Positions 1 to 64,000 of a DNA stretch of 64,000 nucleotides are shown here, one piece after another. The notes beneath the pieces were generated by a model. The model had not been told where the DNA came from, did no database searches, and saw nothing but the letters and a program-made list of their open reading frames with translations. The stretch's first letter is position 1; each line of letters starts with the position of its first letter. The position numbers and the translations under genes were made by a program. The stretch is from Ruania albidiflava DSM 18029 (GTDB lineage Bacteria; Actinomycetota; Actinomycetes; Actinomycetales; Beutenbergiaceae), in assembly GCF_000421225.1 (NCBI RefSeq), contig NZ_ATWL01000002.1, positions 1-64,000 on the forward strand, given 5' to 3'.

Positions 1-1
1 G

Positions 2-346
2 GCCACCTGGAGTGTGTATCAGAAGGTCGTCGCCGCCTACCGGTGCGGCTCCAAGCCCGCCGGCAAGCAGATGCTGACAGAGGTGATCGACTCGCTGCGG
101 CGCGGGGTCCCGGCCAAGCTGGTCGAGCTGAAGAAGCTGGGCCGGACGCTGAATCGCCGGGCGGTCGACATCCTGGCCTACTTCGACCGCCCCGGCACCT
201 CCAATGGGCCCACTGAGGCGATCAACGGCCGGCTCGAGCATCTGCGCGGCACCGCTCTGGGGTTCCGGAACCTGACCAACTACATCACCCGCGCCCTGCT
301 GGACACTGGAGGATTCAGGCCCTTGCTACACCCTCATCTGCGATGA
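2..346 (+). CDS. ISL3-family transposase, C-terminal part (cut by window start)
   Basis: The reading frame is open from base 2, so the gene begins outside the window; only about the last 114 residues are present. The visible part carries the typical end of an ISL3-type DDE transposase: a helical stretch, then SNGPTEAINGRLEHLRGTA, where the Glu of TEA/INGR is the expected last catalytic acidic residue, followed by GFRNLTNYITRALL. The stop lies inside what looks like the element's right terminal repeat. It sits tail to tail with the ABC-F gene. Whether the element is intact cannot be judged from this window. Confidence 0.85.
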   Translation, partial: ATWSVYQKVVAAYRCGSKPAGKQMLTEVIDSLRRGVPAKLVELKKLGRTLNRRAVDILAYFDRPGTSNGPTEAINGRLEHLRGTALGFRNLTNYITRALLDTGGFRPLLHPHLR

Positions 347-350
347 GCCC
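329..350 (+). repeat. Probable right terminal inverted repeat of the ISL3-like element
   Basis: The sequence ACCCTCATCTGCGATGAGCC at the transposase end resembles the GGCTC...GCAGA-type termini common in ISL3 elements when read on the other strand. It overlaps the transposase stop codon. The left repeat is outside the window, so the exact border is not established. Confidence 0.5.
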
Positions 351-474
351 GTTTACCGTTGGCCCACCGGCGCACGGTAGTCGAGAACAACCCCTGCTGG
401 GAGCACAGTCGCCAGATGCGCCGGTCATCGTCGGTGGCAGGCGCGACACCATGTCCGGGTCGAGGTCTCGCCCA

Positions 475-2292
475 TCAGCTGATCGACTCAGACGCTTCCA
501 GCCACTGCTCCTCCAGGTCGGCCACCTCGGCTTCCAGTGCGCGCAGCGTCTCGGTGTGTGCCTGCAGCCCGGTGTAGTCGCTCTGGTCGTGCGCGGCGAG
601 CAGCTCGTGCTGGGCGGCGATCTGCCCGGCGAGCTTGTCGAGCCGGCGCTCGATCGAGGCGAGCTGTTTCTGCGCCGCGCGCAGCTCGGCTCCGGTGAGC
701 CCGCCCGCGCCCGCCGACCCAGCGCCTGAGGCGGGCTGGGCAGGCGGCCCCTGACCAGGGTGGGAGTCGGCACCGCCCGGGGCTGCGCCGTCGTCGGCCC
801 GGAGCCGGAGGTACTCCGCCACCCCGCCGGGCACGTGCCGCAGCTCGCCGTCGAGGATGGCGTATTGCTGGTCGGTGACCCGCTCGAGCAGGTAGCGGTC
901 GTGGGAGACGACGACCAGCGTGCCCGGCCAGGAGTCCAGCAGGTCCTCCATCGCGGTGAGCATGTCGGTGTCCACATCGTTGGTGGGCTCGTCCAGGATG
1001 AGCACGTTCGGCTCAGAGAGCAGCACCAGCAGCAGCTGCAGCCGGCGCCGCTGCCCACCGGAGAGGTCGGCCACCCGGGCGGACAGGTGCGCGCGGGAGA
1101 AGCCGAGCCGCTCCAGCAGCTGGGCGGGGGTGAGGTCCTTGCCGTCGACGGCGAAGGTCGCCTTGGTCCGAGCCAGCACCTCCCGCACCCGGTCGGCGGC
1201 GATCTCCGCCAGCTCGCGGAACTGCTGGTCCAGGATCGCCACCCGCACGGTCTTGCCGTGCTTCACCCGGCCGCTGCTGGGCGCCAGCGTGCCGGCGACC
1301 AGGCCGAGCAGCGTGGACTTGCCGACCCCGTTCGCCCCGAGGATGCCGGTGCGCTCACCGGGGCCGATCCGCCAGGTGACCTCTCGCAGCACCTCCTGCG
1401 CCCCGTAGCAGACCCAGACGTCCTCCAGGTCCACCACGTCCTTGCCGAGCCGGGCGGTGGCCAGCCGGGTCAGCTCCAGCCGGTTGCGCACCTCGGGCAC
1501 ATCGGCGATCAGCGCGTTCGCCGCGTCGATGCGGAACTTCGGCTTGGACGTGCGGGCCGGGGCGCCGCGGCGCAGCCAGGCCAGCTCCTTGCGCATCAGG
1601 TTCTGCCGTTTGGCCTCGATGGTGGCGGCCTGCCGGTCCCGCTCTACCCGCTGCAGCACGTAGGCGGCGTACCCGCCGTCGAAAGGCTCCACGACCCGGT
1701 CGTGCACCTCCCACATCGTGGTGCACACCTCGTCCAGGAACCACCGGTCGTGGGTGATCACCAGCAGCGCACCGGTGCCTCGGGGCCAACGCCTCTTCAG
1801 GTGCTCGGCGAGCCAGGCGATGCCCTCCACGTCCAGGTGGTTGGTCGGCTCGTCCAGGGCGATCACGTCCCAGTCGGCCACCAGCAGCGCGGCCAGCGCC
1901 ACCCGGCGCCGCTGTCCGCCGCTGAGGTCGGCGATGCGGGCGTGCCACGGGATGTCCGTGACCAGGCCGGCGATCACGTCCCGGATGCGGGGGTCCCCAG
2001 CCCACTCGTGCTCGGCAGCATCCCCGACGATCGCGTGGCCGACCGTGGCCTGCTCGTCGAGGTCGTCGCTCTGGCTGAGCAGCCCGGTCCGCAACCCGCC
2101 GCGATGGGTGACCCGACCGCCGTCCGGCTCGAGCCGGCCGGCGAGCAGGTTCAGCAGCGTGGACTTTCCGTCCCCGTTGCGGCCGACGATGCCGATCCGC
2201 ATCCCGTCCTCCACCCCGAGGGTGACCGAGTCCAGCACCACACGGGTAGGGAACTCGAGGTGCAGGTTTTCAGCGCCGAGGAGATGAGCCAC
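475..2292 (-). CDS. ABC-F family ATPase (Uup-like)
   Basis: Soluble protein of 605 residues with two ABC cassettes in one chain and no membrane segment, the architecture of ABC-F proteins that act on ribosomes rather than in transport. The first cassette has Walker A GRNGDGKST near residue 38, signature LSGGQRRRVAL and Walker B ALDEPTNHLD. The second has GANGVGKST, LSGGQRRRLQL and LILDEPTNDVD. Between them lies a basic linker with RRGAPARTSKPK, the arm region. The last 70 or so residues form a charged coiled coil after a Gly/Pro/Ala-rich spacer, as in Uup. The GTG start follows TAGGAGC. It could be a ribosome-protection antibiotic resistance factor or a housekeeping Uup; the coiled-coil tail favours the latter. 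Confidence 0.85.
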   Translation of the reverse strand: MAHLLGAENLHLEFPTRVVLDSVTLGVEDGMRIGIVGRNGDGKSTLLNLLAGRLEPDGGRVTHRGGLRTGLLSQSDDLDEQATVGHAIVGDAAEHEWAGDPRIRDVIAGLVTDIPWHARIADLSGGQRRRVALAALLVADWDVIALDEPTNHLDVEGIAWLAEHLKRRWPRGTGALLVITHDRWFLDEVCTTMWEVHDRVVEPFDGGYAAYVLQRVERDRQAATIEAKRQNLMRKELAWLRRGAPARTSKPKFRIDAANALIADVPEVRNRLELTRLATARLGKDVVDLEDVWVCYGAQEVLREVTWRIGPGERTGILGANGVGKSTLLGLVAGTLAPSSGRVKHGKTVRVAILDQQFRELAEIAADRVREVLARTKATFAVDGKDLTPAQLLERLGFSRAHLSARVADLSGGQRRRLQLLLVLLSEPNVLILDEPTNDVDTDMLTAMEDLLDSWPGTLVVVSHDRYLLERVTDQQYAILDGELRHVPGGVAEYLRLRADDGAAPGGADSHPGQGPPAQPASGAGSAGAGGLTGAELRAAQKQLASIERRLDKLAGQIAAQHELLAAHDQSDYTGLQAHTETLRALEAEVADLEEQWLEASESIS

Positions 2293-2487
2293 GCTCCTAG
2301 CCTAGGTTCGCTGCAGCGGTGGCCCGGTACAACGCCATTGACCGCGGCAGCTGCGCGCGGCACACTGATCGGTGCTCATCGAAGGGGAAGACGGCCGGCT
2401 CAGGGGTGCGGGCCGCAGGGGACCCCCGGGGCCGGGGGCCAGGGTAGGCGCGCTGCGGAGCCGGTCGCACGATCGAAGGACTTAGCC

Positions 2488-2943
2488 ATGACCGAAGCAC
2501 CTCTGTACCAGCACGTCTCCGCGCCGCCGTCGGGGTACCGTCAGCTCTACGGAGCGGTCGCCGTGGTGGGTTTCGTGCTGAGCTTCACCCAGTTCTACGC
2601 GCGCGAGGTGGTGGACGGCTATCCGGAGCGGCTGACGCTGTGGACCCTGCTGGCGGACCCCAACTGGGAGGGTGTCGCCATGGCCGCGCTGCTGCTGGTG
2701 TTCAGCCTGGTGGCGGTCGCGATCTGCGGGGCGGTGCGGTCGGTGCGCACCGTCGCGGTGCCCGTGGCGGTGGTGGTGCTGTCCCTGGTCGGGGCGGTGA
2801 TGCTGATGGCCAAGATCGGCTACTCGGATCCGGCGCCGCCGTTCGACGATGGCGGCGCCATGATGGTTGCGTTGGCGTGGGGCGCAGTGCTGCTCGGTGT
2901 GGTGCACACTATCCATCTGATCGTCTGGCGCCGGCGCGGCTGA
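2488..2943 (+). CDS. Small integral membrane protein, function unknown
   Basis: Protein of 151 residues with about four hydrophobic segments, at roughly residues 20-40, 58-80, 86-106 and 122-145, and a short basic C-terminus (WRRRG). I do not recognise a family. The start chosen is the first ATG after the GC-rich spacer shared with the divergent ABC-F gene; no strong ribosome binding site is visible. It ends 13 bp from the convergent MarR gene. No partner gene nearby suggests a role. Confidence 0.65.
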   Translation: MTEAPLYQHVSAPPSGYRQLYGAVAVVGFVLSFTQFYAREVVDGYPERLTLWTLLADPNWEGVAMAALLLVFSLVAVAICGAVRSVRTVAVPVAVVVLSLVGAVMLMAKIGYSDPAPPFDDGGAMMVALAWGAVLLGVVHTIHLIVWRRRG

Positions 2944-2956
2944 GCGGCCGCAGCGG

Positions 2957-3451
2957 TCAGTGTTCGAACTGCGTGAGCAGCTGGCGCAGGATGGCCGAGA
3001 GCTCCTCGCTCTGCTCGTCATCGATGGCCGCGAGCAGCTTGGACTCCCGGCGCAGCAGGTCCTCCAGGGCTGCATCGACCGCAGCCAGCCCCTCCTCGGT
3101 GAGCCGTACCAGCACCACCCGGCGATCCTCGGGTGCGGGGGCACGGACCACCAGGCCATGGGCCACGAGCCGGTCGATCCGGTTGGTCATCGTGCCGGAG
3201 GAGACCAGCGTCTGGGTGAGCAGCCGACCCGGGGTGAGCTCGTACGGTTCACCGGCGCGGCGCAGCGCGGAGAGCACGTCGAACTCCCACACCTCCAGCC
3301 CGCGAGAGGTGAATGCCGCCCGGCGGGCCAGGTCGAGGTGCCGGGCGAGCCGGCCGATCCGGGAGAACACACCCAGCGGGGTTACGTCCAGGTCGGCACG
3401 CTCGCGCTGCCACGCCTCGACGATCCGGTCGACCTCGTCCTCAACGGTCAT
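2957..3451 (-). CDS. MarR-family transcriptional regulator
   Basis: Protein of 164 residues. The central winged helix-turn-helix is clear: WEFDVLSALRRAGEPYELTP, then the recognition helix in LVSSGTMTNRIDRLVAHGLV, followed by the wing APEDRRVVLVRLTEEG, a hallmark of MarR proteins. Flanking helices would form the dimer interface. An alternative ATG at 3472 adds seven residues (MSSNLVV); neither start has a strong ribosome binding site. It stands alone between a membrane protein gene and a TetR gene, so its target is not obvious; autoregulation or control of a neighbour is possible. Confidence 0.88.
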   Translation of the reverse strand: MTVEDEVDRIVEAWQRERADLDVTPLGVFSRIGRLARHLDLARRAAFTSRGLEVWEFDVLSALRRAGEPYELTPGRLLTQTLVSSGTMTNRIDRLVAHGLVVRAPAPEDRRVVLVRLTEEGLAAVDAALEDLLRRESKLLAAIDDEQSEELSAILRQLLTQFEH

Positions 3452-3546
3452 GACAACGAGATTACTCGACATCGAGAGACCTGCGGGTGAGGAGCCGTCG
3501 CCTGCTGGTGCGTGCGGACCGTGGCAGCCTGCGGTGAGCGCACCCA

Positions 3547-4212
3547 TCAGCGGTGGCGTGCCCGGGTGGCGGCGGGTGTCAGCCGGGGCTCGGTCTGCAG
3601 CGCCGCGAGCCCGTTCCAGGACAGGTTGACCAGGTGTGCGGCCACCTCGTCCTTCGGTGGGGTGCGGGTCTCCAGCCACCACTGCCCGGTCAGGGCGATC
3701 ATCCCGACCAGCATCTGCGCGTACATCGGGGCGGTGCCCGGGTCGAAGCCCTGCCGCTCGAACGCGCCGGCGAGCACCTGCTCCACCTGGGTGGCCACGT
3801 CGCCGATCAGGGAGGAGAACGTGCCGGTGGCCTGTGCCACCGGGGAGTCCCGCACCAGGATGCGGAAACCGTCCGTGTTCGTCTCGATGTAGTCCAGCAG
3901 CGCCAGTGCGGTGCGCTCCACGGTCACCCGCGGGTGACCGCCCTGACGCAGCGACCCGGTCAGTGCCGCCAGCAGCGTGGCCACCTCGCGGTCCACGATC
4001 ACCGCGTAGATGCCTTCCTTGCCGCCGAAGTGCTCGTAGACCACCGGCTTGGAGACCTGCGCGCGGGCAGCGATCTCCTCCACGCTGGTGCCCTCGAACC
4101 CCTTCTCCGCGAACAGCGAGCGGGCCACCTGCAACAGCTGCTCGCGTCGCTGGTGCCCGGTCATCCGCGGGCGCGGGGTGCGTTTGGCTGGCTCGGTCAC
4201 GCCCTCCATCAT
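3547..4212 (-). CDS. TetR-family transcriptional regulator
   Basis: About 221 residues. The N-terminal helix-turn-helix follows the TetR pattern: RREQLLQVARSLFAEKGFEG, then TSVEEIAARAQVSKPVVYEH, then FGGKEGIY. The C-terminal ligand domain is variable, and I cannot name an inducer. Two adjacent ATG codons (4212, 4209) are candidate starts; an upstream GTG at 4233 would add a glycine-rich peptide and is less likely. It is divergent from the tRNA-Gln/glmU region and codirectional with the MarR gene 96 bp downstream. Confidence 0.88.
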   Translation of the reverse strand: MMEGVTEPAKRTPRPRMTGHQRREQLLQVARSLFAEKGFEGTSVEEIAARAQVSKPVVYEHFGGKEGIYAVIVDREVATLLAALTGSLRQGGHPRVTVERTALALLDYIETNTDGFRILVRDSPVAQATGTFSSLIGDVATQVEQVLAGAFERQGFDPGTAPMYAQMLVGMIALTGQWWLETRTPPKDEVAAHLVNLSWNGLAALQTEPRLTPAATRARHR

Positions 4213-4373
4213 GCCCTGTCCGCCAGGCACCACCGGGCAACGTCACCCAAAGTCGGTCGCCCGGTGCCCGATCTCTAGCGACATCGTTGCTCGTCGCCTG
4301 CCCTGGCGGACCGCCGGTATGCTCGATGGCGCGCCTGCGCGCGTCGCCCGGCTCCGCTGGGCCGCGTCGGCGG

Positions 4374-4445
4374 TCCGCCCTGGTGTAATGGCAGCACGCC
4401 GGCCTTTGGTGCCGTGCAGTCCGGGTTCGAATCCTGGGGGCGGAG
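4374..4445 (+). tRNA. tRNA-Gln (anticodon TTG)
   Basis: A cloverleaf can be folded: acceptor TCCGCCC pairs with GGGCGGA, the anticodon loop CTTTGGT carries TTG, and the T arm is CCGGG-TTCGAAT-CCTGG, with discriminator G. The anticodon stem has one mismatched pair at its base. CCA is not encoded directly after the discriminator (the next bases are CACCA). The gene lies about 60 bp upstream of glmU. Confidence 0.9.
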
Positions 4446-4504
4446 CACCACCGTGAGCCAGACCACGTCCGGCACCGCTGGTCGTGGCGGCTACAGTGGA
4501 CGGC

Positions 4505-6061
4505 GTGAGCCTGACGCCTCCAGCAGCAGTGATCGTTCTTGCCGCCGGCCAGGGGACGCGGATGAGGTCCGCGACCCCGAAGGTGCTGCACCGTATCGGG
4601 GGCCGCAGCCTCCTCGGGCACGTCCTGGCCACGGCGAGAGACCTGGACCCCGGACGCATCGCCGTCGTGGTCCGGCACGAACGAGACCAGGTGGCTGCGC
4701 ACGCCCAGGCGCTGGAACCCGCAGCGCTGATCGCCGACCAGGACGAGGTACCCGGCACCGGTCGGGCGGTGGAGTGCGGTCTGTCCGTGCTGGATGCTGC
4801 CGCGCAGTCCGACCAGGCGGCGGCTGGCAGCGAGGCGGGCACGCTCACCGGGGTGGACGGACCGGTGGTGATCCTGGCCGGTGACGTGCCGCTGCTGGAT
4901 GCCGGCACCCTGACCGCGCTGCTGGATGCCCACCACACCGACGGCAACGCCGTCACGGTGCTCACCACGAACCTCCAGGACCCGACCGGGTACGGCCGCG
5001 TGGTGCGCGACACCGATGGTCAGGTCGCCAAGATCGTGGAGCAGAAGGACGCCACCGCGGAGGAGCTCGCCCTCACCGAGATCAACTCCTCGGTGTACGT
5101 GATGGACGCCGGCGTGCTGCGCGGAGCACTGGGCCGGCTGGACCGCGACAACGCCCAGGGCGAGGTGTACCTCACCGACGTGGTCGCCCTGGCCCGTGCC
5201 GACGGCGGTGCGGTGCGGGCGCTGGCCACCGACGAGCCGGTGCTGGTCGAAGGGGTCAACGACCGGGTGCAGCTCTCGGCGCTCGGGGCCGAGCTGAACC
5301 GCCGCCTGGTCACCGCATGGATGGAAGCCGGCGTGACCGTGGTGGACCCGGCGACCACCTGGATCGACGTAGACGTGCAGCTCGAGCAGGACGTCACCCT
5401 GCTGCCCGGCACCCAGCTGCAGGGGTGCACCCGGGTGGCCACCGGCGCGGTGGTGGGCCCGGACAGCACCCTGACCGACGTGGTGATCGGCCCGGGCGCC
5501 ACCGTCACCCGCACGCACGGGTCCGGGGCGCACATCGACGGCGGAGCCACCGTGGGCCCGTTCACGTTCCTGCGCCCGGGTACGCACCTGGGCCAGCAGG
5601 GCAAGCTGGGCGCGTTCGTGGAGGTGAAGAACTCCGAGATCGGGTCGGGGTCGAAGGTGCCGCACCTGTCCTACATCGGGGACGCCACCATCGGCGAGGA
5701 GACCAACATCGGTGCCGCCTCCGTGACCGTGAACTACGACGGGGTGCACAAGCACCGCACCGTGATCGGATCCTACGCCCGCACCGGTGCGGACAACATG
5801 TTCGTCGCTCCGGTGCAGGTCGGGGACGGCGCCTACACCGGGGCCGGCACCGTGGTCCGCCGGGACGTGCCGGCCGGGGCCCTGGGGGTCAGTGGGGGAC
5901 CACAGCGCAACATCGACGGGTGGACCGTCAGCCGCCGTCCGGGCACGCCCGCCGCCGAGGCCGCACAGCAGGCCAGCGGCGAACAGCTCTCCGCGCAGGC
6001 CCGCGGGGAGTCCTCGCGGCGGGACGCCACCGACTCCGACGCCCAGCAGGGCAAGGCCTGA
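4505..6061 (+). CDS. glmU: Bifunctional UDP-N-acetylglucosamine pyrophosphorylase / glucosamine-1-phosphate acetyltransferase
   Basis: Makes UDP-GlcNAc for peptidoglycan: acetylation of glucosamine-1-phosphate, then uridylylation. The N-terminal nucleotidyltransferase domain opens with [20 protein letters not shown], the Rossmann-like signature with the G-x-G-T-x-M loop and catalytic Arg/Lys. The C-terminal third is a left-handed beta helix of hexapeptide repeats (for example [20 protein letters not shown]) that forms the acetyltransferase trimer. A Ser/Asp/Gln-rich tail of about 40 residues follows. GTG at 4505 is chosen because the conserved core starts nine residues later; GTG at 4484 would add seven residues. 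It sits 52 bp upstream of prs, a pairing conserved in actinobacteria. Confidence 0.96.
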
Positions 6062-6113
6062 CTGGCCGGCCGTGACCATGCCCCACCGTCCCCGACCCGC
6101 GTAGGAGAAGTTT

Positions 6114-7097
6114 GTGATGACCGGCATCACCAGCCACGGCGAGAAGCGCCTCGTTCTCGTCACCGGCCGGGCGCACCCTGAGCTGGCCCAGACAGTGGCC
6201 GACGAGCTGAACATCGAGGTGGTGCCCACCACCTTGTACGACTTCGCCTCCGGTGAGATCTACGTGCGGTTCGCGGAGAGCGTGCGCGGCACCGACGCGT
6301 TCGTGCTGCAGTCGCACACGGCGCCGATCAACAAGTGGATCATGGAGCAGCTGCTCATGGTCGACGCACTGAAGCGGGCCTCGGTGAAGTCGATCACCGC
6401 GGTGATGCCGTTCTACGGCTACGCCCGGCAGGACAAGAAGCACCGTGGCCGTGAGCCGATCTCCGCCCGGCTGATGGCGGACATGTTCTTCACCGCTGGT
6501 GCGGACCGGCTGATGAGCGTGGACCTGCACGCGGCCCAGACGCAGGGCTTCTTCAACGGCCCGGTGGACCACCTGTGGGCGATGCCGATCCTCACCGACT
6601 ACGTGCGCACCCGGGTGGACCTGGGTAACGCCGCCGTAGTGTCCCCGGACGCCGGCCGGATCCGGGTGGCCGAGCAGTGGGCAGCTCGCCTGGGCGGGGT
6701 GCCGTTGGCGTTCGTGCACAAGACCCGGGACATCACCCGACCGAACCAGGCCGTGGCCAACCGGGTGGTCGGTGAGGTCGCCGGCCGGGACTGCATCCTG
6801 GTGGACGACCTGATCGACACCGGCGGCACCATCACCGAGGCAGTCAAGGTGGTGATGGCCGAAGGTGCGCGCAGCGTGATCGTGGCTGCCACCCACGGGG
6901 TGCTCTCCGACCCGGCCACGCAGCGGCTGGCCGACTGCGGCGCCACCGAGGTGGTGATCACCGACACGCTGCCGATCCCGGAGGAGAAGCGGGTCGAGCC
7001 GCTCACGGTGCTGTCCATCGCACCACTGATCGCCCGCGCCATCCGGGAAGTGTTCGACGACGGCTCGGTCACCAGCCTCTTCGACGGCAACGCCTGA
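6114..7097 (+). CDS. prs: Ribose-phosphate pyrophosphokinase
   Basis: Converts ribose-5-phosphate and ATP to PRPP, the precursor of purines, pyrimidines, histidine, tryptophan and NAD. Typical class I length of 327 residues. Visible motifs are the ATP-binding YGYARQDKKHRGREPISARL, the metal-binding DLHAAQTQGFF and the PRPP-binding loop CILVDDLIDTGGTI. A good AGGAGA ribosome binding site precedes a GTG directly followed by ATG, so the start could be 6114 or 6117. It is followed by a strong hairpin at 7121-7180. Confidence 0.97.
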   Translation: MMTGITSHGEKRLVLVTGRAHPELAQTVADELNIEVVPTTLYDFASGEIYVRFAESVRGTDAFVLQSHTAPINKWIMEQLLMVDALKRASVKSITAVMPFYGYARQDKKHRGREPISARLMADMFFTAGADRLMSVDLHAAQTQGFFNGPVDHLWAMPILTDYVRTRVDLGNAAVVSPDAGRIRVAEQWAARLGGVPLAFVHKTRDITRPNQAVANRVVGEVAGRDCILVDDLIDTGGTITEAVKVVMAEGARSVIVAATHGVLSDPATQRLADCGATEVVITDTLPIPEEKRVEPLTVLSIAPLIARAIREVFDDGSVTSLFDGNA

Positions 7098-7120
7098 CCC
7101 TCCAGACCCGGTCCGACGGT

Positions 7121-7180
7121 CGCGAACGCTCCCCTCCGCGGCACCTGAACCGATCCAAGCCGCGGAGGGGAGCGTTCGCG
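7121..7180. terminator. Long perfect hairpin downstream of prs
   Basis: A 21-bp perfect inverted repeat: arms 7121-7141 and 7160-7180, with an 18-nt loop. The stem core is GAACGCTCCCCTCCGCGG. There is no T-run after it, as is common for actinobacterial hairpin terminators. It separates prs from rplY, whose own -10-like TACACT is at 7201-7206. Confidence 0.7.
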
Positions 7181-7353
7181 GGGGTGGGTCGGTTTCCGGC
7201 TACACTGGGGTGTTGCCTCGGCGAGGGAAGTCCGGCTGAGCCCGGCTCCGTGATCGACGCGGTGGAGAGTGCCTGTGCTGTGCGATCCTCTGCGTGATCG
7301 CCCGCCCTCCGCCGCAGGACCGCCCATCGCCTCGACAGTGGAGAGAGAACACC

Positions 7354-7986
7354 ATGGCTGACACCGACACCGTCCTCGCGGCCGCCCGCCGCACCGAGTT
7401 CGGCAAGGGCGCCGCCCGCCGCACCCGCCGTGACGGAAAGATCCCTGCCGTGCTCTACGGGCACGGGAACCAGCCGGTGCACCTGAGCCTGCCCGGGCAC
7501 GACACCTTCCTCGCGCTGAAGGACAACCCGAACGCGCTGCTGACCATCCAGTTCGACGGTCAGAACGAGCTCGCACTGGCCAAGGACGTGCAGCGCGACC
7601 CGGTCCGTCGCACCATCGACCACATCGACTTCATCCTGGTCCGCCGCGGTGAGAAGGTCGTGGTCGACGTCGCGGTGATCGTCGAGGGTGAGTCCGCCCC
7701 GGACACCATCCACATGCTCGAGCTGCAGAGCCTGAGCGTCCTGAGCGACGTCACGAAGATCCCCGAGTCTCTCGAGGTCTCCATCGAGGGCCTGGAGGAG
7801 GGTGCGGTCGTCCGCGCCGGCGAGGTTCCGCTGCCTGAGGGCGTGGAGCTGGAGACCGACCCGGAGTACGAGGTCGTGATCATCTCTGTGCCGCGCGCTG
7901 AAGCCGAGGAAGAGGACGAGGAAGAAGAGGCCGAGGAGACCGCGGCCGAGACCGAGGCTGAGGCTGCACCGGCGGACGAGGACTGA
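7354..7986 (+). CDS. rplY: 50S ribosomal protein L25/general stress protein Ctc
   Basis: Binds 5S rRNA in the large subunit. Length of 210 residues fits the long two-domain Ctc form. The N-terminal L25 domain is recognised by [22 protein letters not shown] and the following beta-barrel ([17 protein letters not shown]). The C-terminal domain follows from about residue 100, ending in a strongly acidic tail of Glu/Asp/Ala. The ATG at 7354 is preceded by GGAGAGAG. It probably has a 5' leader of about 140 nt from a TACACT -10 element near 7201. The gene is 14 bp upstream of pth, a common pair. Confidence 0.95.
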
Positions 7987-8000
7987 GAGCGCTCCACCCG

Positions 8001-8603
8001 ATGAGCACTGCGCCATGGCTGGTGGTGGGGCTGGGCAACCCCGGCCCCACCTACGCCGGCAACCGGCACAACGTCGGCCAGATGGTGCTCGACGTGCTCG
8101 CCCGCGAGGTGCCCGGGGCATTCACTGCGCACAAGGCGCGGGCGGCCGTGCTGGAGGGACGGCTCGGTGTCGGCCCCGGCGGCGCGCCCGGGCCGCGGGT
8201 GGTGCTCGCCAAGCCGGCCAGCTACATGAACGTCTCCGGTCCTCCGGTGGGCGCGCTGGTGAGGTTCTACCAGGTGCCCCTGGAACGGCTGCTCGTGGTG
8301 CACGACGAGCTGGACCTGCCTGCCGAGACGTTGCGGCTCAAGCGCGGCGGCGGCGAGGGTGGGCACAACGGGCTGAAGTCCATCTCGCAGACGCTGGGCA
8401 GCCGTGACTACCTGCGACTTCGGGTCGGCATCGGACGGCCGCCGGGGCGGATGGATGCCGCTGACTACGTGCTCCGGGACTTCTCCGCCAGCGAGCGACC
8501 GGGGCTGGCGGTCACCCTGGAGGAGGCGGCCGAGGCGATCGAAGACCTGATCGCCGACGGGTTGGAGAAGACGCAGACCCGGTTGCACGCCGCGCGCAGC
8601 TGA
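8001..8603 (+). CDS. pth: Peptidyl-tRNA hydrolase
   Basis: Frees tRNA from peptidyl-tRNA released prematurely from ribosomes. Length of 200 residues is standard. Motifs are [20 protein letters not shown] with the catalytic His in [26 protein letters not shown] with the Asp partner, and [13 protein letters not shown] with the Asn that contacts the peptide. It starts 14 bp after rplY and is likely cotranscribed with it. Confidence 0.96.
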
Positions 8604-8699
8604 CCCGACCGGAGCGCTGCCCGCCGACCGCAGCCACCGACGGACGCTTCGCGGGCCAGGCTTGCCTGACCGCCCCTGTTGGCTGCTACGTTCCCTGCC

Positions 8700-10481
8700 A
8701 TGGGTGAGTCGCACGTGTCGCCTCCGGGTGGCGCCGCACCCGTGCGGGGCAGCACGGTCAGCACCGGCGGTGCGCGTGCCGTGGGGCTCCTCTTCCTGCT
8801 GCCGGCTGTGCTGGTCTGGATCGGCTACCAGGTCATCCCGGTCGTGCGGACCGTGGTGCACCTGCTGTGGCAGACCGGCGACGAGGGCGGCGAGCTCGTC
8901 GGCCAGACGAACTTCCAGCAGATCCCCGGCGAGTGGTTCTCCTCCCTGCTGCTCGCCCTGCTGCTCGGCCTGCTGCTCGCAGCGATCGGTGTGGGTGCGG
9001 GGATCGGCATCGGCGCACTGGTGCGGCGCGCCCAGCGCGGGCCGGCGCGGATCGCCTTGGCGCTGCTGGGCGTGGGGTTGGTCACCTATGCGCCGACCAG
9101 CCTCACCATCGCCCTGATGTGGCAACCGACGGAGGAACCGCCTGGTGTCTGGCGGCTGCTGTTCGTGCTCCTCCCGCTGACTGTGCTGATCGGCGCCGCC
9201 GCCGGAGCCCTGACGCGGTCGGCGCGGGTGCTGCTGGTGATCGGCTCGGTCGTGGCTCTCGGTGGCGCGGGCTGGGCAGCGCAGGGGGAAGCGCGGACGT
9301 TCACCACCGACCTTGGTGCCCAGTTCATCTATCGCGCGGCCTTCGCGATGTTTGAGCCCGGTCCGGCCGCTGCGGCGAGCATCGTGCTTGGCGTGCTGGT
9401 GGCTGTGCTCGGCCTCGGTGCCGGTCTGATGCTGTTGGCGATCCGACCGCGGTTCGACCTCACCAGGGGCCCGGACGAGCAGGTGGATCTGGGCCAGCCT
9501 GGTCACTACGGCGCCGGAGCCCGGGCAGGGTATCCAACGCAGGTGCCAGGGAGTGGCTACGCCCTACGGGGTGCGCCGGGTGCCGGTTCCGCTCGCAGCA
9601 TCGTCGCCGTCGGTGCCGCCGGGATCGCTCTCCTGGTGCTGGTGCTGCTGGCTGTGCCCTGGCTCCAGCACCTGGGCGACGGGGTAGCCGAAGCGGACCC
9701 GCAGGAGGTCGCCCGAGTCACCTGGTCCACAGTGGCCCGGCGGGTCGTAGAGGTGGGCGTGACCGGGACGATCACCGCTGCGGCCGGCTTCGGGCTCGGC
9801 TATCTCCGCCCGTTCGGCCGCCACAGCCTGCGTGCTCTGCTGATCTTCAGCCCGTGGCTGTTCGTCGGTCTGGTCCCCCTGATGACGGGGCTGTTCTTCA
9901 CCCTGGACGGGCCACGGGCGGACGCGCCGTTCCTCGGCCTCACCGGCCAGCCGTTGTCCGTACCGCTGATGTTCGTGCTTGCCTACCTCGCCGACGGGCT
10001 GCGCACCGCCAGGGACGGTGGGCAGCGGACGAGCCCAGGACCGGTCCTCGGGGTGGTGCTGCTAGGCGTCGGTGCGCTGGCGATCTCCCGGACGCAGGGC
10101 GTGGTCTGGGACGTCGTCTTCCGCTACCAAGACACGACCAGCGCAATGATGTACCTGAACCAGATCATCAGCGCACAGTTCGGGGCGACGATCCCGCTAC
10201 AGCTGCTCACCCCGGTGCCGCTGCTGGTGCTGGGTGCTGCGGTGCTCGGCCTCGCTGCGGCCCTCCTGCCAGGAGCGCGGCTCCTGCCGGCGGCTGAGCT
10301 CGCCCGGAGGTTGCCGGTCTATGGTGTGCCGGCCCGTGCACCCGGTGCGCCCCCGCATGCCCAGTACCCGCAGCAGCCCGGCCAGGGGCAGTACCCGCCG
10401 CCCACACCTCAGGCGCAGTGGCCCGGCCAGCATCCCCACCCGGACCCGACCCAGCAGCACTGGCACGGCCCGCAGGGCTGA
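8700..10481 (+). CDS. Large membrane protein resembling two sugar ABC permeases fused in one chain
   Basis: 593 residues with about ten or more hydrophobic segments in two blocks, roughly residues 25-260 and 305-540. They are separated by a Gly/Tyr/Pro-rich hydrophilic stretch, with a Pro/Gln/His-rich C-terminal tail. Each block begins much like a MalF-type permease (for example GLLFLLPAVLVWIGYQVIP, then a later helix set around YAPTSLTIALMWQPTE). The conserved cytoplasmic EAA loop is not recognisable, and there is no binding protein or ATPase gene nearby. I infer a divergent, perhaps non-transporting, permease relative. It lies between pth and mfd; the ATG at 8700 is chosen over an in-frame TTG at 8679. 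Confidence 0.6.
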   Translation: MGESHVSPPGGAAPVRGSTVSTGGARAVGLLFLLPAVLVWIGYQVIPVVRTVVHLLWQTGDEGGELVGQTNFQQIPGEWFSSLLLALLLGLLLAAIGVGAGIGIGALVRRAQRGPARIALALLGVGLVTYAPTSLTIALMWQPTEEPPGVWRLLFVLLPLTVLIGAAAGALTRSARVLLVIGSVVALGGAGWAAQGEARTFTTDLGAQFIYRAAFAMFEPGPAAAASIVLGVLVAVLGLGAGLMLLAIRPRFDLTRGPDEQVDLGQPGHYGAGARAGYPTQVPGSGYALRGAPGAGSARSIVAVGAAGIALLVLVLLAVPWLQHLGDGVAEADPQEVARVTWSTVARRVVEVGVTGTITAAAGFGLGYLRPFGRHSLRALLIFSPWLFVGLVPLMTGLFFTLDGPRADAPFLGLTGQPLSVPLMFVLAYLADGLRTARDGGQRTSPGPVLGVVLLGVGALAISRTQGVVWDVVFRYQDTTSAMMYLNQIISAQFGATIPLQLLTPVPLLVLGAAVLGLAAALLPGARLLPAAELARRLPVYGVPARAPGAPPHAQYPQQPGQGQYPPPTPQAQWPGQHPHPDPTQQHWHGPQG

Positions 10482-10559
10482 CCCAGGCGGGCTCGGAACC
10501 CAGCTGGGACGTGCAGGAACGGCTGGGTCCGCCGTCAGGCGTAGACTAGACCGCCTCAT

Positions 10560-10588
10560 CCCACCTCCCCTCCGGCGGCGGAGGTGGG
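10560..10588 (+). terminator. Short hairpin between the membrane protein gene and mfd
   Basis: Inverted repeat CCCACCTCC / GGAGGTGGG with an 11-nt loop, 35 bp upstream of the mfd start. It could end transcription from the upstream gene or be part of the mfd leader. There is no T-run. Confidence 0.4.
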
Positions 10589-10622
10589 CCATTCGTGCTG
10601 CCCTGAAGGGACCCACCCGCCG

Positions 10623-13600
10623 ATGAACCTCACTGGTGTGCTGCCCGCGCTCCGCGCCGACCAGGGTCTGACCGAGCTCGTCGAGCGCGTCCCGGCGCGT
10701 GGCGCGCTCACCATCACCGCGTCGGTCGGCGTGCGTGCCCCGATGCTCGCCGACCTGGCCACCCGCGCCGACCGCCCGCTGGTGGTCGTGGTCGCCACCG
10801 GCCGAGAGGCCGACGAGCTCGCCGAGGCACTCGCTGCCTACCTGCCCGCCGAAGGGATCGCCGTCTTCCCCTCCTGGGAGACCCTCCCGCACGAGCGGCT
10901 CTCGCCTCGTAGCGACACGGTGGCTCGCAGGATCGCCGTGCTGCGCCGGCTCACCCACCCGGACGCCGCCGACGCCGGCCCGGCGGGATCCAGCGCACCT
11001 GTCCGGGTACTCATCCTGCCCGTGCGCGCCCTGCTGCAACCGGTGGTCGCCGGACTCGGGGACCTGGAACCGGTAGCGCTGCGCGCCGGCGACACGATCC
11101 CGATGGAGGACGTGGTCGCCCACCTGGTCGATGCCGCCTACACCCGGGTGGACATGGTCGAGCGGCGCGGGGAGTTCGCGGTCCGCGGCGGCCTGCTGGA
11201 CGTGTTCGCTCCCACGGAGAAGCACCCGCAGCGGATCGAGTTCTGGGGCGACGAGGTGGAGGAGATCCGCTGGTTCTCCGCCGCCGACCAGCGGTCCCTG
11301 GAGATCAGCGAGGACGGTATGTGGGCGCCGCCCACCCGGGAGATCCTGCTCACCGAACCGGTGCGGGAGCGGGCCCGGGAGCTGATGGCCACGCTGCCCG
11401 GCGCCACCGAGATGCTGGAGAAGCTCAGCGAGGGTATCGCCGTCGACGGGATGGAGTCCCTCGCGCCGGCGCTGGTCGATGACATGGTGCCCGTCCTGGA
11501 CCTGGTGCCCGGCGATGCGCTGCTGCTGGTCGACGATCCGGAGCGGATCCGGCGTCGTGCGCACGACCTGGTCGCCACCACCGAGGAGTTCCTCGCCGCC
11601 GCCTGGACCTCCGCCGCAGCCGGGGCGAACACCCCGATCGACCTGTCCCGGGCCTCCTTTGCCACGCTGGAGGACACCCGGGACATCGCCCGCCGCCGCG
11701 GCCTGGGCTGGTGGGAGGTCTCCGCGTTCGCGGCCGATGCTGAGCTGGCCGAGCTCTCGTTGGCCGATGACGGCGCCGCTCACCACGTGCAGGTGGCCTC
11801 TCGGGACGTGGAGGGGTACCGGGGCGAGACCGAGCGTGCGGTCACCGATCTGCGCGACCTCACCCGGCAGGGGTGGCGGCTGGTGCTGGTGACCGAGGGG
11901 CCTGGCCCGGCCCGTCGGATGGTGGAGCAGCTGCTGGACGCGGACGTGCCGGCCCGGCTGGTGGCGGGCGTGGAGCCGGCCGGGGCGGAGGCGCGCGAGG
12001 GGGAGGACCCCGACCTGCCGGTGGCGGGCATGGTGCTGGTCACCACGGCCAGCGTGGGTCGCGGGTTCGTCTGCGAACCGTTGCGGCTGGCGGTGTTCAC
12101 CGAGGAGGACCTGACCGGACGAGCGGGCCCTTCCACCAAGGACATGCGGACGCTGCCGGCGCGGCGGCGCAACGTGGTGGACCCGTTGGCGCTGCGTCCG
12201 GGGGACTACGTGGTGCACGAGCAGCACGGGGTGGGTCAGTTCGTGGAGCTGTTGCAGCGCACTGTGGGCGCCGGGAAGACCGCCGCCACCCGCGAGTACC
12301 TGGTGATCGAGTACGCCGCGTCCAAGCGGGGGCAGCCCGGTGACCGGTTGTACGTGCCCACCGACTCCCTGGACCAGGTGACCAAGTACACCGGCGGTGA
12401 GGCACCGAGCGTGAACAAGCTCGGCGGGGCGGACTGGGCGAAGACCAAGAGCCGCGCCCGCAAGGCGATCAAGGAGATCGCCAACGAGCTCATCCGGTTG
12501 TACGCCGCCCGGGCCGCCACCAAGGGGCACCAGTTCGCACCCGACACCCCGTGGCAGCGGGAGCTGGAGGACGCCTTCGCCTACGTGGAGACTCCGGACC
12601 AGCTGTCCTCGATCGAGGAGGTGAAGGCGGACATGGAGAAGTCGATGCCGATGGACCGCCTCATCTCCGGCGACGTGGGTTACGGCAAGACCGAGATCGC
12701 CGTGCGGGCCGCGTTCAAGGCGGTGCAGGACGGTAAGCAGGTCGCGGTGCTGGTGCCCACCACGCTGCTCGTGCAGCAGCACCTGGACACGTTCACCGAG
12801 CGCTACTCCGGCTTCCCGATCGTGGTCAAGGCGCTGTCCCGGTTCCAGACCGCCGCCGAAGCGCAGGAGGTGCGTGAGGGGGTGCGCAGCGGTGCGGTGG
12901 ACGTGGTGATCGGCACGCACCGGCTGATCACCGGCGATGTGCGGTTCAAGGACCTCGGCCTGGTGATCATCGACGAGGAGCAACGCTTCGGCGTGGAGCA
13001 CAAGGAGACCCTCAAGCAGCTACGCACCAACGTGGACGTGCTGGCGATGTCCGCCACCCCGATCCCGCGCACCCTGGAGATGGCGGTCACCGGGATCCGG
13101 GAGATGTCCACCCTGGCCACCCCGCCGGAGGAGCGCCACCCGGTGCTCACCTTCGTCGGCCCGTACCAGCAGAAGCAGATCGCCGCGGCGATCCGCCGTG
13201 AGCTGCTCCGCGAGGGGCAGGTGTTCTACGTGCACAACCGGGTGGAGTCGATCGACCGCACCGCCGCCAGGCTCGCCGAGCTGGTGCCCGATGCCCGGAT
13301 CGGGGTGGCGCACGGGAAGATGAACGAGCACCAGCTGGAGCGGGTGATCGTGGACTTCTGGGAGAAGAGGTTCGACGTGCTGGTCTGCACCACGATCGTG
13401 GAGACCGGGCTGGACATCTCGAATGCGAACACCCTGATCGTGGAACGCGCCGACACCTTCGGCCTGGCCCAGCTGCACCAGCTGCGCGGCCGGGTGGGTC
13501 GTGGTCGGGAGCGGGCCTACGCCTACTTCCTCTACCCGCCGGAGAAGCCGCTCACCGAGACCGCGCACGAACGGCTGCAGACGATTGCCGCCCACACCGA

Positions 13601-14273
13601 CCTGGGTGCCGGGATGCAGGTGGCGATGAAGGACCTGGAGATCCGCGGGGCGGGGAACCTGCTCGGTGGGGAGCAGTCCGGGCACATCGCCGGTGTGGGC
13701 TTCGACCTGTACGTGCGGATGGTCTCCGAGGCGGTCGCCAAGGCCCGTGGCGAGGAGCCGGAGGAGCTGGCCGAGCTCAAGCTGGAGCTGCCGATCGACG
13801 CGCACATCACCCGCGACTACATCTCTCACGAGCGGCTCCGCCTGGAGGCCTACACCAAGCTGTCGCACGTGGCCTCCGAGGAGTCGCTGGAGCAGGTGCG
13901 CGAGGAGCTGGTGGACCGGTACGGTCCGGTGCCGGAGCAGGTGGAGCGGCTGTTCGCAGTGGCCGGGCTGCGGATCAAGGCTCGGGCCGCCGGTCTGGTG
14001 GACATCACCGCACAGGGCAAGTACATCCGGTTCGCCCCGGTGGAGCTGGCCGAGTCCGCCCAGCTGCGGCTGAAGCGGCTCTACCCGGGCACCGTGCTCA
14101 AACCGGCGATCCGCACCGTGCTGGTGCCCGGCCCGACCACGGCCCGGGTCGGCGGCTCACCGCTGCGGGACGAGGCGCTGATCGACTGGGTCACCCAGCT
14201 CATCGATGCCGTGCTCGCCCGGGAGACCTCGGTCGCGGCAGCGGCGAGCGTGGCGGCCGGGACGAGCAGCTGA
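10623..14273 (+). CDS. mfd: Transcription-repair coupling factor
   Basis: Removes RNA polymerase stalled at DNA lesions and recruits the UvrABC excision system. Length of 1216 residues matches the family. Order of domains: UvrB-homologous N-terminal part (DSVAYFPSWETLPHERLSP-like region near residue 75), RNA polymerase interaction domain (DYVVHEQHGVGQFV near residue 530), then the RecG-like translocase. The translocase has Walker A SGDVGYGKTE near residue 682, the DEEQ box near 783, SATPIPRTLEMA, and VGRGRERAYAYFLYP. The C-terminal TRCF domain follows. The long antisense frame opposite it is a codon-bias shadow. Confidence 0.97.
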   Translation: MNLTGVLPALRADQGLTELVERVPARGALTITASVGVRAPMLADLATRADRPLVVVVATGREADELAEALAAYLPAEGIAVFPSWETLPHERLSPRSDTVARRIAVLRRLTHPDAADAGPAGSSAPVRVLILPVRALLQPVVAGLGDLEPVALRAGDTIPMEDVVAHLVDAAYTRVDMVERRGEFAVRGGLLDVFAPTEKHPQRIEFWGDEVEEIRWFSAADQRSLEISEDGMWAPPTREILLTEPVRERARELMATLPGATEMLEKLSEGIAVDGMESLAPALVDDMVPVLDLVPGDALLLVDDPERIRRRAHDLVATTEEFLAAAWTSAAAGANTPIDLSRASFATLEDTRDIARRRGLGWWEVSAFAADAELAELSLADDGAAHHVQVASRDVEGYRGETERAVTDLRDLTRQGWRLVLVTEGPGPARRMVEQLLDADVPARLVAGVEPAGAEAREGEDPDLPVAGMVLVTTASVGRGFVCEPLRLAVFTEEDLTGRAGPSTKDMRTLPARRRNVVDPLALRPGDYVVHEQHGVGQFVELLQRTVGAGKTAATREYLVIEYAASKRGQPGDRLYVPTDSLDQVTKYTGGEAPSVNKLGGADWAKTKSRARKAIKEIANELIRLYAARAATKGHQFAPDTPWQRELEDAFAYVETPDQLSSIEEVKADMEKSMPMDRLISGDVGYGKTEIAVRAAFKAVQDGKQVAVLVPTTLLVQQHLDTFTERYSGFPIVVKALSRFQTAAEAQEVREGVRSGAVDVVIGTHRLITGDVRFKDLGLVIIDEEQRFGVEHKETLKQLRTNVDVLAMSATPIPRTLEMAVTGIREMSTLATPPEERHPVLTFVGPYQQKQIAAAIRRELLREGQVFYVHNRVESIDRTAARLAELVPDARIGVAHGKMNEHQLERVIVDFWEKRFDVLVCTTIVETGLDISNANTLIVERADTFGLAQLHQLRGRVGRGRERAYAYFLYPPEKPLTETAHERLQTIAAHTDLGAGMQVAMKDLEIRGAGNLLGGEQSGHIAGVGFDLYVRMVSEAVAKARGEEPEELAELKLELPIDAHITRDYISHERLRLEAYTKLSHVASEESLEQVREELVDRYGPVPEQVERLFAVAGLRIKARAAGLVDITAQGKYIRFAPVELAESAQLRLKRLYPGTVLKPAIRTVLVPGPTTARVGGSPLRDEALIDWVTQLIDAVLARETSVAAAASVAAGTSS

Positions 14274-14306
14274 ACCCGCCGCGTCCGACCCCCCCCTGAA
14301 CCGAAA

Positions 14307-14351
14307 TTGCTCGTCGATCTGGCTACGCTCCGTAGCCAGATCGACGAGCAA
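14307..14351. terminator. Perfect hairpin between convergent genes, copy 1 of a repeat family
   Basis: A 21-bp perfect inverted repeat with a 3-nt loop (arms 14307-14327 and 14331-14351). The outer 16 bp, TTGCTCGTCGATCTGG, recur exactly in the hairpin at 36803-36857. It lies between mfd and the convergent ABC permease gene, so it can serve as a bidirectional terminator. Confidence 0.75.
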
Positions 14352-14378
14352 AGTCGGGGGCAGGGTGGGGTGCGTGGG

Positions 14379-16031
14379 TCAGGCCGAGCGCAGGTCCCGC
14401 CGGCCGAACGCCCAGATGCCTAGTGCCGCGAGCACGAGGGCCACCAGGCCCTGCACCAGCAGCGGAGCGGCGGTCACCGACTCCAGCGGGTAGCTGGCGG
14501 TGTGCTGCCAGGGGGAGATCGCCAGCGCCCAGTCCGGCAGCTGCAGCATCTCGCCGAAGACCGCCGCGAACCCGCCGAACGCCAGCAGCACCGAGGCGAG
14601 CGTCAGCAGCCGTGGGTGCAGACCGTACCCGGCGGCGGCCACGCCGAGGATCACCAGCAACGCAGGGGAGTAGGCCAGCGAGGCGATGAGAGACTGGCTC
14701 AGCATCGACCAGTCGCCGGTGCCCACGGCCGCGGCCAGCCCGATACCGGCACCGGACAGCAGGAGGAGCACCACGGCTGCGACGGCGATGGTCAGCACGT
14801 GCCCGGCCAGCCAGGCAGGCCGGCTCACCGCCGTGGCCAGCACCGGCGCGGCACGCCCGTCGCTCTCCTCGGCGCGGACCTTGCCAGCGGCCAGCACCAC
14901 GAACACCCCGGTGGTGATCACCATGAGCACCACCATCATGTTCAGGTACCCGGCGATGATGTCCTCGGCTCCACCGGCCCACAGCTCGACCACGGCGTTG
15001 TCCTCCCCGGAGAAAGAGTCGGCCACCGGTTGGGTGGTGGCCCCGTAGACGAGCCCGCCGGCGACCAGTCCGATCGCCCAGCCGCGCACCGAGCCGCGGT
15101 GCAGCCGCCAGGCCAGCGCCAGCGGGGAGGACAGCCAGGCCGGCGCACCGCTGCGGCCCCGGCGGGTGGCGCGCAGGCCGGCCCCCACGTCCCGCCGGGT
15201 GGACAGCACGAACCCGGTGACGATCAGCACCACCGAGACCAGCACGGAGATGCCCAGCGGCCACCAGCGCTCGTCGACGAACGCCCGCGTCTGCTGCGAC
15301 CAGGCGAACGGGGTGATCCAGGACAGCGCACTGCCGTGCTCGCCGATCATGTCCCCTGCGGCGCGGAGCACGAAGGCGCCGCCGAGGATGCCGCCGGCGA
15401 TCGCGCTCGAGGTCCGGGAGTACTCGCTGATCTGCACTGCGGCGATGCTCACCCCGGCGAACACCAGGCCGAACGCGCCGGTGCCGGCCGCCACCGCCAC
15501 CGCTCCGGCCATCGGGGCGTCGTAGGCGCGCAGCCCAGCGAGGACGAGCACGGCCAGCACCAGGTTCGCAGCCACGGCAACGATCGTGGTGGCGGCCAGC
15601 GGTGCGTGCGCGCCGACCACGTTCGCCCGCACCAGCTCGGCTCGGCCGGTCTGCTCCTCCACCCGGGTGTGCCGGGAGACGAGCAGGATGTTCATCAGCG
15701 CCGCGGCGAGCAGGATGTACAGCAGGTACAGCCCGGTGAAGAAGGTGAAGAAGTTCAGTTGCTCCGGGTCCAGCCCGTACCCCGGCCCGCCGAGCAGGCC
15801 GAGCATCGGTCCGGTGGTGAAGCTCGCCATCTGCGCCAGGTCGGCCTGGGTGGGGAAGAGCTGTTCGAAGGCGCTGAAGAAGTAGGGCACGAAGATGCTG
15901 ATCGCGATCAGCCACACCGGCAGCCGGATCCGGTCCCGGCGGAGCATGAAGCGCAGCAAGGTTCCGGTACCGGTGAGCGCCCCGCCGGAGCGGGCCCGGG
16001 TCGGTGCCGCGGTAGCGGTCATGGCGGTCAT
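14379..16031 (-). CDS. ABC transporter permease (polyketide-antibiotic exporter type)
   Basis: 550 residues with about twelve hydrophobic segments and large hydrophilic loops, in the style of the long actinobacterial permeases annotated as exporters of polyketide antibiotics. It has no ATPase domain of its own; its start overlaps the end of the ATPase gene by 4 bp (ATGA), which is strong evidence for one operon and one complex. The likely job is drug or secondary-metabolite export under the TetR regulator encoded first in the operon. Substrate unknown. Confidence 0.82.
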   Translation of the reverse strand: MTAMTATAAPTRARSGGALTGTGTLLRFMLRRDRIRLPVWLIAISIFVPYFFSAFEQLFPTQADLAQMASFTTGPMLGLLGGPGYGLDPEQLNFFTFFTGLYLLYILLAAALMNILLVSRHTRVEEQTGRAELVRANVVGAHAPLAATTIVAVAANLVLAVLVLAGLRAYDAPMAGAVAVAAGTGAFGLVFAGVSIAAVQISEYSRTSSAIAGGILGGAFVLRAAGDMIGEHGSALSWITPFAWSQQTRAFVDERWWPLGISVLVSVVLIVTGFVLSTRRDVGAGLRATRRGRSGAPAWLSSPLALAWRLHRGSVRGWAIGLVAGGLVYGATTQPVADSFSGEDNAVVELWAGGAEDIIAGYLNMMVVLMVITTGVFVVLAAGKVRAEESDGRAAPVLATAVSRPAWLAGHVLTIAVAAVVLLLLSGAGIGLAAAVGTGDWSMLSQSLIASLAYSPALLVILGVAAAGYGLHPRLLTLASVLLAFGGFAAVFGEMLQLPDWALAISPWQHTASYPLESVTAAPLLVQGLVALVLAALGIWAFGRRDLRSA

Positions 16032-17041
16032 CGCTGCTCCTCCGCGGTGTGCGTGCCGGTCCCGGCAGGCTCCTTGCCCCGCCGGTGGCGCGTGCTCCCG
16101 GCGTGGGTGCTAGCGGCACGTTCGGCCGACTTCTCCGCCGCGACCGCCTGCTCAGGGCCCTCGGTGCCGTAGTGGCGCAGCAGCAGCTGCTCCAGCGTGG
16201 GCGGGTGGGCCACCAGCGAGGTGACGTGCAGGTCGGCGAGCGCGGAGACCACCTGGGGCAGGTGCTCCCCATCCACCTCCAACCGTGCCTGGCCGTCCTC
16301 CCGGGTGAAGCCGTGCACTCCGGGCAGCTGGGCGAGCTCGGTGGTCTCGCCGTGCACCGTAGCTGTGACCGAGGTGCGGGTCAGGTGCCGCAGCTCGGCC
16401 AGCGTGCCGGACTCGATCACCTGCCCGGCGCGCACGATCGACACCCGGTCGGCCAGTGCTTCCACCTGGGCGAGGATGTGGCTGGAGAGCAGCACCGAGG
16501 TGCCTTGGGCCTTCGCCTCCCGGATGCACTCCTGGAAGATCGCCTCCATCAGTGGGTCCAGCCCGGCGGTCGGTTCGTCCAGGATCAGCAGCTCCACCTG
16601 GCTGGCCAGGGCCGCGACCAGCGCGACCTTCTGTCGGTTGCCCTTGGAGTAGGTGCGGCCCTTCTTCGTCAGGTCCAGGTCGAACCGCTCGGCCAGGGAC
16701 TCCACCAGGCCGCGGTCGGCGTTGCCGCGCAGCCGGGAGAAGATGTCGATCGCCTCACCGCCGGTGAGGTTCGGCCACAGCTCCACGTCGCCGGGGACGT
16801 AGGCCAGGCGCCGGTGCAGGTCGACGGCGTGGTTCACCGGGTCCTGTCCGAATACCTCGGCGTGGCCGGAGGTGGGGCGCAGCAGCCCGAGCAGGATGCG
16901 GATCGTGGTGGTCTTTCCGGCGCCGTTCGGGCCGAGCAGACCGTGCACCTCGCCGGCGGTGACGGTCAGGTCCAGCCCGTCCAGTGCGCGGACCTTGCCG
17001 TAGTCCTTGATGAGGTTCTCGATGTGGATGACGGCGGTCAT
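16028..17041 (-). CDS. ABC transporter ATP-binding protein (exporter type)
   Basis: 337 residues. Walker A GLLGPNGAGKTTTIRIL, Q-loop region PTSGHAEVFGQDP, a signature degenerated to YSKGNRQKVALVAAL instead of the canonical LSGGQ, and Walker B LLILDEPTAGLDPLM. The YSKGNRQK form is frequent in this exporter family, so it is not necessarily a defect. The last 80 or so residues form a regulatory extension with a basic tail. It overlaps the TetR gene upstream and the permease gene downstream by 4 bp each. Confidence 0.9.
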   Translation of the reverse strand: MTAVIHIENLIKDYGKVRALDGLDLTVTAGEVHGLLGPNGAGKTTTIRILLGLLRPTSGHAEVFGQDPVNHAVDLHRRLAYVPGDVELWPNLTGGEAIDIFSRLRGNADRGLVESLAERFDLDLTKKGRTYSKGNRQKVALVAALASQVELLILDEPTAGLDPLMEAIFQECIREAKAQGTSVLLSSHILAQVEALADRVSIVRAGQVIESGTLAELRHLTRTSVTATVHGETTELAQLPGVHGFTREDGQARLEVDGEHLPQVVSALADLHVTSLVAHPPTLEQLLLRHYGTEGPEQAVAAEKSAERAASTHAGSTRHRRGKEPAGTGTHTAEEQR

Positions 17042-17814
17042 CGGGGGGCTCCCTCGGGTGTGGGTGGGACGTCGGGGCCGGTCGGGGCCGCAGCGGACTG
17101 CTGGTCCCGGGCGGGCTGGTTGTCCGGTGGTGTATGGGTGCCGGGTGGGGTGTTGGCCCCCGCCGGAGGCTGGTGGTCCGGTGCGGCCTCGCCGTTCCCC
17201 GGGCTGCCGTAGCCAGCGGTGTGCATGGCCTCCTCGACGCGGGTGTCGGTGAAGACGCCGTGCGTGTAGATCTCCACGGAGGGCATCAGCTGACGGTCGA
17301 GCACGTCTTGGAACAGCGTGGACAGGTCGTCGCCGTCGGTGTACTCATTCCGGATCTGGACCAGTACGGCACCGAGGGCGGAGTAGGTGATGTATCGAGC
17401 CCGGCCCTCAGGGTCTGCGCTGGGCCGGATCAGCCCGGAGCGTTCCCCTTCGGCGAGGTAGTCGATCGCATCGGCGATCATCTGCTCCACGAACTGGTGC
17501 GCCAGCTCACCGCCGGTCATCAGGCTCCGCACGGTATAGGTGAGGATGTCGGCGTAGGTGTCGATCTGGGCCAGCTGGGTGAGCACGTACCGCATGTCCG
17601 GCGAGGTCGCCGACTGCTGCTTGACGTGGCGGATGATGCCGGCCACGTGCTGGTCGCAGGCGCGGCGCAGGTCGTCCTTGGAACCGAAGTGCCGGACCAC
17701 CAAGGCGGCGCTGAAACCCGCCTCCGCGCCGATCTCCCGCAGCCCCACGTCGAAGCCCGCCCGTCCGAAACACGTGACGGCGGCGGAGAGGATACGGTCC
17801 TTCGTGGTGCTCAC
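17038..17814 (-). CDS. TetR-family regulator of the adjacent ABC exporter
   Basis: 258 residues. The DNA-binding domain is DRILSAAVTCFGRAGFDVGL, then REIGAEAGFSAALVVRHFGS. The ligand domain follows. The last 50 or so residues are a Pro/Ala/Gly-rich disordered tail, longer than usual for TetR proteins. It is the first gene of a three-gene operon with 4-bp overlaps. The start is GTG at 17814, which coincides with the transcription start predicted from the promoter just upstream, so the message is probably leaderless. Two operator-like palindromes overlap that promoter, consistent with autorepression. Confidence 0.88.
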   Translation of the reverse strand: MSTTKDRILSAAVTCFGRAGFDVGLREIGAEAGFSAALVVRHFGSKDDLRRACDQHVAGIIRHVKQQSATSPDMRYVLTQLAQIDTYADILTYTVRSLMTGGELAHQFVEQMIADAIDYLAEGERSGLIRPSADPEGRARYITYSALGAVLVQIRNEYTDGDDLSTLFQDVLDRQLMPSVEIYTHGVFTDTRVEEAMHTAGYGSPGNGEAAPDHQPPAGANTPPGTHTPPDNQPARDQQSAAAPTGPDVPPTPEGAPR

Positions 17815-17820
17815 ACGCCC

Positions 17821-17860
17821 ACAGTAAACCGATGTTTACAAGGTGTCAACAGCTGTTTAC
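17821..17860 (-). promoter_or_regulatory. Promoter with two TetR-type operators
   Basis: On the minus strand, -35 TTGACA (17844-17849) and -10 TACTGT (17821-17826) are 17 bp apart. Overlapping them are two palindromes of the same form, GTAAAC-CGAT-GTTTAC (17824-17839) and GTCAAC-AGCT-GTTTAC (17845-17860), with 21 bp between equivalent positions (two helical turns). A regulator bound here would block the polymerase. Confidence 0.75.
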
Positions 17861-17970
17861 TGGTCGGCGTGCGCAGGACGTCGTACTGGGCGCGCGGGTC
17901 GTCGTGCCGGGCGTGCGCGAGCCGTCACAGTGCACGACAGCCGCACACCTGACAGGTGGGGGTGGGGGGG

Positions 17971-19464
17971 TCATTCCTCCTGGCCCGGTTCGGTCTCGGT
18001 GATCCCGCTCTCCTGCGGGCCTGGGTCTTCTACGGTGCCGGCCTTGGCGACATACCGCGCTTCCTTCTTCGTGCGCACAGTGGGTGTGGTGCCTGGCAAT
18101 CGCCGCTTCGCCGTCTCCGGGGTGAAGAACACCGCGACCGCCCCGATCACGCCGGCGACGATGAGGATGTAGGCGGGCACCATCACGTTCCCGGTGCCGG
18201 AGACCAGGGCCTCGGCGATCAGGGGGGTGGTGCCACCGAAGGCAGACACGGAGATGTTGTAGGCCACGGCGACTGCCCCGTACCGCACGTTGGTGGGGAA
18301 GAGGGCGGGCAGGGTCGATGGTTCGGTACCCAGGAAGCAGAGCAGCATGATGCCCACCAGCAGCGCACCGGCGAACACCACGGGATAGCCGCTGCCGGAG
18401 TGCATCAGCGAGAACGCCGGGAAGGAGACGAGCACGAGCAGCGCGCACCCGGCCCACATGATCGGTTTGCGTCCGATGTGGTCGGACAGCCGGGAGACGA
18501 ACACCACGGAGACCGCCAGCACCAGCAGCACCAGGGTGATGATCACCAGCGCCGGGGTGGGGCTGATCTGCACCACGCTCTTCAGGTACGTGGGCAGGTA
18601 GCCGTTCATCATGTAGGAGGTGACGTTGAACGCGAGCACCAGCCCGGCGCAGACCAGCAGCCGGGGCCACTGCTCCACGATGGTGTGCCGGAACTGCTGG
18701 CCCTCCGCCTTCTCCTCGGCCCCCAGGTTCTCGAACGCCGGCGTCTCCTCCAGCCGGCGGCGCATGTACACGGCGATCAGCGAGAGCGGCGCACCGAGCA
18801 GGAACGGCACCCGCCACCCCCAGGACAGCATCGCCTCCTCCGACAGACCGGCGGTCAGCCCGGTGACCAGGGCCGCACCGACCACGTACCCGGTGAACGT
18901 GCCGACGGGCAGGAAGCCGGCCATCATCCCGCGGCCACGGTCTGGGGCGTGCTCGCCGACGTAGGTCATCGCGCCCACGTACTCCCCGCCGGTGGAGAAG
19001 CCCTGCACCATCCGGCAGACCAGCAGCAGGACCGCCGCCCAGATGCTCAGACCGGCGCCCCACGGGCTGTTCCCGCTGTAACCGGGCAGCAGACCGGTGA
19101 CCGTGGTGGCCACACCCATCGTCATGATGGTGAAGGTGAGCACCCGTTTGCGGCCGATCCGGTCGCCGAGGGGGCCGAGCACGAAGCCGCCGAGCGGTCG
19201 GACCGCGAACGAGACGGCCAGGATGCCGAACGTGCCGAGGAGCGCAGCGCTGGACCCGCTGGGGAAGAACACCTGGGCGATGGTGGTGGCCAGGTAGGAG
19301 TAGATGCCGAAGTCGTACCACTCCATGAAGTTCCCGACCGCGGTGCCGCCGATGGAACGGCGCATCTCGCCGGTGTCGGTGACCTGGATGTCCTCCAGCT
19401 GCCACCGTCGGCGCCTGGGTTCGTCGGCGGCCGGCTCAGCAGATGGCGCCTCCCGGTGGGCCAT
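17971..19464 (-). CDS. MFS transporter, metabolite:H+ symporter (MHS/ProP) family
   Basis: 497 residues, twelve predicted membrane helices. The first helix region reads GTAVGNFMEWYDFGIYSYLA, the typical MHS opening (the 'EWYDF' motif), and the loop between helices 2 and 3 is GPLGDRIGRKRVL. These carriers import organic acids, betaines or similar solutes with protons. The ATG at 19464 follows GTGAGGT and is 46 bp after the cysteine desulfurase stop. A longer frame to 19593 would overlap that gene and is unlikely. Being last behind the NAD genes, it might carry a pyridine precursor, but the sequence alone does not show this. Confidence 0.85.
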   Translation of the reverse strand: MAHREAPSAEPAADEPRRRRWQLEDIQVTDTGEMRRSIGGTAVGNFMEWYDFGIYSYLATTIAQVFFPSGSSAALLGTFGILAVSFAVRPLGGFVLGPLGDRIGRKRVLTFTIMTMGVATTVTGLLPGYSGNSPWGAGLSIWAAVLLLVCRMVQGFSTGGEYVGAMTYVGEHAPDRGRGMMAGFLPVGTFTGYVVGAALVTGLTAGLSEEAMLSWGWRVPFLLGAPLSLIAVYMRRRLEETPAFENLGAEEKAEGQQFRHTIVEQWPRLLVCAGLVLAFNVTSYMMNGYLPTYLKSVVQISPTPALVIITLVLLVLAVSVVFVSRLSDHIGRKPIMWAGCALLVLVSFPAFSLMHSGSGYPVVFAGALLVGIMLLCFLGTEPSTLPALFPTNVRYGAVAVAYNISVSAFGGTTPLIAEALVSGTGNVMVPAYILIVAGVIGAVAVFFTPETAKRRLPGTTPTVRTKKEARYVAKAGTVEDPGPQESGITETEPGQEE

Positions 19465-19510
19465 GGACCTCACCGTACGCCCGCAGCGCCGGACCGGCAG
19501 GCCGGGACGG

Positions 19511-20728
19511 TCAGCTGAGCTGTGCGACCGCTGCCACCGCCGCGCCCACCGAGTCGGCAGCAGCGAGCAGACCGTCGGCGCCGACGTCCCCACCGAAGGT
19601 GAACCGTACCGAGGTCTGCGCGACCTCCGGGGCCATCCCGCAGGCGATGAGCACGTGCGAGGGCTCGTCCGCGCCGGCCGCGCACGCCGACCCGGAGGAG
19701 GTGATCACCCCGCGCTGCTCCAGCTCCAGCAGCACCGCCTCACCGGAGGTGCCGGGGAAGCAGAACGAGGCATGGTTCGGCAGCCGGACGGGCAGCCCTG
19801 ACCCGGTGCCGGACGAGGACGTCCCTGGTCCCGCCCCGGCCGGAGCAGCCCCGGTCCCGGGGGAGAGCGGGTCTGCCCCGGTGAGCACCGCCGTCGGCAC
19901 GAGCTCGCGCACCCGGGCGATGAAGGCGTCCCGCGCGGCGGTCACCCGCTCGGCGCGCTCGGCCCGCTCGGTCTCGGCCAGGGTCAGGGCGGCGCCGAGG
20001 GCTACCGCACCGGCCACGTTCTCGGTACCGGACCGCCGCTCGCGCTCCTGCCCACCGCCGTGCAGCACCGGTTCCACCGGCAGCCGTCCGCGCAGGAACA
20101 CCGCTCCGGTCCCCTTGCCGGCGCCGACCTTGTGCCCGGAGACGGTGAGCGCGTCCACCCCGAGCGCGCGCACGTCCAGGTCTAGCCACCCGGCGGCCTG
20201 CACCGCATCGGTGTGCAGCAGCGCGCCGTGCTCGTGGGTCACCTGCGCCAGCGCCGCGATGTCCTGCACGGTGCCGATCTCGTTGTTCGCCAACGAGAGC
20301 GAGACCAGCGTGGTGTCCTCGCGCAGCACCGCCGCCAGCGCCGCCGGGGTCACGACCCCTGCCGAGGTGACCTCCACGAAGGACACCTCGAAGTTGTGCC
20401 ACCGCCGCAGGTAGTCCATCGACGCCAGCACGGCCTCGTGCTCGGTGGCGGCGGTGACCAGGTGCCGTCCGCGCGGGCTGGCCAGCGCCAGCCCCTTGAT
20501 CGCCAGGTTGTCGCCCTCGGTCCCACCGGAGGTGAAGGCCACCTCTCCGGTGCGGCAGCCCAGTGCGCGGGCCACCCGGCGGCGGGCGCCGGTGAGACCG
20601 GCCGCTGCCCGCTCGCCGAGGCTGTGGTGGCTCGAGGGGTTCCCGAACTCACCGGTCAGATAGGGCCAGGCGGCCTCCAGGGCCTCGCGGCGCATCGGGG
20701 TGGTGGCAGCAGCATCCAGGTAGAGCAC
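19511..20728 (-). CDS. Cysteine desulfurase (NifS/IscS-like)
   Basis: 405 residues, PLP-dependent class V fold. It opens with LYLDAAATTPMRREALE. The PLP lysine is in VSGHKVGAGKGTGAVFLR, and the catalytic Cys loop is in SSGSACAAGADEPSHVL near the C-terminus. It releases sulfur from cysteine for iron-sulfur cluster building. Located directly behind nadC (GTG start 1 bp after the nadC stop), it most likely supplies the oxygen-sensitive cluster of NadA, an arrangement known from other NAD operons. A Gly/Pro/Ala-rich insertion occurs near residue 300. Confidence 0.9.
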   Translation of the reverse strand: MLYLDAAATTPMRREALEAAWPYLTGEFGNPSSHHSLGERAAAGLTGARRRVARALGCRTGEVAFTSGGTEGDNLAIKGLALASPRGRHLVTAATEHEAVLASMDYLRRWHNFEVSFVEVTSAGVVTPAALAAVLREDTTLVSLSLANNEIGTVQDIAALAQVTHEHGALLHTDAVQAAGWLDLDVRALGVDALTVSGHKVGAGKGTGAVFLRGRLPVEPVLHGGGQERERRSGTENVAGAVALGAALTLAETERAERAERVTAARDAFIARVRELVPTAVLTGADPLSPGTGAAPAGAGPGTSSSGTGSGLPVRLPNHASFCFPGTSGEAVLLELEQRGVITSSGSACAAGADEPSHVLIACGMAPEVAQTSVRFTFGGDVGADGLLAAADSVGAAVAAVAQLS

Positions 20729-20729
20729 G

Positions 20730-21581
20730 TCAGGCCACCACCACGTCCAGGCCGAGGTCCAGCGCTGGTGCGGAGTGCGTGAGCGCGCCCACGGAGATCA
20801 CGTCCACACCGGTCTCGGCCACGGCACGGACAGTCTCCAGCCGGATGGTGCCGGAGGCCTCCACGATCGCCCGCCCGGCGACCAGCTCCACCCCGGTGCG
20901 CAGGTCCGGCAGGGAGAAGTTGTCCAGCATGATCGTGTCCACCCCGGCGGCCAGCACCGGTTCGATCTGGTCCAGGGAGTCCACCTCTACCTCCAGGTGC
21001 GTGGTGTGCCCCAGCCGTACCCGGGCGGCCTGCAGCGCGTCGGTGACGGAGAGCCCCTGGGCGGCGGCGACCGCCAGGTGGTTGTCCTTGACCATCACCG
21101 CATCGGAGAGGGAGAACCGGTGGTTGTGCCCGCCACCGCAGCGGACCGCGTGCCGCTCCAGCGCCCGCAGCCCTGGGGTGGTCTTGCGGGTGTCCACGAT
21201 CCGCGCCTTCGTACCGGCCACCTCGGCCACGTAGCGGGACGTCAGGGTGGCGATCCCGGACATCCGCTGGACGAAGTTCAGCCCGATCCGCTCGGCCTGC
21301 AGCACCGCCCGGGCCGGCCCGCTGACCTCGGCGAGCACGTCCCCGCCGGCGAAGTGGATGCCGTCTCCCGCGGCGAAGGTCACCGACGTGTGCGGGTCGG
21401 TGAGGGTGAACGCGGCGGTGAACACCTCGGCGCCGGCGAGCACCCCGTCGCTGCGCGCGCGCAGCTGGGCGGTCGCCGTCGCCGACGGCGGCAGGAACGT
21501 CTCGCAGGTCACGTCGCCCCAGGGGGCGTCCTCGGCCAGCGCCGCAGCGACGGCGGAGGTCACGGTGGCAGCGGTCAGCAT
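20730..21581 (-). CDS. nadC: Nicotinate-nucleotide pyrophosphorylase (quinolinate phosphoribosyltransferase)
   Basis: Third step of de novo NAD synthesis: quinolinate plus PRPP gives nicotinate mononucleotide, CO2 and pyrophosphate. 283 residues, usual for the family. Motifs are NFVQRMSGIATLT, VDTRKTTPGLRALERHAVRC, GGGHNHRFSLSDAVMVKDNH and the alpha/beta-barrel end VDTIMLDNFS. The ATG shares one base with the nadB stop (TGATG), so the two are translationally coupled. Confidence 0.95.
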   Translation of the reverse strand: MLTAATVTSAVAAALAEDAPWGDVTCETFLPPSATATAQLRARSDGVLAGAEVFTAAFTLTDPHTSVTFAAGDGIHFAGGDVLAEVSGPARAVLQAERIGLNFVQRMSGIATLTSRYVAEVAGTKARIVDTRKTTPGLRALERHAVRCGGGHNHRFSLSDAVMVKDNHLAVAAAQGLSVTDALQAARVRLGHTTHLEVEVDSLDQIEPVLAAGVDTIMLDNFSLPDLRTGVELVAGRAIVEASGTIRLETVRAVAETGVDVISVGALTHSAPALDLGLDVVVA

Positions 21582-23194
21582 CAGTGGGTCTCCAGGACGA
21601 GCTCGGGGGAGGGGGTGGTGCTCTCCGGGGCATCGCTGCGGAAGTGCGCGCCCAGGGAGGTGGTCCGGGCGCGGGCGGCGCGGGTGAGCAGCCGGGCCAG
21701 GAGCAGCAGGTTCGCGTCCTCGTGGCTGGTCAGGGTGGCCCGGTCGGCCCCCGGCTGGGCGGCTCCCGGCTGGCCGGTCCGGTACGCGGGCGCTGGGCTC
21801 GCAGTACCGGCTTCGCGGGCCCACCTGGTGAGGACGGCCTCGGCGTGGGCGAGCCCGGGCTCGTCGCGGATCAGCCCGGCGTGGGCCCACATCAGCTCCT
21901 GCAGCGCGGCGCGGCTGAAGGCTGGCGCTCCCGCGGGAGCATCCGGGACCGCTGCCGCCGGCACATCCGGCAGTGCCGCGACCTGCACCAGGTCGGCCCG
22001 CTGGGGACCCGCGGGCCCGCCGGCCGCAGGGTCGCCGAGCAACGCCCGCGCGGCGCGGTGCCCGAACACCGCACCCTCGAGCAACGAGTTCGACGCCAGC
22101 CGGTTCGCGCCGTGCACCCCCGTGCAGGCCACCTCACCGACAGCCAGCAGCCCCGGCACCGTGGTGCGCCCCCACAGGTCGGTGGCCACACCGCCCATCC
22201 AGTAGTGCGCCGCCGGGGTGACTGGCACCGGCTCGCGCGACCAGTCCAGCCCGGCGGCGCGCACCGCGGCGTCGATGCTCGGGAACCGGCGGCGCAGGAA
22301 CTCCTCGCCCAGAGCGGTCGCGTCCAGCGTGACCGGCGCCCCGGTGGTCAGCATCTGCCCCGCGACCGCCCGGGCGACCACGTCCCGCGGGGCGAGCTCG
22401 GCGTCCGGGTGCACACCGAGCATGAACCGCTCGCCGGTGACGTCCCGCAGCACGGCACCCTCACCGCGGACCGCCTCGGAGACCAGGAAGCTCCCCGGCA
22501 GCGCCAGCGTGGTCGGGTGGAACTGGTACAGCTCCAGGTCCGCCAGCCCCACGCCGGCGCGGGCTGCCAGGGCCACGCCGTCGCCCGTGGCCACCGACGG
22601 GTTCGAGGTGTGCGGGTAGAGCTGTCCGGCACCGCCGGTGGCCAGCACGACGGCGTCCCACCGGTGGCTCTCCCGCCGCCCCGTGGTCAGGTCCACCAGC
22701 TCGGCGCCGACCACCCGGCCGCTCTCGAGCAGCAGCTCGGTGACCACCACGTGCTCGCGCACCTCGATCCCGGCCCGGGTCGCTGCCGCGAGCAGCCCGG
22801 CGGCGATCGCGGCACCGGTGGCGTCGCCACCGGCGTGCAGCACCCGAGCACGGGAGTGGGCTGCTTCCAGACCACGGGCGGGAGCGCCGTCGTCACCGCG
22901 GTCGAACAGCACACCGGCCTCGATCAGGTCCGCGATCCGGGCGGGTCCCTCGGCGCAGAGCGCTTCCACGGCCGCACGGTCGGCCCACCCCGCACCGGCG
23001 GTGAGGGTGTCTGCCACATGGTGGGCGACGTCGTCCTCGGGGGAGGTGACGGCGGCGATCCCACCTTGGGCGCGGTGGGTGTTCGAGGTCGTGGCCGCCG
23101 CCTTGGTCACCACGGTGACCTGTGCCGAACCGGCCAGGGTGAGCGCGGTGGTCAGCCCGGCGATCCCGGTGCCGACCACCAGCACGCGGGTCAC
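21581..23194 (-). CDS. nadB: L-aspartate oxidase
   Basis: FAD enzyme that oxidises aspartate to iminoaspartate, which NadA then uses. 537 residues. The N-terminal dinucleotide-binding motif is VLVVGTGIAGLTTALTLAG. Family motifs are THRAQGGIAA, HSRARVLHAGGDATG, LYQFHPTTLALPG and the flavin-contacting GVHGANRLASNSLLEGAVFG. The GTG start overlaps the nadA stop by 4 bp. The C-terminal region is slightly long and alanine-rich. Confidence 0.95.
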   Translation of the reverse strand: MTRVLVVGTGIAGLTTALTLAGSAQVTVVTKAAATTSNTHRAQGGIAAVTSPEDDVAHHVADTLTAGAGWADRAAVEALCAEGPARIADLIEAGVLFDRGDDGAPARGLEAAHSRARVLHAGGDATGAAIAAGLLAAATRAGIEVREHVVVTELLLESGRVVGAELVDLTTGRRESHRWDAVVLATGGAGQLYPHTSNPSVATGDGVALAARAGVGLADLELYQFHPTTLALPGSFLVSEAVRGEGAVLRDVTGERFMLGVHPDAELAPRDVVARAVAGQMLTTGAPVTLDATALGEEFLRRRFPSIDAAVRAAGLDWSREPVPVTPAAHYWMGGVATDLWGRTTVPGLLAVGEVACTGVHGANRLASNSLLEGAVFGHRAARALLGDPAAGGPAGPQRADLVQVAALPDVPAAAVPDAPAGAPAFSRAALQELMWAHAGLIRDEPGLAHAEAVLTRWAREAGTASPAPAYRTGQPGAAQPGADRATLTSHEDANLLLLARLLTRAARARTTSLGAHFRSDAPESTTPSPELVLETH

Positions 23195-24483
23195 CGGTCG
23201 GCCTTCGGCTTGGCGGCGAGCATCCGCTCCAGGGCGAGGCGGGCCGGGTCGGCCACGTCCGGGGTGACCTGCACCTGGTTGACCACCTCGCCGTCGATGA
23301 GCGACTCCAGCACCCAGGCGAGGTAGCCGGGGTGGATCCGGTACATCGTGGAGCAGGGGCAGATCACCGGGTCGAGGCAGAAGATGGTGTGCTGCGGGTG
23401 CTGGGCGGCGAGCCGCTGCACGAGGTTGATCTCGGTGCCGATCGCGAACGTGGTCGGCTCGGTGGCGCCCTCGATCGCCTTGCGGATGTAGTCGGTGGAG
23501 CCGGACTCGTCAGCGGCGTCGACCACTGGCATCGGGCACTCCGGGTGCACGATCACGCGCACGTCGGGGTGCTCGGCCCGGGCCTGGCTGATCTGATCGA
23601 CGGTGAACCGGCGGTGCACCGAGCAGAACCCGTGCCAGAGGATGACCTTGGCTGCGTCCAGGGTGGCCGCGTCGTTACCACCGAGCGGCCGGTTCGGGTT
23701 CCACATCGGCATCGCCGCCAGATCGATGCCCATCGCCTTGGCGGTGTTGCGGCCCAGGTGCTGGTCGGGGAAGAACAGCACCCGCTGCCCCCGGGCGAAC
23801 GCCCACTCCAGCACGGTGACCGCGTTGGAGGAGGTGCACACGATGCCGCCGTTGCGACCGCAGAACCCCTTCAGCGCGGCCGAGGAGTTCATGTAGGTCA
23901 CCGGGATCACCGGGGCCCGGCCGTCGGCGTCCGGCTCCTCGCCGTAGACCTCCATCAGCTGCTCCCAGCACTCCTCCACCTGGTCGATGTCGGCCATGTC
24001 CGCCATCGAGCAGCCGGCGGCCAGGTTCGGCAGGATCACCGCCTGGTCCGGGTCGGAGAGCAGGTCGGCGGTCTCGGCCATGAAGTGCACGCCGCAGAAG
24101 ATGATCGCCTCTGCCTCCGGGCGGGTCAGCGAGGCGTTCGCCAGCTGGAAGGAGTCGCCCACGAAGTCTGCATGCTGGACCACCTCGTCGCGCTGGTAGA
24201 AGTGCCCGAGCACCACGGCGCGCTTGCCCAGGTTGGCCTTCGCGGACCGGATGCGTTCGTGCAGCTCGGCGACGTCGGCCTCGCGGTAGGCGGCAGGGAG
24301 CTCGCCCTGGCGTGGGGCGCTGGCGGGCAGCGGGTCGTTCATCGAGGCGCCCGGACCGTAGCCGGCCGGTCCGGAGTCGAAGTCCCAGGGCCCGGAGGCC
24401 AGGTCGCCTGAGCAGGTGCTGCCGGGTGCCTTGCCGGTGGAGATGAGCTGGATGCGGGAATCGACAGAGGCCGTGGAGGTCAT
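23191..24483 (-). CDS. nadA: Quinolinate synthase A
   Basis: Condenses iminoaspartate with dihydroxyacetone phosphate to quinolinate, using a [4Fe-4S] cluster. 430 residues, the long actinobacterial form with an N-terminal extension of about 75 residues. Core signatures are VVLGHFYQRDEVVQHADFVG, FCGVHFMAETADLL, VCTSSNAV and CPCSTMYRIHPGYL, supplying the conserved cysteines near residues 128, 214 and 370-376. The ATG overlaps the nrtR stop by 4 bp (ATGA). Confidence 0.95.
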   Translation of the reverse strand: MTSTASVDSRIQLISTGKAPGSTCSGDLASGPWDFDSGPAGYGPGASMNDPLPASAPRQGELPAAYREADVAELHERIRSAKANLGKRAVVLGHFYQRDEVVQHADFVGDSFQLANASLTRPEAEAIIFCGVHFMAETADLLSDPDQAVILPNLAAGCSMADMADIDQVEECWEQLMEVYGEEPDADGRAPVIPVTYMNSSAALKGFCGRNGGIVCTSSNAVTVLEWAFARGQRVLFFPDQHLGRNTAKAMGIDLAAMPMWNPNRPLGGNDAATLDAAKVILWHGFCSVHRRFTVDQISQARAEHPDVRVIVHPECPMPVVDAADESGSTDYIRKAIEGATEPTTFAIGTEINLVQRLAAQHPQHTIFCLDPVICPCSTMYRIHPGYLAWVLESLIDGEVVNQVQVTPDVADPARLALERMLAAKPKADR

Positions 24484-25238
24484 GGCCTGCTCCTTTGCTT
24501 CGAGGTGCGGTGCTGTGCAGCTCCGCCGGGTGCGGCGTCAGTGTGGGTGGGCGCAGCGGGCCGCGGGGTGAGCGGTCCGAGGTCCACCGGTTCGATCGCA
24601 GTGTTGTAGCGGTACAACCGTGCCGGGCGGTGTCGCCCGCCGGTACGGAACTCGTCGGTGGGCACGACGGCGGCGTCCGCTTCCACCTGGCGGCGGAAGT
24701 TCGCCGGGTCCAGGTCGCGCTGCAGCACGATCTCGTGCACCTCGCGCAGCTCGCGGAGGGTGAAGGTCTCGCCGAGGAAGGCGTGCGCGATCCGGGCGTA
24801 GGTCATCTTCGTACGCAGCCGCCAGAGGGCGTAGTCCACGATCAGGTTGTGGTCGAAGGCGAGGCGGGGGAGGCGCTCGGCCGCCAGCCAGCGCACGTTC
24901 TGTCCCACCCGAGCGCGGGCGGCTTCCTCGCTGCCGACCAGCGCCCAGTACACGATGGAGACCACCCGCTCGGCGGCGCCGCCACGCTCGGGCGCACCGA
25001 AGGCGTAGAGCTGCTCCAGGTAGGCCGGTCGCAGCCCGGTGGTCTCCGCCAGCGTGCGTGCCGCCGCGTCCGCCAGACCCTCGTCCTCGCGCAGGGGGCC
25101 GCCAGGTAGCGCCCAGTGTCCGTCGTACGGGTCGCGCACCCGCACCACCAGGGGGAGCCACAGCTCCGGACCCCGCCGCCGCGCGGACTGCTCGTCCTCG
25201 CGCAGCGCGAAGATCACCGTGGAGACCGCGAGCTGCAT
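24480..25238 (-). CDS. nrtR: NrtR-type Nudix-related transcriptional regulator of NAD synthesis
   Basis: 252 residues. A Nudix-fold N-terminal domain (about residues 1-145) is followed by a winged helix-turn-helix (FTLRELREVHEIVLQRDLDP, then the wing RHRPARLYRYN), the NrtR architecture. The Nudix box is degenerate: GPLREDEGLADAAARTLAET keeps the Gly, first Glu and Arg but has Thr where catalytic Glu residues stand in REUxEE. Ligand sensing without hydrolysis is therefore likely, as known for several NrtR proteins. It is the first gene of the nad operon, 4-bp overlap with nadA. The ATG at 25238 is chosen; a longer upstream frame lacks a plausible start. Confidence 0.85.
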   Translation of the reverse strand: MQLAVSTVIFALREDEQSARRRGPELWLPLVVRVRDPYDGHWALPGGPLREDEGLADAAARTLAETTGLRPAYLEQLYAFGAPERGGAAERVVSIVYWALVGSEEAARARVGQNVRWLAAERLPRLAFDHNLIVDYALWRLRTKMTYARIAHAFLGETFTLRELREVHEIVLQRDLDPANFRRQVEADAAVVPTDEFRTGGRHRPARLYRYNTAIEPVDLGPLTPRPAAPTHTDAAPGGAAQHRTSKQRSRP

Positions 25239-25274
25239 ACGTGCTGCTCCTTCGCGATGGGTTCTTGCTGCCGA

Positions 25275-25337
25275 CCAGTAAAGGTGATTGAGACACATAC
25301 TACGCAGTCCTGTAAGAGTCATATCAACCTTTACTGG
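25275..25337 (-). promoter_or_regulatory. Candidate NrtR operator pair and nad operon promoter
   Basis: An 11-bp element CCAGTAAAGGT occurs at 25275-25285 and, inverted, at 25327-25337 (ACCTTTACTGG), 41 bp apart. Between them, on the minus strand, lie TTGATA (25322-25327) and TAGTAT (25297-25302), a possible -35/-10 pair with a 19-bp spacer. The distal copy overlaps the -35 element; the proximal one lies about 37 bp before the nrtR start. Assignment to NrtR is by position. Confidence 0.6.
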
Positions 25338-25489
25338 CGGCGGGTGTGTGTTCGCGGCGTAGTGCTGCGGCGTTGGTGGTCGAGGCGCGACCAACCCGGC
25401 CCTGCTCTGCCCGGCCGGTGGCACCGCCGATGCGTATGGTGTCGGTAAGCAGTCCGTCCGCCACTGTTGTCGCGCGAGAGGAGCGCCCC

Positions 25490-26611
25490 GTGCACGAGGT
25501 CAGAGCCGTCGTCGTGAAGGGCAAGAACGAACCCGCCACCCTGGAGACCATCCTGGTGCCCGACCCCGGACCGGGGGAGGCGCTGGTGGACGTGATCACC
25601 TGCGGGGTGTGCCAGACCGACCTGCACTACAAGGTCGGCGGGGTCGGGGACGAGTTCCCCTACCTGCTCGGCCACGAAGCGTCCGGGGTGGTGGCCGCCG
25701 TGGGCGCCGGAGTCACCGAGGTGGCAGCTGGCGACCGCGTGATCTTGAACTGGCGGGCGGTGTGCGGCCAGTGCCGAGCCTGCCGCAAGGGGCAGCCCTG
25801 GTACTGCTTCGCCACGCACAACGCTGCGCAGAAGATGACCCTGACCGATGGCACGCCACTCTCCCCGGCCCTGGGCATCGGCGCATTCACCGAGAAGACG
25901 TTGGTGGCTGCGGGCCAGTGCACCAAGATCGACGGTGAGATCGCGCCGGAGCAGTTCGCTGCCCTCGGGCTGCTCGGTTGCGGCGTGATGGCCGGCATCG
26001 GCGCCGCGATCAACACCGGCGCAGTGCAGCGCGGGGAGTCGGTGGCCGTGCTCGGTTGCGGCGGGGTGGGCACGGCAGCGGTAGCCGGGGCTGCGCTCGC
26101 CGGGGCGACCACGATCGTCGGTGTGGACCTGGACGACGAGAAGCTCGCCACCGCCCGCCGCTTCGGCGCCACGCACACGGTGAACGCCCGCGAGCAGGAC
26201 CCGGTCGAGGCGATCCGTAGCCGCACCGGCGGCTTCGGAGCAGATGTGGTGATCGACGCGGTCGGGATCGCGGCCACGTTCAAGCAGGCGTTCGAGGCCC
26301 GCGACCTGGCCGGCCGGGTGGTGCTGGTCGGCGTGCCCGACCCGGGGACCAGCTGGCAGATCCCACTCGATGAGGTGTTCGGGCGCGGCGGGTCGATCAA
26401 GTCCGCCTGGTACGGAGACTGCCTGCCCTCCCGAGACTTCCCGATGCTGGTCGAGCAGTACCGGCTCGGACGGCTGGACCTGGACGGCTTCGTCACCGAG
26501 CGCATCGGCATCGAGGACGTGGAGCCGGCCTTCGACAAGATGACCGCCGGGAAGGTGCTCCGCTCTGTGGTGGAGATCAACCCGGCCCCGACCAGAGATG
26601 AGGTTCGATGA
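25490..26611 (+). CDS. mscR: S-(hydroxymethyl)mycothiol dehydrogenase (zinc alcohol dehydrogenase class)
   Basis: Mycothiol-dependent formaldehyde dehydrogenase and nitrosomycothiol reductase: oxidises the formaldehyde-mycothiol adduct with NAD. 373 residues. Zinc ligands are in [12 protein letters not shown] and LGHEASG; the structural zinc cysteines in [19 protein letters not shown]; the NAD site is [17 protein letters not shown]. The stretch [13 protein letters not shown] and [16 protein letters not shown] are distinctive for this subfamily. The GTG start follows GAGAGGAG. It overlaps the next gene by 4 bp (ATGA) and is divergent from the nad operon. Confidence 0.9.
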
Positions 26612-27273
26612 CAACCGAACGTACCGATGCCAGCGGCCGGGTGCGGGTGCAGAACCTGGTCACCAGTGGCACCTTCTCCCTCGACGGCGGCACCTGGGAG
26701 GTGGACAACAACGTCTGGATCGTCGGCGACGACACCGAGTGCCTGATCATCGACCCGGCCCACGACGCACAGGCCGTGGTGGATGCCGTCGACGGGCGCA
26801 GGGTCGGCGCCATCCTGCTCACCCACGGCCACGACGACCACATCCGTGCGGTGCGCGGAGTCGCCGGGGCCACCGGTGCACCGGTCTACCTGCACCCGGA
26901 CGACACGATGCTCTGGCAGCAGGTCTACCCGGAGACGACGGCAGACCTTGAGCTGGCCGACGGTGACCTCTTCCGGATCGGTCTGGTCGAGCTCACCGCT
27001 CTGCACACCCCCGGGCACTCACCGGGCTCGACCTGCTTCTACGCCCCCGACCTGGGCGAGGCCGGTGTGCTGTTCTCCGGTGACACCCTCTTCCAGGGTG
27101 GTCCGGGAGCGACCGGGCGGTCGTACTCGGACTTCGACGTGATCATCGCCTCCATCCGCGAGCGGATCCTCACGCTGCCGGAGGGCACCGAGGTGCTCAC
27201 TGGCCATGGGGAGGCGACCACCGTCGGGGCGGAGAAGCCGCACCTGCAGGAGTGGATCGACCGGGGGTACTGA
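26608..27273 (+). CDS. Metallo-beta-lactamase fold hydrolase, partner of the mycothiol dehydrogenase
   Basis: 221 residues. The metal-binding motif THGHDDH (HxHxDH), a further His in [12 protein letters not shown], the Asp in FSGDTLF and the last His in LTGHGEAT give a complete glyoxalase II-like binuclear site. Translational coupling to the mycothiol dehydrogenase suggests it hydrolyses the S-formylmycothiol product or removes a related thioester; this is inferred from the pairing, which recurs in actinobacteria. Confidence 0.85.
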
Positions 27274-27285
27274 GCAGGTCCCCTG

Positions 27286-27325
27286 GTCGTGGTGTTCGAG
27301 GGTTCGGTGCGCCGCCGACCACGAC
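27286..27325. terminator. Weak hairpin between convergent genes
   Basis: Inverted repeat GTCGTGGT (27286-27293) / ACCACGAC (27318-27325) in the 65-bp gap between the metallo-hydrolase gene and the convergent beta-lactamase-fold gene. Eight base pairs with a long loop; a possible shared terminator. Confidence 0.4.
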
Positions 27326-27338
27326 GCCGGTGCCGGCC

Positions 27339-28427
27339 CTACCCGTGCCGCCGGATGAGTCCTGCGATGCGGATGTGCATCAGGAAGCTCGCCTGCATGC
27401 GGCGGTGTGCGTGATAGTTGAGGATCACGTGCGTCTGCTGCTCAGGGTAGTAGTACATGTGCGTGGCGGTGTAGCCGAGCCCGCCCACCGGGCGGGGGTA
27501 GCCGCGCAGGGTCGGGAAGAATCCGCCGAACAGGAGTGTGTTCATCCCGGCGCCGTAGTGGATGCCGGGGCGGAACCGGTTGCGCGGGTGGGCGAAGAAG
27601 TCGATCCACGCGGGATCGAGGAGCTCGCCGCCGTGCAGTGCACGCTGGAACCGCACGAGGTCGTGCGCCGTCGAGGGGCCGCCTAGCCCGCTGGTCCAGG
27701 TGAGGTTCGCGGCGAAGGCCCGGCGCGCGCCGCCAGTGCGCAGCTCGCTGCCGCGGGTGTCCAACCAGAAGGGTGCGAGGGTCGCGGCGAGCCTGTCGAG
27801 CCTGTCGGCATCCGCGCCGACCCACGCGGCGCTGTCGGTCATGCCGGCCGGCTCGAAGATGCGGGCGCGCAGCTGCTCGGCGAAGCCGACCCCGGACGCC
27901 TCCTCGATGATGCGGATCAGCAGGAAGTAGCCGGTGTCGCTGTAGCAGAACCGCGCGCCCGGCCGGGCCAAGGGAGGTAGGTGCGCGGACTGCTGCAGGA
28001 ACTCCTGGATCGCCCAGACCCGGGACGGGTCGGCCAACAGCCTCGGGATCGCGCACTCGGTCTCATGCCCGCGCGGCGGCAGCATGACATCGGGCAGCCC
28101 CGAGGTGTGCGTCAGCAGGTGCTCCACCGTCACGTGGTGGGCATTGTCGATGCCCGGGGCCGCTGGCAGTGGTGCGAGGTCCTCGTCCGGCAGCAGCTCG
28201 CCGAGCGGACTGTCCAGGCGCAGCAGGCCGTCAGCCGCTAGCTGCGCGATGAGCGTCGCGATGAACACCTTGTCGATGCTCGCGACGAAGAACGGTTGGT
28301 CCGGGTCGCCGACGGAGAGCTCGAGGTTCCTGCCGGTCACGAGTGCGACCGGAGCCACCGGGAACTGGTCGCTCGTGGTGCGGCGGAGCGTGGCAGCGGT
28401 CCGGCGAACCGCGATGTCGACGTCCAT
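27339..28427 (-). CDS. Serine hydrolase of the class C beta-lactamase/DD-peptidase fold
   Basis: 362 residues. The SxxK motif is SIDK within FFVASIDKVFIATLIAQLAA, giving the nucleophilic Ser and general base Lys. The second motif is YSDT (Tyr with Asp where YxN has Asn), followed by GYFLLIRIIEEASG, typical of this family. LLTHTSGLPDV is also a family signature. No signal peptide is visible, so it may act in the cytoplasm as an esterase or amidase rather than as an antibiotic-degrading enzyme. A strong AGGAGAG precedes the ATG. It is divergent from a PadR gene, with boxes overlapping its promoter. Confidence 0.85.
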   Translation of the reverse strand: MDVDIAVRRTAATLRRTTSDQFPVAPVALVTGRNLELSVGDPDQPFFVASIDKVFIATLIAQLAADGLLRLDSPLGELLPDEDLAPLPAAPGIDNAHHVTVEHLLTHTSGLPDVMLPPRGHETECAIPRLLADPSRVWAIQEFLQQSAHLPPLARPGARFCYSDTGYFLLIRIIEEASGVGFAEQLRARIFEPAGMTDSAAWVGADADRLDRLAATLAPFWLDTRGSELRTGGARRAFAANLTWTSGLGGPSTAHDLVRFQRALHGGELLDPAWIDFFAHPRNRFRPGIHYGAGMNTLLFGGFFPTLRGYPRPVGGLGYTATHMYYYPEQQTHVILNYHAHRRMQASFLMHIRIAGLIRRHG

Positions 28428-28444
28428 GACTCTCCTGGCAGAGT

Positions 28445-28492
28445 AGATGTATCTCATAGACGTATCTAGTAGATATGGCCGAGGGTTGTCAA
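28445..28492 (-). promoter_or_regulatory. Promoter of the serine hydrolase gene with PadR-type boxes
   Basis: Two near-palindromes, AGATGTATCT (28445-28454) and AGACGTATCT (28458-28467), lie 13 bp apart in the divergent promoter region. On the minus strand, TTGACA (28487-28492) and TAGATA (28463-28468) form a -35/-10 pair with an 18-bp spacer, so the second box covers the -10. PadR binding here would repress the hydrolase gene. Confidence 0.65.
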
Positions 28493-28509
28493 GACCTACA
28501 CTCCACCTC

Positions 28510-29031
28510 ATGGCCCATGTGATCCTCGGACTGCTCCTGCTCTGGCCGCAGAGCCTCTACGACCTGCGGAAGCACTTCGAGGCAGGGATCTCGCTCTTCT
28601 ACAGCGCCAGCACGGGCAGCATCAAGCGGGCGCTGGACAGGTTGCTCGCCGACGGCCACATCCGGGTCGAGTCAGAGTCCGGTCCCCGAGGGAGGAAGAC
28701 CTATGTGGTCACCGATTCCGGCAGGCAGGAGTTCCGCCGGTGGATGCTCTCCGAGCTGTCGGGCACTGATGTCGAGGGTGCCATGCTGGCGCGCGTGCAC
28801 TTCCTAGGGCTCTTGGACCCCCATGAGCGTCCGGCGGTCGCGGCGCGCATCGACGAGCGCCTCCGTCAGGATCTCGGTCGCCTCGAACGCCTGGCCGCCC
28901 AGGTCTCCGTGGCCGAGGTCCCGGCAGGGTTCGAGGACGTCTCGCGCTACCAGGTCGCGACGCTGCAGTACGGCCTGACCTCGCATCGGGCGGCGCTGGC
29001 CTGGGTCGAGGAGTACCTTCCGGGGCGCTGA
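28510..29031 (+). CDS. PadR-family transcriptional regulator
   Basis: 173 residues. The N-terminal winged helix reads HVILGLLLLWPQSLYDLRKHFE, then the recognition helix GSIKRALDRLLADGHI and the wing GPRGRKTYVVTDSGRQEFRRWM, diagnostic of PadR. The C-terminal helical part (the Vir domain, rich in Arg and Leu) would mediate dimerisation. The ATG at 28510 is chosen because the conserved domain begins immediately; earlier in-frame codons run through the operator region. Likely controls itself and the divergent serine hydrolase gene. Confidence 0.88.
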   Translation: MAHVILGLLLLWPQSLYDLRKHFEAGISLFYSASTGSIKRALDRLLADGHIRVESESGPRGRKTYVVTDSGRQEFRRWMLSELSGTDVEGAMLARVHFLGLLDPHERPAVAARIDERLRQDLGRLERLAAQVSVAEVPAGFEDVSRYQVATLQYGLTSHRAALAWVEEYLPGR

Positions 29032-29108
29032 GCCTCTTCGCGCAGATCGTCACCGAACCGTTGTGCGCTGTTCATCCCGTTGTGGCCAAACCGTCCACTT
29101 GGCGCCTG

Positions 29109-29128
29109 TAGTCTGGACGCAATGTCCA
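29109..29128 (+). promoter_or_regulatory. Candidate -10 element and operator before the phosphonate-type operon
   Basis: TAGTCT (29109-29114) is a plausible -10, overlapping the palindrome TGGAC-GCAAT-GTCCA (29114-29128) close to the HAD gene start. The RpiR-type regulator at the end of the operon is the obvious candidate to bind it, by position only. Confidence 0.45.
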
Positions 29129-29145
29129 CACGGATCGGAGCGACA

Positions 29146-29832
29146 ATGCGACCGACAGTCGTCTTCGACTTCGACGGCACCGTGGCCCTCGGCCGTGGCC
29201 CGCTCGAGGCCTACGCGACCTGCCTAGGTGAGCTCACCGACGGTGAGATGCTGACTAGCTGCCGCACCGCCGTCGAACGCTTCGACGCCGGCCAGACCAG
29301 TTACCGGGACGGCTACGACGCCATCCAGACCACCGCCCGCGGACGCGGCGCCACCGACGAGCAGCTCTCCACCGCCTACCTGCGCAGCCGCCAGCTGCTC
29401 GCTACCGACGCCGCACCCATCCACCCGCCGGCCGGCTTGGCCGAGTTCGTCAACGAGCTGACCACCCGGGCCACCTGCGTGCTCGCCACCAACGCCCCCG
29501 ACCTGGGCATCGACCGTGCACTCAGCGCGCTCGGGCTGGCCGGGGCGCTGACCGCCGTGCACTGCTCCGTCGGCAAGCCCGACGGCCTGGAGCCGATCAT
29601 CGCCGCCACCCTGGCCGACGGCCCCACGCTGGCCGTCGGTGACATCTGGGAGAACGACCTGGCTCCCGCCCAGCGCCTCGGCGCCGACACCGCCCTGGTA
29701 GGAGTCGGGCAGCCCGCCGGCACCCCGACGCTGCGCGGGGCCACCCTCACCGACCTCTACGACGACATCCACGCCTGGGCCTCCCGGCCGGTCACCGTGC
29801 CCGCCGGCGCCCGCCCCGCAGAAAGGCTCTGA
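29146..29832 (+). CDS. HAD-family phosphatase
   Basis: 228 residues. HAD motif I is VVFDFDGTVA (nucleophile and acid Asp), motif II is around VLATNAPD (Asn replaces the usual Ser/Thr-containing context), motif III Lys is in GKPDGLEP, and motif IV is VGDIWENDLAPA with the acidic pair. A helical cap domain lies at about residues 20-90. GGAG sits just before the ATG at 29146; an ATG at 29122 is a weaker alternative. It is the first gene of the phosphonate-type transporter operon, 1 bp before the binding protein gene, so its substrate is probably the imported phosphorylated compound or its product. Confidence 0.8.
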   Translation: MRPTVVFDFDGTVALGRGPLEAYATCLGELTDGEMLTSCRTAVERFDAGQTSYRDGYDAIQTTARGRGATDEQLSTAYLRSRQLLATDAAPIHPPAGLAEFVNELTTRATCVLATNAPDLGIDRALSALGLAGALTAVHCSVGKPDGLEPIIAATLADGPTLAVGDIWENDLAPAQRLGADTALVGVGQPAGTPTLRGATLTDLYDDIHAWASRPVTVPAGARPAERL

Positions 29833-29833
29833 C

Positions 29834-30835
29834 ATGCGCCGCACCATCAAGACCCTGCCCATCGTCCTGGCCGTCGGGGCACTCGCCCTGGCCGGCTGCA
29901 GCTCCGGCGACGCCACCGGCTCCACCGACGGCGAGTGGCCCGAAGAGATCACCGTCTCCCTGGTGCCCTCGATCGAGGGCGAGGACCTCGCCGAGGCTCT
30001 CGACCCGCTGACCACCTACCTCTCCGACGGGCTGGACATCGATGTGCACGGCGTCGTCGCCACCGACTACAACGCCACGGTCGAGGCTCTCGGGGCGGAC
30101 CAGGCGCAGGTGATCATCACCGATGCCGGCTCGCTGTTCAACGCGATGGAGCGCCACGACGCCGAGCTGGTGCTGCGGGACGTGCGCTTCGGAGCGACCT
30201 CCTACGCCTCGATCGCGATGACCAACGACCCGGACAAGTACTGCTCCGACGAGCCGGTCGCCGCTACCTACGAGGCCACCGGCGAGGAGCTGCTCTACTG
30301 CAACGGCACCGAGCCCGAGGACGTGGCCGCGGGCCAGGGACCGGCGGGCGTAGAAGCCCTGGCGAACGTCACCGCCGGCACCCGGGTCGCGCTGCAGGCT
30401 GCCACCTCACCGGCCGGCTACCAGTACCCGATCGTGACCATGCAGGACCAGGGTGTGGACACCGAGAGCATCGAGCAGATCCCGGTCAGCGGCAACAACA
30501 ACGCTGTGCTCGCGGTCAACAACGGCGACGCCGAGGTCGGCTTCGCCTACTGGGACGCCCGCTCCACGGTGACCGAGGAGGCCCCCGAGGTCGCGGAGAA
30601 CGTGGTGGTGTTCGCCTACACCGAGATGATCCCCAACGGCGGCGTGGCAGTCTCCTCTGAGCTGCCTGACGACCTGGTCAGCGAGCTCACCGAGCTGATG
30701 GACGGCTACGCCGACTCCTCCGAGGAGGCCGCATCGGTGATGTACGACCTGGTGGGCCTGTCCGACTGGACTTCCGAGACCGAGGAGGACCAGATCACCC
30801 GGTACGGCGAGGTGCTCGCCCAGTTCTCCGAGTAA
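29834..30835 (+). CDS. phnD: Phosphonate-type ABC transporter substrate-binding lipoprotein
   Basis: 333 residues with a lipoprotein signal: basic start, hydrophobic core and lipobox LALAGCSSG with the lipidated Cys. The mature part has the PhnD/periplasmic fold hallmarks: ITVSLVPSIEGEDL, the ligand-loop region DYNATVEALGADQAQVIITD, and ATSPAGYQYPIVTM. Two cysteines about 19 residues apart (KYCSDE, LLYCNG) may form a disulfide in the ligand lobe. GAAAGG precedes the ATG inside the HAD gene end. It likely binds a phosphonate, phosphite or phosphate ester. Confidence 0.85.
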   Translation: MRRTIKTLPIVLAVGALALAGCSSGDATGSTDGEWPEEITVSLVPSIEGEDLAEALDPLTTYLSDGLDIDVHGVVATDYNATVEALGADQAQVIITDAGSLFNAMERHDAELVLRDVRFGATSYASIAMTNDPDKYCSDEPVAATYEATGEELLYCNGTEPEDVAAGQGPAGVEALANVTAGTRVALQAATSPAGYQYPIVTMQDQGVDTESIEQIPVSGNNNAVLAVNNGDAEVGFAYWDARSTVTEEAPEVAENVVVFAYTEMIPNGGVAVSSELPDDLVSELTELMDGYADSSEEAASVMYDLVGLSDWTSETEEDQITRYGEVLAQFSE

Positions 30836-30850
30836 GCACCGGGACCCGCC

Positions 30851-31672
30851 ATGACAGAAGCTGCCAGCACCACCCAGCCCGACGGCGTAGCCACGCCCTG
30901 GTCGATCACGCTCGAGGACGTCTCGGTCACCTACCCGAACGGCACCCGCGCGCTGCGCGGGGTCTCCGCGCACATCGAGGCGGGAGAGATGGTCTCCATC
31001 GTCGGCCTGTCCGGGTCCGGGAAGTCCACCCTGATCCGCACCATCAACGGCCTGGTCCCGGCCACCTCGGGTCGGGTCGTGGTCGGTGGCCATGAGGTGA
31101 CCGGACTGCGCGGCCGGGCGCTGCGCCAGCTGCGCGGGCACATCGGGATGATCTTCCAGAGCTTCAACCTGGCCGACCGCACCAGCGTGCTGAACAACGT
31201 GCTGGTCGGGCGGTTCGCCCACACGCCCAGCTACCGCACCCTGCTCGGGCTGACCAGTGCCGCGGACAAGGAGCTGGCGCTGCGCTGCCTGGACTCGGTG
31301 GGCATGCTGGAGAAGGTGTGGGCCCGCGCCGGTGCGCTCTCCGGTGGGCAGAAGCAGCGGGTGGCGATCGCCCGCGCCCTGTGCCAGCAACCCTCGGTGA
31401 TGCTCGCCGACGAACCGGTGGCCAGCCTGGACCCGCCGACGGCGCACGCGGTGATGGGCGACCTGGCCCGGATCAACGCCGAACGTGACCTGACCGTGCT
31501 GATCAACATCCACATGATGGACCTGGCCCGGCAGTACAGCCGGCGGATGATCGGCCTACGCGACGGCGAGATCGTCTACGACGGCCCAGCCGCCAGCGCC
31601 ACCGACGCCGACTTCGAGCAGATCTACGACCGGCCGATCCAGAGCAGGGACCGGATGGGAAGCGCCCTGTGA
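30851..31672 (+). CDS. phnC: Phosphonate-type ABC transporter ATP-binding protein
   Basis: 273 residues. Walker [18 protein letters not shown]-loop [20 protein letters not shown] (the 'FN L..R..VL.NVL' stretch is typical for PhnC), signature [15 protein letters not shown] and Walker [15 protein letters not shown], then the H-loop in [13 protein letters not shown]. It follows the binding protein gene by 15 bp and overlaps the first permease gene by 4 bp. Confidence 0.9.
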
Positions 31673-32478
31673 CCACCCAGACCACCGAGCTGCGGATGCC
31701 GCCCAAGCCACGGAACCGGTGGCGGACGGCCGCGATCGTGGCTGCGCTGTGCACGTTCACCGTGCTCACCTGCCTGCCGGCTATCGGTGGGGTGGAGCTC
31801 GACTTCGCCGGGATGGTGCGCAACTGGGCCAACGGTGCGGACAAGATGGGTGAGCTGCTCCGCCCGGACTTCTCCTTCCTGCCGCGCACCATCACCCCGA
31901 TGCTGGAGACGCTCGCGATGGCGGTGGCTGGCGCCGCGCTGGCCGCAGCCGCCTCGATCCCGCTCACCCTGTGGGCAGCCCGGCCGAGCAACCCGAACCG
32001 GGTGACCCGGCAGGTCGTGCGGTTCATCATCAACGTCAACCGCGCAGTGCCGGACCTGGTGTTCGCCATGGTACTGGTCGCGATGGTCGGGGTCGGGGTG
32101 CTGCCCGGTCTGATCACCCTGTTCCTGTTCGACGTCGGCGTGGTCGTCAAGCTGGTCTCGGAGGCGATCGAGGGCGCCGACCACCACTACATCGAGGCCG
32201 GGCAGGCCGCCGGCGGCACCCAGTCCCAGATCAACAAGGCCACCCTGCTGCCACAGTCCTGGACCCTGTACGCGAACCAGTGGCTCTACTCGCTGGAGCT
32301 GAACGTGCGCATCTCAGCGATCCTGGGCATCGTCGGCGCCGGCGGCATCGGACGACTGCTGGACGAGCGCCGCGGCTTCTACGCCTATGACGACGTCTCG
32401 GTGATCATCCTGGAGATCCTCGTCGTGGTGATGATCATCGAGCTCTGCTCCAACCTGCTCCGCTCGAGGCTGCGATGA
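31669..32478 (+). CDS. phnE: Phosphonate-type ABC transporter permease 1
   Basis: 269 residues, six or so membrane helices. The cytoplasmic coupling loop [23 protein letters not shown] carries the PhnE/EAA-type motif, and [20 protein letters not shown] is the conserved end. It starts with GTG overlapping phnC by 4 bp and overlaps the second permease gene by 4 bp (ATGA). The two permeases would form a heterodimer. Confidence 0.9.
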
Positions 32479-33302
32479 CCACCACGACGCTGCCGGACCT
32501 CACCCTGCCGACCCGCCCCTCCCGGCTCCGGGAGACGATCGCCGCGGTGCTGGTCGGGGCTGTGGTGCTGGTCTCGATCATCGGCCTGGACATCCCCTGG
32601 ACCGAGCTGTCCGACATCCCCGGACGGGTCGCAGAGTACCTGCGGCTGATGTTCGCCGAGCCGAGCTGGGAGAAGCTCCCGCGCGCCCTGTTCGAGACCT
32701 GGCGCTCGGTCTCGATGGCCTGGCTCGGTGCGATCGGATGCGTCGTGGTCTCCATCCCGCTGGGCATGCTCGCCGCACGTGGCGTGGGGCCGGCCTGGCT
32801 GCGGTTCGTCCTGCGCCGGTCGTTCGCAGTCATCCGTGCCGTGCCTGAGGTGATCATCGCCCTGGTGCTGCTCACGGTGACCGGCCTGACCCCGTTCACC
32901 GGTGCGTTGGCACTGGGCATCGCTGGGATCGGCACCCAGGGCAAGTGGGTGTACGAGACGATCGAGTCCGCCCAGGAGGGGGCCTCCGAAGCCGTGCGCG
33001 CCGCCGGTGGGAACACGGCCGAGGTGACCCGGTGGGCGCTCTGGCCGGCCGCGGCGCCGGCACTGATGTCCTTCGCGCTCTATCGGTTCGAGATCAACAT
33101 CCGCACCTCGGCCGTGCTCGGCCTGGTCGGTGCCGGTGGCATCGGCACGATGCTGTCGAACTACACCAACTATCGGGAGTGGGACACGGTCGGCATGCTG
33201 CTCATCGTGGTCGTGGCGGTCACGATGGTCTTCGACCTGGTCTCCGGGTCGATCCGCCGTCGGATCATGGAAGGAGGTCGCGCCCGTGCCGTGGACCGGT
33301 GA
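32475..33302 (+). CDS. phnE: Phosphonate-type ABC transporter permease 2
   Basis: 275 residues, paralogous to the preceding permease: coupling loop ETIESAQEGASEAVRAAGGN and end motif NIRTSAVLGLVGAGGIGTML. About six membrane helices. Having two distinct phnE genes side by side is common in organisms with heterodimeric transporters. The RpiR gene starts inside its last codons. Confidence 0.88.
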   Translation: MTTTTLPDLTLPTRPSRLRETIAAVLVGAVVLVSIIGLDIPWTELSDIPGRVAEYLRLMFAEPSWEKLPRALFETWRSVSMAWLGAIGCVVVSIPLGMLAARGVGPAWLRFVLRRSFAVIRAVPEVIIALVLLTVTGLTPFTGALALGIAGIGTQGKWVYETIESAQEGASEAVRAAGGNTAEVTRWALWPAAAPALMSFALYRFEINIRTSAVLGLVGAGGIGTMLSNYTNYREWDTVGMLLIVVVAVTMVFDLVSGSIRRRIMEGGRARAVDR

Positions 33303-34143
33303 CCCGGACGCGCCGGTCACTGCCCGGATCGCCGCACTGGAGCCCTCTCTGCAGCGTAGCGAGCGCCGCGTGGTGGCCACAGTGGCCGAGGACCTGGCCG
33401 CCGCTGTGGAGTGCACCGCGCAGGAGCTCGCCGACCGTGCCGGTGTGGGTCGTGCGTCGGTGATCCGCACCGCGCAGACCCTCGGCTACGACGGCTACCC
33501 GCAGATGCGGGTGGCGCTGGCGCGCGAGCTGGCCCTGGCGCCTTCTCGGGAAGAGGCCTCGGACACGGTGATCGGACGGCTGCGCGGCGCCGTCGAGCAG
33601 TTCGGCCGCAGCCTGCCCCGCCTCACTTCCGCCCTCACCGAAGAGCTGGTGGAGGAGTTCGTGGCCGCTGTGGACGCCGCGCCCCGGGTGGTGGTGGTGG
33701 CTACCGGGCTGTCTGCTCCGCTGGGCCTGGACCTGGCGATGCGACTCAGCTCGGCCGGCCGTCCGGCCGAGTACCTGCCCGATGCGCTCGCCCAGCAGAT
33801 CGCCGCCGGCAGCCTGGAACCGGGATCGGTGTGCCTGGTGATCTCCGGTTCCGGGGCGACCGCCACCAGCCTGGACGCTGCGGCTGCCGCTCGGCAGGCT
33901 GGCGCCACAGTGCTGGTGATGACTTCGTTCGCACGGGCGCCGTTGGTGTCCCGCGCCGACGTGGCCCTGGTGATCCCGCCGGTGACCGAGTCGTTCCCGG
34001 ACGAGCTGCTGCACACCTCGCGTGCGGCGCTCGCGCTGGTGATCGAGACGCTGGTGGAGGTGCTGGTGGCTCGGCGGGGGAGCAGGGGGTGGCAAGCTCG
34101 CGCTGCGGCCATCGCCCAGGTGGAGAAGCGGCTCAGCGAGTAG
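33286..34143 (+). CDS. RpiR-family regulator (HTH plus SIS domain)
   Basis: 285 residues. The N-terminal RpiR helix-turn-helix is SLQRSERRVVATVAEDLAAA followed by CTAQELADRAGVGRASVIRT. The SIS sugar-phosphate-binding domain covers about residues 125-250, with VVVVATGLSAPLGLDLAMRL and the typical VCLVISGSGATATSLDAAAA. GTG at 33286 has a perfect AAGGAGG seven bases upstream and overlaps the phnE end by 17 bp. A sugar-phosphate-type sensor in this operon hints that the imported compound is an organophosphate or becomes one. Confidence 0.87.
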   Translation: MPWTGDPDAPVTARIAALEPSLQRSERRVVATVAEDLAAAVECTAQELADRAGVGRASVIRTAQTLGYDGYPQMRVALARELALAPSREEASDTVIGRLRGAVEQFGRSLPRLTSALTEELVEEFVAAVDAAPRVVVVATGLSAPLGLDLAMRLSSAGRPAEYLPDALAQQIAAGSLEPGSVCLVISGSGATATSLDAAAAARQAGATVLVMTSFARAPLVSRADVALVIPPVTESFPDELLHTSRAALALVIETLVEVLVARRGSRGWQARAAAIAQVEKRLSE

Positions 34144-34268
34144 CCAGACGGTTGAGGGGACCGGGTGGCGGACGGTCTAGGCGTCCGGGTCGGCTCGTCG
34201 CCGGATCGCCTCCTGCAGCCGGCTCCCGTACCGCTGATGGCGACCGTGCGTGGGCGAACAGGCAGGGT

Positions 34269-34574
34269 CCACGCGGTGGCGAGACCCTGGGAGAAGGCGT
34301 CACGATCGAGTCCCTTGAGATAGTCCGCCTGAGCGAGCGCGGTGAGCACCCGGCCGGCCTCCGCAGTGATGAACTCGGGGCGGCAGTGGGCGATGCCCGT
34401 ACCGCCGGGGCCGGTGTCGGTGTCCCGGAGCTGACCGCCCCACTCGTAGGAGCCGGCAACGAGGTGAGCGTGGATCGCCTGCAGGTGGTGGAGATCGAAG
34501 TCGCCGGGCAGAGGATGGCGGGAGAGCTCGGCCATGCAGACCGCGACGAAGCGTCGCTCAGCTGCTTTCCAGAG
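34269..34574 (-). pseudogene. Fic/DOC family protein remnant
   Basis: The minus-strand frame reads LWKAAERRFVAVCMAEL, then GDFDLHHLQAIHAHLVAGSY, EWGGQLRDTD, RPEFITAEA and DYLKGLDRDAFSQGLATAW. This is the N-terminal part of a Fic (Fido) domain. A stop codon lies upstream of the match (complement of 34614-34616) and no start is apparent before 34535. After LATAW the reading frame leaves the family, and the catalytic HPFxxGNGR motif is absent in all frames down to the RpiR gene. It is therefore a decayed gene for an AMP-transferring toxin-like protein. Confidence 0.65.
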
Positions 34575-34676
34575 GGCGACGTCCGTCCTCGTGCTCGCAC
34601 CGTCAGCTTCAGGCTACCTGCGGGGTCTGATAGCCCTTCGGCAGACCGCCGCGCCTGTGGGCAGAACCTTCCCGGA

Positions 34677-34693
34677 ATACCCTCTAGGGGTAT
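34677..34693 (+). promoter_or_regulatory. CsoR-like copper operator
   Basis: The near-palindrome ATACCC-TCTAG-GGGTAT resembles the G/C-tract CsoR boxes (TACCC...GGGTA) found before actinobacterial copper genes. It lies about 38 bp upstream of the metal ATPase start. No csoR gene is in the window, so the regulator would be encoded elsewhere. Confidence 0.65.
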
Positions 34694-34730
34694 GCCGTTG
34701 GGCGGGATGAAGCGATGAAGAGGAGAGTCG

Positions 34731-36788
34731 ATGAAGAGCGCCGAGCACCAGGGCCGCTCCGGGCACGCCGGCCACGGGGCCGGGCACGCCGGCCACGATG
34801 CGCACCACGGCCACGCCGGGCACGGGGACCACGTTGCGCAGTTCCGGCGGCTGTTCTGGATCATGCTCGCCCTCGCTGCCCCCACCGTGGCGCTGAGCCC
34901 GATGTTCGCCGACCTGCTCGGCTACACCCCACCAGAGGGCACCGCCTGGATCCCCGCGGTCCTCGGCACGATCATCTACGCCTGGGGCGGGCGCCCGTTC
35001 CTCACCGGCGCGGTCAGCGAGCTGCGCGGCAAGGCGCCCGGGATGATGCTGCTGATCGGTACCGCGATCACCGTCGCCTTCGGTTCCTCCCTGGCCGCCA
35101 CGTTCGGCCTGCTCGCCCACGACCTGGAGTTCTGGTGGGAGCTGGCGCTGCTGGTGGTGATCATGCTCCTCGGCCACTGGATCGAGATGGGTTCGCTGGC
35201 GCGCACCTCCTCGGCGCTGGACTCGTTGGCCGAGCTGCTCCCCGACGAGGCGGAACGGCTGGAGACCGACGGACGCACCGCCGTCGTACCGGTCGCCGAG
35301 CTGACCACCGACGACCTGGTGATCGTGCGCCCGGGCGGGCGCATCCCCGCCGACGGCCAGGTCACCGAGGGCCGGGCGCACGTGGACGAGTCGATGATCA
35401 CCGGTGAGTCCACCCCGGTGGCCCGAGAACCCGGGGACGTAGTGGTCGCCGGCACCGTGGCCACCGACTCCGCGCTGCGCGTGCAGATCACCGCAGTGGG
35501 GGAGAGCACCGCCCTGGCCGGCATCCAGCGGATGGTCACCGAGGCGCAGTCCTCCGCCACGAAGGTGCAGCGGCTGGCCGACCGGGCCGCTGGCTGGCTG
35601 TTCTACTTCGCGTTCGGTGCCGCCATCCTCACCGCGATCGTCTGGCTCGTCGTGGGTACTCCCGCCGATGCGCTCACCCGGGTGATCACCGTGCTGGTGA
35701 TTGCCTGTCCGCACGCTCTGGGCCTGGCCATCCCGCTGGTGGTCTCCATCTCCACCGAGCGGGCTGCCAAGGCCGGTGTACTGATCAAGGACCGGCTCGC
35801 GCTGGAGCGCTCCCGGACCGTCAGCGCAGTGCTGTTCGACAAGACGGGCACGCTCACCACCGGTGCGCCCGTCCTGACCGACAGCACGACGGCGGAGCAC
35901 GCCGCTGGTCTGGTCAGCTCCGCCGACGAGATGCTCGCCTGGGCGGCCGCGGCCGAGTCGGACAGCGAGCACCCGCTGGCGCGGGCCATCGTGGCGGCTG
36001 CGGCCGAGCGTGGGCTGCAGCTGCCCGAGGTGAGCGACTTCCAGGCGTTGACCGCTAGCGGTGTGACCGCCCAGATCGAGGGGCACGAGGTCAAGGTCGG
36101 CGGGCCGCACATGGTCGGCGAGCTGGGGCTGGAGCCGCTGGCCGAGACCGCGCCCTGGGGTGAGCGCGGGCGAACGGTGCTGCACGTGCTCGTCGACGGT
36201 GAGATCGTGGGCGCCCTCGGCCTGGCCGACGAGGTCCGCACGGAGTCGCGGCAGGCGGTCGAGGAGCTGCATGACCGGAACCTCCAGGTGGTGATGATCA
36301 CCGGCGACGCCGAGCCGGTCGCCCGCGCAGTGGCTCAGGACCTGGGCATCGATGCGGTGTTCGCCCAGGTGCGCCCGGAGAACAAGAGCGCGAAGGTGGC
36401 CGAGCTGCAGCAGCAGGGGCACGTGGTGGCGATGGTCGGCGACGGTGTGAACGACGCTCCCGCGCTCGCGCAGGCAGACGTGGGCATCGCGATCGGCGCC
36501 GGCACCGACGTGGCCGCCGCGTCTGCCGGAGTGATCCTGGCTGGCAACGACCCGCGTAGCGTGCTGTCCGTGCTGCACCTGTCCACTGCCGCCTACCGGA
36601 CGATGCAGCAGAACCTGTGGTGGGCCTCGGGCTACAACCTGGTGGCCGTGCCGCTGGCCGCCGGTGTGCTCGCACCGGTCGGGTTCGTGATGCCGATGGC
36701 CGTCGGCGCGCTGCTGATGAGCGCCTCCACGGTGGTGGTGGCGCTGAACGCGCTGCGGCTGCGCCGCCTGGACCTGCACCCGGCCTGA
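34731..36788 (+). CDS. CopB-type (P1B-3) heavy-metal-translocating P-type ATPase
   Basis: 685 residues. The N-terminal 35 residues are His-rich with repeated GHAGH units and no cysteine HMA domain. The metal-transporting helix has CPH instead of CPC (VIACPHALGLAIPLV, Cys at residue 326), the mark of the P1B-3 class linked to copper/silver efflux. DKTGTLTTG (Asp near 370) is the phosphorylation site, with TGES in the actuator domain and GDGVNDAPAL in the hinge. GAAGAGGAGAG precedes the ATG. A CsoR-like box upstream supports copper induction. It is distinct from the CPC-type ATPase at 60.9 kb. Confidence 0.92.
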   Translation: MKSAEHQGRSGHAGHGAGHAGHDAHHGHAGHGDHVAQFRRLFWIMLALAAPTVALSPMFADLLGYTPPEGTAWIPAVLGTIIYAWGGRPFLTGAVSELRGKAPGMMLLIGTAITVAFGSSLAATFGLLAHDLEFWWELALLVVIMLLGHWIEMGSLARTSSALDSLAELLPDEAERLETDGRTAVVPVAELTTDDLVIVRPGGRIPADGQVTEGRAHVDESMITGESTPVAREPGDVVVAGTVATDSALRVQITAVGESTALAGIQRMVTEAQSSATKVQRLADRAAGWLFYFAFGAAILTAIVWLVVGTPADALTRVITVLVIACPHALGLAIPLVVSISTERAAKAGVLIKDRLALERSRTVSAVLFDKTGTLTTGAPVLTDSTTAEHAAGLVSSADEMLAWAAAAESDSEHPLARAIVAAAAERGLQLPEVSDFQALTASGVTAQIEGHEVKVGGPHMVGELGLEPLAETAPWGERGRTVLHVLVDGEIVGALGLADEVRTESRQAVEELHDRNLQVVMITGDAEPVARAVAQDLGIDAVFAQVRPENKSAKVAELQQQGHVVAMVGDGVNDAPALAQADVGIAIGAGTDVAAASAGVILAGNDPRSVLSVLHLSTAAYRTMQQNLWWASGYNLVAVPLAAGVLAPVGFVMPMAVGALLMSASTVVVALNALRLRRLDLHPA

Positions 36789-36802
36789 CCCGGCCCAGAA
36801 AG

Positions 36803-36857
36803 CGAAGTTGCTCGTCGATCTGGTCACGAATCGTGACCAGATCGACGAGCAACTTCG
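36803..36857. terminator. Perfect hairpin between convergent genes, copy 2 of a repeat family
   Basis: A 27-bp perfect inverted repeat (arms 36803-36829 and 36831-36857 around one base; the effective loop is about 5 nt). Its middle 16 bp TTGCTCGTCGATCTGG are identical to the hairpin at 14307-14351, while the inner stem differs with matching changes on both arms. It lies between the metal ATPase gene and the convergent ehuA. Confidence 0.75.
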
Positions 36858-36913
36858 TCCGGATGGGCGGCAGGGCGCTCTGGGTGGCCGTAGGGCGCGC
36901 GGAGCGCTGGCCC

Positions 36914-37726
36914 TCAGAGGACTGCCCGGAGGAACTCCTTGGTGCGCTCGTTCGACGGGTTGGAGAACATCACGTCCGGCTTGGCGTCCTCGATGATCTT
37001 CCCGCCGTCGAACATCAGCACCCGGTCGGAGACGTCCTGGGCGAACTGCATCTCGTGGGTGACGATCAGCATGGTGATGTCCGTGGTCGCGGCCAGGTCC
37101 CGGAGCACGTTCAGCACGTCACCGACCAGCTCGGGGTCCAGCGCGGAGGTCACCTCGTCGAGCAGGATGATCTCCGGGTCCATCGCCAGGGCGCGGGCGA
37201 TAGCCACCCGCTGCTGCTGACCACCGGAGAGCTGGGTGGGGTGCGCATCGCCGCGATCCCCCAGGCCCACCTGGTCGAGCAGCTGCTGGGCGCGGCCGCG
37301 GGCCTCCTCCTTGGACTTGCCGAGCACGTGGATCGGTGCCTCGATGATGTTCTCCATCACCGACATGTTCGGGAACAGGTTGAACTGCTGGAACACCATC
37401 CCGATCCGCTTGCGGGTCTGGGCGACCTGCTTGGCCCGGAGCTCGACCCGCTTGCCGTTCTCCTTCTTGTGCGTGAGCGGCTCACCGTCCACGTAGATGT
37501 AGCCGCCGGTGAGGTGCTCGAGGGTCATCAGCAGCCGCAGGATGGTGGTCTTGCCGGAGCCGGACGGGCCGATCAGCGTGACCCGCTCACCCTTGCCCAC
37601 GTGGAAGTTGAGCTCGTTCAGCACCGTGTGGTCGCCGAACCGCTTCACCACGCCCTCGAAGATGATGCCCGGCGACGCCTCGGACTGCTGCGCCGCTGAT
37701 GCCTGGGTGGTCTCGTCAGTACTCAA
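36914..37726 (-). CDS. ehuA: Ectoine/amino-acid-type ABC transporter ATP-binding protein
   Basis: 270 residues. Walker A LIGPSGSGKTTILRLL, Q-loop GMVFQQFNLFPNMSVMENI, signature [20 protein letters not shown] and Walker B IILLDEVTSALDPELVGDVL, all close to the polar-amino-acid/EhuA class. The insert EPLTHKKENGKRVELRAKQV is typical of EhuA-like ATPases. Last gene of the operon; it overlaps the preceding permease gene by 11 bp. Confidence 0.8.
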   Translation of the reverse strand: MSTDETTQASAAQQSEASPGIIFEGVVKRFGDHTVLNELNFHVGKGERVTLIGPSGSGKTTILRLLMTLEHLTGGYIYVDGEPLTHKKENGKRVELRAKQVAQTRKRIGMVFQQFNLFPNMSVMENIIEAPIHVLGKSKEEARGRAQQLLDQVGLGDRGDAHPTQLSGGQQQRVAIARALAMDPEIILLDEVTSALDPELVGDVLNVLRDLAATTDITMLIVTHEMQFAQDVSDRVLMFDGGKIIEDAKPDVMFSNPSNERTKEFLRAVL

Positions 37727-38378
37727 GTTTCTTCTCCAACTTTCGCATCAGGACAGCAGTCGGGTAGCTGGCGGCCAGGAAGATCAGGCCGGCGATCGTG
37801 AACGATTCGATGTAGCTGAACTTCATCCCGCCGAACTCCCGCGCACGGGTGACCATCTCCGCGACGTGGATGAAGATCAGGTACGGGGTGTCCTTGAACA
37901 TCGCGATCGTCCAGTTGCCCAGCGAGGGCAACGTGTTGCGGATCGCCTGCGGCAGGATCACCGCACGCCAGGTGCGCGTGGCCGGAAGGCTCAGCGCTGT
38001 GGCCGCCTCCCACTGCCCAGAACGGATGGACTCGATCCCGGCCCGGTAGGACTCCGCCATGTAGGTGGAGTAGTGCACCCCGAAGACGATCACCCCGATG
38101 ATCAGTGCGTCCACGCGTGGGCGGAACACGACCACGCCGTAGAACACGAAAAGGAGCTGCACCGGGATCGGCGTCATCCGGACGAAGTCCAGGAAGAGGC
38201 GCAGCGGCCAGCCCAACCACGCGGGGAGCTGGCGCAGCCCGATCGCCCAGACGAGGCCGAGGATGATCGAGAGGAGCGAGGCCACGACGGTCACGAGCAG
38301 GGTGACCTTGAGGAAGGCCACCAGCAGCTGCGGGAATGCCTCGACGGCCAGGTTCCAGTCGAAGATCGCTGCCAACAT
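37716..38378 (-). CDS. ehuD: Ectoine/amino-acid-type ABC transporter permease (EhuD-like)
   Basis: 220 residues, about five membrane helices of the His/Glu/Gln permease family. Family motifs are RMTPIPVQLLFVFYG and the coupling segment YRAGIESIRSGQWEAATALSLP, then ILPQAIRNTLPSLGNW. It begins 1 bp after the other permease gene, and would pair with it as a heterodimer. Confidence 0.8.
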   Translation of the reverse strand: MLAAIFDWNLAVEAFPQLLVAFLKVTLLVTVVASLLSIILGLVWAIGLRQLPAWLGWPLRLFLDFVRMTPIPVQLLFVFYGVVVFRPRVDALIIGVIVFGVHYSTYMAESYRAGIESIRSGQWEAATALSLPATRTWRAVILPQAIRNTLPSLGNWTIAMFKDTPYLIFIHVAEMVTRAREFGGMKFSYIESFTIAGLIFLAASYPTAVLMRKLEKKLEY

Positions 38379-38379
38379 G

Positions 38380-39093
38380 TCAGGCCACCGCCTCTGCTGT
38401 TGCCTTGGTGGTGCTCGCTGCCTTGACCCACAGCCCGAGGCGGTGCTGGGCGCGGCGCTCCATCCACCGGAAGAGTGTGGAGACGATCAGGGCGATCACG
38501 AGGTAGATGAGCAGCGCGGCGCCGAAGGCTGCCCAGACGCCGTTGGTGATCCGCGCCTGGTTCGCCTCGAACGTGATGTCGTTCAGCAGCACCAGACCAA
38601 CTGCTGCGGTGCCCTTGACCAGCATCACAGCGAGGTTGTTGAACCCGGGCAGCATCAGCGCCCAGGCCTGCGGCCAGATGATCCGCCGCATCTTGGTCAG
38701 CCAGGGCATGGAGAGCGCTGTCGTGGTCTCCCACTGCCCCTTGGGCACGGCGTTCAACGAGCCCCGCACGACCTCGGCACCGTAGGCGCCGTAGTTGAGG
38801 CCCAGGGCCACGATCGCGGACCAGAGGCTGCCGAGGTCCACGGCGAACAGCTGGGGGAACACGTAGAAGATCCAGAACAGCTGCACGATCAGCGAGGTGC
38901 CGCGGAAGATCTCCACGACGATCCGCGCCAGGGTTGCCAACCACTTCGGCCCCTGGTGCATGGCCACGCCCAGGAGCACAGCGACGATGAGCATCAGCAC
39001 GGCACCGCCGAGGAAGGAGTACACCGTGGCCGACAGGCCCTCGGAGATCAACCTCGGCAGTACCGTGCTGAAGTCAGAGAAGAACTCCGTCAC
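38380..39093 (-). CDS. ehuC: Ectoine/amino-acid-type ABC transporter permease (EhuC-like)
   Basis: 237 residues. Motifs are VEIFRGTSLIVQLFWIFYVF, the coupling segment GSLNAVPKGQWETTTALSMP and IIWPQAWALMLPGFNNLAVM. A basic C-terminal tail follows the last helix. It starts 15 bp after the binding protein gene in the same operon. Confidence 0.8.
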   Translation of the reverse strand: MTEFFSDFSTVLPRLISEGLSATVYSFLGGAVLMLIVAVLLGVAMHQGPKWLATLARIVVEIFRGTSLIVQLFWIFYVFPQLFAVDLGSLWSAIVALGLNYGAYGAEVVRGSLNAVPKGQWETTTALSMPWLTKMRRIIWPQAWALMLPGFNNLAVMLVKGTAAVGLVLLNDITFEANQARITNGVWAAFGAALLIYLVIALIVSTLFRWMERRAQHRLGLWVKAASTTKATAEAVA

Positions 39094-39108
39094 GAGACTG
39101 AGCCCTCG

Positions 39109-40044
39109 TTACTTGGATTCTTGGATCTCGGCGGCTTCCTGCAGGTCCTCGTCGGTGCCCTCGCAGAACATCTCCGTGGTCAGGCCCTCAGCAGGACGCT
39201 CGGCCTCGGTGAAGCCGAACTCACCGACAACCTCCTCGAAGCGCTCCGGGTCGCTGACGATCGCATCGAGCTGCTCGTTGTAGGCCTCGAGCAGATCGGT
39301 GTTCTCGTCGCGGAAGACAGTGGCGCCCGCACTGACCTGCGGCACACCGTCGATCTCGGCGACGAAGGCTTCAGTGACCTCCACACCAGAGTCGGGGTTG
39401 TCCTCGGCCATGGACCGCAGCGAGATCGCGGTGAGCGCGAACGCGTCCACACGGCCGCTGGAGACGGCGGCCATACCGTCCTGCGAGCTCTGCACGACCT
39501 CCGGGTTGTCGATCCCGAGGTCGTCGGCGTAGCCCTGCTCGATCGTGCCGGACTGCACGGCCAGCTGGGCGTCGGAGTCGATCACGCTCTGCAGGTCAGA
39601 CAGGCCCATCGGGTTGCCCTCCGGCACCATCAGCCCGGTGGTGTACATCAGGGCGGGGTCCGAGAACGAGGCCTGCGCGCACCGGTCCGGCAGGATCGAC
39701 ATCCCTGCGGAGACCGAGTCGTACTCGCCCTTGTTCAGGCCGGGGATGAGAGCGTCCCAGTCCACGTACTGGCCCTCGACGTTGTCGATGCCCATGGCGG
39801 CGTAGATCTCCCGGTCCAGCGCGATCGTCGCACCGGTGAGCTCACCGTCCTCCGTCTCCCAGCTGTAGGGGATCTCACCAGCGAAGGCGACGGTGATGCT
39901 GCCCTGCTCCTGGAGCTGCTCCAGGAGGTTGCCGTCGCCATCGCCTCCGGCTTCCTGTGCGGCGCCACAGGCAGCGAGACCGAGCGCGACCGCTGCCGCC
40001 GTGGCCGTTACCCCGGCGGTCCGCCGAATCGAATTTGCCATCAT
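39109..40044 (-). CDS. ehuB: Ectoine/amino-acid-type ABC transporter substrate-binding lipoprotein (EhuB-like)
   Basis: 311 residues. Lipoprotein signal with lipobox ALGLAACGAA. The family-3 binding protein core shows VAFAGEIPYSWETEDGELTG, VDWDALIPGLNKGEYDSVSA and SSQDGMAAVSSGRVDAFALT, close to EhuB. The substrate is inferred: ectoine or hydroxyectoine is likely, another zwitterionic solute or amino acid is possible. Two adjacent ATG codons (40044, 40041) follow GAAGGGACC. It is first in the operon ehuB-ehuC-ehuD-ehuA, with a leader of about 130 nt from the promoter at 40182-40210. Confidence 0.75.
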   Translation of the reverse strand: MMANSIRRTAGVTATAAAVALGLAACGAAQEAGGDGDGNLLEQLQEQGSITVAFAGEIPYSWETEDGELTGATIALDREIYAAMGIDNVEGQYVDWDALIPGLNKGEYDSVSAGMSILPDRCAQASFSDPALMYTTGLMVPEGNPMGLSDLQSVIDSDAQLAVQSGTIEQGYADDLGIDNPEVVQSSQDGMAAVSSGRVDAFALTAISLRSMAEDNPDSGVEVTEAFVAEIDGVPQVSAGATVFRDENTDLLEAYNEQLDAIVSDPERFEEVVGEFGFTEAERPAEGLTTEMFCEGTDEDLQEAAEIQESK

Positions 40045-40181
40045 GGTCCCTTCAGTTGGTAGAGGCATCGACCGGCGCGCTCCGCCCAGGAGGAGCAAGT
40101 CCACCAGCTCTGGCGACAGTGCCGCGCAGATGGGCAGGACGTACCGGACGGGCTACCCCGACAGGTCGTTGATGCGTGATC

Positions 40182-40210
40182 ACGCTAGGCAACCTCACCT
40201 AACCGCTCAA
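40182..40210 (-). promoter_or_regulatory. Predicted ehu promoter with a DtxR-like sequence in the spacer
   Basis: Minus strand -35 TTGAGC (40205-40210) and -10 TAGCGT (40182-40187) with a 17-bp spacer. The spacer reads TTAGGTGAGGTTGCCTAG (40185-40202), whose outer half-sites TTAGG and CCTAG resemble an iron-box palindrome. The 420-bp region 40045-40464 otherwise holds a small hairpin at 40265-40284 (AGCCGCA/TGCGGCT) and no gene I can support. Confidence 0.45.
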
Positions 40211-40464
40211 GCGCTAAGAATCGGTATTTTACCCGCGATCGAGTGCCGGTGGGCCAGAATGAAAAGCCGCATATTCCTGCGGCTGGTGGTGGAAGTCTTC
40301 GCGGCGGTCAGGTGCCGCTCGCGGTCCGGAATCGACGTTCGTATCGTTATTGTGATGAAACAATCTCCACAATTCCGTATGGAGTAGATGGGAAGCGCTT
40401 TGCCAACGGTTGACCAACAGGGGGTGATCCGGCGCTGCGCGGTCGAGGATGGCACCATGGAGTC

Positions 40465-41049
40465 ATGGCATCTACGCTCTGGCTCACCGGTGACGCCGCC
40501 GCTGACCGACTTCTCGATCGGGACCCGCTGGCGCTGCTGATCGGCATGCTGCTGGATCAACAGGTGTTGATGGAGGCCGCGTTCGCCGGACCGGCCAAGC
40601 TGACCGAACGGCTGGAGGAGTTCAGCGCGGGCGCGATCGCGGCCATGGATCCGGATGAGTTCGCCCAGGTCTGCGCCACACCGCCGGCGGTGCACCGGTT
40701 CCCGGGCTCGATGGCCGGCCGGATCCAGGCGCTGTGCCAGGTCCTGGTGGACGACTATGACGGCGATGCCGCAGCGCTCTGGACGCGCGGAGAGCCGGAT
40801 GGCAGGGAGATACTGCGCCGGTTGAAGGCGCTGCCGGGGTTCGGCGACCAGAAGGCGAAGATCTTCCTTGCCCTGCTCGGCAAGCAGCGCGGCCTGCAGG
40901 CGCCGGGTTGGCAGGAGGCCGCCGGCGTCTACGGCCAGCCGGACGTGCGGCGCTCGATCGCCGACGTGCGTGACGCTGACTCGCTGCACGAGGTCCGAGA
41001 GACCAAGAAGGCGATGAAGGCTGCCGCCAAGGCCGCCAAGGCTCGCTGA
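40465..41049 (+). CDS. HhH-GPD-type base-excision DNA repair family protein
   Basis: 194 residues. The helix-hairpin-helix is visible as LKALPGFGDQKAKIFLALLGKQ, and the N-terminal MLLDQQVLMEAAFAGP segment resembles the GPD-fold helices of DNA glycosylases. This matches a conserved actinobacterial family of unproven enzymatic function. The C-terminus is Lys/Ala-rich and may help DNA binding. It stands alone; a typical iron-sulfur cluster motif of EndoIII is absent. ATG at 40465. Confidence 0.8.
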   Translation: MASTLWLTGDAAADRLLDRDPLALLIGMLLDQQVLMEAAFAGPAKLTERLEEFSAGAIAAMDPDEFAQVCATPPAVHRFPGSMAGRIQALCQVLVDDYDGDAAALWTRGEPDGREILRRLKALPGFGDQKAKIFLALLGKQRGLQAPGWQEAAGVYGQPDVRRSIADVRDADSLHEVRETKKAMKAAAKAAKAR

Positions 41050-41376
41050 TCCGCGCCCCTGCGCCGCGGTGCCGCAGAGCGCTGCTGCCAGGGCGCCTAC
41101 CCGGGCGCGCTCGCGGCCGCGTCGGTCTACCGGCCGCGGGCTGGGCAGGAGCACCGGGGGTCCGGGGCAGGGTCGGCTGTCGGCGGAATCACACCAGATC
41201 CTTGCGAAACGATTCGACCCCGGCCCCGTCGGCAGAGCACAATAGAGCCTGGGCCGTGCTGCGCTCTCGAAGCGTTCACGCCCCACGCCTGTGGTGCGGC
41301 CAGCACCACCTCCCTGCACTGACCACCTGGCCCACCGTCGTCGGGCCGGACCGCTTGCTGCCCCGGAAGCTTACTG
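41050..41376. other. Intergenic region without recognisable gene
   Basis: 327 bp between the HhH-GPD gene and the Bcr/CflA exporter gene. I see only low-complexity GC-rich sequence and no convincing promoter pair, hairpin or short coding frame. The promoter of the exporter gene presumably lies here. Confidence 0.5.
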
Positions 41377-42705
41377 TTGACCTCGCCTGCGCCCACTGAG
41401 ACCGCCGACTGCCCGACCGTTCCTACCGCCGACGGCGGAGCTGCCCCGGGCAGGTCCGCTCACCTGGACCAGGGGCGGCGGTCGCACACCGGGTCCACCG
41501 CTGCGCCGCGTCGCCGGTCCTCCACGGTCAAGCTGGTGCTGATGCTCGGCGCGATGGCCGCGCTCGGGGCGCTGACCACCGACATGTACCTGCCGTCGCT
41601 GCCGGAAGTGGTCGTGGACCTGGCCGCCGGCGAGGCGTCGGTGCAGTTCACCATCACCGCCACGCTGCTCGGTGGTGCGGTCGGGCAGCTGCTCATCGGC
41701 CCGCTCTCCGACCGGTTCGGCCGCCGTGCCCCGGTGCTGGTCGGGGTGAGTGTGCACGTGGTCGCCTCGCTGCTGTGCCTGTGGGCTCCCTCGGTGGCTC
41801 CGTTGATCGCCCTGCGCATCATCCAGGGCATCGGCAACGCCTCGGCCGCAGTGGTGGCCGTTGCGGTGATCCGGGACCGATTGATCGGTGCCGAGGCCTC
41901 GGCGATGCTCTCCCGGCTGATGCTGGTGATCGGGGTGGCGCCGCTGCTCGCACCGACCATCGGGGGAATGATCGCCTCGGTGTGGCACTGGCGGGCGGTG
42001 TTCGCCGCGCTGGCGCTGTACGGCGCGGTGTTGATCGTGATCGTGTGGAAGTTCCTGCCCGAGTCGCTGCCGGCGGACAAGCGGATCCGGTCCAACCGTG
42101 CCGTGGTCGGCTCCTACCGGGTGCTGCTCAAGGATCCGCAGTTCATCGCCCTCGCGCTGCTGCCCGGACTGGCGATGGCCGCTCTGTTCGCCTACGTCTC
42201 CGGCTCGCCGTTCGTGATCCGGGACGGCTTCGGGCTGTCCGAGCAGGAGTTCGCCATCCTGTTCGCCCTCAACGGGCTCGGCCTGGTGCTCGGCGCCCAG
42301 GTCAACGCTGCGCTGGTGCGCAGGTTCGCCCCGGTGCGCATCATCCGGCTGGCACTGCCCGTCTCCGTGGCCACCGCGGTGGTGCTGCTGGTGATGGCTG
42401 CCACCGGCGTCGGTGGACTGGTCGGGCTGTGCGTGCCACTGTGGCTGATGCTGGCGATCAATTCCCTCATCCCGCCGAACGCCTCGGCGCTCGCGCTCAC
42501 CCGGCACGGTGAACGCGCCGGAGCGGCAGCGGCGCTGATCGGCTGCTGCCAGTCCGGTGTGGCCGGGCTCGTCGCCCCGGTGGTCGGCCTGCTCGGGGCA
42601 GACGCCACCGGGATGGCCGTGGTGATCGTCGGCGCGATGCTCACCGCGCTGGCCGTGCTCGCGCTGGGGACCCCCGCCTACCGCCGCGGCGGGTGGGTGA
42701 TCTGA
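41377..42705 (+). CDS. Bcr/CflA-family multidrug MFS transporter
   Basis: 442 residues, twelve predicted helices. The first helix ends in ALGALTTDMYLPSLPEVV, the Bcr/CflA opening, and the helix 2-3 loop is GPLSDRFGRRAPVLVG. The motif RIIQGIGNASAAVVAVAVIRD marks helix 4-5. Such carriers export chloramphenicol, bicyclomycin or other compounds with proton antiport. The start is uncertain: TTG at 41377 has GGAAG upstream and gives a 45-residue polar N-terminus. It is 46 bp ahead of the aldehyde dehydrogenase gene and may be cotranscribed. Confidence 0.85.
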   Translation: MTSPAPTETADCPTVPTADGGAAPGRSAHLDQGRRSHTGSTAAPRRRSSTVKLVLMLGAMAALGALTTDMYLPSLPEVVVDLAAGEASVQFTITATLLGGAVGQLLIGPLSDRFGRRAPVLVGVSVHVVASLLCLWAPSVAPLIALRIIQGIGNASAAVVAVAVIRDRLIGAEASAMLSRLMLVIGVAPLLAPTIGGMIASVWHWRAVFAALALYGAVLIVIVWKFLPESLPADKRIRSNRAVVGSYRVLLKDPQFIALALLPGLAMAALFAYVSGSPFVIRDGFGLSEQEFAILFALNGLGLVLGAQVNAALVRRFAPVRIIRLALPVSVATAVVLLVMAATGVGGLVGLCVPLWLMLAINSLIPPNASALALTRHGERAGAAAALIGCCQSGVAGLVAPVVGLLGADATGMAVVIVGAMLTALAVLALGTPAYRRGGWVI

Positions 42706-42751
42706 ACTGCGCATGTTGGCGTGAGCGGCGGGGAAGGGGCACAGTGGAGGA

Positions 42752-44242
42752 ATGAGTGCCACGACCACCTCCACCCCGATGTCGGAGGTGCTGCAGCTGC
42801 AACGATCGGCCTTCCACCGCGACGGACCGCCCTCCGCGGACGTGCGACGGGACCGGATCGACAGGTTCGCCAGCGCAGTCATCTCGCACACCGACGAGCT
42901 GGTGGAGGCCATCTCCACCGATTTCGGCCACCGCTCGCCGGTGACCACCCTGATCACCGACCTGGGCACGTTCGCGATCGAGGCAGAGCACGCCCGCGCC
43001 CGCGTGGACGCATGGATGCGGCCCCGCAGACCATGGGGGCGTCTCGGCTCCTTGGTCGGCCGTGCCGCTGGTCTGAGCGCAGCCGTGCACCCTTCTCCGC
43101 TGGGCGTGGTCGGAGTGATGGGGATCTGGAACTTCCCGCTGAACCTCACCGCCATCCCGGCCGTGTCCGCACTGGCTGCCGGCAACCGGGTGATGATCAA
43201 GATGCCCGAGCACCTACCGCTCACCTCGGAAGTGTTCGCGAACGCGGTGCACGACGCGTTCGACGTCGAGGAGATGGCGGTGCTCACCGGCGACGTCTCC
43301 GTCTCCCGCGAGTTCGCCTCCCTGGACCTGGACCACCTGTTCTTCACCGGGTCGGCCAAGACCGGCTCAGCGGTGATGGCAGCGGCCGCCAAGAACCTCA
43401 CCCCGGTCACCCTCGAGCTCGGCGGGAAGAACCCGGTGGTCGTCTCCCCGGTCGCCGCGCAGAAGCGTTCCCTGCTGCGCCGGGCCGCCCAGCGGGTGGC
43501 GCACGCCCGGGTAGTGAACGCCGGTCAGGTGTGCATCTCCCCAGAGGTGGTGCACGTGCCCGCCGCCGCCACCAAGGCCTTCGTGCAGGACGTGTTCGCG
43601 ACCTGGGGTGAGGTGATGCCGGAGATGTTCGCTGCCGACGACGTCACCACCCTGATCGACGACGACGCCTACGATCGGATCACCGGTCTGCTCGAGGACG
43701 CCGAGTCCAAGGGCGCCCAGGTGCTCACCTCGGTGCGCTCGGACGAGGACGGCCAGGAGGCGCTGCGGGCCGCCCGGATCCTGCCACCGACGGTGGTGCT
43801 CGGGGTCACCAAGGAGATGGCGATCGCCCAAGAGGAGGTGTTCGGCCCGGTGCTGAGCGTGCACTCCTACACAGACGTGGACGAGGTGATCGACGGGCTG
43901 GCAGAGCAGCGCGCACCGTTGGTGGCCACCTGGTACGGCCCGGACGACGCGGACTACCGCAGGTTCGTCGCCCGCACCCGCTCCGGCGGGGTGGCCCGCA
44001 ACGACTGGGCGCTGTCCCAGTCCCTGCCCGGTCTGCCGTTCGGGGGAGTGGGCAGCTCCGGGATGGGCCAGTACCACGGCCGGTACGGCTTCGACACCTT
44101 CTCCCACCAACGCAGCGTGGTGGGCTCGCGCCTGCCGATCTCGCTGGCCACGCTGGCCAATCCTGGCGACGAGCGCATCCCCGCCGCCATGCGCACCCTG
44201 CTCGGCGGCTACGACCGGCTGCTCTCCCGCCGGCTGCGATGA
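42752..44242 (+). CDS. Aldehyde dehydrogenase (coniferyl-aldehyde dehydrogenase-like)
   Basis: 496 residues. NAD(P) aldehyde dehydrogenase signatures: GIWNFPLNLTAIPAVSALAA, FFTGSAKTGSAVM, TLELGGKNPVVV with the catalytic Glu, and NAGQVCISPEVVHVP with the catalytic Cys. QEEVFGPVLSV and GLPFGGVGSSGMGQYHGRYG are family motifs. The short, C-terminally membrane-proximal class of coniferyl-type enzymes is the best match; the true substrate is unknown. It is convergent with the nucleoside salvage operon, whose aldolase would release an aldehyde, an arrangement worth noting. Confidence 0.9.
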   Translation: MSATTTSTPMSEVLQLQRSAFHRDGPPSADVRRDRIDRFASAVISHTDELVEAISTDFGHRSPVTTLITDLGTFAIEAEHARARVDAWMRPRRPWGRLGSLVGRAAGLSAAVHPSPLGVVGVMGIWNFPLNLTAIPAVSALAAGNRVMIKMPEHLPLTSEVFANAVHDAFDVEEMAVLTGDVSVSREFASLDLDHLFFTGSAKTGSAVMAAAAKNLTPVTLELGGKNPVVVSPVAAQKRSLLRRAAQRVAHARVVNAGQVCISPEVVHVPAAATKAFVQDVFATWGEVMPEMFAADDVTTLIDDDAYDRITGLLEDAESKGAQVLTSVRSDEDGQEALRAARILPPTVVLGVTKEMAIAQEEVFGPVLSVHSYTDVDEVIDGLAEQRAPLVATWYGPDDADYRRFVARTRSGGVARNDWALSQSLPGLPFGGVGSSGMGQYHGRYGFDTFSHQRSVVGSRLPISLATLANPGDERIPAAMRTLLGGYDRLLSRRLR

Positions 44243-44317
44243 TGACCGATTGGCGAAGCGCAGAACACCTGCCGAAAGTGTGTGTTTCGCCCGCTGGTCG
44301 AACGGGTGATAGCACAC

Positions 44318-44953
44318 CTACTGGTGGCTTAGCACCTGTTCATCCTGTGGGAACGTGGTCGTCGTGTCCCCCAGGAGCAATGCGCGGTAGGTTGCCAACG
44401 CTGCTTCCTCCAAGTTCAGCGCCCGGCGGTAGGCTGCCTGGACTGATTCGCCAAACACGCAGCATCCGTGGTGCCGCAGCACGATGCACTCGTGCTCCGC
44501 GGCCTCCTCGGACGCAGAATCCGCTAGTTCATCCGAGCCGTTGGGGAAGAATGGCACGATGCCCACCGAGCGCACGTAGACTCTGTGGTCCAGGGTGAAC
44601 ATCCGAATCGGATAGCCGAGAGCGTCTACCAGCACCGCATGTTGCGGATGAAAGTGCAGCACGGCAACGCTCTCCGGACGTGCCGCATAGATCCGCTGAT
44701 GCAGCTTCCACTCGCTGGACGGCGCTCTGTTGCCAGCCAGGACCTCCCCTTCGAGCGACATCACCGTGAAGAGTGTCTCGTCCAGTCGGTCGAGCAAGGC
44801 GCCGCTGGAGGTCACCGTGAAAGTGCCGTCAGTGCTGCGGACTGAGAGGTTTCCACCGCTGGCGGTGACCAGACCACGCCTCACGGCATCGGCACCAGTA
44901 TCGACGAGCTCTGCGACCTCAGCCCTCCGAACGCTCTCTGAGGATGCGCCCAT
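44318..44953 (-). CDS. Class II aldolase/adducin family protein
   Basis: 211 residues. Zinc ligands are His-x-His in LHFHPQHAV and a third His in VLRHHGCCVF; the catalytic Glu lies in APSSEWKLHQRIY; GNLSVRS is the phosphate-binding loop. This is the fold of fuculose-phosphate aldolase, of methylthioribulose-1-phosphate dehydratase (MtnB) and of DHAP-forming deoxy- or methylthio-pentulose phosphate aldolases. With an MtnA-like isomerase and a nucleoside phosphorylase in the same operon, and no later methionine-salvage genes, the aldolase role is the more likely one. It starts one base inside the phosphorylase stop. Confidence 0.82.
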   Translation of the reverse strand: MGASSESVRRAEVAELVDTGADAVRRGLVTASGGNLSVRSTDGTFTVTSSGALLDRLDETLFTVMSLEGEVLAGNRAPSSEWKLHQRIYAARPESVAVLHFHPQHAVLVDALGYPIRMFTLDHRVYVRSVGIVPFFPNGSDELADSASEEAAEHECIVLRHHGCCVFGESVQAAYRRALNLEEAALATYRALLLGDTTTTFPQDEQVLSHQ

Positions 44954-45771
44954 CAGAGACTCGCTGCCACGTCTCGTACCACCGCTGCGACGCTCTGGCT
45001 CGCACCAGCGACTACGCGCGCAACCCCTTCAGCGGTGATGGGGTCCTTGCCGACGCCGGAAGCCATGTTGCCGATGCAGCTCAACCCCAGCACGCGCATG
45101 CCCAGATAGCCGGCGGTGAGCGCCTCGGGCACGGTGGACATGCCTACTACGTCGGCACCGAAGCCACGTAGCATGCGGATCTCTGCCGGTGTCTCGAGTG
45201 AGGGACCTGGCCACCATGCGTAGACCCCTTCTTGGAGGGCCGTGCCTGACCGAGCGGCTGCCGTGCGGGCCAACTGCCGCAGACTGTGATCATAGAGGCC
45301 CGTAGTCTCGGGGAACCTTGGCCCCCAGCGCTCATCATTCGGCCCACGCAGTGGGTCTACGCCAGTGGTATTCAGATGGTCGCTGATCATCATGATCTCA
45401 CCTGGGCGGTAGTCGGTGTTGATGGCGCCACACGCGTTGGTCACGACCAGGGCCTGCACACCCAGCGCCCGCAGGGCAAAGATCGGGAACGTCACCTGGG
45501 TCAGGTCTAGTCCCTCGTAGTAGTGCAACCGGCCCCGCATGATCACTGTGGCCGTGCCCTCAAGGGTGCCGACCACGAGTTCTCCCGCATGCCTCTCCAC
45601 GGATGGCGACGCAAATCCAGGTATAGCCGCGTAGGGGATCGATGCGACATCGGTTAAGAGATTGGTAACTGGGTCGAGCCCGCTGCCCAGGATCACCCCC
45701 AGCGTGGGGCGCATGTTGGTTCTCGCCGCGACGGCTTGTCGTGCGGCCTCGACGGTGTACTGTGTGGTCAT
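44953..45771 (-). CDS. Purine nucleoside phosphorylase (PNP/MTAP family)
   Basis: 272 residues. Cleaves purine nucleosides with phosphate to base and pentose-1-phosphate. Motifs are GVILGSGLDPV (phosphate site), GRLHYYEGLDLTQVTFPI, GVDPLRGPNDERWG and WWPGPSLETPAEIRML, then GADVVGMSTVPEALTA. The Glu in SLETPAE and the Asn in SCIGNMASGV match the 6-oxopurine-specific trimeric PNPs; MTA phosphorylases have Asp near the latter. So inosine-type or 5'-deoxyinosine-type substrates fit better than adenosine derivatives. GGAGGAAGAAGG precedes the ATG at 45771. Confidence 0.88.
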   Translation of the reverse strand: MTTQYTVEAARQAVAARTNMRPTLGVILGSGLDPVTNLLTDVASIPYAAIPGFASPSVERHAGELVVGTLEGTATVIMRGRLHYYEGLDLTQVTFPIFALRALGVQALVVTNACGAINTDYRPGEIMMISDHLNTTGVDPLRGPNDERWGPRFPETTGLYDHSLRQLARTAAARSGTALQEGVYAWWPGPSLETPAEIRMLRGFGADVVGMSTVPEALTAGYLGMRVLGLSCIGNMASGVGKDPITAEGVARVVAGASQSVAAVVRDVAASL

Positions 45772-45820
45772 CCTTCTTCCTCCTCGATAGTGGGACTCAG
45801 TTGACGTGCTCCCGACGCGC

Positions 45821-47047
45821 TCAAACGAACATGCCGACGACCGCTGCACTCAGCATGGAAGCGAGCGTCCCTGCGAAGACGCTGCGAAGCGCGAGCCTCG
45901 CGAACTCCTTGCCGCGCTCAGGCAAGAGTTTCGACAGCACACCCATGAGCGAGCCCATGGAACCGAGATTGGCGAAGCCACACAGAGCGATGCTGACGAT
46001 GGCGACGGTCTTGGCGGAGAGCTGCTCCTTGACCTCGATGAAGCTCGTGTACGCGATGAACTCCGTCAGGATGAACTTCTCGCCAAAGAACGAACCGGCT
46101 ATCGTCGCTTCTGACCAGGGCACACCGAGCGCAAAGGCGAGCGGAGCAAGCGCGTAGCCCAGGATCTGCTGCAACGTTAGGTTTTCAAGGCCGAACCAAC
46201 CGCCTACCGCCCCGACGGCGCCGTTGAGGACGGCGATCAGGGCGACGAAGGTGAGCAGGATCGCACCGACCGTGAGGGCCAGCTGAAGACCACGGTTCGC
46301 CCCGGAGGCCGCAGCGTCGACCACGTTGGCGTCCCGTTCCTCTTTCGCTGCCGTGAGCTCGTCCGTCCCCTGTATCTCCTCGGTCTCAGGGTGGAACACC
46401 TTGGCGAGGACGATGCCTGCCGCGGGGGCCATGAACATGGCGCCCAGCACGAAGTTCGGCGAGACTCCGAGAGCGATGTAGGAAGCCAGCATGGTTCCCG
46501 CCGACGACGCCAGACCGCAGGTCATGACGGTAAAGATCTCCGAGGTCGTGAGCCTGCTCAGATAGGGCCTGATGATCAGAGGAGCTTCTGTGTGCCCGAC
46601 GAAGATGTTGCCGGCCGCCGCGAGAGACTCTGCACGGCTCGTACCCAGGATCCAAGCGATCGCCCCGCCGAGGTGCTTGGTCAAGAACTGCATGACGCGC
46701 AGGTGGTAGAGCACGGCGATGAGTCCAGCGAAGAAGATGATGTGGGGAAGGACGTTGAAGGCGACAACGAATGTGATGCCCGACTCTTCGGTGTAGAGAC
46801 CGCCGAACAGGAAGTCGATGCCCTCGGCCGCGTGGTCCATCAACGCGGTGACGCCGTCGACAACAATCCCGAAGAAGCGCTGGCCGATCTTCGTGCCCAG
46901 GATGAGGAACGCGAACAGCAGCAGCAGCCCGAGCCCTCCCAGCACCGGTCGCACCCTGATCTCGCGCTTCTTCTTCGAGAACAGGAACGCGATGGCAAGG
47001 ACGGCGACAACACCGCCAATGCCGCGCAGCACACCGATCAGATCCAT
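45821..47047 (-). CDS. Concentrative nucleoside transporter (NupC/CNT family)
   Basis: 408 residues, eight to ten membrane segments. The substrate-site motif is FVGHTEAPLIIRPYLS (G-x-T-E-A-P), and SIALCGFANLGSMGSLMGVL is the second family signature. CNT proteins import nucleosides with Na+ or H+. It overlaps the isomerase gene by 10 bp upstream and lies 49 bp before the phosphorylase gene, so uptake and cleavage are coordinated. Confidence 0.92.
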   Translation of the reverse strand: MDLIGVLRGIGGVVAVLAIAFLFSKKKREIRVRPVLGGLGLLLLFAFLILGTKIGQRFFGIVVDGVTALMDHAAEGIDFLFGGLYTEESGITFVVAFNVLPHIIFFAGLIAVLYHLRVMQFLTKHLGGAIAWILGTSRAESLAAAGNIFVGHTEAPLIIRPYLSRLTTSEIFTVMTCGLASSAGTMLASYIALGVSPNFVLGAMFMAPAAGIVLAKVFHPETEEIQGTDELTAAKEERDANVVDAAASGANRGLQLALTVGAILLTFVALIAVLNGAVGAVGGWFGLENLTLQQILGYALAPLAFALGVPWSEATIAGSFFGEKFILTEFIAYTSFIEVKEQLSAKTVAIVSIALCGFANLGSMGSLMGVLSKLLPERGKEFARLALRSVFAGTLASMLSAAVVGMFV

Positions 47048-48108
47048 GAGTGGTCGTCCCTGCTCTCGCGTGATTCTGGCTGCTGGTAGTACGACCCCAG
47101 GTCGTTCGGGGCGAACCTGCCGCGATCGGTGGCGATGGTGCGCACGAATCGTGGCGGCGTGACGTCGAAAGCTGGATAGATTGCCTCGACCCCTTCGGCC
47201 GCCATCCGTTCGCCGTTCAGGTAGAGGACCTCGGTAGGATCACGAAACTCCATCGAGACATCGGCCGGGGTCGGTGCTTGCTCGTCAGGGGCTTGGACCA
47301 GGGCAACATAGGGCACGTCGAACACGTGCGCTGCGACCGCGATCTGCAAGGTACCGACCTTGTTGATCACGTGACCGTCCATGGTCACCCGGTCGGCTGC
47401 GGTGACGAACGAGCTGATGCGCCCTTCGCGCATGAGTTCAGCCGGCATCCCATCGGTGACGACAGTCACGTTCACCCCCAGCTCCTTGAGGCTCTCCGCA
47501 GTCAACCTCGCGCCCTGGAGGTAGGGACGCGTCTCCGTGCAGAAGAACTCCAGCTCCTTGCCGGACAGGATTGCAGCCCTGACCGTCTCGATCAGGTAGG
47601 ACTCTGCCCAGCAGTGCGTGAGTACTGTCTCGCCTGAGCTCAGCAGCTCCGCGGCGATGCGGCCGAGCGTCCGGCTGCGTGCGAGGTAGTGGTCGCCAAC
47701 GACCCTGGCGGCCTGCGTCACCTCGCCGGTCAACGACAAGCCCTCGTCGAGTGCCCGGCTGGCGGCGCCTGCGGTGGACTCTAGAGCCTCACGTATGCCG
47801 TTGTTCGTGGGACGTGTGTGCAGCAACCGCTTCGCTGCTGCTGTCATCGCATTCCGGCGGGCCCGCGTCGAGTCGTGCTTCTCGGCCGCTCGCGCAGCGA
47901 GGATCATTCCGCCTGCAGCGGCAAAAAGAGGACCGCTGCTCTGGGTGACCATCTCTTCGATCGCGTTGGCGACATCCTCGTACGTCCGACAGGTCACCCA
48001 CTCCCGACGGAAGGGGAACAGCCGACGGTCGAGAATCCTGATCGCATCGTCTTCGACGAGCACGCTGTCTCGCATCAGTGTCGGCACCGGCGGTTGGGAC
48101 GCCACCAT
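47038..48108 (-). CDS. MtnA-like pentose-1-phosphate isomerase (eIF2B-alpha/MtnA family)
   Basis: 356 residues. Aldose-ketose isomerase of 1-phosphorylated pentoses. Catalytic Cys is in VLTHCWAESYL, catalytic Asp in TAADRVTMDGHVINKVGT, and TETRPYLQGARLTAESL is the phosphate/substrate loop. MtnA enzymes usually have THCNTG after the Cys; here it is THCWAES, so the exact substrate may differ from methylthioribose-1-phosphate (5-deoxyribose-1-phosphate or ribose-1-phosphate derivatives are possible). ATG at 48108 is chosen, with AAAGGAG upstream; a TTG at 48144 would run into the operator repeats. First gene of the operon. Confidence 0.82.
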   Translation of the reverse strand: MVASQPPVPTLMRDSVLVEDDAIRILDRRLFPFRREWVTCRTYEDVANAIEEMVTQSSGPLFAAAGGMILAARAAEKHDSTRARRNAMTAAAKRLLHTRPTNNGIREALESTAGAASRALDEGLSLTGEVTQAARVVGDHYLARSRTLGRIAAELLSSGETVLTHCWAESYLIETVRAAILSGKELEFFCTETRPYLQGARLTAESLKELGVNVTVVTDGMPAELMREGRISSFVTAADRVTMDGHVINKVGTLQIAVAAHVFDVPYVALVQAPDEQAPTPADVSMEFRDPTEVLYLNGERMAAEGVEAIYPAFDVTPPRFVRTIATDRGRFAPNDLGSYYQQPESRESRDDHSWI

Positions 48109-48135
48109 CTCCAGGCTCCTTTGCTTGGCATACTT

Positions 48136-48169
48136 GTTGGACAACTGCTGTCAGTCGACGGACAACTGC
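48136..48169. promoter_or_regulatory. Direct repeats between the salvage operon and its GntR gene
   Basis: GGACAACTGC occurs twice, at 48139-48148 and 48160-48169, 21 bp apart (two helical turns). The first copy is part of the palindrome GTTGGACAAC (48136-48145). The repeats lie in the divergent region and are likely operators for the GntR protein encoded next to them. Confidence 0.55.
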
Positions 48170-48233
48170 CTTCAATGGCCATGTAGTCTGTCAGTAGATC
48201 AGGTACACGTCAAGACCGTTCATTGGAGGCCCG

Positions 48234-48968
48234 GTGACCACCAGTAGCCCCCTCAAGCCGACTCAGGCATTGCCGAAGCGACTCGCTGCCGATCTCCACC
48301 GCCGCATCCGAACCGGCGAGTGGGGACCAGGCGAGAAGTTGCCGGCTGAGACCGCGCTCGCAGCCGAGTACGGAGTGAGCCGCTCGACCGTGCGCGGTTC
48401 CCTCCAACTGGTCGCCGAAGCTGGCGCTGTGCGCGTGCGACAGGGGGCTGGCACGTTCGTGTCGCAAGAGACGAGCGCTGTTCCAGCCGGGTTGCAACCG
48501 CTCCGCTCAACGAGTGCGTTGATCGAAGAACACGGCTACGAGTGTGAGGTGCGGTTCCGTAAGAAGGACCTCAGGGCAGCGTCTCAGCAGGAGGCTGGGC
48601 AACTGCGTCGTGATCAGATTCCTCTCGTCTTGTCCTACGAGCGCTCGTTCCACTCCGCAGACCTCACGCTCGCATTCGAGGCCGGTGTGATCGTCGCTGA
48701 CATGCTGCCGGCGGGGGCCAGCTTCGACTCGCTGACAGGCTCGGTCTTTGCGTTCTTGGAGCCCCTGGGCCTCCTCCCAGAGCAGTCACTGACGCATCTC
48801 TCGGCGACCAGCGATGCCGATCTGGCCTGGGGTCCCTTCCGGCCAGACCCACCGCTGTACCTGACACTGGACCAGGTTCAGTTCCTCCGGTCCGGCGCAG
48901 CCATCAGCTGGTCGTCGACACACTTCGTGCAGAAGTACTTCAGGTTCTCCCTGATGCGCAGCATGTGA
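48234..48968 (+). CDS. GntR-family regulator (HutC subfamily, UTRA domain)
   Basis: 244 residues. The N-terminal winged helix shows LHRRIRTGEWGPGEKLPAET and YGVSRSTVRGSLQLVAEAGA, then VRQGAGTFV, as in GntR/HutC. The C-terminal UTRA ligand domain covers about residues 85-240. UTRA domains often sense sugar phosphates or related operon substrates. GTG at 48234 follows TTGGAGG. It is divergent from the nucleoside salvage operon and very likely controls it. Its last bases lie 57 bp upstream of prfB. Confidence 0.88.
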   Translation: MTTSSPLKPTQALPKRLAADLHRRIRTGEWGPGEKLPAETALAAEYGVSRSTVRGSLQLVAEAGAVRVRQGAGTFVSQETSAVPAGLQPLRSTSALIEEHGYECEVRFRKKDLRAASQQEAGQLRRDQIPLVLSYERSFHSADLTLAFEAGVIVADMLPAGASFDSLTGSVFAFLEPLGLLPEQSLTHLSATSDADLAWGPFRPDPPLYLTLDQVQFLRSGAAISWSSTHFVQKYFRFSLMRSM

Positions 48969-49025
48969 TCCAGCTGGCGATTGCAGCTGTCGGGAAGGCC
49001 TGGAAGTCGCGTAACCTAGCGGACT

Positions 49026-50138
49026 GTGGCTATCGACTTCTCCGAGGAAATCCAGGACCTGCGGCACATCCTCGACTCGATCACCGCGGTGACCGACCCG
49101 GAGGAGCTCCGGGCGCAGGTCGCCGAGCTGTCCGAGCAGGCCGCCGCACCGGACCTGTGGGACGACCCGGAGAGTGCCCAGCAGGTCACCAGCCAGCTGT
49201 CCCACGCCCAGACCGACCTGGAGCGCCTGGAGAAGCTGGCCGCCCGGATCGAGGACCTCGAAGCGCTCGTGGAGCTCGCCCAGGAGGAGGACGACGCGGA
49301 CACCCTCGCCGAGGCGGCCGAGGAGCTGCCAGCCATCCGCAAGGCGCTCTCCGACCTGGAGGTGCGCACGCTGCTCTCTGGCGAGTACGACCACCGCGAG
49401 GCCGTGATCACTATCCGCGCTGGCGCCGGTGGGGTAGATGCTGCCGACTTCGCCGAGATGCTGATGCGGATGTACCTGCGCTGGGCGGAGCGGCACGGGT
49501 ACCCGACCGCGGTGCTGGACACCTCCTACGCCGAAGAGGCCGGGCTGAAGTCCGCGACCTTCGAGGTCAAGGTGCCCTACGCCTACGGCACGCTCTCGGT
49601 GGAGGCGGGTACCCACCGGCTGGTGCGCATCTCCCCGTTCGACAACCAGGGCCGCCGGCAGACCTCCTTCGCCGCCGTCGAGGTGGTGCCGCTGATCGAG
49701 CACACCGACCACATCGAGATCCCCGAGTCGGAGATCAAGGTGGACGTGTTCCGTTCCTCGGGCCCCGGCGGGCAGAGCGTGAACACCACGGACTCTGCCG
49801 TGCGGATGACGCACCTGCCCACTGGGATCGTCGTCTCCATGCAGAACGAGAAGTCCCAGATCCAGAACCGGGCCGCCGCGCTGCGGGTGCTCCAGTCCCG
49901 CCTGCTGCTCCAGCGTCAGGAGGAGGAGAACGCGGCGAAGAAGGCACTCGCCGGAGACGTGAAGGCCTCCTGGGGAGACCAGATGCGGTCTTACGTGCTG
50001 CAGCCCTACCAGATGGTCAAGGACCTGCGCACGGACCACGAGGAAGGCAACACCGCCGCAGTCTTCGACGGTGAGATCGAGGAGTTCATCGACGCCGGGA
50101 TCCGGTGGCGCAAGCAGCAGGAGACCACCGGGGACTAG
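49026..50138 (+). CDS. prfB: Peptide chain release factor 2
   Basis: Terminates translation at UGA and UAA. 370 residues. The stop-codon-reading tripeptide is SPF in [15 protein letters not shown], and the GGQ catalytic loop is [20 protein letters not shown] near residue 245. One continuous frame encodes it; the programmed frameshift found in many bacteria is absent, as usual in actinobacteria. The start is GTG. A -10-like TAACCT at 49013-49018 sits just upstream, so the mRNA may be leaderless. ftsE follows after a structured 208-bp spacer. Confidence 0.96.
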
Positions 50139-50182
50139 CACGCCCAGCCCCCAACACCTTCGCTAGAGACCGGGCACCGACA

Positions 50183-50338
50183 CCCGTTCCTCCGTGACGT
50201 TGTGCGTGAGCCGACCTGTGCAGCAACGGGAAAGAGAGCCCTGGCACCTCTCGGCGTGTCACGCCGGGAGCCGAAGGTTCGCTGCTTATGGTGCCAGGTG
50301 GCCAGGGTTTGTCCTTCCCCCATCCCCGAGACTGGCCA
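50183..50338 (+). other. Structured leader upstream of ftsE
   Basis: Several nested inverted repeats fill this spacer. CCCGTT (50183-50188) pairs with AACGGG (50225-50230). CCTGGCACC (50240-50248) pairs with GGTGCCAGG (50290-50298) and encloses a near-perfect 11-bp hairpin CTCTCGGCGTG/CACGCCGGGAG (50248-50258/50260-50270). TGGCCAG (50299-50305) pairs with CTGGCCA (50332-50338), next to the ftsE ribosome binding site. It looks like a regulatory RNA, but I cannot match it to a known class. Confidence 0.5.
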
Positions 50339-50346
50339 GGCAGCGC

Positions 50347-51036
50347 GTGATTCGGTTCAAGAAGGTGTCCAAGGTGTACGCCCGCGGGGCGAGACCTGCT
50401 CTGGACCAGGTGTCCCTGGAGGTCGAACGAGGAGAGTTCGTCTTCCTCGTCGGCGCCTCCGGGTCCGGCAAGTCCACATTCCTGCGGCTCGTGCTGCGGG
50501 AGGAACGACCCACCTCCGGGTCGGTCTTCGTCGCCGGACGCGACCTCGCGCAGGTCTCCACCTGGAAGGTGCCGCACCTGCGCCGCCAGATCGGGTGCGT
50601 GTTCCAGGACTTCCGGCTGCTGCCCACCAAGACGGTCTTCGAGAACGTGGCGATCGCCATGCAGGTGATCGGCAAACCCCGGCACCAGGTGATGACCACT
50701 GTCCCGGAGACGCTGGAGATGGTCGGTCTAGCAGGCAAGGAGAAGCGGCTGCCGCACGAGCTCTCCGGTGGTGAGCAGCAGCGGGTCGCGATCGCCCGCG
50801 CATTCGTGAACCGGCCGGCGATCGTCCTCGCCGACGAGCCGACCGGCAACCTCGACCCGACCACCTCAGTAGGCATCATGCGACTGCTGGACCGGATCAA
50901 CCGCACCGGCACGACGATCGTGATGGCCACCCACGACGACGAGATCGTGGACCAGATGCGCAAGCGCGTGGTGGAGCTGGTGGACGGACAGATGGTCCGC
51001 GACCAGGACCGCGGCGTCTACGGTGCGGCACGGTAG
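50347..51036 (+). CDS. ftsE: Cell division ATP-binding protein FtsE
   Basis: 229 residues, ABC ATPase that with FtsX transmits a cytoplasmic signal at the division septum to activate a cell-wall hydrolase outside. Walker [19 protein letters not shown]-loop [20 protein letters not shown] (the DFRLLP stretch is characteristic of FtsE), signature [15 protein letters not shown] and Walker [17 protein letters not shown] at 50347 starts the conserved [10 protein letters not shown]. It is 8 bp upstream of ftsX. Confidence 0.95.
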
Positions 51037-51044
51037 GGGCGGGC

Positions 51045-51959
51045 ATGCGCGTACGGTTCGTTCTTTCCCAGATCGGCAACGGTCTGCGCCGCAACCTGGC
51101 GATGGCCGTGTCGGTGGTGCTGGTCACCTTCATCTCGCTGGCCTTCGTCGGTGCCGCGATCCTGCTGCAGACGCAGATCTCGAACATGAAGGACGACTGG
51201 TACGACAAGGTCGAGGTGTCCATCTTCCTCTGCCCGGCCAGCTCCAGCGTGCCCAACTGTGCCGGCGGTGAGGCTACCGAGGAGCAGGTGGAGGACCTGC
51301 AGGCGGTGCTCACCTCCGACGCCCTCAGCGACTACGTGGACGAGGTCTACGTAGAGAGCAAGGAACAGGCCTACGAGGCCTACCTGGAGCAGTTTGGCGA
51401 CCAGGACTGGGCGCAGTCGATCACCGCCGAGCAGATGCAGATGTCCTTGCGCGTCTCCCTGGTAGACCCCGAGATGTACCAGGTGGTCGCGGACGAGGTC
51501 ACCGGCCGCCCCGGTGTGGAGTACGTGGTGGACCAGCGCTCCATCCTCGAGCCGCTCTTCCTCATCCTGAACCGAGCCACCCTGTTGGCCGCCGGGCTGG
51601 CCGCGCTGATGACGGTCACCGCGATCATGCTGATCACCACCACGATCCGCCTGTCCGCGATGAGCCGCCGCCGGGAGACCTCGATCATGCGTCTGGTCGG
51701 TGCCTCGAACCTGTTCATCCAGCTGCCGTTCATGCTGGAAGGAGCCCTGGCCGCGCTTCTCGGTGCGTTGTTGGCCGCCGGCGGGCTGTGGCTCGGGGTG
51801 CGATATATCATCGAGGACTGGCTCGCCTCCTCGGTGCGCTGGGTGAACTTCGTGAGCACCTCCGACGTGCTGCTCATCGCGCCGATCCTCATCGGTATCG
51901 GGATCGTGCTCGCCGCGATCAGCTCTCTGGTCAGCCTGAGTCGATATACGAAGGTGTGA
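51045..51959 (+). CDS. ftsX: Cell division protein FtsX
   Basis: 304 residues. Four membrane helices: one at residues 20-45, then a large extracellular domain of about 120 residues with two Cys (FLCPAS, VPNCAGG), and three C-terminal helices, including an MSRRRETSIMRLVGASNLFI loop typical of FtsX/MacB permeases. Works with FtsE and an outer partner, here almost certainly the M23 protein encoded next, whose start is 5 bp after the ftsX stop. Confidence 0.95.
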   Translation: MRVRFVLSQIGNGLRRNLAMAVSVVLVTFISLAFVGAAILLQTQISNMKDDWYDKVEVSIFLCPASSSVPNCAGGEATEEQVEDLQAVLTSDALSDYVDEVYVESKEQAYEAYLEQFGDQDWAQSITAEQMQMSLRVSLVDPEMYQVVADEVTGRPGVEYVVDQRSILEPLFLILNRATLLAAGLAALMTVTAIMLITTTIRLSAMSRRRETSIMRLVGASNLFIQLPFMLEGALAALLGALLAAGGLWLGVRYIIEDWLASSVRWVNFVSTSDVLLIAPILIGIGIVLAAISSLVSLSRYTKV

Positions 51960-51964
51960 GGACG

Positions 51965-53395
51965 ATGCGACTGCACCCACCCTCGACCGTTGCTGCGGCT
52001 GCTGCTGGCACAGGCCCCAGTACGGCGTCGGCCCGCGCTGCGACGGTCCGGGCCCTCGCAGCCGCGTTCCTGGCTGTGGCTGTGCTGCTCGTCGGTCTGC
52101 CCAGCGCCCAGGCCGACGACCGGGACGAGCTGGAGCAGCAGCGTGCGGAGAACGAAGCGGAGCGGGAGGAGCTCGCCGCGCAGCTCGAGGGCGTCGACTC
52201 CGAGCTGGCGGACGTCTACCTGGAGCTCGACGACATCGAACGCCGCCTGCCGATCGCCCAGACCGAGCTGGACGATGCGAACGCGGAGCTCGCTGCTGCA
52301 GAGCGCGAGGCTGAAGCGGTGCAGAACCGGCTGGACGTGGCTCGCGCGCAGCGGGCAGACCTCGAGGGCGACATCGACGCGGCCGAGGACGAGATCGACG
52401 ACACCGAGACAGCCATGGGTGAGGTCGCCCGGTCCGCTTACCGCGGTGGGCAGCAGGCCTCCACGCTGGCCGTGGTGCTGCAGGCCAGCTCGGCCGAGGA
52501 CTTCGTGGACCAGTACTCGGTGATGAACTCCGCCCTGCGCACCCAGAACCAGGCCCTGACGGAGATGGAGTCCCTGCAGGCGGTCAACCGCAACCGTCAG
52601 GCACGGCTGGACGCCGTGGAGGAGCGCATCGGCGAGCTCAAGGTAGAAGCCGACGCCGCGGTAGCCGCTGCTGAGGATGCGCGCCAACGCGCCGCCGACC
52701 TGCTCGCCGAGATCCAGCAGCTGCAGGACGAGAAGGAGCAGCGCGCTGACGAGCTCAAGGACCTGCAGGAGGAGTACGAGGGCCAGATCCAGGAGATCCA
52801 GGAGGACAACGAGCAGATCGCCGACGAGATCGCCGAGATCGACCGTCGGGAGCGGGAACGCGAACGGCGACGCCAGGAGGAGGCTCGCCGGCAGGCGCAG
52901 CAGCAGGCACAGAGCTCGCGCAGCAACGACCGTGACTCCTCCGGCAGCAGCGGCGGGTCCTCGGGTTCGTCGTCGGGGTCGAGCGCGGCGCTGATCCCGC
53001 CGGTGCCCGGGCCGCTGCATGTGACGTCCCCGTATGGGGTGCGCTGGTACCCGATCACCGGCGGCTACTACATGCACTCCGGTGTGGACCTGCGTTCCGC
53101 CTGCGGACAGGCGCAGCGTGCAGCAGCCTCCGGGACCGTTGCCGCGGTGCGACCGGCGCCGAACGGTACGCACGGCAACCAGGTGATGATCAACCACGGG
53201 TCCATCGGGGGCAACACCTACGTGACCGTCTACAACCACCTCTCCCGGTTCGCGGTGTCCTCCGGTCAGCGGGTCTCCCAGGGACAGACCATCGGTTACA
53301 CCGGCGCTACCGGGATGGTCACCGGCTGCCACGTGCACTTCGAGGTGTGGCGCAACGGTTCCTCGATCGACCCGATGGGACTGTCCGGGTTCTGA
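51965..53395 (+). CDS. EnvC-like secreted M23 peptidase with coiled coil (FtsX partner)
   Basis: 476 residues. A signal peptide ends near residue 50 (LLVGLPSAQADD). Residues 50-330 are a long coiled coil of Glu/Arg/Ala heptads with a break at GGQQASTLAVVLQASSAEDF, followed by a Ser/Gly-rich linker. The C-terminal LytM/M23 domain has the zinc motif YMHSGVDLRSACG (H...D) and HVHFEVW, so the site appears complete, unlike E. coli EnvC, which is inactive. The layout matches proteins activated by FtsEX to split peptidoglycan at division. Cotranscribed with ftsEX. Confidence 0.9.
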   Translation: MRLHPPSTVAAAAAGTGPSTASARAATVRALAAAFLAVAVLLVGLPSAQADDRDELEQQRAENEAEREELAAQLEGVDSELADVYLELDDIERRLPIAQTELDDANAELAAAEREAEAVQNRLDVARAQRADLEGDIDAAEDEIDDTETAMGEVARSAYRGGQQASTLAVVLQASSAEDFVDQYSVMNSALRTQNQALTEMESLQAVNRNRQARLDAVEERIGELKVEADAAVAAAEDARQRAADLLAEIQQLQDEKEQRADELKDLQEEYEGQIQEIQEDNEQIADEIAEIDRRERERERRRQEEARRQAQQQAQSSRSNDRDSSGSSGGSSGSSSGSSAALIPPVPGPLHVTSPYGVRWYPITGGYYMHSGVDLRSACGQAQRAAASGTVAAVRPAPNGTHGNQVMINHGSIGGNTYVTVYNHLSRFAVSSGQRVSQGQTIGYTGATGMVTGCHVHFEVWRNGSSIDPMGLSGF

Positions 53396-53595
53396 CCGCC
53401 CGGCACCGCCCCACCTCCGCCCACCCCTGCCACGCTGAACCGAATCGCCGCCGCTGTGCTGAGTCCTGGCGGTCCACCCGACCGCGGTCGCCGGCCGCTG
53501 CGCGGGCCGAGAAATCCGCTGGGTCAGCAGGCACAGTGCCCGTATCCTGGGAGCCGCCGCCGACCTGGCGGTGAGCACGAGGAGAAGACACAGCA

Positions 53596-54117
53596 ATGAG
53601 CAAGACGGCCAAGGGCGCAAAGAAGAAGAAGCAGCAGCGCGGCGCCGTCGACCGGCGCGAGGTGAAGACGGTGGTGGCGCGCAACAAGCGGGCCCGCCAC
53701 GACTACCACCTGGACACCACCTACGAGGCCGGCATCGCCCTGACCGGCACCGAGGTGAAGTCCCTGCGCGCTGGCCGTGCCTCGCTCGTGGACGGCTGGG
53801 TGAACATCGACCGCGGTGAGGCCTGGCTGGAGAACGTGCACATCCCGGAGTACACCGAAGGCACCTGGACCAACCATGCGCCGCGGCGCAAGCGCAAGCT
53901 GCTGCTGCACCGGGACCAGATCCTCAAGCTCGCCTCGCGCAGCAACGACAAGGGGTACACGGTGGTGCCGCTGGAGCTGTACTTCCGCGATGGCCGCGCC
54001 AAGGTGGAGATCGCCCTGGCCCGCGGTAAGCAGGAGTGGGACAAGCGCCAGGCGCTGCGGGAGAAGCAGGACCTGCGGGAGGCACAACGAGCGATGAGCC
54101 TGCGCCGCCACCGCTGA
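53596..54117 (+). CDS. smpB: SsrA-binding protein SmpB
   Basis: 173 residues. Delivers tmRNA to stalled ribosomes. The core is [65 protein letters not shown] and [20 protein letters not shown], all classical SmpB. The basic ends ([17 protein letters not shown]) bind RNA. GAGGAGAAG precedes the ATG, and TATCCT (53543-53548) is a possible -10. Its RNA partner gene ssrA lies 2.5 kb downstream. Confidence 0.97.
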
Positions 54118-54212
54118 CTCGGTCGTCGCGCGATCGGGTCGGTCGGTGACGGTCGTCAGGTTCCGCCGCACGGGGGAGGTGGCCTGCACCAGTGCTTCCC
54201 TAGCATGAGGGC

Positions 54213-56057
54213 ATGCACCGGCTGAGGTTCCTGTCCAGAACGCTGCTCGCACTTGCTCTGCTCACTGTCGTGGCCCTGGGTGTGCAGATCGCCGCCGCCC
54301 CGTCCGCGCACGCCGACTCCGAGGACTGGGCGATCACCCGCTACGACGTGCAGGCCCAGGCGCAGCCGGACGGCACCTTGGACGTCCAGCTGGACTTCGA
54401 CTTCGACTTCGGGGACGACGAGGGGCATGGTCCCTACCTGACCTTCATCACCCGGCAGGAGATCGAGGGTGACCCGGACCACTACCGGCTGCTGGAGTAC
54501 TCCGACATCACCGCGACCTCACCCAGCGGGGCTCCCGCCGAGGTTCGCCAGGAGGACGAGGGCACCGCGCTGGCGATCTACATCGGCGACGAGGACGTCG
54601 AGGTCGACGGGGTGCAGCAGTACCAGGTCAGCTATACCGTGACCGGCATCCCCACCCCCGGTGCCGGGGCAGACGGCAGCGACGAGATCTACTGGAACGT
54701 GATCGGCTCCGGCTGGGAGGTACCGCTGCAGGAGGTGACCGTCTCGCTGGCCGGTCCCGCCGACGTGCTCGAGGTCGCCTGCTACACCGGCCGGGTGGGC
54801 TCGGACCGCAGCTGCGAGCAGCACGCTGCCACCGACGCGGTCGCCACCTTCGGTCAGCAGCGGCTGGACGAAGGGCAGGGGATGAGCATCGTGGTGGCCT
54901 ACCCGCCGGGCACGTTCGACGGCGCAGCACCGATCCTCGTGGACCGGGTCACCTGGGGCTCCTTCATGGGCTGGACTGGACCGGCGGGTATCGTGGCCGC
55001 CCTGGTCGCACTGCTTGGCGGGGCCGGAGTGGTCTGGCGCGCCCGCACCCGCGGCCGGGACCGCGCCTACCTCGGTCTCACCCCAGGGTTGTTCCCCACC
55101 GCTGCGGGTGCAAGGCGGGTCGGTCCGGCCCGACGGCGTCCCGTGGCCGTCCAGTTCACCCCACCTGACGGGGTCCGCCCCGGGGCGGCGGGGACCCTGC
55201 TCGACGAGGTCGCCAACATCCACGACGTGCACGCCACCATCATCGACCTGGCCGTGCGTGGCTACCTGACCATCGTGGAGAAGGATGGGGCGGACAAGGA
55301 CACCAAGGCGTGGGACCTGCACCGGGCCACCGATGCCGACCACGCCGACTGGACGGGCCTGGCACCGTTCGAGGAGACCGTGCTCCGCGCCCTGTTCCCC
55401 GGCAGCGCCACCGTCGTGGACATGAAGGCGGCCGGCCCGGAGCTGGCGGCCTCCATGTCGCAGGCGCAGGCCGAGCTCTATGACCGGGTGGTGGAACGGA
55501 AGTGGTTCGCCGCCTCCCCGCAGCTGGTGCGCCGTCGGTGGGCAGGCTGGGGCGCCCTCGTGCTTGTCGCAGGTGTAGCCCTGACGGTCGCGCTCGGGCT
55601 GACGATCGGCGCCGGAGCGGTGGGTCTGGGGGTGGTGCTGCTGGGCATCGTGGTGCTCTGCTCGGCGGTGGCCGCACCAGCGCGTACGGCGGCCGGGACC
55701 GCGGTGCTCGCCCAGACCCTCGGCTTCAAGAAGTACCTGGAGACTGCGGAGGCGGAGCAGCTGAGGTTCGAGGAGACCGAAGACATCTTCTCCCGCTACC
55801 TGCCGTACGCGATCGCCTTCGGGGTGGCTGAGCACTGGACGAACGTGTTCGCCGAGGCAGCCGCCGCCGGTCATCCGGTGGCGACGCCCACGTGGTACGT
55901 AGGAGCGTCGTCCTTCTGGACCGCCGGCGCGATGGAGAGCTTCACCCAGTTCACCTCCACCGGCGGGATGGCGGCGGCGCCGACCTCGTCCGGATCCGGC
56001 TTCTCCGGTGGCTCGGTGGGTGCCGGGGTCGGCGGAGGCGGCGGTGGTGGCTGGTGA
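54213..56057 (+). CDS. DUF2207-family membrane protein
   Basis: 614 residues. A signal peptide (basic start, hydrophobic helix, cleavage near SAHADSED) precedes an extracellular beta-rich domain of about 200 residues with ITRYDVQAQAQPDGTLDVQL, the start of DUF2207. Helices occur near residues 255-275 and, as a pair, near 440-485. A cytoplasmic domain sits between them and another after. The C-terminus ends in a Gly-rich run (GVGGGGGGGW), frequent in this family. Function is unknown; an envelope role is likely from topology. It begins 95 bp after smpB. Confidence 0.85.
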   Translation: MHRLRFLSRTLLALALLTVVALGVQIAAAPSAHADSEDWAITRYDVQAQAQPDGTLDVQLDFDFDFGDDEGHGPYLTFITRQEIEGDPDHYRLLEYSDITATSPSGAPAEVRQEDEGTALAIYIGDEDVEVDGVQQYQVSYTVTGIPTPGAGADGSDEIYWNVIGSGWEVPLQEVTVSLAGPADVLEVACYTGRVGSDRSCEQHAATDAVATFGQQRLDEGQGMSIVVAYPPGTFDGAAPILVDRVTWGSFMGWTGPAGIVAALVALLGGAGVVWRARTRGRDRAYLGLTPGLFPTAAGARRVGPARRRPVAVQFTPPDGVRPGAAGTLLDEVANIHDVHATIIDLAVRGYLTIVEKDGADKDTKAWDLHRATDADHADWTGLAPFEETVLRALFPGSATVVDMKAAGPELAASMSQAQAELYDRVVERKWFAASPQLVRRRWAGWGALVLVAGVALTVALGLTIGAGAVGLGVVLLGIVVLCSAVAAPARTAAGTAVLAQTLGFKKYLETAEAEQLRFEETEDIFSRYLPYAIAFGVAEHWTNVFAEAAAAGHPVATPTWYVGASSFWTAGAMESFTQFTSTGGMAAAPTSSGSGFSGGSVGAGVGGGGGGGW

Positions 56058-56142
56058 CCTGTGCGGCCCAGGGGGCGCGTGCGGCCGCGATTTAGGTACA
56101 TTGGCACACGGACCACCGGTACCCGACCACGAGGAGAATGCG

Positions 56143-56553
56143 ATGGCTCTCGCCCTGCACCGACTTCCGCTCCGGCTCGCTTCGGGAGCCTTCATCCTGA
56201 ACTCCGGCTACAACAAGCTCAGCCTGGACGCCGACGGCGCCAAGGGGCTGCAAGAGATGGCCGTGAACGCGTTCCCGCAGCTGGGCAGCCTCGAGCCGGA
56301 GGAGTTCGGCAAGTACCTGGCGGCCGGCGAGCTCACCCTGGGCGCCGCCCTGCTCACGCCGTTCCTGCCCAGCCGACTGGTCGGACTGGCGCTGACCGTC
56401 TTCTCCGGCTCTCTGGTGTGGATGTACCTGCGCACCCCGGGGATGACCGAGTCCGACGGCATCCGCCCCAGCCAGCAGGGCACCGTGCTGGCCAAGGACA
56501 TCTGGCTCGCCGCCATCGGCCTGGCTCTCCTGCTGGACCGGAAGAAGCGGTGA
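56143..56553 (+). CDS. Small membrane protein, DoxX-like
   Basis: 136 residues, with hydrophobic segments at about residues 5-25, 65-90 and 110-130. The first segment RLASGAFILNSGYNKLSLDA and the later GKYLAAGELTLGAALLTPFL resemble DoxX-type small membrane proteins. GAGGAGA lies in good position before the ATG. Exact function unknown; the relationship to DoxX is by pattern only. Confidence 0.65.
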   Translation: MALALHRLPLRLASGAFILNSGYNKLSLDADGAKGLQEMAVNAFPQLGSLEPEEFGKYLAAGELTLGAALLTPFLPSRLVGLALTVFSGSLVWMYLRTPGMTESDGIRPSQQGTVLAKDIWLAAIGLALLLDRKKR

Positions 56554-56667
56554 GCCGAGCCATTCCGGCGGGCTGCGCCGTCGCACCGGAATAATGAGGC
56601 GACCGCCGGGGTTGGACCCACTAGAATGACAAGTGCCGGGTCCGCCCGGTGGTTGACAACTCAACAG

Positions 56668-57034
56668 GGGGGTGATCGGTTTCGACGACGATCGTCGTTC
56701 CAGGAGAAGCGGGTCGAGGATGCAAGGTCATCTCGTCAACGCTCCTTGCACACCAATAGGTGCCGATTCCAAGCGCACCGACTTCGCCCTCGCCGCCTGA
56801 GCGAGCGCAGAAGTCCGTCAGCCCGGGACTGCTCTCGACCCGGTCACTGGCGTCATCCAGAGAGCCACTGCACGTAGCCCGGGTCACTTGGGCCGCGTGA
56901 ACACCTAAGGTGACTGAGCCCGTCAGCGACTTGTCCGCGTGATCGCTGGGGCCGAGAAAATCTGCAAGCGGACTGCACCCGGAGAAGCCCTGGTTCTTCA
57001 TCGTCGGACGCGGGTTCGATTCCCGCCACCTCCA
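56668..57034 (+). ncRNA. ssrA: Transfer-messenger RNA
   Basis: Ends pair as a tRNA-like acceptor: GGGGGTG at the 5' end with CACCTCC before the discriminator A at 57034. The T arm is GCGGG-TTCGATT-CCCGC. The internal tag frame (56762-56800) reads ADSKRTDFALAA then TGA, ending in the ALAA degron. It rescues stalled ribosomes with SmpB and marks the nascent chain for proteolysis. CCA is not encoded. A TAGAAT -10-like hexamer at 56622-56627 suggests a short 5' precursor that is processed. Confidence 0.95.
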
Positions 57035-57063
57035 CTCGTGTGATGTCTGCGGACATCATGGCT

Positions 57064-57099
57064 GGCTGAACCCTCACCTGGTGGGGGTTCAGCCGTTTT
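57064..57099 (+). terminator. Terminator of ssrA
   Basis: Stem GGCTGAACCC (57064-57073) / GGGTTCAGCC (57085-57094) followed by GTTTT: a classical intrinsic terminator 29 bp after tmRNA. Confidence 0.85.
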
Positions 57100-57122
57100 C
57101 ATCGACTGCGTAGCATGAGCAG

Positions 57123-57500
57123 ATGAAGCCGTTATCCGAGGAGCAGACAGCCAAGATCGTGGCGATGACGATGGACCTCGCGCGGGAGGGGCGAACTGCT
57201 GAGCTGCTGGAGTTCATCGACCATGGGCTGCCGGTCGACTCCCAGGACGAGGCGGGCAACACCGCACTGATGCTGGCTGCTTATCGCGGCCATCCGCAGA
57301 CGGTGCGTGCTCTCGTCGACCGGGGAGCCGACGTCGATCTGCGGAACGACCGCGGCCAGGCACCGATCGCCGGTGCACTGTTCAAGGGCGAGGACGAGGT
57401 GGTGACGGTGCTGCGGGCTGCCGGTGCGGACCTCGATGCCGGCACCCCGAGCGCCCGGGAGGTCGCGCAGATGTTCGGGCGCGCACACCTGCTGGAGTAG
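57123..57500 (+). CDS. Ankyrin-repeat protein
   Basis: 125 residues made of about three ankyrin repeats: GRTAELLEFIDHGLPVDSQDE, then AGNTALMLAAYRGHPQTVRA with LVDRGADVDLRNDRGQAP, then IAGALFKGEDEVVTVLRAAG. No signal peptide, so cytoplasmic. It is convergent with the catalase gene. Ankyrin proteins beside catalase genes are known, for example AnkB with KatB in Pseudomonas, where it supports catalase activity; a similar role here is inference. Confidence 0.88.
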   Translation: MKPLSEEQTAKIVAMTMDLAREGRTAELLEFIDHGLPVDSQDEAGNTALMLAAYRGHPQTVRALVDRGADVDLRNDRGQAPIAGALFKGEDEVVTVLRAAGADLDAGTPSAREVAQMFGRAHLLE

Positions 57501-57541
57501 TTCGTGCCTCGGCGAAGACCGAGCAGCCGGTGCACAGACGA

Positions 57542-57575
57542 CGGAGCCCGGACGACTACAGTCGTCCGGGCTCCG
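57542..57575. terminator. Bidirectional hairpin between ankyrin gene and katA
   Basis: A 15-bp perfect inverted repeat, CGGAGCCCGGACGAC (57542-57556) with loop TACA and its complement at 57561-57575, in the gap between convergent genes. Confidence 0.8.
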
Positions 57576-57618
57576 CTGCTGCTCGGTGCTCACGCCTCGT
57601 GGCTAGCGCTTCATGGCC

Positions 57619-59130
57619 TCAGGCGTGGACGGGTTCGTTGTCCGGGTTGGGCTCGGTCTCGTCGAGCGTCCCGGCCGCGAGAGCCTCGATCGCGCGACGC
57701 ACCCCCGCACCGTAGGCCGGGTCGGCCTGCGTGGCATTGTGGATGTGCCGCTCGACCGTCGCCTCGGAAGCCCCTTGGATCGCGCGAGCAGTGTTGGCGA
57801 ACAGACGGCGCTGCTCCTCCGGGCTCATCAGCCGGAAGAGGTCCCCGGGCTGTTCGAAGTAGTTGTCGTCGTCCTCACGGAAGTTGAACCGGTCCGCGTG
57901 GTCGCCGACCGCAATCCCCGGCTCCCGGTAGGAGGGGTCAGCCTCGAAGCGACCGTAGGAGTTGGGCGTGTAGCCGGGCGTGGAGCCCTGGTTGCCGTCC
58001 ACCCGACCCTGACCATCGCGGTGGTAGGTGTTGACCACCTTGGCGCCGCGCGGGTAGTTCACCGGGATCTGGTGATGGTTGACGCCCAGGCGGTAGCGCG
58101 CGGCATCACCGTAGGAGAACAGGCGTCCCTGCAGCATCTTGTCGGGAGAGAAGCCGATACCGGGCACGACGTTCGCCGGGGTGAAGGCCACCTGCTCGAC
58201 GTCCTGGAAGTAGTTCTCCGGGTTGCGGTTGAGCTCGAACTCGCCGACCTCGATGAGCGGGAACTCCTGCTGCGACCAGACCTTGGTGAGGTCGAACGGG
58301 TTGAACCGGTGGTTGTCGGCCTGTTCCTGAGTCATCACCTGGATGTACATCGTCCACTTGGGGAAGTCGCCACGCTCGATGGACTCGTACAGGTCGCGCT
58401 GGGCGGACTCACGGTCTTCCGCGACAACGGCTGCGGCCTCGGCGTCGGTGAGGTTCTTGATGCCCTGCTGCGTCTTGAAGTGCATCATGACGTAGACGCG
58501 CTCACCCTCGGCGTTGATCATCGAGTACGCGTGGGAGCTGAAACCGTGCATGTGCCGGTAGCTGGCCGGGATGCCCCGGTCACCCATGACATAGGTGACC
58601 TGGTGCAAGGCCTCGGGCAGCCTGGTCCAGAAGTCCCAGTTGTTCTCCGCAGAGCGCAGGTTGGTGCGCGGGTCGCGCTTGACGGCGCGGTTGAGGTCCG
58701 GGAAGTGGTGGGCGTCGCGAAGGAAGAAGACGGGAGTGTTGTTCCCGACCATGTCCCAGTTGCCCTCTTCGGTGAAGAACCGAAGGGCGAAGCCACGGAT
58801 GTCGCGTTCGGCATCGGCCGCGCCGCGTTCACCGGCAACGGTGGAGAAGCGAGCGAACATCTCGGTCTGCTTGCCCACCTCGGAGAAGACCGCTGCGCGG
58901 GAGTACTTGGTGATGTCCTGAGTGACGGTGAAGGTGCCCCAGGCGCCCGACCCCTTGGCGTGCATGCGGCGCTCGGGGATGACCTCGCGGTCGAAGTGCG
59001 CCAGCTTCTCCAGGAACCAAACGTCCTGCAGCAGCATCGGCCCACGAGGCCCGGCCGTCACGGCGTTGTCGTTGTCCCAGACCGGTGCGCCGGCGGCGGT
59101 GGTCAGGGGCTTGGTGTTGTCGGTTGTCAT
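57619..59130 (-). CDS. katA: Catalase (small-subunit, clade 3 type)
   Basis: 503 residues. Haem catalase that splits hydrogen peroxide. The distal His is in [15 protein letters not shown], the distal Asn in [14 protein letters not shown], and the proximal Tyr haem ligand in [32 protein letters not shown] is a further family signature. A GGAGGAG site precedes the ATG at 59130, 17 bp after the furA stop, so it is expressed with that regulator. Confidence 0.96.
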
Positions 59131-59147
59131 ATGGGCTCCTCCGTGTG

Positions 59148-59588
59148 TCAGGAAGTGGGTGGTGTCTGAGTGGCTTGTGTGGCGCACGACGGGCACGTAC
59201 CCCAGAAGATGACCTCAGCCGCGTCGATGACGTACCCGTGGTCGTCGCTGGCGGTCAGGCACGGGGCATGGCCCACAGTGCAGGCGACGTCGCTGACCTC
59301 GCCGCAGGATCGGCACACCAGGTGGTGGTGGTTGTCGTCACGGAACAGCTCGAAGCGACCGGGTGAGCCTTCTGGCTCGATCCGCCGAAGGATGTGCGCA
59401 TCGGTGAGCGCGTTCAGGATGTGGTAGACGGACTGGATCGTCGCGGTGCCCAACCGGTCGCGCACCGCCTCGACGATCGCCTCGGCCGTGGAGTGGGGGT
59501 GCGCCTCCACCTCGGCGAGAACTGCCAGGCGTGGCCCCGTGACCCGAAGGTTGGCCTCGCGCAACAGCTCGGTGGGTGCGAAGGTCAT
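59148..59588 (-). CDS. furA: Fur-family regulator, catalase-linked (FurA/PerR-like)
   Basis: 146 residues. The winged helix is [20 protein letters not shown] with the recognition helix [20 protein letters not shown]. The metal-sensing part has [20 protein letters not shown] and a second Cys pair in [10 protein letters not shown], giving a structural zinc site and the His/Asp sensory site. Position directly before katA indicates peroxide or iron-dependent control of catalase, as for FurA in mycobacteria and streptomycetes. No ribosome binding site is visible; the promoter lies so close that the leader is very short or absent. Confidence 0.92.
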
Positions 59589-59603
59589 GAGGACACCGTA
59601 GCG

Positions 59604-59635
59604 TATCTATGAGTAATTCAAAAATGCGAATATCT
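59604..59635 (-). promoter_or_regulatory. furA promoter region
   Basis: An AT-rich island unusual for this window. Minus strand -10 TAGATA (59604-59609) lies about 16 bp before the furA start codon. An ATTC...GAAT inverted element in the island may be the FurA operator. The -35 is not clear. Confidence 0.5.
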
Positions 59636-59671
59636 CCGGGTCCTGGTCGATAGCTGTCGATGGCAGCCCGG

Positions 59672-60481
59672 TCAGATCCGGATCGGTTCCGGGACACGGC
59701 AGCGTCGCGCCGGGGGCCATCGGCGCAGGGTCAACCGTTCCGCACGCAGCTCCAGGCTCGGGTCGCCGGTGAGCTGCGCCATCTGTGCGAGCGCGTTGGC
59801 CAGGTGCGCTGCGCCCGCCTGACGGGCGGCGGCGTCGTCGGCAACCAGCTCCACCAGCCGCAACGTCGCCTGCCGCAGCTTCGGGCCTGCGGCCAGGTGC
59901 CGCGGCAGGCAGCGGGCATTGATCTCCGCGATGCGCACCGCCCAGCTGTGGCGGTACCGCAGGTGGGCGTACTCGTGGGCGAGCACCGCCTGCAGCTGAG
60001 CGGGGGAGAGCACGATCTCCAGCGCGGTGGACACCAAGATCTCTGCGGAGCGACCAGGGGTGGCGCACGCGCACGGGGTGCTCGAGCGCAGCCGTACCAG
60101 GGTGAACCCGCGCCGCGGCTCGCGAGAGATGGCCGCTGGGCCGAGGGAACGCACGGCACGCCGGTGGGACTCCGCCAGCGGCGGTGCCGTGACGAGGAGC
60201 AGCCCGAGCAGCACGCCAAGCAACCCCAGGCTCAGCCACGCGACCAGGGTCAGGGCGATGCCACCGGCCGCCGTGCTGACTCCGGAGGCCGAGACCGCTG
60301 CGGCAAGGAGCAGCACCACCGCGCTGAGCGCCAGCGCACAACCGCCGAAGAAGGCGCTGAACCAGAGCGTCAGCGCTGTGCGTGGATGGTGCACGTGCCA
60401 CGTCCCGATGGTCAGCACGTGTGGAGCTGTCAGCACGAGCAGAGCGGCGGCAGCAGCCAGGACACCGACAGCAGGAAGCAC
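59672..60481 (-). CDS. M56-family membrane metallopeptidase (BlaR1-like, short form)
   Basis: 269 residues. Two to four membrane helices at about residues 5-25, 35-70 and 75-100, then a cytoplasmic/peptidase region with HEYAH in VLAHEYAHLRYRHSWAVRIAE, the zinc-binding HExxH, and a downstream LVELVADDAAARQAG carrying the third ligand (E-x-x-A-D). It lacks the penicillin-binding sensor of BlaR1. Starts with GTG 2 bp after the BlaI-type repressor gene, so it probably cleaves or inactivates that repressor in response to an unknown signal. Confidence 0.88.
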   Translation of the reverse strand: MLPAVGVLAAAAALLVLTAPHVLTIGTWHVHHPRTALTLWFSAFFGGCALALSAVVLLLAAAVSASGVSTAAGGIALTLVAWLSLGLLGVLLGLLLVTAPPLAESHRRAVRSLGPAAISREPRRGFTLVRLRSSTPCACATPGRSAEILVSTALEIVLSPAQLQAVLAHEYAHLRYRHSWAVRIAEINARCLPRHLAAGPKLRQATLRLVELVADDAAARQAGAAHLANALAQMAQLTGDPSLELRAERLTLRRWPPARRCRVPEPIRI

Positions 60482-60483
60482 CG

Positions 60484-60846
60484 CTACCGTTTCTTCCCGG
60501 TGAGTGCCTGTTGCAGCACAGCCACGTCCCCGTCAGACAGGTTCCCGGCGAACTGCAGGAGGGCTGCCTGGCGGTCCCGGGCGCCATCAAGAGCATCGAT
60601 CATCGTCGAGCTGGTGTGCTCGTCCCCGGACCGAGCTGCCCGGAAGCGCACCTTGCGCGGTGAGTCCCCAGACCGGAGCACCTCGCCCTTCTTCTCCAGC
60701 CGGTCCAGCACGGTCAGCACCGTCGTGTAGGCGGCCGCGGGGCCGGGCAGCTGTTCCTGGATCACACCGGCGCTGACGGGTTCGGACTGCTCCCACAGCA
60801 CACCCAGCACCTGCGCCTCCAGCTCACCACGCGCACGCCGCCCCAT
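60484..60846 (-). CDS. BlaI/MecI/CopY-family transcriptional repressor
   Basis: 120 residues. The winged helix shows GELEAQVLGVLWEQSEPVSA, then AYTTVLTVLDRLEKKGEVLR and the wing RKVRFRAARSGDE, typical of BlaI/MecI. The C-terminal helices form the dimer and protease-sensitive region. It lacks the CxC...CxC copper motif of CopY, so direct metal sensing is unlikely. It is 91 bp downstream of the copper ATPase gene on the same strand and directly followed by the M56 peptidase gene. Confidence 0.9.
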   Translation of the reverse strand: MGRRARGELEAQVLGVLWEQSEPVSAGVIQEQLPGPAAAYTTVLTVLDRLEKKGEVLRSGDSPRKVRFRAARSGDEHTSSTMIDALDGARDRQAALLQFAGNLSDGDVAVLQQALTGKKR

Positions 60847-60937
60847 GTCGCCACCTCCATTCGCTCGCCGTCGACTCTACAAGGCGTGGAGCTGCTCGGC
60901 ATGGCCGACCGAGCGGGCGGTACCGGCGCGGCCGGTC

Positions 60938-63199
60938 TCAGCCGGAGGCGCGCACGTTCTGCAGCCGCAGGCTGTTGTAGACCACGAACACCGAGGAGAG
61001 CGACATCGCTGCGGCGGAGATGAGCGGGTTGAGCAGTCCCACCGCGGCCAGCGGTAGTGCGGCGACGTTGTAGCCGAACGCCCAGACCAGGTTCATCCGG
61101 ATCGTGCGCAGGGTGCGCCGTGCGAGGGAGATGGCGTCCGGGATCACCATCAGCGTGTCCCGGACGAGGATGATGTCGGCCGCCTTGAGGGCGATGTCGG
61201 TGCCGGAGACCATGGCCAGGCCGAGGTCTGCCGTGGCCAGCGCCACCGAGTCGTTGATGCCGTCGCCGACCATCGCGACCGTCTGCCCCTCGCGCTGCAG
61301 CTCGGCGACCACGTCGGCCTTCTGCGCGGGGAGGACACCAGCGCGGACGGTGGTGATGCCGAGCTCGTCGGCCACCCAGCGGGCAGCCTGCGGGCTGTCG
61401 CCGGTGAGCAGTACGGTCCGCAACCCGTGGGCGTGCAGCGCGGCCACTGCTCGCCGGGCGTCCGGGCGGAGCCGGTCGGCCAGGTGCAGCGCGCCGAGGA
61501 TCTGCCCGGCCCGGGCCAGGAGCACGACGGTGCGCCCCTCGGCGCGAGCCCGGTCGGTCTCCGCCTGGAGCGCGGCACTGATCACCACCCCGTCCTCAGC
61601 CATCAGCTCCGGGCTGCCGACCAGTACATCCGCGCCATCCACCTGGGCCTGGGCTCCGAGCCCGTGCCTGGAGGTGAAGCCGGTCGCCTCCGGGATGGTC
61701 AGGTCGTGCCGGCTGGCAGCGCGTTCGATGGCTCGTGCGATCGGGTGCTCGCTACCCCGTTCGACCGCTGCCGCCAGCGCGAGCACTCTCGAGCGGGGCG
61801 TGCCGTGGCCGACCACGGTGACCACAGTCATCGCCCCGGTGGTCAGCGTGCCGGTCTTGTCCAGCACCGCCGTGGTGATCGCCCCGCTGGCTTCGAGTGC
61901 GTCGTGCCCCTTGATGATCATGCCCAGGCTCGCGCCGCGACCGATGCCGACCATCAGCGCGGTCGGGGTGGCCAGCCCGAGTGCGCACGGGCAGGCGATG
62001 ATCAGCACGCTGATTCCGATCCCGAGGGCCAGGGTGGCTGGTGCCCCGGTGACCAGGTGGAGGAGCGTGACCAGCACGGCTAGGGCGATGACGCCGGGCA
62101 CGAAGTAGGTGATGATGCGGTCCACCAGTGCCTGCACACGGGCCTTGCGGGCCTGGGCCTGCTCGGTCAGCGCAGCCATCTGGGCGAGCTGGGTGTGCGC
62201 ACCGACGGACTCGGCGAGCACCTCCAGGCGGCCGTCGGTGCTGATCGTCCCGCCGGTCACCTGCGCCCCGGGCCCGACCTCGGCCGGCAACGGCTCACCG
62301 GTGAGCATCGAGGCATCGACGGCGGCCCGTCCGTGGCGTACCTGCCCGTCGGCGGCGATCGTCTCCCCGGGTAGCACCACGAACACGTCACCGGTGCGCA
62401 GCTCACCTGCCGGTTCGAGGCTTTCGACGCCGTCACGCACGATCCGTACCGAGGTCGCCGCGAGTGCGTTCAGCGCGCCGAGCACGTCCCCGGCACTGCG
62501 CCGGGACCGGGTCTCGAAGTAGCGTCCGGCCAGCTGGAACGTGGTCATTCCGGCTGCTACGTCCAGGTAGATGGAGTCTGCGCCCGCAGGTGTGCTCCCG
62601 AAGCCGATCCAGTAGCCGCCGGCTCCGGTGTCTCCGCCGAGCCCGGTGCTCATGGTGAGCACCGCCCAGCCGAAGGACACGGTGATGCCCAGGGAGACGA
62701 GAGTGTCCATGCTCACCGCACCATGGCGCAGGTTGCGCCAGGTGGCGCGGTGGAACGGCCACGCGGCCCAGGTCACGATCGGCAGCGCGAGCAGCACGGA
62801 CACAGCCTCCCAGCCGGGGAAGCGCCAGCCCGGGACGAGCGCGAGCACGATGGTGATGTCCATCAACGGCACGGTCAGCAGCGCAGCCAGCACCAGGCGG
62901 CGCCGCAGCGAGGTGATCCGGGTCTCGGTCGCGCGGCGGGACCAGGTGTCGTCGGCGCCGTCGTGCCGGTGCGCGCCATACCCTGCGGACTCCACCTGCT
63001 GGACCAGGCGGTCGACGTCGGCGGCGCCGGGGCCGGTGACGATCGCCCGCTGGGTGGCGTAGTTCACGCTCGCGCGCACGCCGTCGAGCTTGCCCAGGGC
63101 CCGCTCCACCCGGTTCGCGCAGGCGGCACAGGTCATTCCCGCCACGTCCAGCTCCACGGTCTGGGTGTCGGTGCTGGCCTCGGTGCCGGTCGCAGTCAT
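60938..63199 (-). CDS. CopA-type (P1B-1) copper-translocating P-type ATPase
   Basis: 753 residues. One N-terminal heavy-metal domain with GMTCAACANRVERAL (CxxC), then eight helices. CPC in LIIACPCALGLATPTALMV near residue 401 binds Cu(I), DKTGTLTTG near 446 is phosphorylated, and GDGINDSVALATADLGLAM closes the nucleotide domain (family consensus GDGxNDxPAL; here Ser-Val replace the Ala-Pro). HP dipeptide in GSEHPIARAI is present. The ATG overlaps the CtaG-like gene by 4 bp. The pairing points to copper delivery or homeostasis linked to cytochrome oxidase. Confidence 0.92.
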   Translation of the reverse strand: MTATGTEASTDTQTVELDVAGMTCAACANRVERALGKLDGVRASVNYATQRAIVTGPGAADVDRLVQQVESAGYGAHRHDGADDTWSRRATETRITSLRRRLVLAALLTVPLMDITIVLALVPGWRFPGWEAVSVLLALPIVTWAAWPFHRATWRNLRHGAVSMDTLVSLGITVSFGWAVLTMSTGLGGDTGAGGYWIGFGSTPAGADSIYLDVAAGMTTFQLAGRYFETRSRRSAGDVLGALNALAATSVRIVRDGVESLEPAGELRTGDVFVVLPGETIAADGQVRHGRAAVDASMLTGEPLPAEVGPGAQVTGGTISTDGRLEVLAESVGAHTQLAQMAALTEQAQARKARVQALVDRIITYFVPGVIALAVLVTLLHLVTGAPATLALGIGISVLIIACPCALGLATPTALMVGIGRGASLGMIIKGHDALEASGAITTAVLDKTGTLTTGAMTVVTVVGHGTPRSRVLALAAAVERGSEHPIARAIERAASRHDLTIPEATGFTSRHGLGAQAQVDGADVLVGSPELMAEDGVVISAALQAETDRARAEGRTVVLLARAGQILGALHLADRLRPDARRAVAALHAHGLRTVLLTGDSPQAARWVADELGITTVRAGVLPAQKADVVAELQREGQTVAMVGDGINDSVALATADLGLAMVSGTDIALKAADIILVRDTLMVIPDAISLARRTLRTIRMNLVWAFGYNVAALPLAAVGLLNPLISAAAMSLSSVFVVYNSLRLQNVRASG

Positions 63200-64000
63200 G
63201 GCGAGTCCTCTCCTGGGGTACCAGCCGCTCGCGGAGCGGAGCGCTCCGCGAGCTGGCGCATCATCTGGTTGTACGCCGCGAGCTCCTCGTCCCGGCCGGC
63301 ATCCAGCTGCCGGTCCTTGCGCCGGCCCTCGCGGGAGTCCTGGCGGGCCCACTGCACCGCGAGCACCACGATGATGATCATCAGCGGGATCTCCCCGCCC
63401 GCCCAGGCCACCCCGCCAGCCACGTACTGGGACCTGGCGAGATCGGCCCAGGGCATGTCCAGGTAGCTGTAGAACTCCTCGGCGACGATCTGCTTGCTGG
63501 TCATCAGGATGACCCCGAAGAACGCGTGGAACGGCATCGCAGCCAGTACGTACCCGAGCTTGGTGATGTGCGGCAACGGACGCGGTGTGCGGTCCACGCC
63601 CACGACCAAGCCGTAGTAGAGGTACCCGATGAGCAGGAAGTGCACGTTCATCAGCTGGTGTGCCCAGTGGTACTTCATGTAGTCGTTGAACAGCGGGGTG
63701 AAGTACAGGCCGTAGTAGGAAGAGATGAAGCCGATGAACACCAGCAGCGGGTTGTAGAGCACCCGCAGACCGCGCCAGTGCAGCAACCAGGTCAGCCACT
63801 GGTGCATCCCGGCACCACCTCGTCCTGAGCTGGTGCGCAGCGCAAGGGTGAGCGGTCCACCGAGCACGAGCAGCCCGGGGGCGAGCATGTTCAACGCCAT
63901 GTGCCCGATCATGTGCACCCCGAAGTCCGGTCCGGAGTAGCGGCCGAAACCTGAGCTGGTCGCCAGCACGACGGTCAACCAGCCCAGCACCCAGGCCAGG
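63196..64000 (-). CDS. Cytochrome c oxidase assembly protein (CtaG-like), 5' part outside window
   Basis: The frame is open to the window end, so the N-terminus is missing. About 268 residues are visible, with some six membrane helices. Conserved features of the caa3-oxidase CtaG family are GPDFGVHMIGHMALNMLAPGL (with the HMxxHM histidines), HWAHQLMNVHFLLIGYLYYG and MPFHAFFGVILM. The C-terminal tail is charged, with RQDSREGRRKDRQLDAG. Some actinobacterial homologues carry an N-terminal CopD-like half; whether this one does cannot be seen. Confidence 0.9.
   Translation of the reverse strand, partial: LAWVLGWLTVVLATSSGFGRYSGPDFGVHMIGHMALNMLAPGLLVLGGPLTLALRTSSGRGGAGMHQWLTWLLHWRGLRVLYNPLLVFIGFISSYYGLYFTPLFNDYMKYHWAHQLMNVHFLLIGYLYYGLVVGVDRTPRPLPHITKLGYVLAAMPFHAFFGVILMTSKQIVAEEFYSYLDMPWADLARSQYVAGGVAWAGGEIPLMIIIVVLAVQWARQDSREGRRKDRQLDAGRDEELAAYNQMMRQLAERSAPRAAGTPGEDSP

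Follow-up and report, generated by a model that had tools for sequence, protein, structure and literature searches.

5′-Deoxyadenosine and methylthioadenosine, two by-products of S-adenosylmethionine use, are inhibitory, and to our knowledge little is known about what consumes them once they are released. Several described systems offer points of comparison. In the DHAP shunt of Escherichia coli ATCC 25922 and R. rubrum, MtnK or MtnP acts with the isomerase MtnA and the class II aldolase Ald2, with a transporter gene and a regulator close by, and two reports describe growth on exogenous 5′-deoxynucleosides (PMC10986504, PMC12632272). The DrdKIA system for 5-deoxyribose disposal in Bacillus thuringiensis also pairs an isomerase with a class II aldolase to yield DHAP and acetaldehyde, and phosphorylase-led and transporter-bearing clusters of this kind have already been reported (PMC6079011). 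In Pseudomonas aeruginosa, an MTA deaminase and a methylthioinosine phosphorylase form a route in which an inosine-type 5′-substituted nucleoside is phosphorolysed (PMC6302742). Finally, the haloarchaeal non-carboxylating pentose bisphosphate pathway combines a nucleoside phosphorylase, an IF-2B-family isomerase, and a class II aldolase to reach DHAP and a two-carbon aldehyde (PMC9700705).

The locus described here lies in a window of 64,000 nucleotides from Ruania albidiflava DSM 18029, to which all coordinates refer. Four minus-strand genes encode an MtnA/IF-2B-family isomerase (47038–48108), a probable nucleoside importer of the concentrative NupC/CNT type (45821–47047), a purine nucleoside phosphorylase (PNP) of the 6-oxopurine family with an altered 5′ pocket (44953–45771), and a class II aldolase (44318–44953). 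A GntR-type regulator, probably the repressor of the operon, diverges from them on the plus strand (48234–48968). Pfam and NCBIfam profile scans of seven proteins found every gene that the earlier note on this DNA had named, and the divergence it described stands. Its single run of overlapping genes does not: the isomerase and transporter genes overlap by 10 bp and those for the PNP and aldolase have one base in common, but the best-placed PNP start is ATG 45771, with a good Shine-Dalgarno sequence ahead of it, which leaves a 49 bp gap to the transporter gene. The isomerase reading frame is open to TTG 48144, and its best start is ATG 48108, which has the better Shine-Dalgarno sequence.

We consider it reasonably likely that this is an accessory operon for 5′-deoxynucleoside utilisation, a form of the DHAP shunt operating on the inosine side. 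Relative to the E. coli and R. rubrum shunt, a 6-oxopurine PNP stands in place of Pfs plus MtnK (or of MtnP) and a CNT nucleoside carrier in place of the E. coli sugar transporter, while the isomerase belongs to a VTQS/THCW branch and the aldolase to another clade than Ald2. Unlike DrdKIA, the operon has no kinase, its phosphorylase is of the PNP kind, and its aldolase falls apart from DrdA in the best tree. The P. aeruginosa route shares a pocket leucine with the PNP of the window, but this PNP matches PNP models and the downstream step is an aldolase. The haloarchaeal pathway needs a kinase and a phosphatase and keeps the 5-oxygen of the sugar, whereas the operon lacks such genes, and no kinase family was found among the seven window proteins scanned. 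The pathway is probably of a known type, built from what appears to be a new combination of genes.

A search for the gene neighborhood, which the earlier note had proposed, showed the five-gene set, with order and divergence unchanged, in Arthrobacter castelli (L048), in Brevibacterium album (L049), and at a third locus with the B. album genus code (L184). Counterparts of the five genes are 54–65% identical, with transporters at 61–63% and divergent regulators at 54–60%. This recurrence of order and divergence is more than chance. No match to the isomerase turned up in 23 genomes from the window’s genus and family, so the operon looks accessory. A convergent aldehyde dehydrogenase gene (42752–44242, plus strand) had been tied to the pathway, but the three matching loci lack a counterpart, and neither the 80 named loci nor L184 gave a match within about 8 kb at most on either side; we rejected it as a conserved pathway part.

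The transporter contains three CNT Pfam domains and scores slightly below the TIGR00804 cut-off (422.2 bits vs. 442). The regulator matches Pfam GntR at 69.8 bits, and the UTRA domain previously assigned to it was not found with Pfam; the HutC model, presumably that of a UTRA regulator, matches residues 16–163 at 75.5 bits against a cut-off of 220. Two plus-strand copies of GACAACT, at 48140–48146 in the divergent region and at 48161–48167, are candidate operator elements. This is the only 7-mer common to the four upstream regions, and although at least one shared 7-mer arose in just 0.1% of 2000 shuffles, the element was noticed post hoc. No common GntR palindrome was seen in the same four regions.

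By profile, the isomerase belongs to the MtnA family (Pfam IF-2B, 177.5 bits; PRK05720, 279.9 bits, cut-off 271), below the level of the MtnA equivalog (TIGR00512, 209.3 bits, cut-off 279) and well short of R15P isomerase (TIGR00511, 158.8 bits, cut-off 314.1). It is the only IF-2B gene found in the genome. Its motif THCWAES occupies what we take to be the position of the MtnA catalytic cysteine. Among 120 extracted isomerases (L024, L027, L043, L172, L173, and L182 are absent from the set for want of a sufficiently long match), 85 are more than 47% identical to that of the window, and these read VTQS in all 85 cases and THCW in 84. Trees were built without DrdI from 52 of the 120 sequences, chosen for spread of taxon and context, plus the window and, in one tree, E. 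coli. These motifs and trees place the isomerase in a VTQS/THCW branch that is distinct within MtnA. The DHAP-shunt isomerase of E. coli was not found by DNA similarity but was read from the S88 record, close to the locus given in PMC6302742; this MtnA reads VRGA/THCNAG and falls on the other branch, a point against the shunt reading.

The earlier suggestion that THCWAES marks a new subgroup therefore survives as regards distinctness but not novelty. Isomerase relatives lie beside two or more of MtnB, MtnC, and MtnD in 60 of the 80 named loci (MtnB with MtnC in 59, all three in 58), making this a common isomerase of actinobacterial methionine-salvage clusters. Since the VTQS/THCW branch is largely methionine-salvage by context, the motif is ruled out as the mark of an unknown subgroup. 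It is the window’s own lineage within the tree (20 rows, support 100/99) that accompanies class II aldolases: one occurs in the locus stretch of 15 rows, none was seen in the other 5, and no row comes from an MtnB/C/D cluster. This lineage includes isomerases from L044–L047 (Lactobacillales, Fusobacterium, and Clostridia), which encode an MtnK-like kinase and a class II aldolase; both aldolases scanned, from L045 and L047, pass the PRK06833 cut-off.

The best-surviving alternative is ordinary nucleoside catabolism, in which imported inosine or guanosine would yield ribose-1-phosphate, then ribulose-1-phosphate, and finally DHAP and glycolaldehyde, in effect the haloarchaeal route shortened and without its kinase. 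CNT carriers and the 6-oxopurine PNP family do usually handle ribonucleosides. The phosphorylase of the operon scores as a PNP (PRK08202, 325.6 bits, cut-off 218) and not with models of MTAP (88.7 bits, cut-off 274.85) or methylthioinosine phosphorylase. The base contacts Glu201 and Asn243 are kept in all 34 PNPs compared, namely 4 operon and 30 housekeeping copies, so the 6-oxopurine residues noted earlier are present in every operon copy. The 5′ side of the pocket differs. At the position of His257, a 5′-OH contact, all four operon copies have alanine vs. histidine in 30/30 housekeeping copies, and at the Phe/Tyr200 position (Phe200) all four have leucine vs. tyrosine in 30/30. Leucine also occupies the latter position in structure 3ozb, which we take to be methylthioinosine phosphorylase, and in the L043 and L072 phosphorylases, which lie beside related isomerases. 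In an ungapped alignment, 6tk9, presumably a Thermus PNP, is likewise without the histidine.

One study describes hydrogen bonding of PNP His257 to the 5′-OH, and side-chain hydrogen bonding in 81 of 89 complexes of nucleoside phosphorylases vs. 1 of 21 MTAP complexes (PMC12648331). Because 6tk9 lacks the histidine and one simulation study found the bond not strongly persistent (PMC4308819), alanine at this position is no proof on its own. Loss of the histidine would nonetheless favor 5′-deoxy over normal nucleosides as substrates, and with the 6-oxopurine residues kept, the comparison favors the inosine-type 5′-deoxynucleoside originally proposed. Ordinary catabolism fits poorly with this loss in 4/4 operon copies, and the genome already has a housekeeping PNP, the only PNP_UDP gene found besides that of the operon.

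The aldolase (Pfam Aldolase_II, 137.9 bits) retains Glu81, His100, His102, and His162, the catalytic and metal residues by alignment, and scores below cut-off with all 25 NCBIfam models among the matches listed. Its AlphaFold model (pLDDT 93.9) matches both DrdA (6btd/6btg) and FucA (4c24/4c25) at TM 0.86 in Foldseek, and it is 26% identical to DrdA 6btd. Own-genome paralogues, which had very long branches, were left out of the later trees. There the aldolase falls in an actinobacterial clade outside MtnB (support 100/100), and E. coli Ald2 groups with FucA; joining Ald2 to the clade was rejected (p-AU 0.009), so by phylogeny the protein and the tested shunt aldolase are not orthologues. The best tree also sets it apart from DrdA, a separation that is not statistically secure, as joining with DrdA-type rows gave p-AU 0.12. 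The expected grouping with Ald2 or DrdA was thus not recovered, and a firm placement with sugar enzymes unrelated to both, which had been held to count against a shunt, applies in part.

Further evidence for ordinary catabolism comes from this enzyme. In haloarchaea, a member of the same superfamily has been shown to be a ribulose-1-phosphate aldolase (PMC9700705), and the window aldolase scores higher with that model (NF053831, 85.3 bits) than with MtnB (TIGR03328, 75.8 bits). Its clade also holds nested Streptomyces aldolases from sugar-kinase clusters, adjoining an FGGY sugar kinase and a dehydrogenase, so hydroxylated ketose phosphates may be what the window aldolase acts on. Keeping the 7 operon aldolases separate from the Streptomyces ones gave p-AU 0.049, which makes a separate operon clade doubtful. 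However, the score is far below the NF053831 cut-off of 300, and the isomerase relatives are linked to methionine salvage or to aldolases and kinases. Taken with the pocket changes, we judge ordinary catabolism rather unlikely.

A differently 5′-modified nucleoside (halogenated, antibiotic, or S-inosylhomocysteine) processed by the same chemistry seems quite unlikely to us. Other small 5′ groups would be compatible with the pocket residues, DrdA takes various aldehydes (PMC6079011), and the importer suggests an outside source, but none of the seven proteins scanned belongs to a halogenase or tailoring family. Partial methionine salvage, with the aldolase-like protein as an MtnB dehydratase and sulfur recovered as methionine, would suit the 60/80 context of the isomerase and the shared MtnB superfamily but is highly improbable, given an MtnB score under the cut-off of 137.05, the aldolase-like PSSE where two MtnB rows of the alignment read PSAE, the position outside the MtnB clade, and the failure to find MtnD in a genome 98.48% complete. 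The genome-wide search was for MtnD, with a representative confirmed as ARD family, and to that extent the earlier claim of no methionine-salvage genes beyond MtnA is supported.

Returning to the 5′-deoxynucleoside operon, we predict substrate and enzyme activities from the observed gene content, conserved order, lineages, and residues, and the comparison supports the original idea of a DHAP-shunt-like operon with an importer. The CNT carrier, judging by its family, would import a purine nucleoside. The pocket residues suggest that the PNP would phosphorolyse a 6-oxopurine nucleoside without a 5′-OH (5′-deoxyinosine, methylthioinosine, or a guanine counterpart), releasing the base and leaving 5-deoxy- or 5-methylthio-ribose-1-phosphate. 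The MtnA-branch isomerase, by lineage and context, would convert this to the ribulose-1-phosphate form, and the aldolase, by fold, catalytic residues, and pairing, would release DHAP and acetaldehyde or methylthioacetaldehyde. The GntR protein may repress the operon until an intermediate appears. Adenine-type substrates would need prior deamination. The A. castelli operon has a candidate deaminase, an extra amidohydrolase related to 5′-deoxyadenosine deaminase but below model cut-offs (PRK07228, 291.8 bits, cut-off 522; best PRK09045, 349.8 bits, cut-off 540). No close relative was found in the window’s genome (best 29%), which has three adenosine-deaminase-family genes elsewhere.

More tentatively, and at less than even likelihood, the operon could be the outcome of a third, separate assembly of the DHAP shunt, in Actinomycetota. 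A housekeeping-type PNP would have been re-tuned by losing the 5′-OH histidine and gaining a leucine as in methylthioinosine phosphorylase, then combined with a dedicated CNT carrier, an isomerase from the salvage lineage, and a sugar-phosphate aldolase recruited on its own, turning exogenous by-products of S-adenosylmethionine into a carbon source. If so, some actinobacteria would eat deaminated forms of 5′-deoxyadenosine and methylthioadenosine, and the pathway would have been assembled at least twice, with different aldolases. The switch would then be marked by changes at two residues of a common phosphorylase, providing a sequence signature for finding more cases.

Using ORF and family searches, we found the gene set claimed in the earlier note: a minus-strand row (window 44318-48108) of a class II aldolase, a purine nucleoside phosphorylase (PNP), a NupC-type CNT transporter, and an IF-2B/MtnA-type isomerase, with a divergent GntR regulator (48234-48968) and an aldehyde dehydrogenase convergent on the operon. 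Inspection of start codons led us to revise both the PNP and the isomerase start, to ATG 45771 and ATG 48108, respectively. Across the divergent regions of the window and three matching loci, GACAACT was the sole shared 7-mer, with copies in the window's promoter region at 48140-48146 and 48161-48167. At least one shared 7-mer appeared in 0.1% of 2000 mononucleotide shuffles; the motif was picked after the sequences were viewed. Elsewhere, the window holds an ordinary tmRNA gene (56668-57035, tag ADSKRTDFALAA).

The operon isomerase was the single IF-2B gene found in its genome. Among 59 genomes (its own and 58 relatives), only two besides its own, both of the order, had a match, with none in seven same-genus or 16 same-family genomes. 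In the class sample, 99 of 394 genomes had a match, only eight besides the window at ≥50% identity; in the order sample, the count was 22 of 396 including the window's, with four others at 50-68%. A named scan confirmed 589 isomerase loci, from which we took the best 80 (L048-L127). The neighborhood search that the earlier note had proposed recovered the identical five-gene arrangement in two of these, Arthrobacter castelli (L048) and Brevibacterium album (L049), and also in L184, a genome from the order sample.

Scoring a locus as methionine salvage when blastp found two or more of MtnB, MtnC, and MtnD, 60 of the best 80 of 589 loci qualified; five carried a window-like aldolase (L048-L052), four a class II aldolase further removed from it (L057, L072, L113, L116), one a lone Mtn gene, and ten none of these. 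MtnB and MtnC co-occurred in 59 of the 80, and all three in 58. Representatives checked by profile exceeded the cut-offs for MtnC (189 vs. 128.1 bits), MtnB (155.5 vs. 137.05), and MtnK (355 vs. 275), and the MtnD checked was Pfam ARD (96.5 vs. 27). An acyl-CoA-dehydrogenase-like gene lay upstream of the isomerase in 44 of these 80 loci (e.g., L054:6877-7992), all of them methionine-salvage loci. Separately, two groups of actinobacterial methionine-salvage clusters (L094, L105-L107, L110, L111, L117, L122; L055, L056, L070, L071) had nucleoside-type ABC importer genes plus either a nucleoside hydrolase and MtnK or a uridine-phosphorylase-family enzyme, a combination that suggests uptake of external methylthioadenosine.

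In isomerase trees of 53 and 54 rows, the branch with VTQS for VRGA and THCW for THCN was well separated (support 100/100). It is a distinct subgroup, as the earlier note read from the Cys motif, but one common in actinobacterial methionine-salvage clusters and not a new one. The window isomerase sat within a 20-row lineage (100/99) covering Actinomycetota, Pseudomonadota, Chloroflexota, Bacillota, and Fusobacterium, and no row was labeled methionine salvage. A class II aldolase lay within the examined stretch in 15 of the 20 rows and was not found there in five (L042, L053, L099, L118, L127); L044-L047 also had an MtnK-like kinase (28-31% identity to actinobacterial MtnK). On a Polaromonas plasmid, one 388-aa frame (L043:3914-5080), annotated merely as a shorter nucleoside deaminase, joins a class II aldolase domain to a cytidine-deaminase-like domain; its neighbors are a gene resembling methylthioinosine phosphorylase and an isomerase frame that is split.

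The window aldolase fell under the cut-off of all 25 NCBIfam models listed of 31, the best listed being PRK08333 (123.3 of 267 bits). Its predicted structure was confident (mean pLDDT 93.9); the lowest structural-search E-values went to FucA 2opi and YgbL, and the top TM-score of 0.86 was equal for DrdA 6btd/6btg and FucA 4c24/4c25. In the alignment, it retains a Glu matching DrdA Glu76 and three His, which we take to be metal ligands. The role of Glu76 is that given in PMC6079011. In a tree with E. coli Ald2, DrdA, FucA, otnC-type, and MtnB reference rows, it joined a nine-row actinobacterial clade (86/89) that takes in two Streptomyces plasmid aldolases (L191, L193). These plasmids and a third (L192) share a conserved cluster of MFS carrier, sugar-binding regulator, class II aldolase, dehydrogenase, and FGGY kinase. 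The phylogenetic check suggested earlier came out divided: grouping the window's clade with Ald2 was rejected (p-AU 0.009), whereas grouping with DrdA-type rows was not (p-AU 0.12). From these placements, aldolases adjoining the one isomerase lineage appear to fall into three clades, DrdA-like (Bacillota, Fusobacterium), FucA-like (Pseudomonadota), and window type (Actinomycetota); the split between the DrdA-like and window-type clades is statistically insecure.

The operon PNP scored above the PRK08202 and TIGR01697 cut-offs and below those for MTAP and methylthioinosine phosphorylase; one further PNP_UDP_1 gene in the genome is the housekeeping PNP. We compared four operon PNPs with 30 housekeeping PNPs, whose loci came from a subset of the 53 matching genomes and did not cover every second copy; numbering was transferred via a bovine alignment and the HEEV pattern of homologues. 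The 6-oxopurine residues reported earlier held up, Glu201 and Asn243 being conserved in 34/34 (4/4 operon copies). At the position of His257, the 5'-OH contact in human/bovine numbering, all four operon PNPs have Ala and the 30 others His; at Phe200, the operon copies have Leu vs. Tyr. PMC12648331 describes a hydrogen bond from PNP His257 to the 5'-OH, with such side-chain bonding in 81 of 89 nucleoside phosphorylase complexes and in 1 of 21 MTAP complexes. PNP 6tk9 likewise lacks the His (ungapped alignment). Where operon PNPs have PSLET, PRLET occurs in structure 3ozb, which carries the label methylthioadenosine phosphorylase and is presumably the P. aeruginosa methylthioinosine phosphorylase. 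The P. aeruginosa methylthioinosine phosphorylase is described in PMC6302742, and a molecular-dynamics study did not find strong persistence of the His257-5'-OH bond (PMC4308819).

In A. castelli, the operon extends into a second, uridine-phosphorylase-family phosphorylase and an amidohydrolase, which scored under the cut-offs of its best model, PRK09045 (349.8 vs. 540 bits), and of the 5'-deoxyadenosine deaminase PRK07228 (291.8 vs. 522). Reyranella has a similar set adjoining its isomerase, again below model cut-offs. The window's genome has three adenosine-deaminase-family genes, and the closest relative of the A. castelli amidohydrolase there shares only 29% identity.

Related systems are known. 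A 2018 study described, from six phyla, clusters that combine an isomerase and an aldolase with a kinase or phosphorylase and in some cases with sugar transporters (PMC6079011), and E. coli ATCC 25922 is reported to grow on 5'-deoxynucleosides via an mtnK/mtnA/aldolase/transporter-type cluster (PMC10986504, PMC12632272). The E. coli S88 cluster comprises mtnK, mtnA, aldolase, and sugar transporter, but its isomerase (VRGA, THCNAG) lies on a long branch outside the window's. In the open literature searched, we found no description of a version with PNP-family phosphorylase, CNT carrier, and window-type aldolase; most subscription papers lay outside this search, so any claim to novelty is weak.

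The operon would probably work like a DHAP shunt, yet it lacks two usual shunt components, an Ald2-type aldolase and, as first step, MtnP or a nucleosidase plus MtnK. A less likely alternative would be ordinary inosine degraded to glycolaldehyde, as in a haloarchaeal route (PMC9700705); it keeps some weight chiefly through the aldolase clade, which has members in a sugar cluster as well. The probable substrates are inosine-type nucleosides with a 5'-deoxy or 5'-methylthio group, as indicated by the lost 5'-OH contact, the isomerase's salvage lineage, and the amidohydrolase found in one relative; from them the aldolase would release DHAP and acetaldehyde or methylthioacetaldehyde.
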